DNA of 32,900 nt from Armatimonadota bacterium (GTDB lineage: Bacteria > Armatimonadota > Fimbriimonadia > Fimbriimonadales > ATM1). The notes under the pieces are model-generated. The model was not told the origin of the DNA, searched no databases, and saw only the letters and a program-made list of their open reading frames with translations. Where the stretch lies: the NCBI GenBank assembly GCA_021324165.1, contig JAJPJR010000008.1, forward strand, positions 1 to 32,900, given 5' to 3'. How positions within the stretch are numbered: position 1 is the first letter of the stretch; each line of letters begins with the position of its first letter. The position numbers and the translations under genes are program-made. Below are positions 1 to 32,900 of the stretch, one piece after another.

Positions 1-1
1 A

Positions 2-310
2 GCGGCCAATTTTCTTGATGTGGGCGGCGGCGCGCAGGCCGAACGCGTGCGCGAATGTGTTGATCTTGTTCTCAAAAACCCGCACGTCCGCGTTCTGCTG
101 ATCAATATTTTCGGCGGCATCACGCGAGGCGATGAAGTTGCGAAAGGCGTCGTCCAGGCGATCGGCGAACTGAACGTTACACTGCCGATTGTTGTGCGTG
201 TGGAAGGCACAAATGCAGCAGAAGCGCAGCGCATTCTTTCAAGCGCAAACCTCATCACCGCCGATTCGGTGCAAGAGGCAGCCGAAAAAGCCGCGGCGCT
301 CGCAGGCTAA
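2..310 (+). CDS. sucC: Succinate-CoA ligase (ADP/GDP-forming) subunit beta, C-terminal part
   Basis: The reading frame is open from the window edge and ends at TAA 308-310, giving about 102 C-terminal residues of a protein normally near 380-400 aa. It begins [10 protein letters not shown], the conserved stretch in the ligase domain of SucC, and continues with [15 protein letters not shown] and [14 protein letters not shown], both typical of the C-terminal CoA-ligase fold of the beta subunit. The enzyme makes succinate and ATP/GTP from succinyl-CoA in the cytosolic TCA cycle, as a heteromer with SucD. sucD usually follows sucC, but here the next gene is pstB on the opposite strand, so sucD must lie elsewhere. 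The stop codon overlaps that of pstB tail-to-tail (shared CTAA at 307-310). Only the 5' part is missing, cut by the window edge. Confidence 0.93.
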
Positions 311-1194
311 CCGAACCTTCCGCTGATATAATCTTCGGTCTGCTTTTTGCGCGGCATCAAAAACATCGAAGGCGTAGATTGAAATTCGATGAGTTCGCCC
401 GACAAGAAAAACCCGGTGAAATCGCTCGCCCTTTGCGCCTGCTGCATGTTGTGTGTCACGATCACAACCGTGTAATCTTCCTTGAGTTCGCGAATCAACT
501 CCTCGATGCGGCCGGTGGCGATCGGGTCGAGCGCCGAACACGGCTCATCCATCAGAAGAACTTCGGGATCAACCGCAAGCACCCGCGCGATGCACAACCG
601 CTGCTGCTGTCCGCCCGAAAGCTGCAAACCGCTCGATTTGAGTTTGTCCTTAACTTCATCCCAAAGTGCGGCGCGCACCAACGATCGTTCAACAATCTGA
701 TCGAGATCGCGGCGGCTGCGAACGCCGTGCAGCCTCGGGCCGAACGCCACGTTGTCATAAATGGACATCGGAAACGGATTCGGTTTTTGAAACACCATGC
801 CGACGCGCTTTCTCAGCTGAACAACGTCCACACGGCGGTCATAAATGTCTTCGCCGTCGAGCTCGATCCGCCCGGTCATCTTTGTTCCGTCAATCAGATC
901 GTTCATTCTGTCGAAGCATCGAAGAAACGTTGACTTTCCGCAGCCCGATGGGCCGATCAGGGCAGTCGAGCGGTTGGCAGGAATGTCAATCGAAACGTTT
1001 TTGAGGGCCTGGTGATTGCCATACCAGAAGCTCACATCCACGGCACGGAGTCTTGGTGCGGGAGTCTCGATGGGGGCTGCGTCCGAAGTACCGGGGGCCT
1101 CGGATCGCAGGTTTGGGTCGGCAGTCGAAATGGCGTCCTCCAAGGTTTGCACATGCAATTGTGCAATGGCTTCCGTTAACGCAAGATTAACCAC
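307..1194 (-). CDS. pstB: Phosphate ABC transporter ATP-binding protein PstB
   Basis: This is the ATPase of the high-affinity phosphate importer PstSCAB. It shows an A-loop region ([16 protein letters not shown]), Walker [10 protein letters not shown] followed by [11 protein letters not shown] (PstB-specific), a Q-loop in [23 protein letters not shown] (also PstB-specific), signature [16 protein letters not shown], Walker [14 protein letters not shown], and the H-loop [10 protein letters not shown]. The frame stays open to a GTG at 1251, but those first 19 codons lie inside hairpin repeat A. I therefore prefer the GTG at 1192-1194 (295 aa); TTG 1158 preceded by GGAAG is another option. About 45 residues precede the conserved core, more than in E. 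coli PstB. No pstS, pstC or pstA is adjacent, so the gene looks isolated. Function is firm; the start is uncertain. Confidence 0.93.
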
Positions 1195-1198
1195 CGGG

Positions 1199-1280
1199 AC
1201 GGTGAAGGGGGTTCTTGCATCAGCGGACCCCCTTCCGGCGCTTCGCGCCACCTTCCCCCTGATGCAGGGGGAAGGATGGA
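1199..1280. repeat. Multi-hairpin repeat, copy A
   Basis: This is an 82-bp unit repeated at 1339-1420, 140 bp downstream, with four mismatches: three inside the core 1201-1280 and one in the flanking base at 1199. It folds into three consecutive perfect stems. The first is GAAGGGGG 1204-1211 with CCCCCTTC 1228-1235. The second is GGCGC 1237-1241 with GCGCC 1245-1249. The third is CCTTCCCCCT 1251-1260 with AGGGGGAAGG 1266-1275. The three core differences from copy B all fall in loops (1226, 1261, 1264). This is the structure expected of a REP/MITE-like non-autonomous dispersed element. No transposase is present. The pstB frame reads through its left part. Confidence 0.85.
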
Positions 1281-1299
1281 TTCTATGCCAACCATGCTG

Positions 1300-1317
1300 C
1301 CCCCTGGAATCAGGGGG
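1300..1317. repeat. Small hairpin between repeats, possibly a degenerate half-unit
   Basis: The arms CCCCCT 1300-1305 and AGGGGG 1312-1317 form a perfect 6-bp stem around ggaatc. The arms and the following GAAG resemble the third stem of the flanking 82-bp repeats, which suggests a decayed partial copy lying between copies A and B. It could alternatively be an independent hairpin. Confidence 0.5.
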
Positions 1318-1338
1318 AAGCCCCGTGAGTGAAAGCGA

Positions 1339-1420
1339 ACGGTGAAGGGGGTTCTTGCATCAGCGCACCCCCTTCCGGCGCTTCGCGCCACCTTCCCCCT
1401 AATACAGGGGGAAGGATGGA
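1339..1420. repeat. Multi-hairpin repeat, copy B
   Basis: Second copy of the unit at 1199-1280, in the same orientation. The stems are GAAGGGGG 1344-1351 with CCCCCTTC 1368-1375, GGCGC 1377-1381 with GCGCC 1385-1389, and CCTTCCCCCT 1391-1400 with AGGGGGAAGG 1406-1415. It differs from copy A in the core at 1366, 1401 and 1404, all in loops, so every stem stays perfectly paired. Confidence 0.85.
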
Positions 1421-1597
1421 AATAGAGAGCTTCACGCCCTGGAACGGGGAAAACTTTGTTGAAAACCGGTTGGGTTTCGCGTGGCAATCTGGACGGAAGT
1501 TAACAGCGAGGCTAAACACCCACAAATGGAGCAAGCACGGCAAGAGCCGCGCTTCTTTCCTGGGTGTAGACTCGTCCTTGAGTAGAAGGGAACCGAC
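1421..1597 (+). promoter_or_regulatory. Non-coding leader with candidate promoter of the sigma/anti-sigma pair
   Basis: This 177-bp stretch contains no convincing gene. A -10-like TAGACT lies at 1567-1572, which would start transcription near 1579, and a Shine-Dalgarno-like AGAAGGG (1584-1590) precedes the TTG start at 1598 by about 7 nt. A TTGAAA at 1459-1464 is too far away to pair with TAGACT. No ECF-type autoregulatory promoter is clear. It is also the only plausible place, besides the repeats, for the pstB promoter on the other strand. Confidence 0.35.
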
Positions 1598-2131
1598 TTG
1601 GAGCACGATCCGTCCGGGGAGAAGCGCCTGTTGGACGCCCTGTCGAGCGGGGACCCGGCTGCCATAGCCGCAATTTATCAACTGTACGGGGAGCGGATCT
1701 TCCGATACACGTACAGAATGTTGAACAACCGTACGGACGCCGAGGATGCAACGGCCGAGACGTTCTTGCGGGTGATCCGGCGGTCGCGGGACCTCCGCGC
1801 AGACGGAGCGTTTAGAACATGGTTGTTTCGCATAGCGCGCAACTTGTGCATAGACAAGCTGCGCCAGCATCAGCTCATGGAGCTGCCGCTGGATGCGACC
1901 GTCGGTTCTGGGGAGGAGCGCACTGCGCTCAGAATCGCCGTCAGGGAGGCGCTAAACGCCCTGCCGAAGGATTATCGAGAGCCGCTGATCCTTTGTGATT
2001 TGGAAGATTTGTCGGCTCGTCAGGCGGCCGATGTGCTTGGGATTTCGGTGCCCGCGCTCAAGTCGCGGTTGTACCGGGGCCGGAGGGCGCTGAAGGATCG
2101 CCTGGGCGCCGCAATGGAGAAGGCGCTATGA
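1598..2131 (+). CDS. ECF-type sigma-70 family RNA polymerase sigma factor
   Basis: This 177-aa protein has the two-domain layout of extracytoplasmic-function sigma factors. Sigma region 2 spans about residues 20-90 (ERIFRYTYRMLNNRTDAEDATAETFLRV, then FRTWLFRIARNLCIDKLR). A short linker follows, then region 4 at about 115-172 (ALPKDYREPLILCDLEDLS, then a helix-turn-helix AADVLGISVPALKSRLYRGR). It would direct RNA polymerase to a specific regulon. The start is TTG 1598, chosen because AGAAGGG lies 7 nt upstream and no better ATG precedes region 2. It overlaps the next gene by ATGA (2128-2131), the usual coupling of an ECF sigma with its anti-sigma factor. Which stimulus it answers to cannot be read from sequence. 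Confidence 0.93.
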   Translation: MEHDPSGEKRLLDALSSGDPAAIAAIYQLYGERIFRYTYRMLNNRTDAEDATAETFLRVIRRSRDLRADGAFRTWLFRIARNLCIDKLRQHQLMELPLDATVGSGEERTALRIAVREALNALPKDYREPLILCDLEDLSARQAADVLGISVPALKSRLYRGRRALKDRLGAAMEKAL

Positions 2132-2415
2132 AAATCGAAGATGCTAAAAAACTTGTAGACCTGTTCGTAGACGACGAACTTCCGATGGAGCTCGCGTCGG
2201 AGTTCAAGCAGGCGATGTTCGAAGATGCCGAACTTCGCGAAGAAGTGGCCGAACTTCGCAATACCAAGTCCATGTTGCAGCAGGGATTCGAAGGGTTCGA
2301 GATGAGTGATGACGAACACAATCGGATCAGACGCCGAATCCTTATGGAGCTGGGAGTATCAGAAACGCCCCACTACCCAAACATCCGGCAGATGCAGCTG
2401 CCCATTGGAAGGTAA
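2128..2415 (+). CDS. Putative small anti-sigma factor (zinc-free, soluble)
   Basis: This 95-aa protein is translationally coupled (ATGA) to the preceding ECF sigma gene. The N-terminal half (DAKKLVDLFVDDELPMELASEFKQ, then AMFEDAELREEVAELR) resembles the short helical anti-sigma domain in which a 'DGEL/DDEL' turn is followed by a helix. The HxxxCxxC zinc motif of ZAS proteins is absent; there is no cysteine at all. No transmembrane helix follows, so the protein would be cytosolic. Its role rests on gene order and weak similarity. It could instead be a co-transcribed modulator of another kind. Confidence 0.6.
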   Translation: MKIEDAKKLVDLFVDDELPMELASEFKQAMFEDAELREEVAELRNTKSMLQQGFEGFEMSDDEHNRIRRRILMELGVSETPHYPNIRQMQLPIGR

Positions 2416-2458
2416 TGAGTATTCTAATCAGAAGTAAATCCATCAGAGGTGTGATTGT

Positions 2459-3568
2459 ATGACCGTTGATTGTCCCCGCCGCGATCTTTTTGAAGCCGTT
2501 CAGCTTGCGGGTTCGCCATCGTCCGGCCGCTCCACGCCGCTTCCCATTTTCCAAAACCTGTTGGTTGAAGCGGAAGACGGCAAGATGCGGCTTATCGGCT
2601 GCGACGGCGAAGTTTGGGTAGAGCGCACCCTCCCCGCCACCGTCTCTACCGGCGGCTCGCTTGCAGTGCAGGCCCGCCTGATCAGCGACATTTTGGGTCA
2701 ACTGCCCGAAGGCGACCTTCGCATCGAGCAGCCGAACGGCGCCTCGCTCAGGCTGAGCCTTGCGGCGAGCGAATACCGCGTGGTCGGCACCGCCTCAGAG
2801 GATTTCCCCGGTCTCCCCGAAGTCGCCGCCGGCGCAACCATGAGAATTAAGAAATCCGATCTGATCGGAATGGTCGAATCGGTTGATTTTGCGGTGGCGA
2901 AAGAGAATCAAGGCAGGCCGGTGCTCACCGGAGTGCTGTTCCAGTATGACGGCGAAAAGTTCAAAACCGTCGCCACCGACACTCACAGGCTCGCAGTTCG
3001 AAGCGAGAAGTTCGAAGGGTTGGGAGAGCCGGTTACGGCAGTCGTGCCCGATCGAGCGATTCAAGTCATCAAGAAACTGCCGGTTGCCGACGACCAGGAG
3101 TTGACACTGGCTTTCGGCCAAGACCGGCTGCTGGTAAACGGCGAAAGCGCACGTCTTGTCGCGCAGCTTTTGCGCGGAGATTTTCCGGCGTATGAAAGGG
3201 TGTTCCCAACCAGTTATACGCGGAAGTGGCTGTTCGACCGGGAGTCGCTGGCAGCCTCCTTGAAGCGCGCCGTGGTGCTCGCCCGCGAAAGCGCCCTTCG
3301 CGTTGTGCTGAAATCCGACGGCGATCATGTAACCCTCAGCGCGCGCAGCGAGGGATTGGGCGAAGGGAAGGAAGAACTCCAGATTGTGAAGGAAGGAAAC
3401 GATTTGGAGATCGCGTTCAACGGCCAGTATCTGTTGGATGCGCTCAAGCCGATTCAGTCGCCGGGCGTTGCGTTGGAGATGTCTGAAAACGATCGGCCCG
3501 CGCTCATCAAGCCGAGCGAAGAGGGCAGCGATTACGTTTGCGTGATTATGCCGATGGCGCTGATGTAA
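2459..3568 (+). CDS. dnaN: DNA polymerase III subunit beta (sliding clamp)
   Basis: This is a 369-aa processivity clamp, normal for the family (about 365-380), with three repeated clamp folds. Recognisable features are PIFQNLLVEAEDGKMRLIGCDGEV in the first domain, GRPVLTGVLFQYDGEKFKTVATDTHRLA in the second, and the C-terminal peptide YVCVIMPMALM, matching the clamp's conserved end (VIMPMRL in many species). The dimeric ring encircles DNA and tethers polymerase and repair proteins, MutS (also in this window) among them. The ATG at 2459 has AGAGGTG a few bases upstream. A TATTCT at 2420-2425 in the 43-bp gap could be its own -10 box. The usual neighbours dnaA and recF are absent; the clamp sits between an ECF sigma operon and argS. 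Confidence 0.97.
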   Translation: MTVDCPRRDLFEAVQLAGSPSSGRSTPLPIFQNLLVEAEDGKMRLIGCDGEVWVERTLPATVSTGGSLAVQARLISDILGQLPEGDLRIEQPNGASLRLSLAASEYRVVGTASEDFPGLPEVAAGATMRIKKSDLIGMVESVDFAVAKENQGRPVLTGVLFQYDGEKFKTVATDTHRLAVRSEKFEGLGEPVTAVVPDRAIQVIKKLPVADDQELTLAFGQDRLLVNGESARLVAQLLRGDFPAYERVFPTSYTRKWLFDRESLAASLKRAVVLARESALRVVLKSDGDHVTLSARSEGLGEGKEELQIVKEGNDLEIAFNGQYLLDALKPIQSPGVALEMSENDRPALIKPSEEGSDYVCVIMPMALM

Positions 3569-3603
3569 TCGAGCGGTTTGATTAGAGTCGCATTGCGTGA
3601 CGC

Positions 3604-5250
3604 ATGATTAGAGCGGAGCTTGCTCGAGCGCTTTCCGACGCCGTCGAGGCCATCGTGTCTGCCGGCCAACTTCCTGCCGCCGATTATCCGATTGAGATTT
3701 CGGAACCCAAGAACCCTGCGCACGGCGACTTTGCCAGTTCGTTCGCGCTCACTGCGGCGAAGTTTGCGGGCAAGTCTCCGGCGGCTATCGCTTCGTTAGT
3801 TGTCGAGCAGCTTTCCAAACTGAACTGGATCGAATCGGCAAGCGCGGCGGGACCGGGCTTCGTGAACATTCGTCTTTCGGAAAACTATTTTTGCGAATGC
3901 GCAAGAGACGCGTTCGCGGCTGGCAGCGGAATCGCACGCACAAGCAAACCGCAGCCGATGCGCGTGAACATCGAATTCGTGAGCGTGAATCCAAACGGTC
4001 CGATTCATGTGGGGCATGGGCGGGGCGCGGCATTCGGCGACACGCTTGCGCGGCTGTTGGAAGCATCGGGCGATCAGGTGTGGCGCGAGTTTTATGTGAA
4101 CGACGGCGTGAATTCGCTGCAGATGCGGCTTTTCGCCGAAAGTGTGAAAGCGCGGTATCGCGAGCTGCTGGGGCTGCCGTTCCAGTTTCCCGATGACGGC
4201 TACAAAGGCGATTATGTGATGGAAGTCGCCGAACGTTTTTTAAAGGAGTTCGGGGATTCGCATCCCGACGACGGCCTCGAGTTCTGGCAGCCGCACGCAC
4301 AGTCCATGATGCTGGAGATTCAAAAGCGCGACTTGGAGCGGTTTGGCGTGAAGTTCGACTGCTGGTTTTCGGAGCAGTCTTTGCATGATGACGGCTCCGT
4401 TTCGCGCGACATTGATGCGCTTCGCGCAAAAGGCGAACTGTACGAACAAGACGGCGCGCTGTATCTGCGCAGCACGGCGTTTGGCGATGACAAAGATCGG
4501 GTTGTGGTGCGCGCGGATGGAAGGCCGACGTACATTGCGAGCGACATCGCGTATCACAAAAACAAATTCGACCGCGGATTCGATCATCTGATTGACGTGT
4601 GGGGCGCCGATCACCACGGATATGTTCAAAGAACCCGAGCCGCGGTGCGTGCGCTGGGATATTCGGAAGATCGGTTCGAAGCGATCATCACGCAGCTGGT
4701 TAGGTTTTATGAAAACGGAAAACTGGTGGAGATGTCGAAGCGCGATGGCTCGATGGTCACGTTGGCGGAGTTGATGGATCAGGTCGGTCCGGATGTCGCG
4801 CGGTTTTTTTATTTGATGCGTTCGCACGAGGCCCACATGGAGTTCGATTTGGATTTGGCGCGAGAGCACAGCGAACGAAATCCGGTTTACTATGTTCAGT
4901 ATGCGCATGCTCGAATCTGTTCGCTCATGGCGCGGGCAAAAGAGCAGGGACTCGAGGCAGATCCGAACGCGATCGAACATCTGGAAACCCCCGAACGGGA
5001 GCTGATCAAAAAGATCTGGGATCTGCCGTTCGAAATTGCGCGCGCGGCAAATGACCGAGCCGTGCACCGCGTGGCGACGTATATCACAGAGCTCGCAAAA
5101 CAGTATCACGATTTTTATGAAAAGTGCAGGGTGATTTCGCCGGAGAATCCGAGCCGTTCAGCCGCGCGGCTGGCGCTGTGCGAAATCACGCGCACCGCGA
5201 TTCGGGAAGGTTTGAATCTGCTTGGGGTCAGCGCGCCGCAGCAGATGTGA
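3604..5250 (+). CDS. argS: Arginine-tRNA ligase
   Basis: This is a 548-aa class Ia aminoacyl-tRNA synthetase that charges tRNA-Arg. It has the N-terminal tRNA-recognition domain (about residues 1-90, PKNPAHGDFASSFAL), a HIGH-type motif HVGH at 135-138 within VNPNGPIHVGH, a KMSK-like MSKRDG in LVEMSKRDGSMVTLAELMD, and an anticodon-binding alpha-helical C-terminal domain ending in LNLLGV. Length and motif order are normal. The ATG at 3604 follows dnaN by 35 bp with no strong Shine-Dalgarno; co-transcription is likely. The stop TGA 5248-5250 abuts the stop codon of the opposite-strand pilT gene with no spacer. Confidence 0.97.
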   Translation: MIRAELARALSDAVEAIVSAGQLPAADYPIEISEPKNPAHGDFASSFALTAAKFAGKSPAAIASLVVEQLSKLNWIESASAAGPGFVNIRLSENYFCECARDAFAAGSGIARTSKPQPMRVNIEFVSVNPNGPIHVGHGRGAAFGDTLARLLEASGDQVWREFYVNDGVNSLQMRLFAESVKARYRELLGLPFQFPDDGYKGDYVMEVAERFLKEFGDSHPDDGLEFWQPHAQSMMLEIQKRDLERFGVKFDCWFSEQSLHDDGSVSRDIDALRAKGELYEQDGALYLRSTAFGDDKDRVVVRADGRPTYIASDIAYHKNKFDRGFDHLIDVWGADHHGYVQRTRAAVRALGYSEDRFEAIITQLVRFYENGKLVEMSKRDGSMVTLAELMDQVGPDVARFFYLMRSHEAHMEFDLDLAREHSERNPVYYVQYAHARICSLMARAKEQGLEADPNAIEHLETPERELIKKIWDLPFEIARAANDRAVHRVATYITELAKQYHDFYEKCRVISPENPSRSAARLALCEITRTAIREGLNLLGVSAPQQM

Positions 5251-6318
5251 TCATTTGCGTTCGTCGGCCAAGCGTTCGAACTCGTTGCGGTCCTTTGCTT
5301 TCATTGCGGCCTCTTCGCGGGTTACGGATTTTTCCAGAACAAGGCGCGCCAAAAACTGATCGAGCGTGTGCATGCCCAGTCTCGCGCCGGTTTGCAGAAT
5401 CGAAGAGATCTGATACGTTTTGTTTTCGCGAATCAGATTGCGGATTGCGCCCACGGCGTTCAGCACTTCGAACGCCGCGACTCGGCCGCGCCCGTCAGCG
5501 CGTTTGACCAGCGTCTGCGAAATGACGCCCACCAAATTCACCGACAGCTGCATGCGAATCTGCTGCTGTTGATGGATGGGGAACACGTCAATCACACGGT
5601 CAACGGTCTGCACGGCGTCAACGGTGTGAAGGGTTCCAAACACCAGGTGTCCTGTTTCGGCGGCGGTGATGGCGAGTTGAATCGTTTCAAGATCGCGCAT
5701 TTCGCCCACAAGAATCACATCGGGGTCTTGGCGCAGCACGAATTTCAGTGCGTTCGCAAAACTGAGCGTATCGAAATCCAACTCTCTTTGGCGGATCAGT
5801 GCTTTGTGATCTTCGTGGATGAACTCGATCGGGTCCTCAACGGTTACGATGTGGCAGGGCTCGCGCTTGTTGATGTAATCAATGCAGGCGGCTTGCGTTG
5901 TGGATTTTCCGCTTCCTGCCGGACCGGTAACAAGGATCAGCCCCCGCGGGCGTTCGCAAAACGATTTGACGATGTTGGGAAGCCCGAGGTCGGAAAGCGT
6001 TAGAATCTCGAACGGAATCACGCGAAACGCGGCTTGCACCAGCCCTTTTTGTTGATAAATGTTTCCGCGGAAGCGCGATAGTCCTTCGATCTCATAAGCG
6101 AAGTCGAGTTCGAGGTCGCGTTCGAACCGTCGCTTCTGCTGTTCGTTCACGACCTGAAAAATCTCATCGCGGGCAGTTTCCGGCGTGAAAGGCTGTTCGT
6201 CTTCCAACTGAATGAGTTCGCCGTGAATGCGCACATACGGCTTCGAGTCGGCCTTGATGTGAAGGTCGGACGCAAGCATCTCCACGGTGCGCCGCAGAAG
6301 GGTTTCGATCCTACCCAT
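5251..6318 (-). CDS. pilT: Type IV pilus twitching motility ATPase PilT (third of three)
   Basis: This 355-aa GspE/PilT-superfamily hexameric ATPase is expected to power pilus retraction at the inner membrane. It shows an N-terminal PAS-like domain (ASDLHIKADSKPYVRIHGEL), Walker A GPAGSGKST (about 132-140), Asp box TVEDPIEFIH, Walker B DPDVILVGEMRD, His box ETGHLVFGTLHT, and a perfect AIRNLIRE motif, needed for retraction in PilT. I chose ATG 6318 over 6336 because GGAGGG sits 8 nt upstream and because it gives an 8-bp ATGGGTAG overlap with the previous pilT. Of the three paralogues it is closest to classical PilT in the C-terminal motif. Confidence 0.95.
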   Translation of the reverse strand: MGRIETLLRRTVEMLASDLHIKADSKPYVRIHGELIQLEDEQPFTPETARDEIFQVVNEQQKRRFERDLELDFAYEIEGLSRFRGNIYQQKGLVQAAFRVIPFEILTLSDLGLPNIVKSFCERPRGLILVTGPAGSGKSTTQAACIDYINKREPCHIVTVEDPIEFIHEDHKALIRQRELDFDTLSFANALKFVLRQDPDVILVGEMRDLETIQLAITAAETGHLVFGTLHTVDAVQTVDRVIDVFPIHQQQQIRMQLSVNLVGVISQTLVKRADGRGRVAAFEVLNAVGAIRNLIRENKTYQISSILQTGARLGMHTLDQFLARLVLEKSVTREEAAMKAKDRNEFERLADERK

Positions 6319-7402
6319 TTTGCGAGCCCTCCACAAGTCCCAAGTTCATCGCGCGCCGCGAGAATTCCGAGGGCGCCTGGCTCTTTGCGAGCGCGTTTTC
6401 ATAATCCACCACGCCGTCTTTCACAAGCGAGAGCAGATGTCCGTCGAGCGTCTGCATGCCGTGTTCGGCGCCGGTTTGAATGTCCAGATAAAGCTGGTGG
6501 GTTTTGCCTTCGCGAATCAGCGTGCGAACCGCGGGTGTGCAGACCAGAATCTCGAACGCGGCGGTTCTTCCTGTTCCGTCCTTTGTGGGCAGAAGCGTTT
6601 GGCTGACCACGGCCTGCAGCGTTACGGAAAGCTGAGTGCGAATCTGCGCCTGCTGATCGGGCGGGAAAACGTCCACAATGCGGTCAATGGTCTGCGCGGC
6701 ATCAACGGTGTGCAAAGTGGACATCACCAGGTGTCCAGTTTCGGCTGCGGTGATTGCCAGTTGGATGGTTTCCAGATCGCGCATCTCACCGACCAGAATC
6801 ACGTCAGGATTCTGCCGCATAACGTGTTTCAGCGCATCGGCAAAACTGTGGGTGTCCACACCGAGTTCACGCTGATTGATGATGCTCACTTTGTCAGTGT
6901 GCATATATTCGATCGGGTCTTCGATGGTCATCACGTGCAGTTTGCGGTTCGTGTTGATGTGGTGCACCATCGCCGCAAGGGTTGTGCTTTTGCCCGAGCC
7001 TGTGGGGCCGGTTACCAAGATCAGGCCCCGAGGCAGAAGCGCAAGAGTCTTTGTAACTTCAGGGAGTCCGAGTTCGTCAATCGTCCGAATTTTGAAAGGG
7101 ATGACACGGAACACCGCGCCCATCTCTCCCCGCTGCCACAGCATGTTCACGCGAAATCGGCTGAGTCCGGGAACTTGATACGAAAGGTCGAGTTCCTTGT
7201 ACGATTCGAGCCTTGCCCATCGTTCTTCGTTCAGAACGGATCGCAGCAGCGTTTCTGACTGTTCAGAAGTCAGCACGTCGTGATCGGTGCGCGTGAGTTT
7301 GCCATGCACACGCATGATGGGCGGGAGGCCGGGTTTGATATGGAGGTCGCTCGCGTCCCGGCTGACGAGTTCCCTCAGAAGATCGTCTATCGTCGGCTGC
7401 AT
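6311..7402 (-). CDS. pilT: Type IV pilus twitching motility ATPase PilT (second of three)
   Basis: This 363-aa protein has the full PilT set: ASDLHIKPGLPPIMRVHGKL near the N-terminus, Walker A GPTGSGKST (132-140), Asp box TIEDPIEYMH, Walker B NPDVILVGEMRD, and His box ETGHLVMSTLHT. The retraction motif reads AVRTLIRE, a mild variant of AIRNLIRE. The start ATG 7402 lies 6 bp after the stop of the first pilT, and its 3' end overlaps the third, so the three form one transcription unit. Because it resembles the third copy (long shared blocks such as DLETIQLAITAAETGHLV), the two probably arose by a more recent duplication than the first. Confidence 0.95.
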   Translation of the reverse strand: MQPTIDDLLRELVSRDASDLHIKPGLPPIMRVHGKLTRTDHDVLTSEQSETLLRSVLNEERWARLESYKELDLSYQVPGLSRFRVNMLWQRGEMGAVFRVIPFKIRTIDELGLPEVTKTLALLPRGLILVTGPTGSGKSTTLAAMVHHINTNRKLHVMTIEDPIEYMHTDKVSIINQRELGVDTHSFADALKHVMRQNPDVILVGEMRDLETIQLAITAAETGHLVMSTLHTVDAAQTIDRIVDVFPPDQQAQIRTQLSVTLQAVVSQTLLPTKDGTGRTAAFEILVCTPAVRTLIREGKTHQLYLDIQTGAEHGMQTLDGHLLSLVKDGVVDYENALAKSQAPSEFSRRAMNLGLVEGSQNG

Positions 7403-7408
7403 TTGACC

Positions 7409-8488
7409 CTAACGGCGCAAAAGCTGCCTGAGTTCAGAAACGATTCCGGCGTAATTGAGTGCGACCTCTTCGGTGATCACTCCGGCTTTGACGTACTTCA
7501 GCAGGCTTTGATTCATGGTTTGCATGCCCCAGAAGTGTCCTTCCGAGATGGCGTGATAAAGATCTCCGAACTGACCGTCTTCGATCATCTTAGAAACGGT
7601 CGGTGTGCAGATCATCACTTCGCACGCGCAAACGCGGCCTGCGCCGTCGGCCCGGGGCACCAGTTTTTGCGCAATCACGGCTCGAAGCGAGCCGGATAGG
7701 CGCATGCACAGGTGATTCTTTTCGTGGGGCGGGAACATGTTCACAATTCGGTCGAGGGTTTCCGATGCGCTTGGCGTGTGAACGGTCGAGAACACCAAGT
7801 GGCCGGTTTCACCGGCTTGAAGCGCGACGTTCATGGTGTCGGGGTCGCGCATTTCGCCCACCAGAATCACGTCGGGCGCCTCGCGGAGCACCGCACGCAT
7901 AGCGACGAAAAAGTCGGTGGTATCAATATGCACTTCGCGCTGGCTGACGTAGGATGCCTTATCGCTGTGCACGAACTCGATCGGGTCTTCGATGGTAACG
8001 ATGTGGCATGCGCGGGTTCGATTGATTAGATCGAGAAGCGCTGCCAACGTGGTGGTCTTTCCGCATCCGGTCGGCCCGGTGAACAACACCAGTCCGAGGC
8101 GGTGTTTGGCGAGTTCGTTTAGAACGGGCGGAAGTCCGAGTTGTTCGATGCTAAGGATTTCGATCGGAATAAGCCTGAAAACTCCGGCGACGGTGCCTCG
8201 TTGAAAGTAAAGGTTGGCTCGGATACGGATTTTGTCTTCGACGCCGAATGCGAGGTCCATCTCCAAGGTCTCTTCGAATTTCTGCAGCTGCTTCGGCGTC
8301 ATGGTGCCGTGAATCAGCCTTCGAGCAGTCTCCTCGTCAATGACTCCCCAATCGCCATCGAGCGGCTTGACGAACGCGTGCTGTCTAACTTTTGGGACCG
8401 AGCCGGCCTTGATGAAAAGGTCGGATGCTTTCATCTCATAAGCGATGAGGAGCAGGTCGTGTAGCGTTGCTTCCGATATGCTGGGCAT
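7409..8488 (-). CDS. PilT/PilU-like pilus retraction ATPase (first of three)
   Basis: This 359-aa GspE/PilT-superfamily ATPase has intact nucleotide-binding motifs: Walker A GPTGCGKTT (about 138-146), Asp box TIEDPIEFVH, Walker B APDVILVGEMRD, and His box ETGHLVFSTVHT. The AIRNLIRE position reads TVSKMIED, which is strongly altered, as in PilT paralogues of the PilU class that assist rather than replace PilT. The N-terminal domain (ASDLFIKAGSVPKVRQHAFV) is also the most divergent of the three. The start ATG 8488 has AGAGGA 10 nt upstream. It lies 24 bp after an exported membrane protein in the same operon. PilU-like assignment is an inference from the one motif. Confidence 0.9.
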   Translation of the reverse strand: MPSISEATLHDLLLIAYEMKASDLFIKAGSVPKVRQHAFVKPLDGDWGVIDEETARRLIHGTMTPKQLQKFEETLEMDLAFGVEDKIRIRANLYFQRGTVAGVFRLIPIEILSIEQLGLPPVLNELAKHRLGLVLFTGPTGCGKTTTLAALLDLINRTRACHIVTIEDPIEFVHSDKASYVSQREVHIDTTDFFVAMRAVLREAPDVILVGEMRDPDTMNVALQAGETGHLVFSTVHTPSASETLDRIVNMFPPHEKNHLCMRLSGSLRAVIAQKLVPRADGAGRVCACEVMICTPTVSKMIEDGQFGDLYHAISEGHFWGMQTMNQSLLKYVKAGVITEEVALNYAGIVSELRQLLRR

Positions 8489-8512
8489 GCTTGCGTGTCC
8501 TCTGTTTTTGAA

Positions 8513-9238
8513 CTATTTTTGCTGAACGTTGCCGCGCTCTCCCCGTCGCGGTCGGAGGGCGAAGTATACCAAAACGCCCGCCGCCGCGGCCCCAAGCGAC
8601 ACTGCGGCGATCAGACCGACGGGAACGCGTCGTGTAGACGGAGTTTTGGGAGGATTGGTTTGGGGAGTGGGGGTTTCGGGAAACTCAATCTTCGAAGCGT
8701 CTTGGGTTTTCAAAAGGATGCGGTACTCCAGCAGGCGCAAAGGTTTGTTGGCCACGCCTTCCACCTTCGCCGAAGACGATTCGGAGGCTTGCAGAGTGGC
8801 CGGCATCGCGTCGTAGCCCAAAAAACTTACGGCGATGCAGTGGACTTCGAAAGGCGGCGGGTTTCCTGCCAGGGCCCGAGCAAAAGGGACTAATCGGACT
8901 TTTCCCGTGCCGCTGTCGGCGAGGTTATCGGCCGCGAAGTGCGCTCTGGCAAATTGAAGCGGTTTGCCGTTGGGTGAAACTCCGGTGCCCACGTATGCAA
9001 CTTCAAGCCCACGGATATTCGAACCGATCTGTTGGGAAAGGTTTTGACATTGCGCCCGCAGCAGTTCGAGCGGATAATTCTCCGCAACCATCTCGATCGT
9101 CACATATTGAGCGCCTGTAGGAGCGGCCTCGACCGTGATCAGCGCATCGGGCTTGACCGAAGTGAACAGCTCGGGCAGATTCTGCGACAGCGAGGCCGAT
9201 GCGAGCGCGGCGCAGATCAAACAGGCGGCGGTTCGCAA
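8513..9238 (-). CDS. Unrecognised exported protein with C-terminal membrane anchor
   Basis: I do not recognise a family for this 241-aa protein. It starts with a short signal peptide (about residues 1-19, AACLICAALASASLSQ). A soluble region follows with several short beta-rich stretches (QYVTIEMVAENYPLELLRAQC, PFARALAGNPPPFEVHCIAV). A proline/threonine-rich linker (TPTPQTNPPKTPSTRR) leads to one transmembrane helix (VGLIAAVSLGAAAAGVLVYF) and a basic tail (RPRRGERG). That architecture places the main domain outside the cytoplasm. The TTG start at 9238 immediately follows the purQ stop, with GGTGGG inside the purQ end as Shine-Dalgarno. Its position just before three pilT genes makes a pilus- or envelope-related role possible, but nothing in the sequence proves it. 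Confidence 0.8.
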   Translation of the reverse strand: MRTAACLICAALASASLSQNLPELFTSVKPDALITVEAAPTGAQYVTIEMVAENYPLELLRAQCQNLSQQIGSNIRGLEVAYVGTGVSPNGKPLQFARAHFAADNLADSGTGKVRLVPFARALAGNPPPFEVHCIAVSFLGYDAMPATLQASESSSAKVEGVANKPLRLLEYRILLKTQDASKIEFPETPTPQTNPPKTPSTRRVPVGLIAAVSLGAAAAGVLVYFALRPRRGERGNVQQK

Positions 9239-9916
9239 CTAAGCACCCACCAGGCAGCCAAGAATCAGTCTGCCGTCTTCTCCGCCGAGCAGGGTGTCAA
9301 CCGCGCGTTCCGGATGCGGCATCAGCCCCAAAACGTTCCCTTGTTCGTTCAGAACTCCTGCGATGGAATCGGCCGCCCCGTTCGGGTTGGATTCCGGGGT
9401 GAAACTGCCGGAAGGGTCGCAGTACCGGAAAGCGATCCGGTTCTGCCGGCGCAGGGCTTCGAGCGTCGTTTCGTCGGCCACGTACCGCCCTTCGTTGTGC
9501 GCAACCGGCACGGTCAGCACCCGGTCAACGTTTTTCGTCCACGGCGAGGTTTTGTTGACGGCGGCGATCTGAACTTTTTTGCAAACGAAGCGCAGACCTC
9601 CGTTCCGAATGAGCGCGCCCGGCAGAAGCCCGAGTTCGGTGAGAATCTGAAACCCGTTGCAGATTCCCAGCACCAGCCTGCCTTCGTTTGCGAATCGCAC
9701 AACTTCGCTCATGATTTTCGCGCGCGATGCGATCGCGCCCCCTCGAAGATAATCGCCATAAGTGAATCCGCCAGGAATCACCACCGCATCGAAACCGTGC
9801 AAGGAACTGTCATCGTGCCATACATATCTCGCGTCGGCGCCGAACTGATTGCGAAGCGCGTACAAGGCGTCCTGATCGCAGTTGCTGCCGGGCGACTGGA
9901 TCACCGCGATGTTCAT
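9239..9916 (-). CDS. purQ: Phosphoribosylformylglycinamidine synthase, glutaminase subunit PurQ
   Basis: This 225-aa class I glutamine amidotransferase supplies ammonia to PurL in the fourth step of purine synthesis. The nucleophile is Cys86 in LGICNGFQ, preceded by the oxyanion strand PGGFTYGDYLRGGAIA. The catalytic His is in LMPHPERAVD near the C-terminus. The N-terminus IAVIQSPGSNCDQD is characteristic of PurQ. The start ATG 9916 overlaps purS by ATGA (9913-9916), consistent with the PurS-PurQ-PurL complex of Gram-positive-type purine synthesis. purL is not in the window. Confidence 0.96.
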   Translation of the reverse strand: MNIAVIQSPGSNCDQDALYALRNQFGADARYVWHDDSSLHGFDAVVIPGGFTYGDYLRGGAIASRAKIMSEVVRFANEGRLVLGICNGFQILTELGLLPGALIRNGGLRFVCKKVQIAAVNKTSPWTKNVDRVLTVPVAHNEGRYVADETTLEALRRQNRIAFRYCDPSGSFTPESNPNGAADSIAGVLNEQGNVLGLMPHPERAVDTLLGGEDGRLILGCLVGA

Positions 9917-10146
9917 GCCTCATCCTCGATCGTGTACTGTTCGATCACGGGGTTGGCGAGCAGGGCTCGGCACATTTTGTCAACCTCCGATTTCTCGCCG
10001 TTTTGTGTATGAATCTCGATCAGTTTCCCTACTCTCACGTCAACCAGGTCTTTAAATCCGAGCGACCTAAGAGCATCGCTTACGGCGCGGCCCTGGGTGT
10101 CCAGGAGTTCGGGTTTTAGGGTAACAAGCACGCGGAATCGGCTCAC
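9913..10146 (-). CDS. purS: Phosphoribosylformylglycinamidine synthase subunit PurS
   Basis: This 77-aa protein has the expected size of PurS (about 80 aa), the structural subunit that bridges PurQ and PurL and helps channel ammonia. It matches the family with FRVLVTLKPELLDTQGRAVSDAL, then GFKDLVDVRVGKLIEI and a C-terminal ANPVIEQYTIEDEA. The frame is open further upstream, but the family N-terminus begins at the GTG 10146, and the extra 38 codons look non-coding. A weak -10-like CAAAAT (complement of 10153-10158) ends 6 nt before this GTG. It is first in the minus-strand run purS-purQ-8513 gene-pilT-pilT-pilT. Confidence 0.93.
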   Translation of the reverse strand: MSRFRVLVTLKPELLDTQGRAVSDALRSLGFKDLVDVRVGKLIEIHTQNGEKSEVDKMCRALLANPVIEQYTIEDEA

Positions 10147-10237
10147 CGATCCATTTTGGCACTTGACCGCGTCCGAAAGGTATTCCTCGCAGGGGTGCGG
10201 GGCCGTTGGGGAGGCACAAAAGGTACGACCTAAGTAG

Positions 10238-10918
10238 ATGTTGTCATTGGCGATCTGCACGCTTTCGATGTTCGGGGGAGCGGCATCCGGCGAGATGCCG
10301 AACCTGGTGGACCGTCAGCTGGTGGAGTATTTCGGGAATGCGGTGGCGGCCTCGAAAGACGGCCAGCCGCAGAAGGCGCTCGCCATGCTCACCCTTCTGC
10401 TGCTTCCTGCGGGCACCGGCTTGAGCGTGGACTATTCGGGGCTGGATTCAAAGACAGCGGAGGTTTTTCGGGCCGGGGTTTTGAGGGGGATCGGGCTTTG
10501 GCAGGATGCTCTGGGCTCAGAGATGCCGATTACGCTGGCATCGCGCACCGCGCGGCCCGACATCGTGCTGAAGTTCACCGACAAAGTAACCGGCGCGGAC
10601 TGCAGGTGCAAAGGCGAAATCCGCTCCAAGCGATGGATTCAATGGAGCGACCAAGTGCACTACCAGCAGTTCAGTGCAACCATCACGGTGTGCAAATACG
10701 CAGACAGCCGGCTGATGACCGAATCGGAGATCGCCCACATCGTGGCGCACGAGTTGGGTCATGCGCTGGGGCTCGGCGACGTGGCCGAAACAGGGAACAT
10801 TATGGGCCCGTTGGAGATTTCGAACCCATACGCAAAGATCAACCCGTCGGAAATCGAGGCGGTGAAAAGTTTTCGCAGACTGGTGAAAGATCAGCTGGCT
10901 CAGATCGAGCGCCGATAA
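10238..10918 (+). CDS. Secreted matrixin-like zinc metalloprotease
   Basis: This 226-aa protein has a likely signal peptide (residues 1-18, MLSLAICTLSMFGGAASG). Its C-terminal half carries the metzincin zinc motif HELGHALGLGD: His171, Glu172 and His175, with Asp181 at the third-ligand position. A Met-turn NIMGP follows at 187-191. These mark a matrixin/M10A-like peptidase. The preceding segment RPDIVLKFTDKV and a strand-forming SATITVCKYA fit the catalytic fold. No PRCGxPD cysteine switch is present, so activation would differ from vertebrate MMPs; a CRC pair at 122-124 is the only cysteine cluster. Asp instead of His as third ligand occurs in some metzincins. Substrate unknown. It is divergent from purS across a 91-bp gap. 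Confidence 0.85.
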   Translation: MLSLAICTLSMFGGAASGEMPNLVDRQLVEYFGNAVAASKDGQPQKALAMLTLLLLPAGTGLSVDYSGLDSKTAEVFRAGVLRGIGLWQDALGSEMPITLASRTARPDIVLKFTDKVTGADCRCKGEIRSKRWIQWSDQVHYQQFSATITVCKYADSRLMTESEIAHIVAHELGHALGLGDVAETGNIMGPLEISNPYAKINPSEIEAVKSFRRLVKDQLAQIERR

Positions 10919-10951
10919 GCCCAAACGGTTTTTAGGGTAGAACCCTGCCCT

Positions 10952-11242
10952 ATGTACATCGTTATTTCAAAGTGGAAGTCGAAAGACGGCAACGTTGACC
11001 GCATCACCGAACTCGGCAAACCCCTTCGCAAACTGCTGCGAACCCAGCCGGGCGTGCGCATGATCGAAACGGTCATCGAAGGCGACACCGCACATGTGAT
11101 TCATGTGTATGACGACGAAGCGGCCTATCAGAAGCATCTGAACGATCCGAACAGCGCTTTCAACAAAGCGATGCAAGAAAGCGGAATCGAGAACCATGCC
11201 GAATGGTTAGGATCGGTCCGCGGCGAAGCCGTTCCCGATTAG
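10952..11242 (+). CDS. ABM-domain (antibiotic biosynthesis monooxygenase-like) protein
   Basis: This 96-aa protein has the size and pattern of the dimeric alpha+beta ferredoxin-like ABM fold: strand YIVISKWKSKDG, helix ITELGKPLRKLLRTQPG, strand VRMIETVIEGDTAHVIHVYDD, and helix AYQKHLNDPNSAFNKAM. Members include quinol monooxygenases, heme-degrading enzymes and many of unknown role; no residue here singles one out. The ATG at 10952 follows the protease gene by 33 bp. An AGGGT/ACCCT inverted repeat (10934-10946) containing a TAGAAC lies 5 nt upstream and may be part of a promoter or operator. It converges on the ABC exporter with a 4-bp stop overlap. Confidence 0.75.
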   Translation: MYIVISKWKSKDGNVDRITELGKPLRKLLRTQPGVRMIETVIEGDTAHVIHVYDDEAAYQKHLNDPNSAFNKAMQESGIENHAEWLGSVRGEAVPD

Positions 11243-13083
11243 GACTGCGACTGCGCCACGGGCTCAGGGTCTTGGTGCGAAGCGTGCGGATGCAGAAACT
11301 GCTCGCGATACAGCCGTGCATAATGCCCTCCGTTCGCAAGCAGGTGTTCGTGCCTGCCCGATTCGACAATCCGGCCTTTGTCCAAAACCAAAATCTGGTC
11401 TGCGGCAAGAATCGTGGACAGCCGATGGGCGATGGCGAACGTCGTCCGCCCTTTCATCAGTTTGGCAAGCGAGGCTTGAATGAGCCTTTCGGATCGCGTG
11501 TCGAGCGCACTGGTGGCCTCATCCAGAATCAGGATTCGGGGATCTTTTAGAATCGCACGCGCGATCGCCAGCCTCTGTCTTTCGCCTCCCGAAAGTTTGT
11601 AGCCCCTTTCTCCGACGACCGTTTCGTACTGTTGGGGCAGCGTCATGATGTGCTCGTGAATTTCAGCGGATTTGCATGCCGCCATAATTTCGTCAATGCC
11701 GGCGTCGGGTTTGGCAACGCGCATGTTTTCGATGATGCTGGTGTGCATCAAGTACGTCTCCTGCGTTACGGCTCCGATCAGTTTTCCAAGCGAAGCGAGT
11801 TTGATTTTTTTCAAGTCAACTCCATCGAGCCTGACGACGCCGGATTCGGGGTCATACAGTCTGGGAATCAGATAAGTCAGCGTAGTTTTTCCTGCGCCGC
11901 TGGCGCCGACGAGCGCCACGAGTTCGCCCGGCATCGCTTTGAACGAGATTGCCTGCAGGGTGTGCTCTTCGGAATCCGGTTCGTATTTGAAGGAGACGTG
12001 GTCGAATTCGACCTCTCCCCTCACCGATTCAGGTTCGAGCTCGATCGCATCCGGCGCGTCGGTGATTTCGTGGGGCATTTCCAAATACTGAAAAATCCTT
12101 TCAAACAGCGCGAACGAACTCATGATCTCGACTTGGGCGCTCATTAGCCCGGTGAGCGGAAAGAACAGCCTGACTTGAAGACCGGTGAACGCCACAAGTT
12201 TGCCGATGGTGATGCTGGAGTCGCCGTGCGCCATCATCAGCCAACCTGCAAGCCAATAAACCAAAGCCGGAGCAAGCTGAGTGATGAGCCTGACCATGGC
12301 AAAAAACATGTACATCACAACAGCGCTCTTAATCTGCCATCCTGCAAGCTTCCGGTTTTCGATATCGAACCGCTGCGCAAGCGTTGACTGATTTCCTGCT
12401 GTTTTGGAAAGGAGCGCGCCGCTCACCGAAAGCGTCTCAACCATCATCGAGTTGAGTTCCGACGTCTGCTCCTGCATTCCGATGCGTACTTTTCGGGCGT
12501 AGCTGCCCACGCTTTTGCCAATGATCGCAAAAAACGGCACCATGGCAACCGAAAGAATCGTAAGCCGCCAATCCATCAAGAACATCGCTGCGAGAGTGCT
12601 GACCACAATGGCGAGGTTCGAAAGTTGATCGGTGATCGTGCTGCTGAGAACGGACTGCACACCGCCGATATCGCTGATCATTCGGGTTTGAACCTCGCCG
12701 GTTTTTGTGCCCGAGAAAAACCTGAGCGACATGCCTTGCAGGTGGGTATACAGCCGGTTGCGCAGATCGCACATGATCTTCTGTCCGATAATCACGCTCC
12801 AATAGCCGTATAAAAGCGTAACTCCGGCGCCGGCGAGCACTGCCAAAACCGTGAAGATCGAAAACTCCATTACTTTTGACAAGTTGTGCCGCTGCAAGCC
12901 GTCGTCAATGATCACTTTCACGAAGTAAGGCGGAAGCAGACCCAACAGAACTCCCACCAGAACAGCGATTCCCGTGGCGATAACCTGCAGTTTGTACGCG
13001 CGGAACAGCCCGATGACTTTTCTTAGGATTGCGCGATCAATTCTCTTTGGCGGCGCGCTGGACGTGCCGCCCGCGATAACCAT
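11239..13083 (-). CDS. ABC exporter, fused permease and ATPase (MsbA/multidrug type)
   Basis: This 614-aa half-transporter is expected to work as a homo- or heterodimer in the inner membrane. The N-terminal type I exporter domain (about 25-335) has six predicted transmembrane helices, for example VIATGIAVLVGVLLGLLPPYF and TLAAMFLMDWRLTILSVAMV. The ATPase domain (about 357-600) has Walker A GASGAGKT at 393-400, Q-loop VTQETYL, signature LSGGE at 497-501, Walker B ILILDE at 517-522 with the D-loop SALD, and H-loop IAHRLS. The substrate (lipid, drug or peptide) cannot be told. The start ATG 13083 is 25 bp after selD. A TACACT (complement of 13091-13096) ends 7 nt before ATG, so it may have its own promoter. 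Confidence 0.93.
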   Translation of the reverse strand: MVIAGGTSSAPPKRIDRAILRKVIGLFRAYKLQVIATGIAVLVGVLLGLLPPYFVKVIIDDGLQRHNLSKVMEFSIFTVLAVLAGAGVTLLYGYWSVIIGQKIMCDLRNRLYTHLQGMSLRFFSGTKTGEVQTRMISDIGGVQSVLSSTITDQLSNLAIVVSTLAAMFLMDWRLTILSVAMVPFFAIIGKSVGSYARKVRIGMQEQTSELNSMMVETLSVSGALLSKTAGNQSTLAQRFDIENRKLAGWQIKSAVVMYMFFAMVRLITQLAPALVYWLAGWLMMAHGDSSITIGKLVAFTGLQVRLFFPLTGLMSAQVEIMSSFALFERIFQYLEMPHEITDAPDAIELEPESVRGEVEFDHVSFKYEPDSEEHTLQAISFKAMPGELVALVGASGAGKTTLTYLIPRLYDPESGVVRLDGVDLKKIKLASLGKLIGAVTQETYLMHTSIIENMRVAKPDAGIDEIMAACKSAEIHEHIMTLPQQYETVVGERGYKLSGGERQRLAIARAILKDPRILILDEATSALDTRSERLIQASLAKLMKGRTTFAIAHRLSTILAADQILVLDKGRIVESGRHEHLLANGGHYARLYREQFLHPHASHQDPEPVAQSQS

Positions 13084-13090
13084 GTTCGAA

Positions 13091-13096
13091 AGTGTA
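13091..13096 (-). promoter_or_regulatory. -10 element of the ABC exporter gene (leaderless type)
   Basis: The minus-strand hexamer TACACT ends 7 nt before ATG 13083, a spacing that would put the transcription start at or next to the start codon. An AAGGAAGG just upstream is too far (about 14 nt) to be a good ribosome binding site. No clear -35 box. Confidence 0.4.
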
Positions 13097-13108
13097 CCTT
13101 CCTTGCAA

Positions 13109-14101
13109 TCAAACGATTTTGATTTTGGGTCGTCCCGTTTCGACGCTTCCGATCGCAGTCATGTCATTCAATGCGGCGCTGGATGCAACAACCAGACCGC
13201 CGCTGGTTTGCGGATCAATCACCAGTTCGCGCAGCCAGTTCGGCACGGAATCTTCGAACTGAATCAGGTCGGCCAAGTAGGCAAGATTCTTTTTCGAACC
13301 ACCGGTGATGTGGTTCTTTTCCACAAGGGTTTCAACGTGGGGAAGCAGAGGAAGCGATGCTGAATCAACCACAATGCTCACGTTGGAAGCGCGCGCGATG
13401 TGCGAAAGATGTCCGGCCAACCCGAACCCTGTAATGTCGGTTGCGCATTCCGCTCCTGCATTCAATGCAGTTCGAGCCGCATCTTCATTCAAAGTTTTCA
13501 TGCTTCGGATCGCTTCAAAAAGCGCATCCTCGGGGCAGTCGTCGAACTTCGCTGCCGTTGTGATAATTCCGGTTCCCAAAGGCTTGGAAAGGTACAACGT
13601 GTCGCCGGGGCGCGCAGATGCATTGCTGAAAACGCGGCGCGGATCAACCGAACCCGTAACGCTCAGGCCGAATTTCGGCTGTTTATCCACCACAGTGTGT
13701 CCGCCCACGGTAACGGCTCCCGCTTCGCGCACTTTGTCCGCCATTCCCTGAAGCACTTTCGACCAGATTTCGGGTTCGGCGGTTTCGGGATCAAAGCAGC
13801 AGATGTTCATCGCGGTGAGCGGGATGCCGCCCATCGCATAAACGTCGCTCAAAGCGTTTGCCGCGGCGATGCATCCGTAGTCATAAGGATCGTCAACGAT
13901 CGGAGGGAAGAAATCCATCGTTTGCACTAACGCAAAATCGTCGGTGATGCGATAAATCGCCGCGTCGTCGCGGGTTTCGAATCCGATGAGCAGATCGGCG
14001 TGTTTCGATGCGGGCAGAGTCTGCAACAGTTCGGCAAGGTGCGAAGGCCCGAGTTTGGCCGCGCAACCTGCGCACTCCACCATTTGTGTAAGTCGCGGCA
14101 C
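13109..14101 (-). CDS. selD: Selenide, water dikinase
   Basis: This 330-aa enzyme makes selenophosphate from selenide and ATP for selenocysteine or selenouridine synthesis. The N-terminal catalytic segment reads ECAGCAAK, with Cys in the position occupied by Cys or Sec in the family and the essential Lys following; the second cysteine of E. coli GCGCK is replaced by Ala, as in many bacteria. Further family features are ETRDDAAIYRI, TMDFFPPIVDDPYDYGCIAAANALSDVYAMGG in consecutive blocks, VGGHTV, and DITGFGLAGHL with DPQTSGGL near the end. The GTG 14101 start is favoured by TATTCT ending 6 nt upstream; ATG 14083 is possible. No selA, selB or tRNA-Sec is in view, so the selenium pathway it serves is unknown. 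Confidence 0.95.
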   Translation of the reverse strand: MPRLTQMVECAGCAAKLGPSHLAELLQTLPASKHADLLIGFETRDDAAIYRITDDFALVQTMDFFPPIVDDPYDYGCIAAANALSDVYAMGGIPLTAMNICCFDPETAEPEIWSKVLQGMADKVREAGAVTVGGHTVVDKQPKFGLSVTGSVDPRRVFSNASARPGDTLYLSKPLGTGIITTAAKFDDCPEDALFEAIRSMKTLNEDAARTALNAGAECATDITGFGLAGHLSHIARASNVSIVVDSASLPLLPHVETLVEKNHITGGSKKNLAYLADLIQFEDSVPNWLRELVIDPQTSGGLVVASSAALNDMTAIGSVETGRPKIKIV

Positions 14102-14107
14102 GCCTCA

Positions 14108-14113
14108 AGAATA
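14108..14113 (-). promoter_or_regulatory. -10 element of selD (leaderless type)
   Basis: The minus-strand TATTCT ends exactly 6 nt before GTG 14101 and lies inside the 15-bp gap after the sigma-GGDEF gene. With a normal -10 to +1 distance the selD transcript would begin at the start codon. This suggests selD can be transcribed separately from the upstream genes. Confidence 0.45.
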
Positions 14114-14116
14114 CCG

Positions 14117-15373
14117 CTACGCCGCTTCGTCTTTTTCGATGGCGCGCAGCGATGCAGCCTTCAGCAGCGCGGCGGCGTTCTTGCCTGATTCCGGATACCA
14201 CGCTTCTCCGATCAAAACGGCCAGCCCGGTGTTGGCAAGGTTGGATCGCGTCATCCAAGCGCGCAGTTTGCCGCGCAGGTTTTCCATCACCACCTCTACG
14301 TTCTTTCCCGCCCCTGGCACGATGATTCCGAACCCGCTTTGACCCATGCGTCCGATCAGATCGAGCCTGCGGACGTTTTGGCGAAGAAACATCGCGGCGT
14401 CGGCAAGAAACGTCGAAACCGCGGCCTGTCCATAGAAGGAACCGAACGTATCGAGTCCTGTGAATTCGAGTCTGAGGAATCCAACCGACGAATGATCGCA
14501 CGCCGCGCGCGAACACGATTCATCAAGCATCGAGCGCGTGTGGGTTTCGGTGTACACGCCGGTCTGCGGGTCAATGATCTCGTGCAGCAGGTTGTCGGAG
14601 TGCTCGCGCAGCCGAAGGTCGTTGCGTTCCTCTTCCGCCAGTTTCTGCCGCAGTTTTGAAAGCGACTGGCGCAAAATGTGCGAAACGTAGTTGCCTGAAA
14701 TTCCCAATTGTGCGGCGATTTCGGTTTGGTTTAGGGATTCGAAATGAAACAGATACAGCGCTTTCTGTTCCACTTCTCGCAGTTCGGCAAACGCCCGTTC
14801 GAGCACAACTCGGTCTTCGACTGAAATCTGATCGCGGTCATCATCGGCGAATTCGGGGTTTTCGTGATCATCGTCATCGGAAGCGTTGTGGCTTGAAAGG
14901 CTCGCAACTTTAAAAAGGTCGTCGGTGGCGAGCACTTCCTGCACGGTCTCTTTGGGCACACCGGTTTTTTTTGCGATGGCTTGGGGGGTGGGGCTGTCGC
15001 CGCATTCCTGCTGCAGCTGCGCCGCGGCTCGATTCACTTTGTGCCGAACTTCCTGCAGCCACGCGGGTTCGCGGATAATCCGCGCGCGATCGCGGAGATA
15101 ATGTTTGATCGCCCCGGTTACAAGGTGCGTTGCATACGTGTTGAACCGCACCCCTTTTGAAGGTTCATAAAGGTTCAGGGCATTCAGCAGCCCTGTATAT
15201 CCAACCTGCACCAGGTCATCGTACAGTTCGAGTCCGGCGTATTTACGTGCCGCTCGCTGAACGAGATCGCGGTACGCTGCGACAATCTTATCCCGCAAGT
15301 CGGATTTTTTTGTGCGAACGTATTCCATGACGATCGCCTCGGCATAATCGTTTTGACTGAGTCCTTCGGACAC
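14117..15373 (-). CDS. SigB/FliA/WhiG-type sigma factor fused to a degenerate GGDEF domain
   Basis: This 418-aa protein joins two modules. Residues 1-250 are a sigma-70 factor: region 2 at about 30-100 (DDLVQVGYTGLLNALNLYEP, RFNTYATHLVTGAIKHYLRD), region 3 at about 102-160 with its own helix-turn-helix (TPQAIAKKTGVPKETVQEVL), a very acidic linker (164-183), and region 4 at about 184-247 (LNQTEIAAQLGISGNYVSHIL). Residues about 262-418 have a GGDEF fold: DPQTGVYTETHTR matches the DxLTGLxNRR entry, and GQSGF at 344-348 replaces GGDEF. The metal- and substrate-binding residues are lost, but RRLD (335-338) keeps the RxxD inhibitory-site spacing of five residues. It likely binds promoters under control of a ligand or partner at the C-terminus. 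The start GTG 15373 has AGGGAG 7 nt upstream. It follows pilC by 78 bp. Confidence 0.92.
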   Translation of the reverse strand: MSEGLSQNDYAEAIVMEYVRTKKSDLRDKIVAAYRDLVQRAARKYAGLELYDDLVQVGYTGLLNALNLYEPSKGVRFNTYATHLVTGAIKHYLRDRARIIREPAWLQEVRHKVNRAAAQLQQECGDSPTPQAIAKKTGVPKETVQEVLATDDLFKVASLSSHNASDDDDHENPEFADDDRDQISVEDRVVLERAFAELREVEQKALYLFHFESLNQTEIAAQLGISGNYVSHILRQSLSKLRQKLAEEERNDLRLREHSDNLLHEIIDPQTGVYTETHTRSMLDESCSRAACDHSSVGFLRLEFTGLDTFGSFYGQAAVSTFLADAAMFLRQNVRRLDLIGRMGQSGFGIIVPGAGKNVEVVMENLRGKLRAWMTRSNLANTGLAVLIGEAWYPESGKNAAALLKAASLRAIEKDEAA

Positions 15374-15451
15374 TATTCACTCCCTGAACGTTTCGTCGGC
15401 ACGTCCTGTGCCGGCGGATTTGCGCGGTTGACTTCCTTGCCAACCGCTGTT

Positions 15452-16669
15452 TTAGTTGATCGAATTGACGAGTTTGAAAATCGGCGTCATGACTGAAATG
15501 GCGATGAACCCGACAACAACGCCCATGAAGATGATCAGCATCGGCTCGATCATCGAAGTCAGGCCTTTAACCGTGGCCTCGACTTCGCGGTCATAAAAGT
15601 CGCCGATCTTGACGAGCATTTCGCTCAGGCGGCCGCTTTCTTCGCCGATGTCAATCATGTGCGTTACCATGCTGGGAAACAGGCCGCTCGTCGAAAGCGG
15701 TTGACTCAGGCGCTGGCCTTCTCGAATCGAGTTGCGCGCGGCGTCTATGGCATTCACAAGCACCCGGTTGCCGCTGGTCTCTCCCACAATTTCAAGCGAA
15801 CGCAGCATCGGCACACCCGAGCTGATGAGCGTTCCAAACGTGCGCGAAAACCTTGCGATGGACATTTTCAAAACCAGTTCGCCCACCACGGGGATGCGCA
15901 GCTTCAAAAAGTCGAGCTGGTAGCCCCCTTTTTCGGTTTTCGACCAGATTTTGTACGCGATGAACACGCCTGCCGCCACCGCGAACAACACCCACCAATA
16001 GGACTGGAAAAACAGCCCGATGTTGAACAGAAAGTTGGTCACAGGCGGGATCTCCACGTTCATTCCATCGAAAATCTCCTTGAACTTCGGCAGAACGAAC
16101 GTAAACAGCGCAAACAGCATGATCACCGAAAAGATGAGCACCAAGACCGGATACATCATCGCGCTCTTGATCTTCGAGCGGACTTCAAGTTCATATTCCA
16201 AGAATGCGGCCAGCCGCTCCAGAATCGTGTCGAGAATGCCTCCGAGTTCCGCCGCTCGAATCATGTTCACATAAAGCTTATTGAACACGTTCGGGTGCTT
16301 CGTCATAGACTCGTTGAGGGTCAGGCCGCCTTTCACGTCAATCGAAACATCGCTGGCGGCCTCGCGCAGCACCGGGTCTTTGGTTTGGGTTGCCAAAATC
16401 TCAAGGCACCTGAGAATCGGAATACCGGCATCAACCATCGTGGCAAACTGTCTGCTGAAGATCACAACGTTCTTCAGCTTTGGTTTTGTGGGCTTCAAAA
16501 ACGAGCGGCCTTTTCCGCCAGCGGCTCGGCCTTTTGCCTTTTGCACGTTGGTGATGTGAAACTGCTGATCATGCAGTTTTTTCAGGGCCAACTGCTCGGT
16601 CTCGGCCTCGATAACGCCGTTGATGGTTCGGCCCGAAGGGTCAATTGCGGAATAACTAAATCGTGGCAT
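15452..16669 (-). CDS. pilC: Type IV pilus inner-membrane platform protein PilC (T2SS F family)
   Basis: This 405-aa protein has two GspF/PilC repeats, each a cytoplasmic helical bundle followed by membrane helices. The first repeat contains FSRQFATMVDAGIPILRCLEILATQ and the second ARFSRTFGTLISSGVPMLRSLEIVG as adjoining blocks. Three hydrophobic helices are visible: near 170-192 (VLVLIFSVIMLFALFTFV), 223-243 (WWVLFAVAAGVFIAYKIW), and 375-398 (LIIFMGVVVGFIAISVMTP). The short N-terminal domain (RFSYSAIDPSGRTINGVIEA) is typical. PilC is the platform on which the PilB and PilT motors assemble or retract the pilus. pilB is not in this window, and the three pilT genes are 7 kb away. A 16-bp palindrome lies 10 bp before the ATG. 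Confidence 0.96.
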   Translation of the reverse strand: MPRFSYSAIDPSGRTINGVIEAETEQLALKKLHDQQFHITNVQKAKGRAAGGKGRSFLKPTKPKLKNVVIFSRQFATMVDAGIPILRCLEILATQTKDPVLREAASDVSIDVKGGLTLNESMTKHPNVFNKLYVNMIRAAELGGILDTILERLAAFLEYELEVRSKIKSAMMYPVLVLIFSVIMLFALFTFVLPKFKEIFDGMNVEIPPVTNFLFNIGLFFQSYWWVLFAVAAGVFIAYKIWSKTEKGGYQLDFLKLRIPVVGELVLKMSIARFSRTFGTLISSGVPMLRSLEIVGETSGNRVLVNAIDAARNSIREGQRLSQPLSTSGLFPSMVTHMIDIGEESGRLSEMLVKIGDFYDREVEATVKGLTSMIEPMLIIFMGVVVGFIAISVMTPIFKLVNSIN

Positions 16670-16679
16670 GAGTTTGCTC

Positions 16680-16699
16680 GCGCGAACGTTCGCGCCTAC
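16680..16699 (-). repeat. REP-like palindrome with GTAG head, 5' of pilC
   Basis: Positions 16680-16695 form a perfect 16-bp palindrome (GCGCGAAC / GTTCGCGC). Read on the minus strand it is preceded directly by the tetranucleotide GTAG (complement of 16696-16699). A GTAG head plus a palindrome is the layout of REP elements moved by RAYT transposases. It lies 10 bp before the pilC start codon, so it could also act as an operator or as an mRNA hairpin near the start. Only one copy is in the window. Confidence 0.55.
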
Positions 16700-16855
16700 T
16701 TACATCGTCGGCCTTTAGCGAGTCGTTTTGAACCAGAAAATCGAAATCGAACCCAGTTCTCACAAAACCCGCATTTGTGCGAAGATTGAGCCTGCAGAAT
16801 CTGAATTTGACGGTTTGCGGGGCCGACAATCCAACATGGGTGATTAGCGCCCTTT

Positions 16856-17827
16856 ATGTTTTTGGAACGGATTGCTCGTTATGGTGTGCCCGTGATGGCG
16901 ACAGCGGGGCTGTTCGTCATCCTGCGAAACTTTATTGAACTGTCTGAGGGTCTGGCGCTTGCGATCGCCTGCCTTATCTCTGCAATCGTGTGCGGCCTTG
17001 CAATGAATCTTCGCGAAGAGCGTTGGGCAGCCGATTGGACGCGCCTGGCAAAAATGCTGGCAGACGGCGACGACGGAATCCGATTCAGCGCAAAAGGCTC
17101 AAAGAAAACTTTGGCGCGCCAACTTTCGGTTGTGGCAGAAAAGTTAGAGTTCGAGCGCAAGTATCGCCGCGGCCTCGAAGACTCCGCCAACCGAAGGCTC
17201 GAAGCGATGGACCTGGTCAACAGTCAGCTTCAAGAGTCGAACTCCGAAACCAAAAAACTTTTGGAACGGCTTGAATGGCAGAACGCCGCACTCGCTTCGC
17301 TCAACGACCGGCTGGTGCAGCTTGCCTACACCGACGGCCTCACCGGCGTAAAAAACCACCGAACGTTTCAGGAGATGTTTCGATCTGCGTTCGCCAATGC
17401 GAAACGGTACCGCCAGCCTCTCTCGCTGCTGCTTCTTGACTTCGATGACTTTAAGAAACTGAACGATGCGCACGGACACCTGACCGGCGACGCCGTGCTG
17501 AAACACGCTGCGCGGATGCTCACCGCTCGCACGCGAGAGAGCGACGTTGTGGCCCGCTACGGCGGGGAAGAGTTCGCAATCGTGCTTCCAAACACCGATT
17601 TGAACGGTGCGATGGCACTGGCGGAATCCATCCGCGTTGACATCGCGAAACGCGCCGTTGTGCCGTTTACGGTGAGCATCGGATGCGCATGCTATGCCGA
17701 GGGCGTCAAAACTCCAGATCGGCTGATCGCTTTGGCCGACGAGTCGCTGTACCAAGCCAAGCGCACAGGCCGGAACCGGATAGCATCGGTTCAGGCCGAA
17801 CCAGAAAAGTTCCGCGGCAGCGCCTAA
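16856..17827 (+). CDS. Membrane-bound diguanylate cyclase (GGEEF)
   Basis: This 323-aa protein has two transmembrane helices (about 10-24 and 32-50), a cytoplasmic coiled coil (about 90-155, rich in Glu/Lys/Leu), and a GGDEF domain (about 155-310). The domain shows DGLTGVKNHRTF, the metal-binding DFDDFKKLNDAHGH, and the active-site GGEEF at 236-240. RESD at 227-230 is the RxxD inhibitory site, five residues before GGEEF. All residues expected for c-di-GMP synthesis from two GTP and for product inhibition are present. It has no recognisable sensor domain between membrane and coiled coil. It is divergent from pilC and the sigma-GGDEF gene over a 186-bp gap, which suggests a shared control circuit. 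Confidence 0.93.
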   Translation: MFLERIARYGVPVMATAGLFVILRNFIELSEGLALAIACLISAIVCGLAMNLREERWAADWTRLAKMLADGDDGIRFSAKGSKKTLARQLSVVAEKLEFERKYRRGLEDSANRRLEAMDLVNSQLQESNSETKKLLERLEWQNAALASLNDRLVQLAYTDGLTGVKNHRTFQEMFRSAFANAKRYRQPLSLLLLDFDDFKKLNDAHGHLTGDAVLKHAARMLTARTRESDVVARYGGEEFAIVLPNTDLNGAMALAESIRVDIAKRAVVPFTVSIGCACYAEGVKTPDRLIALADESLYQAKRTGRNRIASVQAEPEKFRGSA

Positions 17828-17834
17828 ACTGGTA

Positions 17835-17840
17835 TAGAAT
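17835..17840 (+). promoter_or_regulatory. -10 element of pcm (leaderless type)
   Basis: TAGAAT (within TATAGAAT) ends exactly 6 nt before ATG 17847. It lies in the 19-bp gap after the cyclase gene. No Shine-Dalgarno fits in the remaining 6 nt, so a leaderless pcm mRNA is predicted. Confidence 0.5.
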
Positions 17841-17846
17841 ATCGTC

Positions 17847-18461
17847 ATGGACGTCGAGGCTGCTCGTTCAGCCTTGCTTCGAAGCCTGGATTCTCAAGGG
17901 TTATTGACCAACGCGTCGGCGCATGCGTTCATGTCGGTTCCCCGCGAAAAGTTTGTTCCGCCCCAGCACATCGAGTTCGCTTACAGCGACGTTGCGATCC
18001 CTTTGAAGACCGGTTCGACGATTTCGCAGCCCTCGATGCTGGCGATCATGCTGAGAGAACTTCAACTGTTCGCGGGCGCGCGGGTGCTGGAAATCGGAAG
18101 CGGATCGGGCTACATGCTCGCATTGATGCACGCGATGGGCGCGGTTGTGGAAGGTGTGGAAATTGATTCCAAACTCGCCGAGATCAGCCGCCAAACATTG
18201 CGTTCACTTGGTATCGAAGCGGTCGTTCATTCCGGCGACGCTTCGAGCGTCGGCCTCGACCAGCCGTTCGACCGCGTGCTTTTCAGCGCGGCGATTTCGC
18301 GCGTGCCGGAATGGGCGGCGAAACTGCTGACCCCCGAAGGGTTTGTGCTCGCTCCCGTTGGCGATGAATACGAACAGGAGTTGATTCGCGCTTATCAAGA
18401 CCGGACCGAACGCGTCGGCGTGCCGTGCAGGTTCGTGCCGTTCATCAAGCCTCCTATTTAG
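17847..18461 (+). CDS. pcm: Protein-L-isoaspartate O-methyltransferase family protein
   Basis: This 204-aa SAM-dependent methyltransferase is thought to start repair of isoaspartyl damage in aged proteins. The substrate/SAM segment STISQPSM (57-64) and motif I VLEIGSGSGYMLAL (80-93) are characteristic of PCMT, as are motif post-I VEGVEID and the C-terminal CRFVPFIKPP, comparable to the VRFVPL end of E. coli Pcm. The entry VPREKFVPPQHIEFAYSD also matches the family. Some family members act on other substrates, so the exact target is not certain. The stop overlaps the convergent 18454 gene by 8 bp. Confidence 0.9.
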   Translation: MDVEAARSALLRSLDSQGLLTNASAHAFMSVPREKFVPPQHIEFAYSDVAIPLKTGSTISQPSMLAIMLRELQLFAGARVLEIGSGSGYMLALMHAMGAVVEGVEIDSKLAEISRQTLRSLGIEAVVHSGDASSVGLDQPFDRVLFSAAISRVPEWAAKLLTPEGFVLAPVGDEYEQELIRAYQDRTERVGVPCRFVPFIKPPI

Positions 18462-19038
18462 CGCCGAGTTTCACCAAGAACTGATACCCGTCGTCATCCA
18501 GCAGCACGCTCAGCGCGAAGAACGTCATCTTTTCGTTTTCGCTGGCATCTTCCCACTTTTTGGTGGTGTTGTTGAACACCTTGTCTACTACCCCAAGAAT
18601 CCGCTTTTTCTGGCCGGCATCCAAAATCTGATTCATCGCATCGTTCATGATGAGCGCGTTCGCGGCTTTCACTCCGTTGCGTTCGTTCTCGAACTGATCG
18701 AAGAGCGAACTCACACGTTTGAGAAACTCTTGCGGCGGCACAACGCCTTTCACTGCGTCGGCAAGAACTTTATCCGCGTCGGCAGACAGCGCCTTAATTC
18801 TGTCTGCCTCTTTCTTTTCTTGATTGCGGACGTTGTCGCGGCAGCGCTCGATTTTTGGCAGCAGTTTTTGAATCTGTTCTTTCGTCAGCACCAGCGGCAG
18901 AATCTGATTGGCTTTGTCAATCTGCGACAAAGTGTCCACAATCGGGTTGATGCCGTATTTGTCGTTCTTGCTGATCTGCTGAAGCGACGCGCCCGTCATC
19001 AGCACCACAGCCGACAGGATTGCGATCAGATATTTCAT
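18454..19038 (-). CDS. Unrecognised exported helical protein
   Basis: I recognise no family for this 194-aa protein. A signal peptide is likely (about 1-18, YLIAILSAVVLMTGAS). The mature part is charged and predicted helical, with NQILPLVLTKEQIQKLLPKIE, a lysine/glutamate-rich stretch (RNQEKKEADRIKALSADADK), and a C-terminal NEKMTFFALSVLLDDDGYQFL. The repeated 'LT.EQ...LLP.I' style recalls small periplasmic helical proteins that bind partners, but this is only an impression. The ATG 19038 has a strong AAGGAAGGAG 7 nt upstream and overlaps the preceding membrane-protein gene by ATGA, so the two are coupled. Confidence 0.8.
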   Translation of the reverse strand: MKYLIAILSAVVLMTGASLQQISKNDKYGINPIVDTLSQIDKANQILPLVLTKEQIQKLLPKIERCRDNVRNQEKKEADRIKALSADADKVLADAVKGVVPPQEFLKRVSSLFDQFENERNGVKAANALIMNDAMNQILDAGQKKRILGVVDKVFNNTTKKWEDASENEKMTFFALSVLLDDDGYQFLVKLGAK

Positions 19039-19418
19039 TGAGTTTCTCCTTCCTTCGAGTGCACAGGTATACGGTTAGACTGGAACCGCCCATCCGGGGT
19101 TACGCCCGTTCGCGAACCGCCGATCGAAATCGCGAACGCCAGCACCTGCAGCCTGAGAAAAACGATCCCAAGCAGGGCGGCCAACACCAAGCCTGCAGCG
19201 TGCAGCTGCCCATCGCGCGCCGGAGCGATGCGCTGAATCGTCCAAAGTCCGCCCAACAACACCACGAGCGATAACCCAAGGACAAAGACCGACACCGCAA
19301 ACCGGGTGCGAAAACTGCGCGAGGCGATCCAGTTCGGTTCGACAAAAAACGCCCTTCGGTTCCAAAACAGATAGGCGATCCAAACGACGAACGCGCACAA
19401 CGCTTGGACCCATGCCAC
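19035..19418 (-). CDS. Small unrecognised membrane protein
   Basis: This 127-aa protein has three hydrophobic segments: WVQALCAFVVWIAYLFW (3-19), FAVSVFVLGLSLVVLLGGLW (about 40-59), and AAGLVLAALLGIVFLRLQVLAFAI (about 74-97). A polar C-terminal tail follows. No family is evident. The GTG 19418 start is supported by TATAAC ending 6 nt upstream. The end overlaps the start of the exported 194-aa protein (ATGA), so the pair is probably made together and may form an envelope complex. Confidence 0.75.
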   Translation of the reverse strand: MAWVQALCAFVVWIAYLFWNRRAFFVEPNWIASRSFRTRFAVSVFVLGLSLVVLLGGLWTIQRIAPARDGQLHAAGLVLAALLGIVFLRLQVLAFAISIGGSRTGVTPDGRFQSNRIPVHSKEGETQ

Positions 19419-19424
19419 GCAACG

Positions 19425-19430
19425 GTTATA
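19425..19430 (-). promoter_or_regulatory. -10 element of the 19418 membrane-protein gene (leaderless type)
   Basis: The minus-strand TATAAC ends exactly 6 nt before GTG 19418. It lies 14 bp from the divergent -10 of the aldo/keto reductase gene, so the two promoters are back to back in a 38-bp gap. Confidence 0.5.
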
Positions 19431-19444
19431 CCGCCCGCCGCGGG

Positions 19445-19450
19445 TAGGAT
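19445..19450 (+). promoter_or_regulatory. -10 element of the aldo/keto reductase gene (leaderless type)
   Basis: TAGGAT ends exactly 6 nt before GTG 19457. There is no Shine-Dalgarno between it and the start. Its upstream region must overlap the divergent promoter and the start of the 19418 gene. Confidence 0.5.
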
Positions 19451-19456
19451 GCGCGA

Positions 19457-20452
19457 GTGGAATATCGGACTTTCGGAAGGACGGGTGTTAAAGTCAGCCC
19501 GCTCTGCATGGGAACGATGACGTTCGGTTGGGAGCCCGACGACTGGGGAAGCCACAAACCCGACGCGCTGAAAATCGGGCATCGAGCCCTCGATTTGGGA
19601 ATCAACTTTTTCGATACGGCGAATGTGTACGCGCGAGGCATTTCCGAAGAGGTCACCGGCGAAATCGTTCGGCCGGTGCGAAGCGAGGTGTTTCTGGCCA
19701 CAAAATGCCACGGCCGCATGGGTGAAGGCCCCAACGATTGGGGAAACTCACGCCGGCATATCATTCAGCAGTGCGAGGCTTCGCTGAAGCGGCTCCAAAC
19801 CGATTGGATTGATCTTTATCAACTCCACCGGCCGCAGCCCGAAATCCCGATTGACGAGTCGCTTCGCGCGATGGACGATCTGATCCGCTCGGGCAAAGTC
19901 CGCTACATCGGCACCAGCACATTCGCGGCGTGGCAGATCTGCGAGGCGAACTATGTGGCGCGCGAACTGGGACTCAACCGGTTCGTCAGCGAGCAGCCGC
20001 CTTACAACCTGCTGGATCGGCGCGTCGAACGGGAACTCCTCCCGTTTTGCCGAACCTACAACATCGCGGTGATTCCGTGGTCGCCGCTTGCCGGTGGACA
20101 ACTCAGCGGAAACTATCTGAAAGGAGGCAAGGGCGGCAGATACTCAAAAAGCGATCCGAACAAACGGATCACCGAAGATTCCACATCGCGGATCGAACGG
20201 CTGAAAAAACTGGCGGACGACGTGGGGGTTTCGCTCACCACGCTTTCGCTTGCGTGGGTGATCAGCCGTCCCGGAATCACCTCGGCGATCATCGGCGCAA
20301 GGCAGATAGGACAGTTCGATGATCTTGTTGCCGCCGCATCGCTGAACCTTTCCGAAGAGATTACAGATCGGATTGACGAAATCTTTCCGCCGGGGGCGAA
20401 CATCCTGGACTATTACACCGCCAATTTCGGGCCCAACGCACTGCCGATCTAA
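19457..20452 (+). CDS. Aldo/keto reductase
   Basis: This 331-aa NADPH-dependent (beta/alpha)8 barrel oxidoreductase has the catalytic tetrad in place: Asp53 (FFDTANVYA), Tyr58, Lys83 (LATKCHG) and His124 (LYQLHRP). The family signatures GVKVSPLCMGTMTFG at the N-terminus and RSGKVRYIGTSTF in the barrel are clear. A cofactor-binding region near the end reads ITSAIIGARQIGQF. The LYQLHRP and RYIGTSTF blocks resemble the YajO/YghZ group rather than sugar-reductase AKRs, but the substrate cannot be fixed. The next gene starts 2 bp after its stop, so it is co-transcribed with a secreted hydrolase. Confidence 0.92.
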   Translation: MEYRTFGRTGVKVSPLCMGTMTFGWEPDDWGSHKPDALKIGHRALDLGINFFDTANVYARGISEEVTGEIVRPVRSEVFLATKCHGRMGEGPNDWGNSRRHIIQQCEASLKRLQTDWIDLYQLHRPQPEIPIDESLRAMDDLIRSGKVRYIGTSTFAAWQICEANYVARELGLNRFVSEQPPYNLLDRRVERELLPFCRTYNIAVIPWSPLAGGQLSGNYLKGGKGGRYSKSDPNKRITEDSTSRIERLKKLADDVGVSLTTLSLAWVISRPGITSAIIGARQIGQFDDLVAAASLNLSEEITDRIDEIFPPGANILDYYTANFGPNALPI

Positions 20453-20454
20453 CC

Positions 20455-22887
20455 ATGCTCACTTCGATCCTTCTTGCGCTGAATCTCGGTTTCGGCAATC
20501 AAAACGCCGCGTTTCCAACGCTGCTGGTCATCGGGAGGACAGGAACCGGCGGACGGGCGTCGCTGCCAACCGACGCGGTTCAACAAAAGTTTGTGGATGA
20601 AGGCGTTTTTTCGGTGAAAGAAGGCGACACGGTTCGTCTTCCGAACGGCTCGGTTCGAACGTGGGAAAAAATCTCGCCCGGAACTGACGGCGTTTTTCGC
20701 TCGAACGCGCTTCAAGGTGGTTGGGCATATGCCGAACTCCAGTCTCCAACCGAACGGATCGCGATTTTGGAAGCCGCCGGACACAGCATGGCATACGTAA
20801 ACGGAGTTCCCGAACCGGGCGATCCTTACAGTTATGGTTGGCTGAAAGTTCCAGTGCGGTTGACTGCCGGAACGAACCGATTTCTTTTCGCTGCCGGAAG
20901 GGGATCGCTTCGCGCATCGCTTTCCCAACCGAGATCGAGCTGTTATATGAGCGCGGACGACGCCACGTTTCCCGATTTCGTGGTTTCGGATAAATCTAAA
21001 CATTGGGCTGCCGTGGTGATTACCAACGCAAGCGATCAAGACGCTGATGATTTGACGATCGAAACGGAATGCGCAGGCAGAAAACTCCGCAATCCGCTGC
21101 CCTCGGTTCCGAGGCTCGGCATAAGAAAAGCCGGTTTTCAGATGTTCGCTCCGGGAGCGAAAACCGAAGGCACGGCCAAGGTTGCGATTCGGCTTATCCG
21201 CAGCGGCAAAACGATTGACCAGATGACGATGGATTTGCGCGTGAGAAAACCGGAAGCCTCGCGCAAAATCACATTTGTCAGCAGGATTGACGCCAGCGTG
21301 CAGTATTACGCGCTGCAGCCATGTTCGGATCGAAAAAACTCCAGCCCGGCGCTGATCCTTACGCTTCATGGCGCGTCGGTGGAAGCGATCGGTCAAGCCG
21401 ACGCCTATTCACCAAAGAGTTGGGCGAACATCGTTGCGCCGACCAACCGCCGCCCCTACGGATTCGATTGGGAAGATTGGGGGAGAATGGATGCAATCGA
21501 GGTTTTGAATCAAGCCAAGAAAACCTTTCCGTTCGACAGCCGCCGCGTGTATCTGACTGGACACTCGATGGGGGGCCACGGAGCGTATCAGATCGGATGT
21601 CTGTTTCCAGGCTTATTCGCCGCGATCGGCCCAAGCGCTGCGTGGATCAGCTTTGATAGTTACACAGGATCGCGTTTTGCCGCGAGCCCGGCTCCGCCGC
21701 AGCAGATGATGGAACGCGCGATGAGCCCAAGCAGAACCGAAAACTTGATTCAAAACTATGCCGACCTCGGCATGTACATTCTGCACGGCGACAGCGACGA
21801 CAACGTTCCCGTTACCGAAGCGCGCAAGATGAAACAGATGCTGAGCGGTTTTCACAACGACTTTACGGTTTTCGAACAGCCGGGCGCTGGCCACTGGTGG
21901 GAAAACTCCGATGAGCCCGGAGCCGAATGTGTGGACTGGCCGCCGATGTTCGACTTTTTCGCGCGAAGGCAGATTCCTTCGAATTCTGAGGTGCGCCATG
22001 TGCGTTTCTTTACACCGTGTCCCGCGGTCAGTTCCAGCCGCGCTTGGATCGGCATCGAACAGCAGATTCATCCTTACGTTCTGAGCAGCGTGGATGCGAC
22101 GGCGTATCCGCTCAAGCACAGTTTTGAAATTAAAACGGACAACGTGAGCCGATTGCGGATAGAGTTGGCCGCGGTTCGTTCGGGCGGGCAGGTGTCGGTA
22201 AACATTGACGGGCAGAGTATCGCAAACATTCCGCCGCCGCAGGGCGGAACGCTTTTCTTAGTGCGAACTTTAGGGGTGTGGAAACAGGATTCCGGCATGG
22301 ATGAGAACCAGAAAACCAGTTTACGCGGCGGCGCGTTCAAAGAGTCGTTCACCAATCGAATGGTGTTCGTTTACGGAACGCACGGATCGCCGCAAGCAAA
22401 CCGATGGAGTTTCGAAAAAGCGCGGTTCGATGCGGAAACGTTTTACTATCGCGGAAACGGATCGGTGGATGTCGTTTCCGACGATGCGTATCTGCGCGGA
22501 GCATTTAAAGGAAGGAACGCAGTGTTTTTTGGAAACGAAAGCGTGAACGCAGCCTGGAAGATGGTCGAGGCAGCGGATGAAACCCATCTCGATGCGGGCG
22601 GCGCTCGGTTGGGAGCGATCTGGTCTTTTTCAGGCCCCGTCACCGGTCTGCTCACCCGCCCCAGCGGGGATGATCTGTTTTCAATGAACGCGTTTGTTGG
22701 AGGCACCGACGCGCGGGCGATGCGCGCGGCCGACCGCCTGCCTTATTTCGTTTCGGGAACCGCGTATCCCGACGCGATGTTCTGCTCGCCCGATGTGTGG
22801 CAGAGCGGCGCCGAAGCGATCCTTGCTGCGGGGTTTTTCGGCAGCGATTGGAAGTGCGCATCGGGCGACTGGTTCATTCGAAAGTAA
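20455..22887 (+). CDS. Large secreted alpha/beta hydrolase (peptidase/esterase-like)
   Basis: This 810-aa protein probably has an N-terminal signal (LTSILLALNLGFGNQNAA). Residues about 25-270 look beta-rich (AILEAAGHSMAYVNGVPEPG, then RLTAGTNRFLFAAGRG). The alpha/beta hydrolase core is at about 290-510: LILTLHGA oxyanion strand, nucleophile Ser371 in GHSMGGHGA, acid Asp448 in HGDSDDNVP, and His480 in GAGHWWEN. This layout recalls PHB-depolymerase/prolyl-oligopeptidase-type esterases. A further 300 residues follow with no recognised domain (MVFVYGTHG, then DAYLRGAFKGRNAVFFGN). No transmembrane anchor. The substrate is unknown. It follows the aldo/keto reductase by 2 bp and converges on the Gfo/Idh gene with a 14-bp overlap. 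Confidence 0.85.
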   Translation: MLTSILLALNLGFGNQNAAFPTLLVIGRTGTGGRASLPTDAVQQKFVDEGVFSVKEGDTVRLPNGSVRTWEKISPGTDGVFRSNALQGGWAYAELQSPTERIAILEAAGHSMAYVNGVPEPGDPYSYGWLKVPVRLTAGTNRFLFAAGRGSLRASLSQPRSSCYMSADDATFPDFVVSDKSKHWAAVVITNASDQDADDLTIETECAGRKLRNPLPSVPRLGIRKAGFQMFAPGAKTEGTAKVAIRLIRSGKTIDQMTMDLRVRKPEASRKITFVSRIDASVQYYALQPCSDRKNSSPALILTLHGASVEAIGQADAYSPKSWANIVAPTNRRPYGFDWEDWGRMDAIEVLNQAKKTFPFDSRRVYLTGHSMGGHGAYQIGCLFPGLFAAIGPSAAWISFDSYTGSRFAASPAPPQQMMERAMSPSRTENLIQNYADLGMYILHGDSDDNVPVTEARKMKQMLSGFHNDFTVFEQPGAGHWWENSDEPGAECVDWPPMFDFFARRQIPSNSEVRHVRFFTPCPAVSSSRAWIGIEQQIHPYVLSSVDATAYPLKHSFEIKTDNVSRLRIELAAVRSGGQVSVNIDGQSIANIPPPQGGTLFLVRTLGVWKQDSGMDENQKTSLRGGAFKESFTNRMVFVYGTHGSPQANRWSFEKARFDAETFYYRGNGSVDVVSDDAYLRGAFKGRNAVFFGNESVNAAWKMVEAADETHLDAGGARLGAIWSFSGPVTGLLTRPSGDDLFSMNAFVGGTDARAMRAADRLPYFVSGTAYPDAMFCSPDVWQSGAEAILAAGFFGSDWKCASGDWFIRK

Positions 22888-23908
22888 CAAACTCGCCGGT
22901 TTCTGCGCTCTCGAGCGCACCAAAAACTAGCCGCATGGTTCCCACGTTGGATTGCAGCGAACACGCGGGTTCGCGGTTTTCTGCCACGGCATCCATCAAG
23001 TCGGCCATCGGTCCCAAAAAAGCGTCGGGGAACCATTTTTTTTGGGGAGTAAAGACCAGCGGCCCGCCGTCGCGGCGCTGCAAACGCACGGTTTCAAAAT
23101 CGCAAAAGATGGAGCCTTCCTCTCCGTCCAGCACGATATTCATTCCCCAAGGCTCGGGCGTCATCACTTTGTTGTTGAAGCAGTGTTCGGCAGTCAGGCC
23201 GTCGCCGAAATCAATCACTGCCGAATAGATCACAGGGCTGATATGCTTTTGGCCGGGCACGCTTGCGTGCATCGCAGCCACACGTTTCGCTTCGCGCCCA
23301 GCAAAAAACCGAATCAGATCGAAATAGTGCACGCCGTGATCTACCAGCGTCATGTTTTTTTGGCGCACATACCAGGTGTTCGGATCATCCTGCCATCCCC
23401 GCATTTCGAACCGGATGAAGTTCAGCCTGCCGACCGCTCCCCTATTGAGCAGGATTTTGACAGCCGCGTGCGTCGGCGCCCACCGGGCTTGTTGATTCAC
23501 TTGCACTTTTACGCCTGCGGTGTGCGACATCTGCACGAACTGTTCGATTTCGGCCATCGAGTGCGCCACCGGCTTTTGAATCAAAATCTGCTTTCCGTGT
23601 TTACAGCACGCTTCAAACGCCTCGCGCCTTCCGTTCATATGAATGGCGATGTCTACGATATGAACATTTTCGTCCGACACAAGCTCTTCAAGACATTTGT
23701 AAATGCGCGGGATGTTGAAGGCGGCGGCTGTTTTGGCGGATGCTTCCGCATTCAGATCGAAGCATCCGATCGGCGTGATTCCTGCCGCCTGATAAGCCTT
23801 CAAATGCGCGATGTTCATAATCTCGCCGCAGCCGATCACGGCAACGTTGATTCCGCGGGCTTTTGGAGGTTTCGGCGCTGCCTGTTCTTCGGTGATGTGC
23901 CAATTCAC
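22874..23908 (-). CDS. Gfo/Idh/MocA family oxidoreductase
   Basis: This 344-aa NAD(P)-dependent sugar or cyclitol oxidoreductase has a Rossmann motif INVAVIGCGEIMNIAHL near residues 20-36. Strand and helix follow (GITPIGCFDLNAEASAKTA), then the family lysine in ILIQKPVAHS, where Gln stands in place of the usual Glu of EKP. HGVHYFDLIRFFAG is the catalytic DxxxH-type region in the C-terminal domain. The frame extends to TTG 23923, but GTG 23908 is preferred because TATACT ends exactly 6 nt before it. The substrate is unknown. It is divergent from hemW with a 22-bp gap. Confidence 0.92.
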   Translation of the reverse strand: MNWHITEEQAAPKPPKARGINVAVIGCGEIMNIAHLKAYQAAGITPIGCFDLNAEASAKTAAAFNIPRIYKCLEELVSDENVHIVDIAIHMNGRREAFEACCKHGKQILIQKPVAHSMAEIEQFVQMSHTAGVKVQVNQQARWAPTHAAVKILLNRGAVGRLNFIRFEMRGWQDDPNTWYVRQKNMTLVDHGVHYFDLIRFFAGREAKRVAAMHASVPGQKHISPVIYSAVIDFGDGLTAEHCFNNKVMTPEPWGMNIVLDGEEGSIFCDFETVRLQRRDGGPLVFTPQKKWFPDAFLGPMADLMDAVAENREPACSLQSNVGTMRLVFGALESAETGEFVTFE

Positions 23909-23914
23909 GCGCAA

Positions 23915-23920
23915 AGTATA
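23915..23920 (-). promoter_or_regulatory. -10 element of the Gfo/Idh gene (leaderless type)
   Basis: The minus-strand TATACT, a near-consensus hexamer, ends exactly 6 nt before GTG 23908. It shares positions 23919-23920 with the opposite-strand -10 of hemW, so the two RNA polymerases would compete for the same bases. Confidence 0.6.
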
Positions 23921-23924
23921 CAAT
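23919..23924 (+). promoter_or_regulatory. -10 element of hemW (leaderless type)
   Basis: TACAAT (within TATACAAT) ends exactly 6 nt before GTG 23931 and overlaps by 2 bp the -10 box of the divergent Gfo/Idh gene. No Shine-Dalgarno or clear -35 element. Confidence 0.6.
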
Positions 23925-23930
23925 TCACGA

Positions 23931-25025
23931 GTGAACCCGATCGCCGTTTATGTGCACATTCCGTTCTGCCCATCCAAATGCGGCTATTGCGATTTCAACA
24001 GTTATGCGATGGAAGGCGAGATTATGGAGCGGACGACCCGCGCCATCATCGCCGAAATCGAGCGTTCGGAACAGCGGGGAAGACCGGCCAAATCGCTGTT
24101 TTTTGGCGGGGGAACGCCCACGTTTTTGTCTGCGGCTCAGCTGCTGAGGATTCTGGACGCCGTTGTTTGCGCTCATCCCCCAACCCAGCGGTGCGAAATC
24201 ACCAGCGAAGCAAACCCTGGCACCGCCGATGCAGGGAAGTTCAAACAGATGCGAACCGCCGGCTTCAACCGCCTGAGCCTGGGGGCACAGAGTTTTCAAG
24301 ACGGCGAACTGCTGCGGCTGGGGCGCATCCACAAGTCCGATGAAACCGTCCGCGCCGTCGCATCCGCACGCGAAGCAGGATTCACCAACCTCAATCTCGA
24401 TCTGATGTTCGCGCTTCCCAATCAAACCGACGCCGTTTGGCAGGACAATCTTTACAAAGCCCTCGCGCTGAATCCTGAACATCTGAGTTTGTATTGCCTG
24501 ACCATCGAGCCGAACACCGCGTTTTACAAACAGCAGAAGCGCGGCATGCTCACGGTTCCAAATGAAGAAGCGCAGATCAGAATGTACGAATCGTGCGCAA
24601 AGACCGCTGCTCAACACGGCTTGTTTCAATACGAAATCAGCAACTACGCCAAACCAGGCTTCGAATGCGTGCACAATTTGACTTATTGGCGCGGAGAAGA
24701 GTATGCCGCATACGGCCCTGGAGCGGTTTCACGAATCGGCTCCGTTCGTCAAACGCGCGTAAAACATCCCGCAAGATATTGCGAAGCGGTGGAAAACGGC
24801 TTTAGCCTGTATTGCGAACAAGAAAGCCTGACCGAAAACGATCTGCGAACCGAAAAAATCATGCTCGGACTCCGGTTGAATCGTGGCGTGAACGCGGAAG
24901 TTTTGGACGCGCAGGCTGCGAACCGAGTGATCGCGCGCGGATGGATCGAAAAAACTGAAAACCGATTCCGCCTGACGCCCGAAGGCAGGCGGTTTTGCAA
25001 CCAGGCGATCCTCGAACTGATTTAG
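23931..25025 (+). CDS. hemW: Radical SAM protein HemW (coproporphyrinogen oxidase-like, heme chaperone)
   Basis: This 364-aa radical SAM protein has the cluster motif CPSKCGYC (Cys13, 17, 20), which lacks the extra Cys that follows in HemN. It also has the HNLTYW motif (HNxxYW) assigned to heme binding in HemW. Other features are LFFGGGTPTFL, EITSEANPGT, and LSLGAQSF with LLRLGRIHKSD. HemW proteins are thought to handle heme for insertion into respiratory proteins, not to oxidise coproporphyrinogen. The GTG 23931 start fits the family N-terminus IAVYVHIPFCPSKCGYC and the -10 box 6 nt upstream. The stop overlaps that of priA tail-to-tail (TTAG 25022-25025). Confidence 0.94.
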   Translation: MNPIAVYVHIPFCPSKCGYCDFNSYAMEGEIMERTTRAIIAEIERSEQRGRPAKSLFFGGGTPTFLSAAQLLRILDAVVCAHPPTQRCEITSEANPGTADAGKFKQMRTAGFNRLSLGAQSFQDGELLRLGRIHKSDETVRAVASAREAGFTNLNLDLMFALPNQTDAVWQDNLYKALALNPEHLSLYCLTIEPNTAFYKQQKRGMLTVPNEEAQIRMYESCAKTAAQHGLFQYEISNYAKPGFECVHNLTYWRGEEYAAYGPGAVSRIGSVRQTRVKHPARYCEAVENGFSLYCEQESLTENDLRTEKIMLGLRLNRGVNAEVLDAQAANRVIARGWIEKTENRFRLTPEGRRFCNQAILELI

Positions 25026-27424
25026 AGCAGGCTTTGAGGATCAATATCCACGGTGATGCGCACACCGCCGGTGCGCCGGGGTGCAGCCGCAGATTCCAAC
25101 AGTTTTGTGGCAGTCTCGTTCGAAAACTTGACCACAAGATGCCTTCGATACTGGCCGGCAAGCCTCGAAATCGGACAGTCGCTGGGGCCGGCGATTTCCA
25201 GTTCCGCATGCGCGCTGAGTTCGGCGGCGATTTTCGATGCGGCCGCGGTTGCGGCGGAGTAGTTTTCAGAAGTTGCGACGATGTTTGCAAGCCGCACAAA
25301 CGGCGGATAACGCGTGATCTTTCGATCCCCGATTTCCGCTTCGAAGAACGGTTCATACGCTTGCGTTGCGGCGTGGCGGATGGCAGGGTGTTCGGGTTGA
25401 AACGTTTGAATCATCACGCGGCCAGGCCGATGCCTGCCGGCCCGCCCCGCAACCTGAGTCAAAAGTTGAAACGTGCGTTCGGTGCTCCGAAAATCCGGCA
25501 CGGCAAGTCCCACATCGGCCATCACAACTCCCACAAGAGAAACGTTCGGAAAATCGAGCCCTTTTGCGATCATCTGCGTGCCGATCAGCACATCAATTTC
25601 GCCTGCCCGAAACTGCAAAAAAATCTCTTCGGCTGCGCCGCGCCGAGACGCCACATCACGATCCAGCCTTGCAGCACGCACGCCTGGGAATTTCGCGCGG
25701 ACAAACTCTTCGACCTTCTCCGTTCCAATTCCAAGCGTTCTGATGCGCGTGCCTCCGCACACTGGGCACAACTTCGGTGCGCGCTCTTTGAATCCGCAAT
25801 GGTGACACCGCACCTCGCGCACCGCCAAGTGAAAAACGAGCGCAACCGAACAGTTGGGACATTTGGGACAGTGCCCGCAATCCCGGCACACCAGGCCGTG
25901 AGAATAAGCGCGCCGGTTCAAAAACAGCAGCGCCTGCTCCTGCCTTTCAAATGTCTGCTCGAGCGCTTCCATCATCTTCGCACCTAAAAGCGACGGCTTG
26001 CCTTCGCGGAATCCCTCCCGCAGATCGGCAATCGAAACTTCAGGAAGCGAAAGGTCGGTTGCCCGGCGGGGCAGCGTCAGGCGCTCGATTTCACCGGTGG
26101 TCGTTCGATGAAAACTCTCGATCGCCGGCGTGGCCGAGCCCATCACCACCGTCGCGCTGCTCTGCGCCGCGCGGAATTCCGCCACCGCCCGCACGTGGTA
26201 GCGGGGAACCGAATCCTGCTTATAACTCGACTCGTGCTCTTCGTCAATCACGATCAGTCCGATGTTTTCGAGAGGAGCGAAAATCGCGCTTCTTGCGCCG
26301 ACAACGATCGGTGTTGCACCTTCGCGCGCCATTCTCCAATGCCGAAGACGTTCGCCCGCAGACATCGCGCTGTGCATCACGGCGATCGCGTTTCCAAACC
26401 GCCCCCTAAGGTGCGAAATCGTCTGCGGCGTCAAAGCGATTTCAGGAACCAGATATAAAACCTGTTTTCCGAGCGACAGCGCCTCCGCTGCGCATCGAAG
26501 ATACACTTCGGTTTTGCCGCTGCCCGTAACTCCAAACAGAAGAAACTTCTTTCCTTCGCCAGATCGAATGGATCGAGTGATCGCTTCGATCGCGTTTTTC
26601 TGCTCGCTTGTGAGCCGGTTTGGTCCGGAATCCATCGGCGGAGCGGGCTTCTCTGCCGCAAGAAGCATTCCCGCATCGAAAAGATCTTTGATGGTTTGGC
26701 TGCTTGCGCCCGTGGTTTCTGAAATCTCCGCAGCGGTGAGCGCCGCCTTTTGGGTTCCTGCAAGCCGCTGAAGACACGCCGCCTGCGCGGGTTTCTTTTT
26801 CAGGTTCTCGGCGATGAACCATGACACCGAATCCGCATCGGCGAGGCGCAGCAGTTTCTCGCGAGTCCGCCGCTCTTCTGGAAGGTACGAAACCGTTTCC
26901 AAAATCCCCATCCGAATCAGGGCGCGGGCTGCGCTTCTCCGGCCCGACTTCACGCGCCCCAATTTCGTTATGTTCATTCTTCCGCCGTTTTGTTGTATCA
27001 ATTCAAGCAGTTCATGCTGGGCAGTTGACAGGTTTCCATCCGCCTTTTCCTGCTTCAGCACCACGTCGGTGCGAAGTCTCGGGCGGAGGCCGGGAGGCAT
27101 CGCAGCCGCCACAACGCTCGAAAGCGGAGCGAGGTATTCGCTCGAAATCCATTTCAAACAGTCGAGGAGTTCAGCGCGGATGTTCAGCCCCTGAATCACC
27201 GAAGAGATTGCGCGGAACTTTTGCACCTTGGCGCTGACTTCAGCAGGCATCTCAAACGATGTGGACAGCACGAATCCAGAAACCGTCCGCGCACCGAATG
27301 GAACCAAAACCGCGTCACCCGGCTGCACACGCATCCCTTCAGGAATCTCATAGGTGTACGCGTTCTCTTCGATCGGCGCGCTCACATCGGGAGCGACTTG
27401 CGCATATCGCGGCGTCTGGTTCAT
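25022..27424 (-). CDS. priA: Primosomal protein N' (replication restart helicase PriA)
   Basis: This 800-aa superfamily 2 helicase restarts stalled replication forks. The N-terminal 3'-DNA-binding domain (about 1-110, YTYEIPEGMRVQPGDAVLVPFG) and a winged-helix region come first. The helicase core follows: Walker A GVTGSGKT (298-305), DEEH (394-397) in place of the usual DEAH/DEGH, and GSATPAIES. A zinc-binding insert contains nine cysteines between 513 and 556 (CRDCGHCPKCPNC, CHHC, CPVC). Motifs V/VI read IGTQMIAKGLDFPNVSLVGV and QVAGRAGR. Length is somewhat above the E. coli protein (732). ATG 27424 overlaps the mutS stop by 4 bp, so the two are translationally coupled. Confidence 0.96.
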   Translation of the reverse strand: MNQTPRYAQVAPDVSAPIEENAYTYEIPEGMRVQPGDAVLVPFGARTVSGFVLSTSFEMPAEVSAKVQKFRAISSVIQGLNIRAELLDCLKWISSEYLAPLSSVVAAAMPPGLRPRLRTDVVLKQEKADGNLSTAQHELLELIQQNGGRMNITKLGRVKSGRRSAARALIRMGILETVSYLPEERRTREKLLRLADADSVSWFIAENLKKKPAQAACLQRLAGTQKAALTAAEISETTGASSQTIKDLFDAGMLLAAEKPAPPMDSGPNRLTSEQKNAIEAITRSIRSGEGKKFLLFGVTGSGKTEVYLRCAAEALSLGKQVLYLVPEIALTPQTISHLRGRFGNAIAVMHSAMSAGERLRHWRMAREGATPIVVGARSAIFAPLENIGLIVIDEEHESSYKQDSVPRYHVRAVAEFRAAQSSATVVMGSATPAIESFHRTTTGEIERLTLPRRATDLSLPEVSIADLREGFREGKPSLLGAKMMEALEQTFERQEQALLFLNRRAYSHGLVCRDCGHCPKCPNCSVALVFHLAVREVRCHHCGFKERAPKLCPVCGGTRIRTLGIGTEKVEEFVRAKFPGVRAARLDRDVASRRGAAEEIFLQFRAGEIDVLIGTQMIAKGLDFPNVSLVGVVMADVGLAVPDFRSTERTFQLLTQVAGRAGRHRPGRVMIQTFQPEHPAIRHAATQAYEPFFEAEIGDRKITRYPPFVRLANIVATSENYSAATAAASKIAAELSAHAELEIAGPSDCPISRLAGQYRRHLVVKFSNETATKLLESAAAPRRTGGVRITVDIDPQSLL

Positions 27425-29994
27425 CGCTCGCCGGCCGATTGGCGTTTCAGATTGTCCAGCACGATCAACGCTTCGAGCGGGGTCATCGCGTTGGTGTCCA
27501 GCGATCTCAGCCGCGTCAAAACTTCCGGTTCGGGCGGTTCGAAAAGTTCGAATTGCGCAGGCGCGGGATGCACGCTGGCGATCGGCGCCGATTCGGTCTG
27601 TTCAAGCTGTCTAAGAACATCCGCCGCGCGATCCAGCACCGTCTTCGGCAATCCTGCCATTCTCGCTACCTGAATTCCGTAACTTTTGTCGGTTCCGCCT
27701 TCCAAAACTTTGTGCAGCCAAACCACCCTGTCGGGCTCTTCGCGAACCGCAACTCTAAAGTTCCTTACACCGTTTGCCTGTTCTGATAGCGCATTCAGCT
27801 GATGGTAGTGGGTTGCGAAAAACGTCTTCACGCCGCGCGCATTCAAGTTTTCTGCAATCGCCCAGGCGATCGCCAGGCCGTCATAGGTGCTCGTCCCTCT
27901 GCCGATCTCATCCAAAATCACCAAACTTCGCGAGGTGGCGTGGTGCAGAATGTGCGCCGCTTCGGTCATCTCGACCATAAACGTGCTCTGCCCGCTCGCG
28001 AGCTCGTCGCGCGCGCCGATTCTTGCAAACACCCTGTCCACCAATCCGATTCGCGCAAACTCCGCAGGAACGAACGATCCGATCTGAGCCATAAGAACGA
28101 TCAGCGCGTTCTGCCGAAGATAGGTTGACTTGCCGCTCATGTTCGGCCCCGTCAAAATCACCACTTTGGTCTCCTCGCCCAACTGACTGTCGTTTGGAAC
28201 AAAACCGCCCATTCCCAAATGGGTCTCCACCACCGGATGCCTTCCTGTTTTAATTTCGAGCGCTTCCGAATCATCCACCACGGGCCGCGTATATCGGTTT
28301 ACGGCCGCAGCTTCTGCAAACGATTGCAAAACGTCAATCTCCGCAATCGCGCGCGAAGTTCTCAAAAGATTTGAAGCGTGAGTAGAAACTTTCGCGCGCA
28401 CCTGCGCAAAAAGCCGCGCTTCAAGTTCCAAACTCCGCTCTTCGGCGCTCGTAACCCGCGCTTCCAAATCTTTGAGTTCGGCAGTGATGTACCGCTCGGC
28501 GTTAGCGGTGGTCTGCTTTCGAACATAATGCGCGGGCGCTTTGCCGATCTGCGATTTCGGTATCTCGTAGTAGTATCCGAATACCGAATTAAATCCAACC
28601 TTCAAACGTTCGATGCCGGTCGCTTCCCGCTCGACCGTTTCAAGCGAAGCGATCATCGCTTTCCCCTCAGATGAAAGGTGCCGAAGTTCATCGAGTTCGG
28701 CATCGAACCCTTTGCGGATCACGCCGCCCTCGCGAAGGTTCATCGGCGGGTCGAGCACCAACGCTTTGTTAAGATCGGCAAGAAGGTCTTCGAACAGTTC
28801 GATCTCCGACCTGCATTCCGTGATCCGCCCTGCATTCACCCTGACCGCAGCCTCCATCAGCGAAGGGAGCAGAACAAGCGAATCCCGGATGGCCGCAAGA
28901 TCGCGCGGAGAAGCCGCCGACGCGGCAACGCGCGAAACCAGACGCTGCAGATCGTAAAGTTTGTGCAGCACTTCGCGCAGTTCGCTTCTGGCCAAACCGT
29001 TCGACTTCAACACCTCCACCGCGTCGAACCTCGCGCAAAGGGGCTCGATGCTGATCAGCGGCTCCTCGATCCACCGCTTCAAAAGCCGAGCGCCCATCGA
29101 GGTCTGTGTGTAATCAAGCAGCTCTAATAGCGACATCCTTCGCGATCCGTCCAAAATGTTCGCCGTGAGTTCCAAACTCCGCATCGTCGCCGCATCGAGC
29201 CGCATACGGTCGCCGATCGCATACGTCACAACGTGATCAATATGATCCGACTGAATCGCGTTTGAATCCAGATAACTTAAAATCGTTCCAGCCGCGCTCG
29301 TTCCTGTTTCCGACTCTTCCAACCCAAACGGCGCAAGCGACTGCGTGCGGAACTGTTTGAGCAGCCGGTTCTTGGCGTCTTTCGGCTTCAAAAACGGATA
29401 CTTCGTGATCGCCGACGCCGCGACGCGCGAAATGACTTCATAAAGTTCGTCCGCTTCTTCGGGAAGCAGGCATTCCGACGGGTTCAGCCGCGCTATCTCC
29501 TGAATCGTCTTCTGCGTGGAATCCGCTCCTCCCAACTCCGTTACCAAAAACTCTCCGGTTGACAGATCCAAAAAACTCACACCCACCGCGTCTTTGGTTG
29601 CAACGGCCGATGCAAGAAAGTTGTTAGATTTCGCAGAAAGCATCTCATCATCGAGCGCCGTCCCGGGAGTCACAACCTTCGTAACCTCCCGCTTCACAAG
29701 CCCTTTGGCGAGTTTTGGATCCTCCACCTGGTCGCAAAGCGCCACACGAAACCCTTGCTTGATCAGCCGCGCCAAATACTTCTCGACCGCATGAAACGGA
29801 ACGCCCGCCATCGGAATTCGGCCGTTTTCGCCGTCCTCCCGACCCGTCAGCGTGATCTCGAGCGCCCGAGCCGCGGTTTCGGCATCCTCGCCGTAAAACT
29901 CGTAAAAGTCGCCCACGCGCATCGCCAGCAGCGAGCCCGGATATCGCTCTTTTGTGGCGAAGTATTGGCGCAGCATAGGGGTGCGCGGGGTCAT
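27421..29994 (-). CDS. mutS: DNA mismatch repair protein MutS
   Basis: This 857-aa protein is a full-length MutS1. The mismatch-reading F-x-E triad is Phe30-Tyr31-Glu32 in RVGDFYEFYG. Connector, lever and clamp domains occupy about 125-560. The C-terminal ATPase has Walker A TGPNMSGKSTYLRQ, Walker B LVILDEIGRGTSTYDG, and ATHYHQL. MutS recognises mispairs and recruits MutL; mutL is not in the window. ATG 29994 is preceded 6 nt away by CATACT, a plausible -10. It is transcribed with priA (4-bp overlap) and is divergent from the holin-like gene. Confidence 0.97.
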   Translation of the reverse strand: MTPRTPMLRQYFATKERYPGSLLAMRVGDFYEFYGEDAETAARALEITLTGREDGENGRIPMAGVPFHAVEKYLARLIKQGFRVALCDQVEDPKLAKGLVKREVTKVVTPGTALDDEMLSAKSNNFLASAVATKDAVGVSFLDLSTGEFLVTELGGADSTQKTIQEIARLNPSECLLPEEADELYEVISRVAASAITKYPFLKPKDAKNRLLKQFRTQSLAPFGLEESETGTSAAGTILSYLDSNAIQSDHIDHVVTYAIGDRMRLDAATMRSLELTANILDGSRRMSLLELLDYTQTSMGARLLKRWIEEPLISIEPLCARFDAVEVLKSNGLARSELREVLHKLYDLQRLVSRVAASAASPRDLAAIRDSLVLLPSLMEAAVRVNAGRITECRSEIELFEDLLADLNKALVLDPPMNLREGGVIRKGFDAELDELRHLSSEGKAMIASLETVEREATGIERLKVGFNSVFGYYYEIPKSQIGKAPAHYVRKQTTANAERYITAELKDLEARVTSAEERSLELEARLFAQVRAKVSTHASNLLRTSRAIAEIDVLQSFAEAAAVNRYTRPVVDDSEALEIKTGRHPVVETHLGMGGFVPNDSQLGEETKVVILTGPNMSGKSTYLRQNALIVLMAQIGSFVPAEFARIGLVDRVFARIGARDELASGQSTFMVEMTEAAHILHHATSRSLVILDEIGRGTSTYDGLAIAWAIAENLNARGVKTFFATHYHQLNALSEQANGVRNFRVAVREEPDRVVWLHKVLEGGTDKSYGIQVARMAGLPKTVLDRAADVLRQLEQTESAPIASVHPAPAQFELFEPPEPEVLTRLRSLDTNAMTPLEALIVLDNLKRQSAGER

Positions 29995-30000
29995 GCGTTC

Positions 30001-30006
30001 AGTATG
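30001..30006 (-). promoter_or_regulatory. -10 element of mutS-priA (leaderless type)
   Basis: The minus-strand CATACT (one mismatch to TANNNT) ends exactly 6 nt before ATG 29994. A weak -35-like CTGAAA lies on the same strand at the complement of 30025-30030, 18 bp away. Confidence 0.4.
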
Positions 30007-30045
30007 CCTCGGCGCCCGCCCAAGTTTCAGCCGATGCGGGTCGAA

Positions 30046-30051
30046 TAAAAT
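30046..30051 (+). promoter_or_regulatory. -10 element of the holin-like/yvcK/gmk/coaBC operon
   Basis: TAAAAT ends 5 nt before TTG 30057 and 8 nt before ATG 30060. Either would give a leaderless or nearly leaderless mRNA. It is divergent from the mutS promoter across 40 bp. Confidence 0.4.
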
Positions 30052-30059
30052 GCGCCTTG

Positions 30060-30416
30060 ATGGTAAATCTGCTGATTCGCTGGGTCATCAGCGCGGCGGG
30101 ATTGGCGGCCGCAGCGTTCATCTCTTCCAAGCTGGGGCTGCATGTGCACGCCGATGTGGAGCATCCCCTAACCTTGTTCCTCGGCACGGCGGTATTGGGT
30201 TTGATCAACGCCACGATCGGCACACTCGTCAAACTTCTCACCTTTCCGCTCATCGTCATCACGTTTGGACTGTTTGCTATCGTCATTAATGCCGCGTTGT
30301 TTCTTTGGGTAGGCAGCATGCAAATCGGTTTTACGGTCGGCAATTTTTGGGACGCATTGGTTTGCAGTCTCATCATGGGAATTCTGGTTCAATGGACGTG
30401 GAGGGTGATCAAGTAA
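30060..30416 (+). CDS. Phage holin family 4-like small membrane protein
   Basis: This 118-aa protein has four hydrophobic segments: NLLIRWVISAAGLAAAAFI, LTLFLGTAVLGLINATIGTL, FPLIVITFGLFAIVINAALFL, and FWDALVCSLIMGILVQWTW. The N-terminal LIRWVISA and the central LIN.TIG.LVKLLTFPLIVITFGLF pattern match the family of small chromosomal four-helix proteins named after a phage holin (PF04020). Lysis function is not implied; the true role is unknown. TTG 30057 directly before ATG 30060 is an alternative start. Its stop abuts the yvcK GTG, so it heads the yvcK-gmk-coaBC unit. Confidence 0.85.
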   Translation: MVNLLIRWVISAAGLAAAAFISSKLGLHVHADVEHPLTLFLGTAVLGLINATIGTLVKLLTFPLIVITFGLFAIVINAALFLWVGSMQIGFTVGNFWDALVCSLIMGILVQWTWRVIK

Positions 30417-31718
30417 GTGGCGCGCCCGCAGAGAATTAAACGCTGGCTTGTGGCCGCCGCGAAACTCAGGCGGTCGGCTTTGCTGTTTGCCGCCGGCCTT
30501 GTCATTGTCATCGTCGGACTGTCATTAAGTTATCAGCTTCTGCTTGTGCCCGCATTCCAATCCGTCGCATTCGGCGTCGGCAGACTCCTTAGCGCGATGG
30601 TTGGAGAAGCCCAGCTTCCGCTCGCAAAACATATCGCATCGGGTGCGCTGCTTCTGCTCGGGGCTTACATGATGATTTACGGCGCGCGCGCGGGTTTGCA
30701 TCAACTGCTGCGCGCAGCGATTCCAACTTGGGATGGAAAACTCAATTCGTTTTTGCGCCAAAGAATGCTTGCCTCCGGCCCGAACGTGGTGGTGATCGGT
30801 GGCGGAACCGGGCTCTCCACTGTTCTGCGCGGACTCAAGCATCGAACCAGCAGAATTACCGCAATCGTAACCGTATCCGATGACGGCGGGTCGAGCGGCA
30901 GGCTGGCAAGTGAAAAAGGGATGCTTCCACCCGGCGATATCCGCAACTGCCTGGTTGCACTCGCGGATGCAGAAAAAGCGATGACCGACCTGTTTCAGCA
31001 CAGGTTTGAAAAAGCGTCCGGCTCGCTCAGCGGTCACAGCACAGGCAACCTGCTGATCGCCGCGATGGTGGATCTCACGGGCGATTTCGATCACGCAATT
31101 CAAGAGATCAGCAAAGTCTTGGCGATCCGTGGACGCGTGATTCCCGCAACGCTCGATCGTGTCAGACTCCGCGCCGAAATGGAAGATGGAACTGAAATCT
31201 GCGGCGAAACACGCATCGTAGCATCGCGGCTTCGCGTAAGAAAAATCTATCTCGATCCGCCGGACGCTGCGCCCGTTCCCGATGCGCTCGAAGCGATCTC
31301 CGATGCCGACATCGTGGTTCTCGGCCCCGGATCGGTTTACACCAGCGTCATTCCGCCGCTCTTGGTGCCTGGCATTCCCGAGGCGATCGCCGAATCCAAC
31401 GCGATCAAAGTGTATGTCTGCAACGTGATGACCCAGCCGGGTGAGAGCGATCAGTTTACGGCCAGCGAACACGTGCACGCGATCGAAGCGAACGTGGGCA
31501 AAAGAGTCTGCGATTATGTTCTCGTGAACAAAGCGCGGCCGAGCCAATATCTTCTTAACCGATATGCCGAAGTGGGACAAGAGTTCGTCGAGCCCGATTC
31601 CGACCGAATCCGCGCCATGGGAATCCGCGCCGTCGCCGCAAATCTGATTTCGGAAAGCGACGTGGTGCGGCACGATCCAATGCGGCTGGCAGACTCCATC
31701 ATGAGGCTCTTGAACTGA
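30417..31718 (+). CDS. yvcK: Membrane-anchored YvcK family protein (gluconeogenesis factor type)
   Basis: This 433-aa protein has the CofD/YvcK-like fold at about 120-425: VVVIGGGTGLSTVLRGLK, TVSDDGGSSGRLA, PPGDIRNCLVALAD, SGHSTGNLLIAAM, VLGPGSVYTSVIPPLLV, and CNVMTQPGESD. YvcK binds UDP-GlcNAc and affects carbon flow and cell-wall synthesis in Gram-positive bacteria. Unlike B. subtilis YvcK (about 317 aa), it carries an N-terminal extension of about 120 residues with two transmembrane helices (21-45 and 73-92), which would fix it to the inner membrane. GTG 30417 abuts the stop of the previous gene. Its last base is the first base of the gmk ATG. Confidence 0.93.
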   Translation: MARPQRIKRWLVAAAKLRRSALLFAAGLVIVIVGLSLSYQLLLVPAFQSVAFGVGRLLSAMVGEAQLPLAKHIASGALLLLGAYMMIYGARAGLHQLLRAAIPTWDGKLNSFLRQRMLASGPNVVVIGGGTGLSTVLRGLKHRTSRITAIVTVSDDGGSSGRLASEKGMLPPGDIRNCLVALADAEKAMTDLFQHRFEKASGSLSGHSTGNLLIAAMVDLTGDFDHAIQEISKVLAIRGRVIPATLDRVRLRAEMEDGTEICGETRIVASRLRVRKIYLDPPDAAPVPDALEAISDADIVVLGPGSVYTSVIPPLLVPGIPEAIAESNAIKVYVCNVMTQPGESDQFTASEHVHAIEANVGKRVCDYVLVNKARPSQYLLNRYAEVGQEFVEPDSDRIRAMGIRAVAANLISESDVVRHDPMRLADSIMRLLN

Positions 31719-32278
31719 TGCCGGGAATTCTGGTGGTGCTTTCCGGGCCGAGCGCGATCGGCAAAGACACCGTGCTTTCGGCCTGGAAACAGCTCGATCC
31801 GATGATCGTGGTGCCGATCACAACCACCACCCGCGAGCCCCGCCCCGGCGAACAAAACGGCGTTGATTATCACTTCGTATCGCCGCAGGAGTTTCAACGC
31901 AAAATTGACCGCGGCGAGTTCTTGGAATGGAAACCCGTTTACCACAGTCTTTACGGATCGCCGAAAGCAGAAACCGAACGGATTCTTGCCGAAGGCAAAA
32001 TCGCCGTGCTCAAACTCGACGTGCAAGGAGCAAAAACGGTGAAGCAGACGCGATCCGACGCCATCACGATCTTTCTGATGCCGCCGTCGCTCCAAGCGCT
32101 CGAGGAGCGGATTCGGTCGCGCAATCTTGATTCCGAAGAGCAGGTCCGCATCCGCCTTGAAGCCGCCAAAAACGAAATCGCGCAGGCATGCGAATTCGAT
32201 TACCAAGTGATAAACGACGATGTGCAATCCTGCGCCAAACGGCTCGATGAGATCGTGCGAAAGGCGATGGCGCAATGA
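31718..32278 (+). CDS. gmk: Guanylate kinase
   Basis: This 186-aa enzyme phosphorylates GMP to GDP. The P-loop reads SGPSAIGKDT, where the usual GPSGxGKST has Ala for the second Gly and Asp for Ser; the lysine is intact. The GMP-binding region TTTREPRPGEQNGVDYHFV is intact and standard, as is EFLEWKPVYHSLYG. The lid and C-terminal VINDDVQ region is present. ATG 31718 overlaps yvcK by 1 bp (TGATG), and its stop overlaps coaBC by ATGA. rpoZ, which often lies between gmk and coaBC, is missing here. Confidence 0.95.
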   Translation: MPGILVVLSGPSAIGKDTVLSAWKQLDPMIVVPITTTTREPRPGEQNGVDYHFVSPQEFQRKIDRGEFLEWKPVYHSLYGSPKAETERILAEGKIAVLKLDVQGAKTVKQTRSDAITIFLMPPSLQALEERIRSRNLDSEEQVRIRLEAAKNEIAQACEFDYQVINDDVQSCAKRLDEIVRKAMAQ

Positions 32279-32900
32279 ACATCTTAGTTGGAGTTTCGGG
32301 AAGCATCGCGGCGTATCGCGCCGCCGACGTTGTGCGCGACCTGATGCGCGCAGGCTGCGATGTGCGCGTCTGCCTTACCGAAGGCGCCGCCGAGTTCGTG
32401 CGGCCCGCACTGTTTGAAGGCCTCACCGGGAATCCGTGCCTCACGCACGCTTTCGAAGAGCCCGTGCGGGGGAAAATGGCGCACATCGAACTCGCGCGGT
32501 TCGCTCAAGCGATTCTCATCTGCCCCGCCTCAGCACATGCGATTGCCAGAATCGCCCGAGGAGAAGCGCTCGATATGCTCACCACCGTCATCGTCGCGAG
32601 CAAAGCGCAGCTGGTGCTGGCTCCTGCGATGAATCCCCAGATGTACGCTTCCGATTCCGTGCAAACCAACCTCAAAACGTTGAAAGAGAGAGGTGCCGTG
32701 ATCGTTGATCCCCAAGAGGGCGATGTGGCGTGCGGCGAACACGGCGAAGGCAAACTCGCCTCCAACGCCGCAATCGTGCAGGCCGCACTCGAAGCCGCTC
32801 GACGCTCGAACCTTTATGAAGGCGTGTCGGTTCTGGTAACAGCCGGACCAACCCGCGAACCGATTGATCCCGTTCGGTTCATCACCAACCGCTCGAGCGG
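32275..32900 (+). CDS. coaBC: Bifunctional phosphopantothenoylcysteine decarboxylase/synthetase, N-terminal part
   Basis: The frame runs off the window edge after 208 codons of a protein normally near 400 aa. The CoaC flavoprotein half is complete: ILVGVSGSIAAYRAADVVRDL at the N-terminus (two adjoining motifs), the His in KMAHIELARFA, PAMNPQMY (PxMNxxM), and the active-site Cys in GDVACGEHGEGK. CoaB begins with VTAGPTREPIDPVRFITNRS, its signature. The enzyme makes 4'-phosphopantetheine from 4'-phosphopantothenate and cysteine for coenzyme A. ATG 32275 overlaps the gmk stop (ATGA). The 3' half is cut by the window edge. Confidence 0.95.
   Translation, partial: MNILVGVSGSIAAYRAADVVRDLMRAGCDVRVCLTEGAAEFVRPALFEGLTGNPCLTHAFEEPVRGKMAHIELARFAQAILICPASAHAIARIARGEALDMLTTVIVASKAQLVLAPAMNPQMYASDSVQTNLKTLKERGAVIVDPQEGDVACGEHGEGKLASNAAIVQAALEAARRSNLYEGVSVLVTAGPTREPIDPVRFITNRSS

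Follow-up and report, generated by a model that had tools for sequence, protein, structure and literature searches.

The array at positions 1199-1420 of the window, by which we mean the whole 32,900-nt stretch of Armatimonadota DNA analysed here, most probably consists of BoxC/PIT-like elements, potential intrastrand triplexes that occur in pairs, a reading to which its sequence lends a probability of about two in three. Two unlike arms, A and B, arranged head to head around a spacer of 15-19 nt, make up the actual unit. Sequence statistics give good support to both the anatomy of this unit and its triplex code.

Organization of the array in the window

The first-pass annotation described two copies of about 82 bp lying 140 bp apart, each with three perfect stems of 8, 5 and 10 bp. 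These copies, 1199-1280 and 1339-1420, are real: each is 82 nt long, they share 96% identity at a spacing of 140 bp, and all three stems are present in both, namely GAAGGGGG/CCCCCTTC (8 bp), GGCGC-TTC-GCGCC and CCTTCCCCCT/AGGGGGAAGG. The three differences within the core also fall outside the stems, as had been noted, one of them (1226/1366) in the spacer and the other two (1261/1401 and 1264/1404) in the loop of the third hairpin. On both strands the folding of the window copies is better than that of 200 out of 200 shuffled sequences (z from -4.2 to -5.1).

What had been taken for a partial third hairpin at 1300-1317 actually belongs to a complete A arm, whose hairpin it forms (Table 1). The unit must accordingly be read as A-spacer-B, with the copy 1199-1280 comprising only a B arm and the tip of an A arm. 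The order in the window is thus A remnant, spacer, B, complete A, spacer, B, and the missing part of the first A arm has been deleted or was never copied. The array occupies a divergent intergenic region between the leftward pstB gene, the conserved part of which begins near position 1047, and the rightward gene for an ECF sigma factor, which is followed by dnaN and argS; transcription of both flanking genes leads away from the array.

Table 1 Features of the array and of the flanking genes (coordinates refer to the window; parts on the minus strand are given in the 5'-3' direction of that strand where so written)
Feature	Position	Strand	Basis or remark
PstB, phosphate ABC transporter ATPase	307-1137	-	TIGR00972, E 1.4e-120
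A-arm remnant, tip ACGGTGAAGGGGG	1199-1211	+	Sequence compared with A-arm consensus
First-pair spacer	1212-1227		Nearly the same as second-pair spacer, unlike all other loci
B arm, copy 1	1228-1275	-	Class II triplex finder, 9/9 triplets; nhmmer
B copy 1, Y stem CCTTCCCCC	1275-1267	-	G-rich strand; followed by loop 1
B copy 1, R stem GGGGGAAGG	1259-1251	-	G-rich strand; followed by hairpin-type loop 2
B copy 1, third strand GGAAGGGGG	1236-1228	-	G-rich strand
B copy 1, inner hairpin GGCGC-TTC-GCGCC	1237-1249		Forms loop 2
B copy 1, outer hairpin CCTTCCCCCT/AGGGGGAAGG	1251-1275
Complete A arm	1292-1352	+	nhmmer; class II triplex finder
A arm, Y stem	1297-1305	+
A arm, R stem	1312-1320	+
A arm, hairpin-type loop 2	1321-1343	+
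A arm, third strand GAAGGGGGT	1344-1352	+
Second-pair spacer	1353-1367
B arm, copy 2	1368-1415	-	nhmmer; class II triplex finder
B copy 2, third strand	1376-1368
B copy 2, loop-2 hairpin	1377-1389
B copy 2, Y/R hairpin	1391-1415
ECF sigma factor gene	1598-2131	+	Pfam and NCBIfam

The repeat family in the genome

BLASTN found 52 pieces of the repeat in the 2.33-Mb genome (83 contigs), which bears out the earlier description of a dispersed and apparently non-autonomous repeat. An nhmmer scan of the stretches around these matches, with one query per arm type, yielded 38 matches for A and 42 for B at E-values up to 0.01. They include 26 head-to-head A-B pairs, with a spacer of 15-19 nt in 25 of them and of 5 nt in one, the latter being excluded from the alignment of 25 pairs used below; solitary arms as well as tandem A-A and B-B arrangements are also present. 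Among 40 related genomes, a BLAST search with the 141-bp unit gave only two pieces of 26-27 bp outside the source genome.

The sequence of the spacer between A and B is strongly variable, with an identity of 0.83 within loci versus 0.65 between loci. Between the two spacers of the window the identity is 93%, whereas neither exceeds 62.5% with the spacer of any other locus, meaning that the copies arose by local tandem duplication; the recent copying proposed in the first-pass annotation thus explains the pair seen in the window. Several contigs of the genome end inside A/B arrays (C17, C60 and C28 at the start, C56 at the end), so the arrays break the assembly. Over about 95 bp, the start of C17 is the reverse complement of that of C60, and C28 and C56 share a common arm as judged by eye.

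Mirror rule and triplex code

The head of the arm, CCCCC[T/A]TCC, mirrors the left arm of the hairpin, CCTTCCCCC, a relation absent from the first-pass annotation, and the G-rich strand consequently reads Y stem, R stem, third strand, which is the order of a class II (purine-motif) potential intrastrand triplex. In the B arm this strand has the form 5'-CCTTCCCCC-n7-GGGGGAAGG-hairpin-GGA(A/T)GGGGG-3'. As the mirrored third tract would run antiparallel to the purine stem, the predicted triplets are G.GC, A.AT or T.AT, those of the purine motif, while the pyrimidine motif would forbid the A found in the head. All nine purine-motif triplets of the B arm are kept in 24 of the 25 aligned copies, and the code is intact in 10 of the 10 copies that break the 8-bp stem, with the reservation that copies within an array are not independent. 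A pyrimidine-motif triplex was rejected since 10 of the 25 copies miss it (nine through an A in the head and one through a damaged stem) compared to one for the purine motif. The A arms are less perfect, at least seven of eight triplets being present in 25 of 30 distinct arms and all eight in 8 of 30, and the head is wholly lost in 2 of 28 distinct B arms. The T and A variants of the head could represent two inherited subfamilies.

In the 32.9-kb window, a class II finder that allowed a second loop of up to 40 nt returned seven overlapping matches, all within 1227-1450, whereas 30 shuffled windows gave none. Two of these matches (1391-1450) rely on a G tract that occurs by chance downstream of the second B arm. 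The first loop of the window elements measures 5-7 nt and the second 14-23 nt.

The mirror relation was also examined in viral_contigs with four palindromes, CCTTCTCCCC, CCTTCCCCC, CCTCCCCC and CCTCTCCC (named in this order throughout), and their complements, the heads having played no part in the selection. The scan covered at least 120 stretches per palindrome type, and the 60 nt 5' of each palindrome gave 321, 280, 425 and 457 deduplicated regions among the matches listed. Compared with all permutations of the same C/T composition, the mirror was the best match for every type among the matches listed (rank 1 of 120, 36, 8 and 28), and it kept rank 1 when T was read as [T/A] in regions of 75 nt, with 175/321, 73/279, 143/423 and 194/457 hits among the matches listed. 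Its lead over the next permutation was large for the first type (175 to 50) and modest for the others (73 to 59, 143 to 92 and 194 to 157, again among the matches listed), with the direct sequence itself being the runner-up for the CCTCTCCC type. Where a mirrored T had been replaced, the replacement was A in 163/164, 59/60, 82/98 and 155/180 single mismatches among the matches listed, which corresponds to T.AT on the G-rich strand. Spacers of 8-40 nt between head and palindrome contained a stem of at least 4 bp in 29/61, 9/11, 33/45 and 21/72 cases among the matches listed, versus fractions of 0.18, 0.25, 0.27 and 0.21 in shuffled spacers, and the hairpin bridge is therefore weak for the CCTCTCCC type. 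At some viral_contigs loci with CCTTCTCCCC arms, the second loops are double hairpins of 37-38 nt (AACTTCGCCTAACCAGCAAGCTGGCAAGGCTTCGTAT) with changing inner stems.

Variation in stems and loops

The proposed contrast between variable loops and constant stems was assessed on 26 of the 28 distinct B arms, two degenerate arms being excluded. It holds for hairpins 2 and 3, where 10 of 780 stem sites but 11 of 78 inner-loop sites are off consensus (Fisher p 3e-7, to be taken as descriptive only, as the arms are not independent); the stem changes leave eight pairs broken and two changed pairs still pairing. It fails for the 8-bp stem, formed by the A tip and the B tip, which is mismatched in 10 of the 25 aligned copies and is thus not supported as the conserved unit.

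As for selection on structure, each of the two B hairpins is paired in 99.2% of cells by formal counting over the 25 pairs, in partial support of the original suggestion, but the covariation analysis recommended for all copies revealed no excess over shuffled alignments among these pairs. Since hairpins 2 and 3 hardly vary, the copies of this genome do not prove that pairing is under selection. Across lineages, both sides of the inner hairpin change and the pairing stays.

Carriers in other genomes

The exact 26-base core pattern occurs in at least 114 stretches of Alphaproteobacteria and Clostridia. The alphaproteobacterial carriers among the matches listed include Vineibacter, Reyranella, Rhodospirillaceae SYSU D60007 and others, and the clostridial ones Butyrivibrio, Lachnospiraceae and Ruminococcaceae. 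They follow the plan of the source genome, i.e. a head, an inner hairpin and an outer hairpin, with head-to-head pairs being usual in Alphaproteobacteria. The inner hairpin varies in letters and length and is nevertheless kept as a hairpin (GGCGC-TTC-GCGCC, GCCC-TTC-GGGC, GCCCC-TTC-GGGGC), reaching considerable length in RUG12056; the helix score used for it is crude and undercounts stems that start one base in, e.g. GTC...GCC. The clostridial heads, CCCTCATCC combined with CCTTCCCCC, leave one T without its mirrored counterpart. At one Vineibacter locus (L092:130-208), the inner hairpin carries in its loop an inserted perfect palindrome of about 30 nt.

The frame pattern was matched in 91 of 291 genomes of the same phylum, mostly once and at a rate near that of the control. 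Matches with hairpins were recognized by eye in four of these genomes only, in multiple copies in G057 (22) and G039 (5, with five different hairpins) and a few in G058 and G139, which points to a patchy distribution. In the relative G057, a second shared sequence ending in GTGAAAGGGGACAGTAACAACCCC precedes the B-like units (L247, L249-L252) and may mark the terminus of a larger mobile element for which the hairpin is the end point or the target.

A plasmid search with the window unit gave 3 records and one with an alphaproteobacterial pair gave none. Rhizobial replicons abound in a unit built likewise, CCCCTCATCC-hairpin-CCACCTTCTCCCC with CCTTCTCCCC arms, which was found in 1504 places in 320 plasmid records. 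The rhizobial RIME repeat is reportedly placed at the chvG-chvI locus of S. meliloti by the title of a paper by Osteras (1995). The 11-kb chvG-chvI stretch of S. meliloti, chosen from that title, yielded no nhmmer match to the unit, and the repeats visible there by eye are different ones, which leaves identity with RIME unsupported. A literature search on RIME1 and the Sm-repeat/ABC motif yielded nothing. The likeness to these repeats lies in their nature as intergenic mosaic palindromes, as RIME and the rhizobial A, B and C palindromes are described (PMC2573895, PMC2245857).

Comparison with BoxC/PIT/TM elements

The BoxC/PIT/TM_ECO intrastrand triplex motifs of E. coli were reportedly described by Hoyne et al. 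in 2000. The repeat shares with them the class II order of Y stem, R stem and third strand, predicted G.GC triplets with occasional A.AT or T.AT, stems of 8-9 nt, an intergenic location, tens of copies per genome, a patchy distribution among relatives and inverted pairs with two types of second loop. It differs in its second loop, a hairpin of 14-23 nt (longer elsewhere) instead of TTA or CCG, in the letters of its arms, CCTTCCCCC instead of CCCTC(N)CCC, in its tandem pair arrays with a 140-bp period and in having carriers outside Proteobacteria.

The account of Holder et al. (2015) presents BoxC/PIT/TM_ECO as class II, intergenic elements with a second loop of 3 nt in 262 proteobacterial genomes (PMC4666352). 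Class II calls for this order, the triplet code and stems 6-15 nt long in which no more than one position is mismatched, all of which are found in 24 of the 25 copies. The window arms, with second loops of 14-23 nt, lie outside the loop limits of 1-6 nt for ITxF and 0-10 nt for Hoyne given in PMC4666352, and elements with hairpin loops of this size would thus have been missed. Nor do they match the TM_ECO consensus CCCTCNCCCN3-6GGGNGAGGGN3GGGNGAGGG (PMC4666352), the arms being CCTTCCCCC/GGGGGAAGG. Inverted TM pairs of E. coli are reported to combine type A with type B in 5 of 5 cases (PMC4666352); likewise, all 26 pairs of the source genome are A+B (A and B having been separate queries), as are 103 of 103 pairs in the named carriers, where the search pattern selected at least one arm per locus.

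According to the same source, CD and NMR reveal a stable triplex in BoxC/TM oligonucleotides in vitro, DNA polymerase is blocked in vitro by PIT elements, and BoxC/PIT/TM sites show raised genomic instability; in vivo DMS footprinting of the E. coli TM gave no support to a stable triplex, the duplex competing with it, and earlier in vivo studies are cited there as finding no effect of PIT elements (PMC4666352).

Other explanations considered

A REP/BIME (REPIN) family mobilised, now or formerly, by a RAYT (Y1) transposase is suggested by several traits: like REP, BIME and REPIN sequences, the repeat is apparently non-autonomous, has short palindromic arms in head-to-head dimers and tandem arrays, and is dispersed over mostly intergenic sites. 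The only Y1_Tnp/RAYT-like gene of the genome (C18:20752-20952; NF047646, 1.2e-21, 77.1 bits versus a cut-off of 80) is located on contig C18, the two arrays of which are about 2.1 and 2.3 kb away from it, and this looked promising until a different palindrome, GTGCCACGGGCAACTCGTTGCCCGTGTTGAA, was found on both of its sides. This palindrome recurs elsewhere in the genome, and together with the RAYT-like gene it is probably the true RAYT-REP pair of this organism; its sites are L031:1330-1390 and 2030-2370 on C18 and L258:1500-1900 on C33. A gene resembling the transposase that the first-pass annotation had proposed to look for is thus present but appears to belong to another repeat. Y1_Tnp matches were obtained in 8 of 12 other carrier genomes and in neither the remaining 4 nor the relative G039, in which the repeat is present. 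Rhodospirillaceae SYSU D60007 does possess a single RAYT with a CCTTCCCCC pair close by (L193), yet a related palindrome was seen within the examined stretch at only 2 of 19 carrier Y1 loci, the other one (L190) being about 1.4 kb away, and some carrier RAYTs have other palindromes at their flanks as judged by eye. The GTAG and CGTC tags by which REPs were defined by Di Nocera et al. 2013 (PMC3733652) were not seen by eye at the unit ends on the alignment. Compared to REP/BIME/REPIN elements, the repeat therefore comes with no cognate RAYT found and no such tag seen, and it has a third conserved tract mirroring a hairpin arm; mobilisation by a RAYT is accordingly improbable.

A binding site for a sequence-specific host protein of the nucleoid or of repair, in which the frame CNTCCG-hairpin-CACCTTCCCC is kept for recognition and the mirror symmetry is incidental, fits the conservation of the frame letters across Alphaproteobacteria, Clostridia and the source genome along with the free sequence of the inner hairpin. 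A fixed site needs no mirror symmetry, though, and the symmetry follows the arm sequence in four arm types, which makes this explanation just as hard to favour as the previous one. An RNA-level element, either a terminator or a set of mRNA-stabilising hairpins, might be suspected from the very stable RNA folds on both strands and is the least probable of the three: the window array lies between divergently transcribed genes, its hairpins have no T run, Rfam gave no match for the array, and purine-motif triplexes are stated not to form in RNA (PMC4666352). No terminator-like site was located on the main hairpins, only a weak one at 1205-1191 at the array edge, and the two such sites found in the region against 1.0 expected are near chance.

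Proposed mechanism and significance

If the array does consist of paired intrastrand-triplex elements, the parting of the strands at replication, transcription or repair would allow the first two stems to close as a hairpin, after which the purine stem could take up the third tract in antiparallel orientation by forming G.GC, A.AT and T.AT triplets. Whereas the second loop has 3 nt in the BoxC of E. coli, here it is closed by a small hairpin of its own, and two arms with unlike loop-2 hairpins, A and B, stand head to head around the variable spacer. Such folds may stall the replication machinery and so promote duplication and deletion at the site, from which the tandem and truncated copies of the window would result. 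Anatomy, copy number, triplex code and local duplication are seen in the sequence, while folding into a triplex, an action on replication and the route by which new loci arise are inferred.

No description of hairpin-bridged intrastrand triplex repeats was found in the open-licence literature, and searching it with the literal repeat sequence returned only titles on unrelated subjects. It is conceivable, at slightly less than even odds, that they form a large cross-phylum superfamily of repeats, with BoxC at its short-loop end, in which third tract and hairpin arm evolve jointly by the triplex code, the sequence of the bridge is free and heterodimers are obligate, and which went uncounted because of loop limits of 6-10 nt.

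The triplex reading offers a single structural rule for a set of palindromic repeats of bacteria that tend to be classed as REP-like sequences without an explanation. It predicts which substitutions are tolerated on the G-rich strand, namely A or T opposite A and G alone opposite G. It also offers a testable claim as to why unlike arms are paired, since like partners would, as we suppose, create a long perfect palindrome, similar to the argument raised for REP heterodimers (PMC3733652).

Follow-up and report, generated by a model that had tools for sequence, protein, structure and literature searches.

The window (the whole 32,900-nt stretch of Armatimonadota DNA analysed here, part of a 2.3 Mb draft genome) carries on its minus strand a gene for a sigma factor whose chain runs on into a degenerate GGDEF domain, in a neighbourhood of type IV pilus genes and next to a divergent diguanylate cyclase gene (Table 1).

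Table 1. Features of the sigma-GGDEF locus and its surroundings, with positions in the window.
Feature	Position	Strand	Evidence or remark
PilT/PilU-family ATPase genes, tandem array of three	5251-8488	-	each above NCBIfam cut-off
Sigma-GGDEF fusion protein, 418 aa, GTG start at 15373	14117..15373	-	ORF, Pfam, full-length orthologues
Sigma-70 region 2, residues 31-98	15080..15283	-	Pfam PF04542, 5e-14
Sigma-70 region 3, residues 108-179	14837..15052	-	Pfam PF04539, 5.2e-10
Sigma-70 region 4, residues 194-243	14645..14794	-	Pfam PF04545, 2.9e-10
Single modelled helix (stalk), residues 227-259	14597..14695	-	AF2 model
Degenerate GGDEF domain, residues 267-408	14150..14575	-	Pfam PF00990, 2e-13; fold Z 18.4 to PleD
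R289, secondary I-site Arg, equivalent to PleD R313 (in trans in PleD)	14507..14509	-	107/108 in the family, 15/74 in active DGCs
RRLD, residues 335-338, primary I-site RxxD, equivalent to PleD R359 and D362	14360..14371	-	108/108
GQSGF, residues 344-348, dead GGDEF motif	14330..14344	-	0/108 members with GG[DE]EF
N365, position of PleD R390	14279..14281	-	Arg in 103/108 relatives, lost in the window copy
pilC, inner-membrane platform protein of type IV pili, next gene upstream, co-directional	15452..16669	-	NCBIfam PilC, 4e-127
Promoter-like -10 element CCGACGATG, 42 nt before pilC	16703..16711	-	counterpart of CCGACAATC upstream of relatives' pilC
CCGACAATCCAACATGGG, same element before the divergent diguanylate cyclase	16823..16840	+	only strict match in the window genome
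Diguanylate cyclase with GGEEF intact, next to the pilC-sigma pair and divergent from it	16856..17827	+	Pfam, 1.5e-44

The gene product and its fold

The initial annotation had described one uninterrupted 418-aa frame in which sigma regions 2, 3 and 4 are followed by a GGDEF fold. The frame was recovered on the minus strand, the plus-strand translation showing many stops, and the order of domains in a single chain was confirmed by Pfam, with each of the four matches above its gathering cut-off. The best NCBIfam match of the sigma part was SigBFG (4e-49 over residues 25-245), with 167 bits against a cut-off of 234, so that the SigB/F/G subfamily is assigned by best match only. Sigma regions 2, 3 and 4 are intact and retain the invariant core residues, and the putative core-binding and recognition-helix residues are conserved. 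Most of the fusion family shares the recognition helix of region 4 (ISxNYVSHILRQS), and this implies a single promoter class.

In the full-length AF2 model, a helix (residues 227-259) extends from region 4 toward the GGDEF domain, although the relative placement of the domains is uncertain (pTM 0.41) and no domain-domain geometry is therefore claimed. A Foldseek comparison of the whole model with the PDB gave only sigma-type proteins among the top matches listed, and for this reason the GGDEF domain was modelled separately (AF2, 43 sequences; pLDDT 95.4, pTM 0.89). The resulting model aligned with c-di-GMP-bound PleD (2wb4) at a Z of 18.4 over 150 residues in VIA-align, and a PDB search with the domain profile retrieved GGDEF structures (E 7e-31). 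Together with the Pfam match (2e-13), the alignment to PleD upholds the GGDEF fold assigned to the C-terminal part in the initial annotation.

That the gene is a sequencing, assembly or annotation artefact fusing two genes, or a decaying pseudogene, deserves next to no credence. In-frame stops do occur in a few members (in genomes G047, G117 and G170), but an identical full-length, single-frame architecture is present in >100 independent genomes, several of which are one-contig assemblies; a frameshift, an assembly join or another artefact was ruled out on this basis. The frameshift at the junction near residue 255, which the initial annotation had named as a way in which its reading could fail, is absent, the frame being shared by these >100 genomes. 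The orthologue in G047 has an in-frame TGA at about residue 333, just ahead of the inhibitory site (I-site), and represents a pseudogene, a frameshift or a truncation.

Catalytic and inhibitory-site residues

The window copy has E303 in place of the metal-binding Asp and has lost both the GGDEF signature and the Asn/Asp that bind substrate. The losses quoted in the initial annotation were thus correct, with LEFTGLDTFGSFYGQ in place of LDxDxFK..ND..GH and GQSGF in place of GGDEF, as was the placing of RRLD five residues ahead of the degenerate motif. These losses extend to the family. In an alignment of 108 fusion members, from which the divergent members L142 and L144-L146 (RxxD or domain missing) were left out, none carried GG[DE]EF, the metal Asp was kept in 13 and the Asn in 5, and the catalytic columns ranked only 41-135 of 147 for conservation. 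Among 62 representatives sharing <50% identity, the metal Asp was present in 7. Residual cyclase activity was rejected as an explanation for the domain, the catalytic motif being found in 0/108 members.

The I-site columns gave the opposite picture. In PleD, one domain supplies R359, D362 and R390 to the inhibitory c-di-GMP site and the partner domain supplies R313 (PMC7288161); these residues align with fusion residues 335, 338, 365 and 289, respectively (the PleD sequence used differed from the PDB chains by one mismatch, outside the I-site). In the 108-member alignment, R335 and D338 were found in every member, R289 in 107 and R365 in 103, corresponding to conservation ranks of 1, 2, 3 and 7 among the 147 columns. 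The probability of four I-site columns falling within the top 7 of 147 is 1.9e-6 (hypergeometric), with the counts taken irrespective of phylogeny. In the 62 representatives, R335, D338 and R289 were all invariant and R365 was present in 57.

For comparison, the I-site residues were scored in 74 active cyclase domains, most of them encoded by ten same-class genomes, and in 5 other degenerate GGDEF domains. RxxD was present in 51/74 active DGCs, 1/5 degenerate domains and 108/108 sigma fusions, and RxxD combined with R289 in 10/74, 0/5 and 107/108, respectively. Taken singly, the equivalents of R335, D338, R289 and R342 occurred in 55, 62, 15 and 74 of the 74 active DGCs. This broader sample was used instead of a smaller control of 32 mostly best-scoring cyclases, which was biased (R in 32/32), and a published survey places RxxD in 57% of cyclases (PMC4215984). 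Because RxxD is incomplete in many active cyclases, the I-site is dispensable for the GGDEF fold. The caution in the initial annotation that the R and D also have structural roles is thereby weakened, about one quarter of same-class active cyclases being without R335, but it keeps some force: both residues are still common in active DGCs, so that their conservation alone is no proof of ligand binding. Judged from these alignments, the I-site is the feature that selection has kept in the fusion while catalysis is gone.

The window copy keeps residues 289, 335 and 338 and has N at 365, and thus retains three of the four I-site residues, a loss that had escaped the initial annotation. It also deviates from the family-typical R282 and E286 (M282 and S286). 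With the R390 equivalent, R282 and E286 all missing from its sequence, this member may bind c-di-GMP weakly. Helix alpha-1 of the fusion family carries a near-invariant R-L-x-E-E (282, 285, 286) that is atypical of active cyclases and has no known ligand contact; the R282/E285/E286 cluster is possibly an interface with the sigma part. Genome G188 encodes a second, divergent sigma-GGDEF copy (L142, 2395-3787) in which the Arg of RxxD (THIEDV) and much of the motif set are lost, and which its sequence marks as a possible non-binding paralogue.

Distribution, gene neighbourhood and diguanylate cyclases

Full-length orthologues, covering query residues ~1-415 in one frame, were found in 97/113 genomes and 45/47 genera of the class (Fimbriimonadales relatives), and many further Armatimonadota families contained them at E values from 1e-147 to ~1e-90. 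Named orthologues belong to Armatimonadota, with Fimbriimonadaceae and Chthonomonadaceae bacteria among them. In families f39-f45 of this phylum, mostly just a stand-alone sigma factor was seen. In families f6 and f17, three sigma proteins (L144, L145 and L146) have a GGDEF part that is very divergent, cut off or missing, with a lysine-rich tail in its place at the end of L146. No fusion was found in 386 cyanobacterial genomes, where none of the best four candidates per genome matched past query residue 284. The distribution of the sequences indicates that the sigma-GGDEF fusion is old within Armatimonadota. Where the initial annotation had a single protein in view, the genomes show a family of long standing that is associated with type IV pilus genes.

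On the same strand, pilC is the next gene upstream in nearly all loci of the class and in members of several other families, often preceded by pilT; it is not adjacent in the families of L128-L130, L133-L139 and a few others. Clusters of pilT like the three-gene tandem of the window recur in relatives. A neighbouring cyclase gene was found in few loci, namely the window and L026. In the window, the two strands of the divergent intergenic region between pilC and the cyclase (16669-16856) each have a sigma28-like CCGAC(A/G)AT element. Some 45-75 nt ahead of pilC, relatives have a conserved element, [TG]CCGACAAT[CT], with 40/71 loci scoring at least 12 compared with 7.5% of shuffled sequences, and family f2 has TAAAGTTT-N11-TGCCCAAAATA ahead of pilT. 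These upstream elements resemble the flagellar/WhiG consensus, TAAA...GCCGATAA (PMC8325347). In its strict form, CCGACAATYN3-5WGGG, the element occurs only 0-7 times per genome and was found in relatives (L228-L254) before pilC, fliS, motA, a gene for a PilZ protein and genes for zf-HC2 zinc-finger proteins. This suggests a WhiG/FliA-like regulon in which flagellar and pilus genes are combined with c-di-GMP genes. Autoregulation of the fusion gene through the pilC promoter element was considered and is not supported, since the element is sigma28/WhiG-like (GCCGATAA) and also precedes fliS, motA, the PilZ gene and the cyclase, and since the window genome encodes a separate WhiG-type sigma factor. 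The pilC-sigma pair probably belongs to a WhiG/FliA-like motility regulon.

The presence of the fusion was further compared with that of diguanylate cyclases. All 97 fusion-bearing genomes of the class encode a strong cyclase (best E at most ~1e-41), and the fusion is absent from all six class genomes without a GGDEF domain at E 1e-10. This co-absence has a one-sided hypergeometric probability of 3e-6 and comes from two lineages only (genus g2 of family f1 and part of genus g10). The six cyclase-less genomes retain PilT-family ATPases (6/6) and T2SSF/PilC-type proteins (5/6). Loss of the sigma factor as a consequence of pilus loss was rejected, the pilT family being present in 22/22 genomes tested and T2SSF in 21/22. 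Five genomes of g10 (G037, G070, G071, G072 and G074; 4.9-6.5 Mb) have kept cyclases and pili and are without the sigma-GGDEF gene, which means that the link between fusion and cyclases is not obligate.

Proposed mechanism and comparison with known systems

The protein is probably a one-component, c-di-GMP-responsive group-3 (SigB/F/G-type) sigma factor in which a C-terminal former diguanylate cyclase domain now acts only as a receptor. Intercalated c-di-GMP would bind the retained I-site, contacted by RxxD of one protomer and the alpha-1 helix Arg of the other, and would cross-link two GGDEF domains as it does in PleD, WspR and the Thermotoga cyclase, where the I-site ligand bridges two domains via the Arg of the partner (PMC4215984, PMC2270323, PMC8041772). 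Of the I-site residues this Arg carries the most weight: since it is supplied by a second GGDEF domain in all three, ligand-driven dimerisation is predicted for the fusion, and since the sensor comes directly after region 4, cross-linking should alter the engagement of region 4 with RNA polymerase and promoter. A modelled continuous helix would join the sensor to region 4, and dimerisation would change region 4 access. High c-di-GMP may hold the sigma factor off and low c-di-GMP free it, a guess by analogy with RsiG-WhiG that is preferred only slightly to the reverse. The role would be tied to type IV pili or motility, the gene following pilC and the promoter element being common to flagellar and c-di-GMP genes. 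Whether the whole phylum uses such one-component second-messenger sigma factors, homodimerised by c-di-GMP through retired cyclase domains, free of an anti-sigma factor and wired to type IV pili or motility, is an evenly balanced proposition.

It is unlikely that the dead GGDEF domain is solely a dimerisation or docking module that binds no nucleotide, its residues being kept for the fold or for contact with region 4 or a partner protein. D338 and R342 (the latter in 74/74 active cyclases) do look structural as well, the near-invariant R282/E285/E286 cluster is family-specific, and the window copy is without R365. However, R335 is missing in 19/74 and R289 in 59/74 active cyclases, so that neither is required by the fold; it would also be hard to explain why the ligand-contacting set, including the trans Arg, is the most conserved part of the domain, or why the fusion is absent from cyclase-less genomes although pili persist there. 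It is very unlikely that the former inhibitory or active pocket now serves to sense a different nucleotide, such as c-di-AMP, cGAMP, GTP or (p)ppGpp. The title of PDB entry 9g85 (PleD with c-di-GMP and ppGpp) indicates that GGDEF proteins are able to bind further nucleotides, and the active-site pocket has been free to drift; its unconserved columns nevertheless argue against a shared ligand in that pocket, the conserved set is that of a c-di-GMP I-site, and the presence of the fusion tracks diguanylate cyclases. Marginally less credible still is docking to a real cyclase or phosphodiesterase through a GGDEF-GGDEF contact, with local enzyme partners, not bulk c-di-GMP, controlling the sigma factor. 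The GGDEF domain of Streptomyces RmdB binds sigma-WhiG in competition with its anti-sigma factor (PMC13232838), and a divergent cyclase lies beside the pilC-sigma pair in the window and in L026, but such a neighbour occurs in few loci and conservation centres on the ligand contacts. A c-di-GMP receptor within the sigma chain is the more probable reading retained here.

Control of a sigma factor normally lies with a separate anti-sigma protein. If the family binds c-di-GMP, a major bacterial second messenger would bear directly on the RNA polymerase subunit that chooses the promoter, and the switch would be one soluble protein, open to in vitro tests with just one ligand. Such a protein would also show the feedback-inhibition site of a cyclase converted to a transcription sensor, and would give a candidate regulatory switch to Armatimonadota, a phylum in which regulation has been little studied by experiment. 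The parallel with Rubrobacter, where c-di-GMP, a group-3 sigma factor and type IV pili also come together, suggests that the same wiring may have arisen by two routes. No sigma-GGDEF protein was found in the open-access literature searched, which agrees with the initial annotation, to which no described protein of this architecture was known.

Several known systems share part of this arrangement. In PleD, WspR and the Thermotoga cyclase, the I-site serves product inhibition of active enzymes, whereas no fusion member has an active motif; the shared residues are R289, R335, D338 and, in most members, R365 (PleD R313, R359, D362 and R390). PelD is a receptor with a dead GGDEF domain that binds c-di-GMP through RxxD and a further Arg (R367/D370/R402; KD 1 uM; PMC2170427). 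The fusion resembles it in its non-catalytic GGDEF-like fold and in the RxxD of its candidate ligand site. The further Arg (PleD R390/PelD R402 position, aligned here through PleD) is present in 103/108 relatives and replaced by N365 in the window copy; PelD, however, regulates polysaccharide export and has no fused sigma factor. In the RsiG-WhiG system, c-di-GMP controls a group-3 sigma factor, with type IV pili and DGC/PDE genes forming the regulon in Rubrobacter (PMC8325347). The fusion would share the ligand and the class of sigma factor, but RsiG is a separate coiled-coil anti-sigma factor whereas the fusion carries its candidate sensor, a dead GGDEF domain, within the sigma chain. None of the aligned fusion members contains the RsiG motif E(X)3S(X)2R(X)3Q(X)3D. 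A GGDEF domain also meets a group-3 sigma factor in RmdB, a phosphodiesterase that frees WhiG from RsiG and contacts WhiG through its GGDEF domain (PMC13232838), although RmdB and WhiG are two separate proteins and not one chain. ECF41 sigma factors carry a fused C-terminal regulatory domain and have no obvious anti-sigma factor (PMC3426412), but they are ECF sigma factors with an unrelated C-terminal domain and no link to c-di-GMP, whereas the fusion has region 3 and ends in a GGDEF domain. The components are therefore of known kinds (fused domains as in ECF41, PelD-type receptors, control as by RsiG), and it is their combination in one chain across a phylum that appears to be new.
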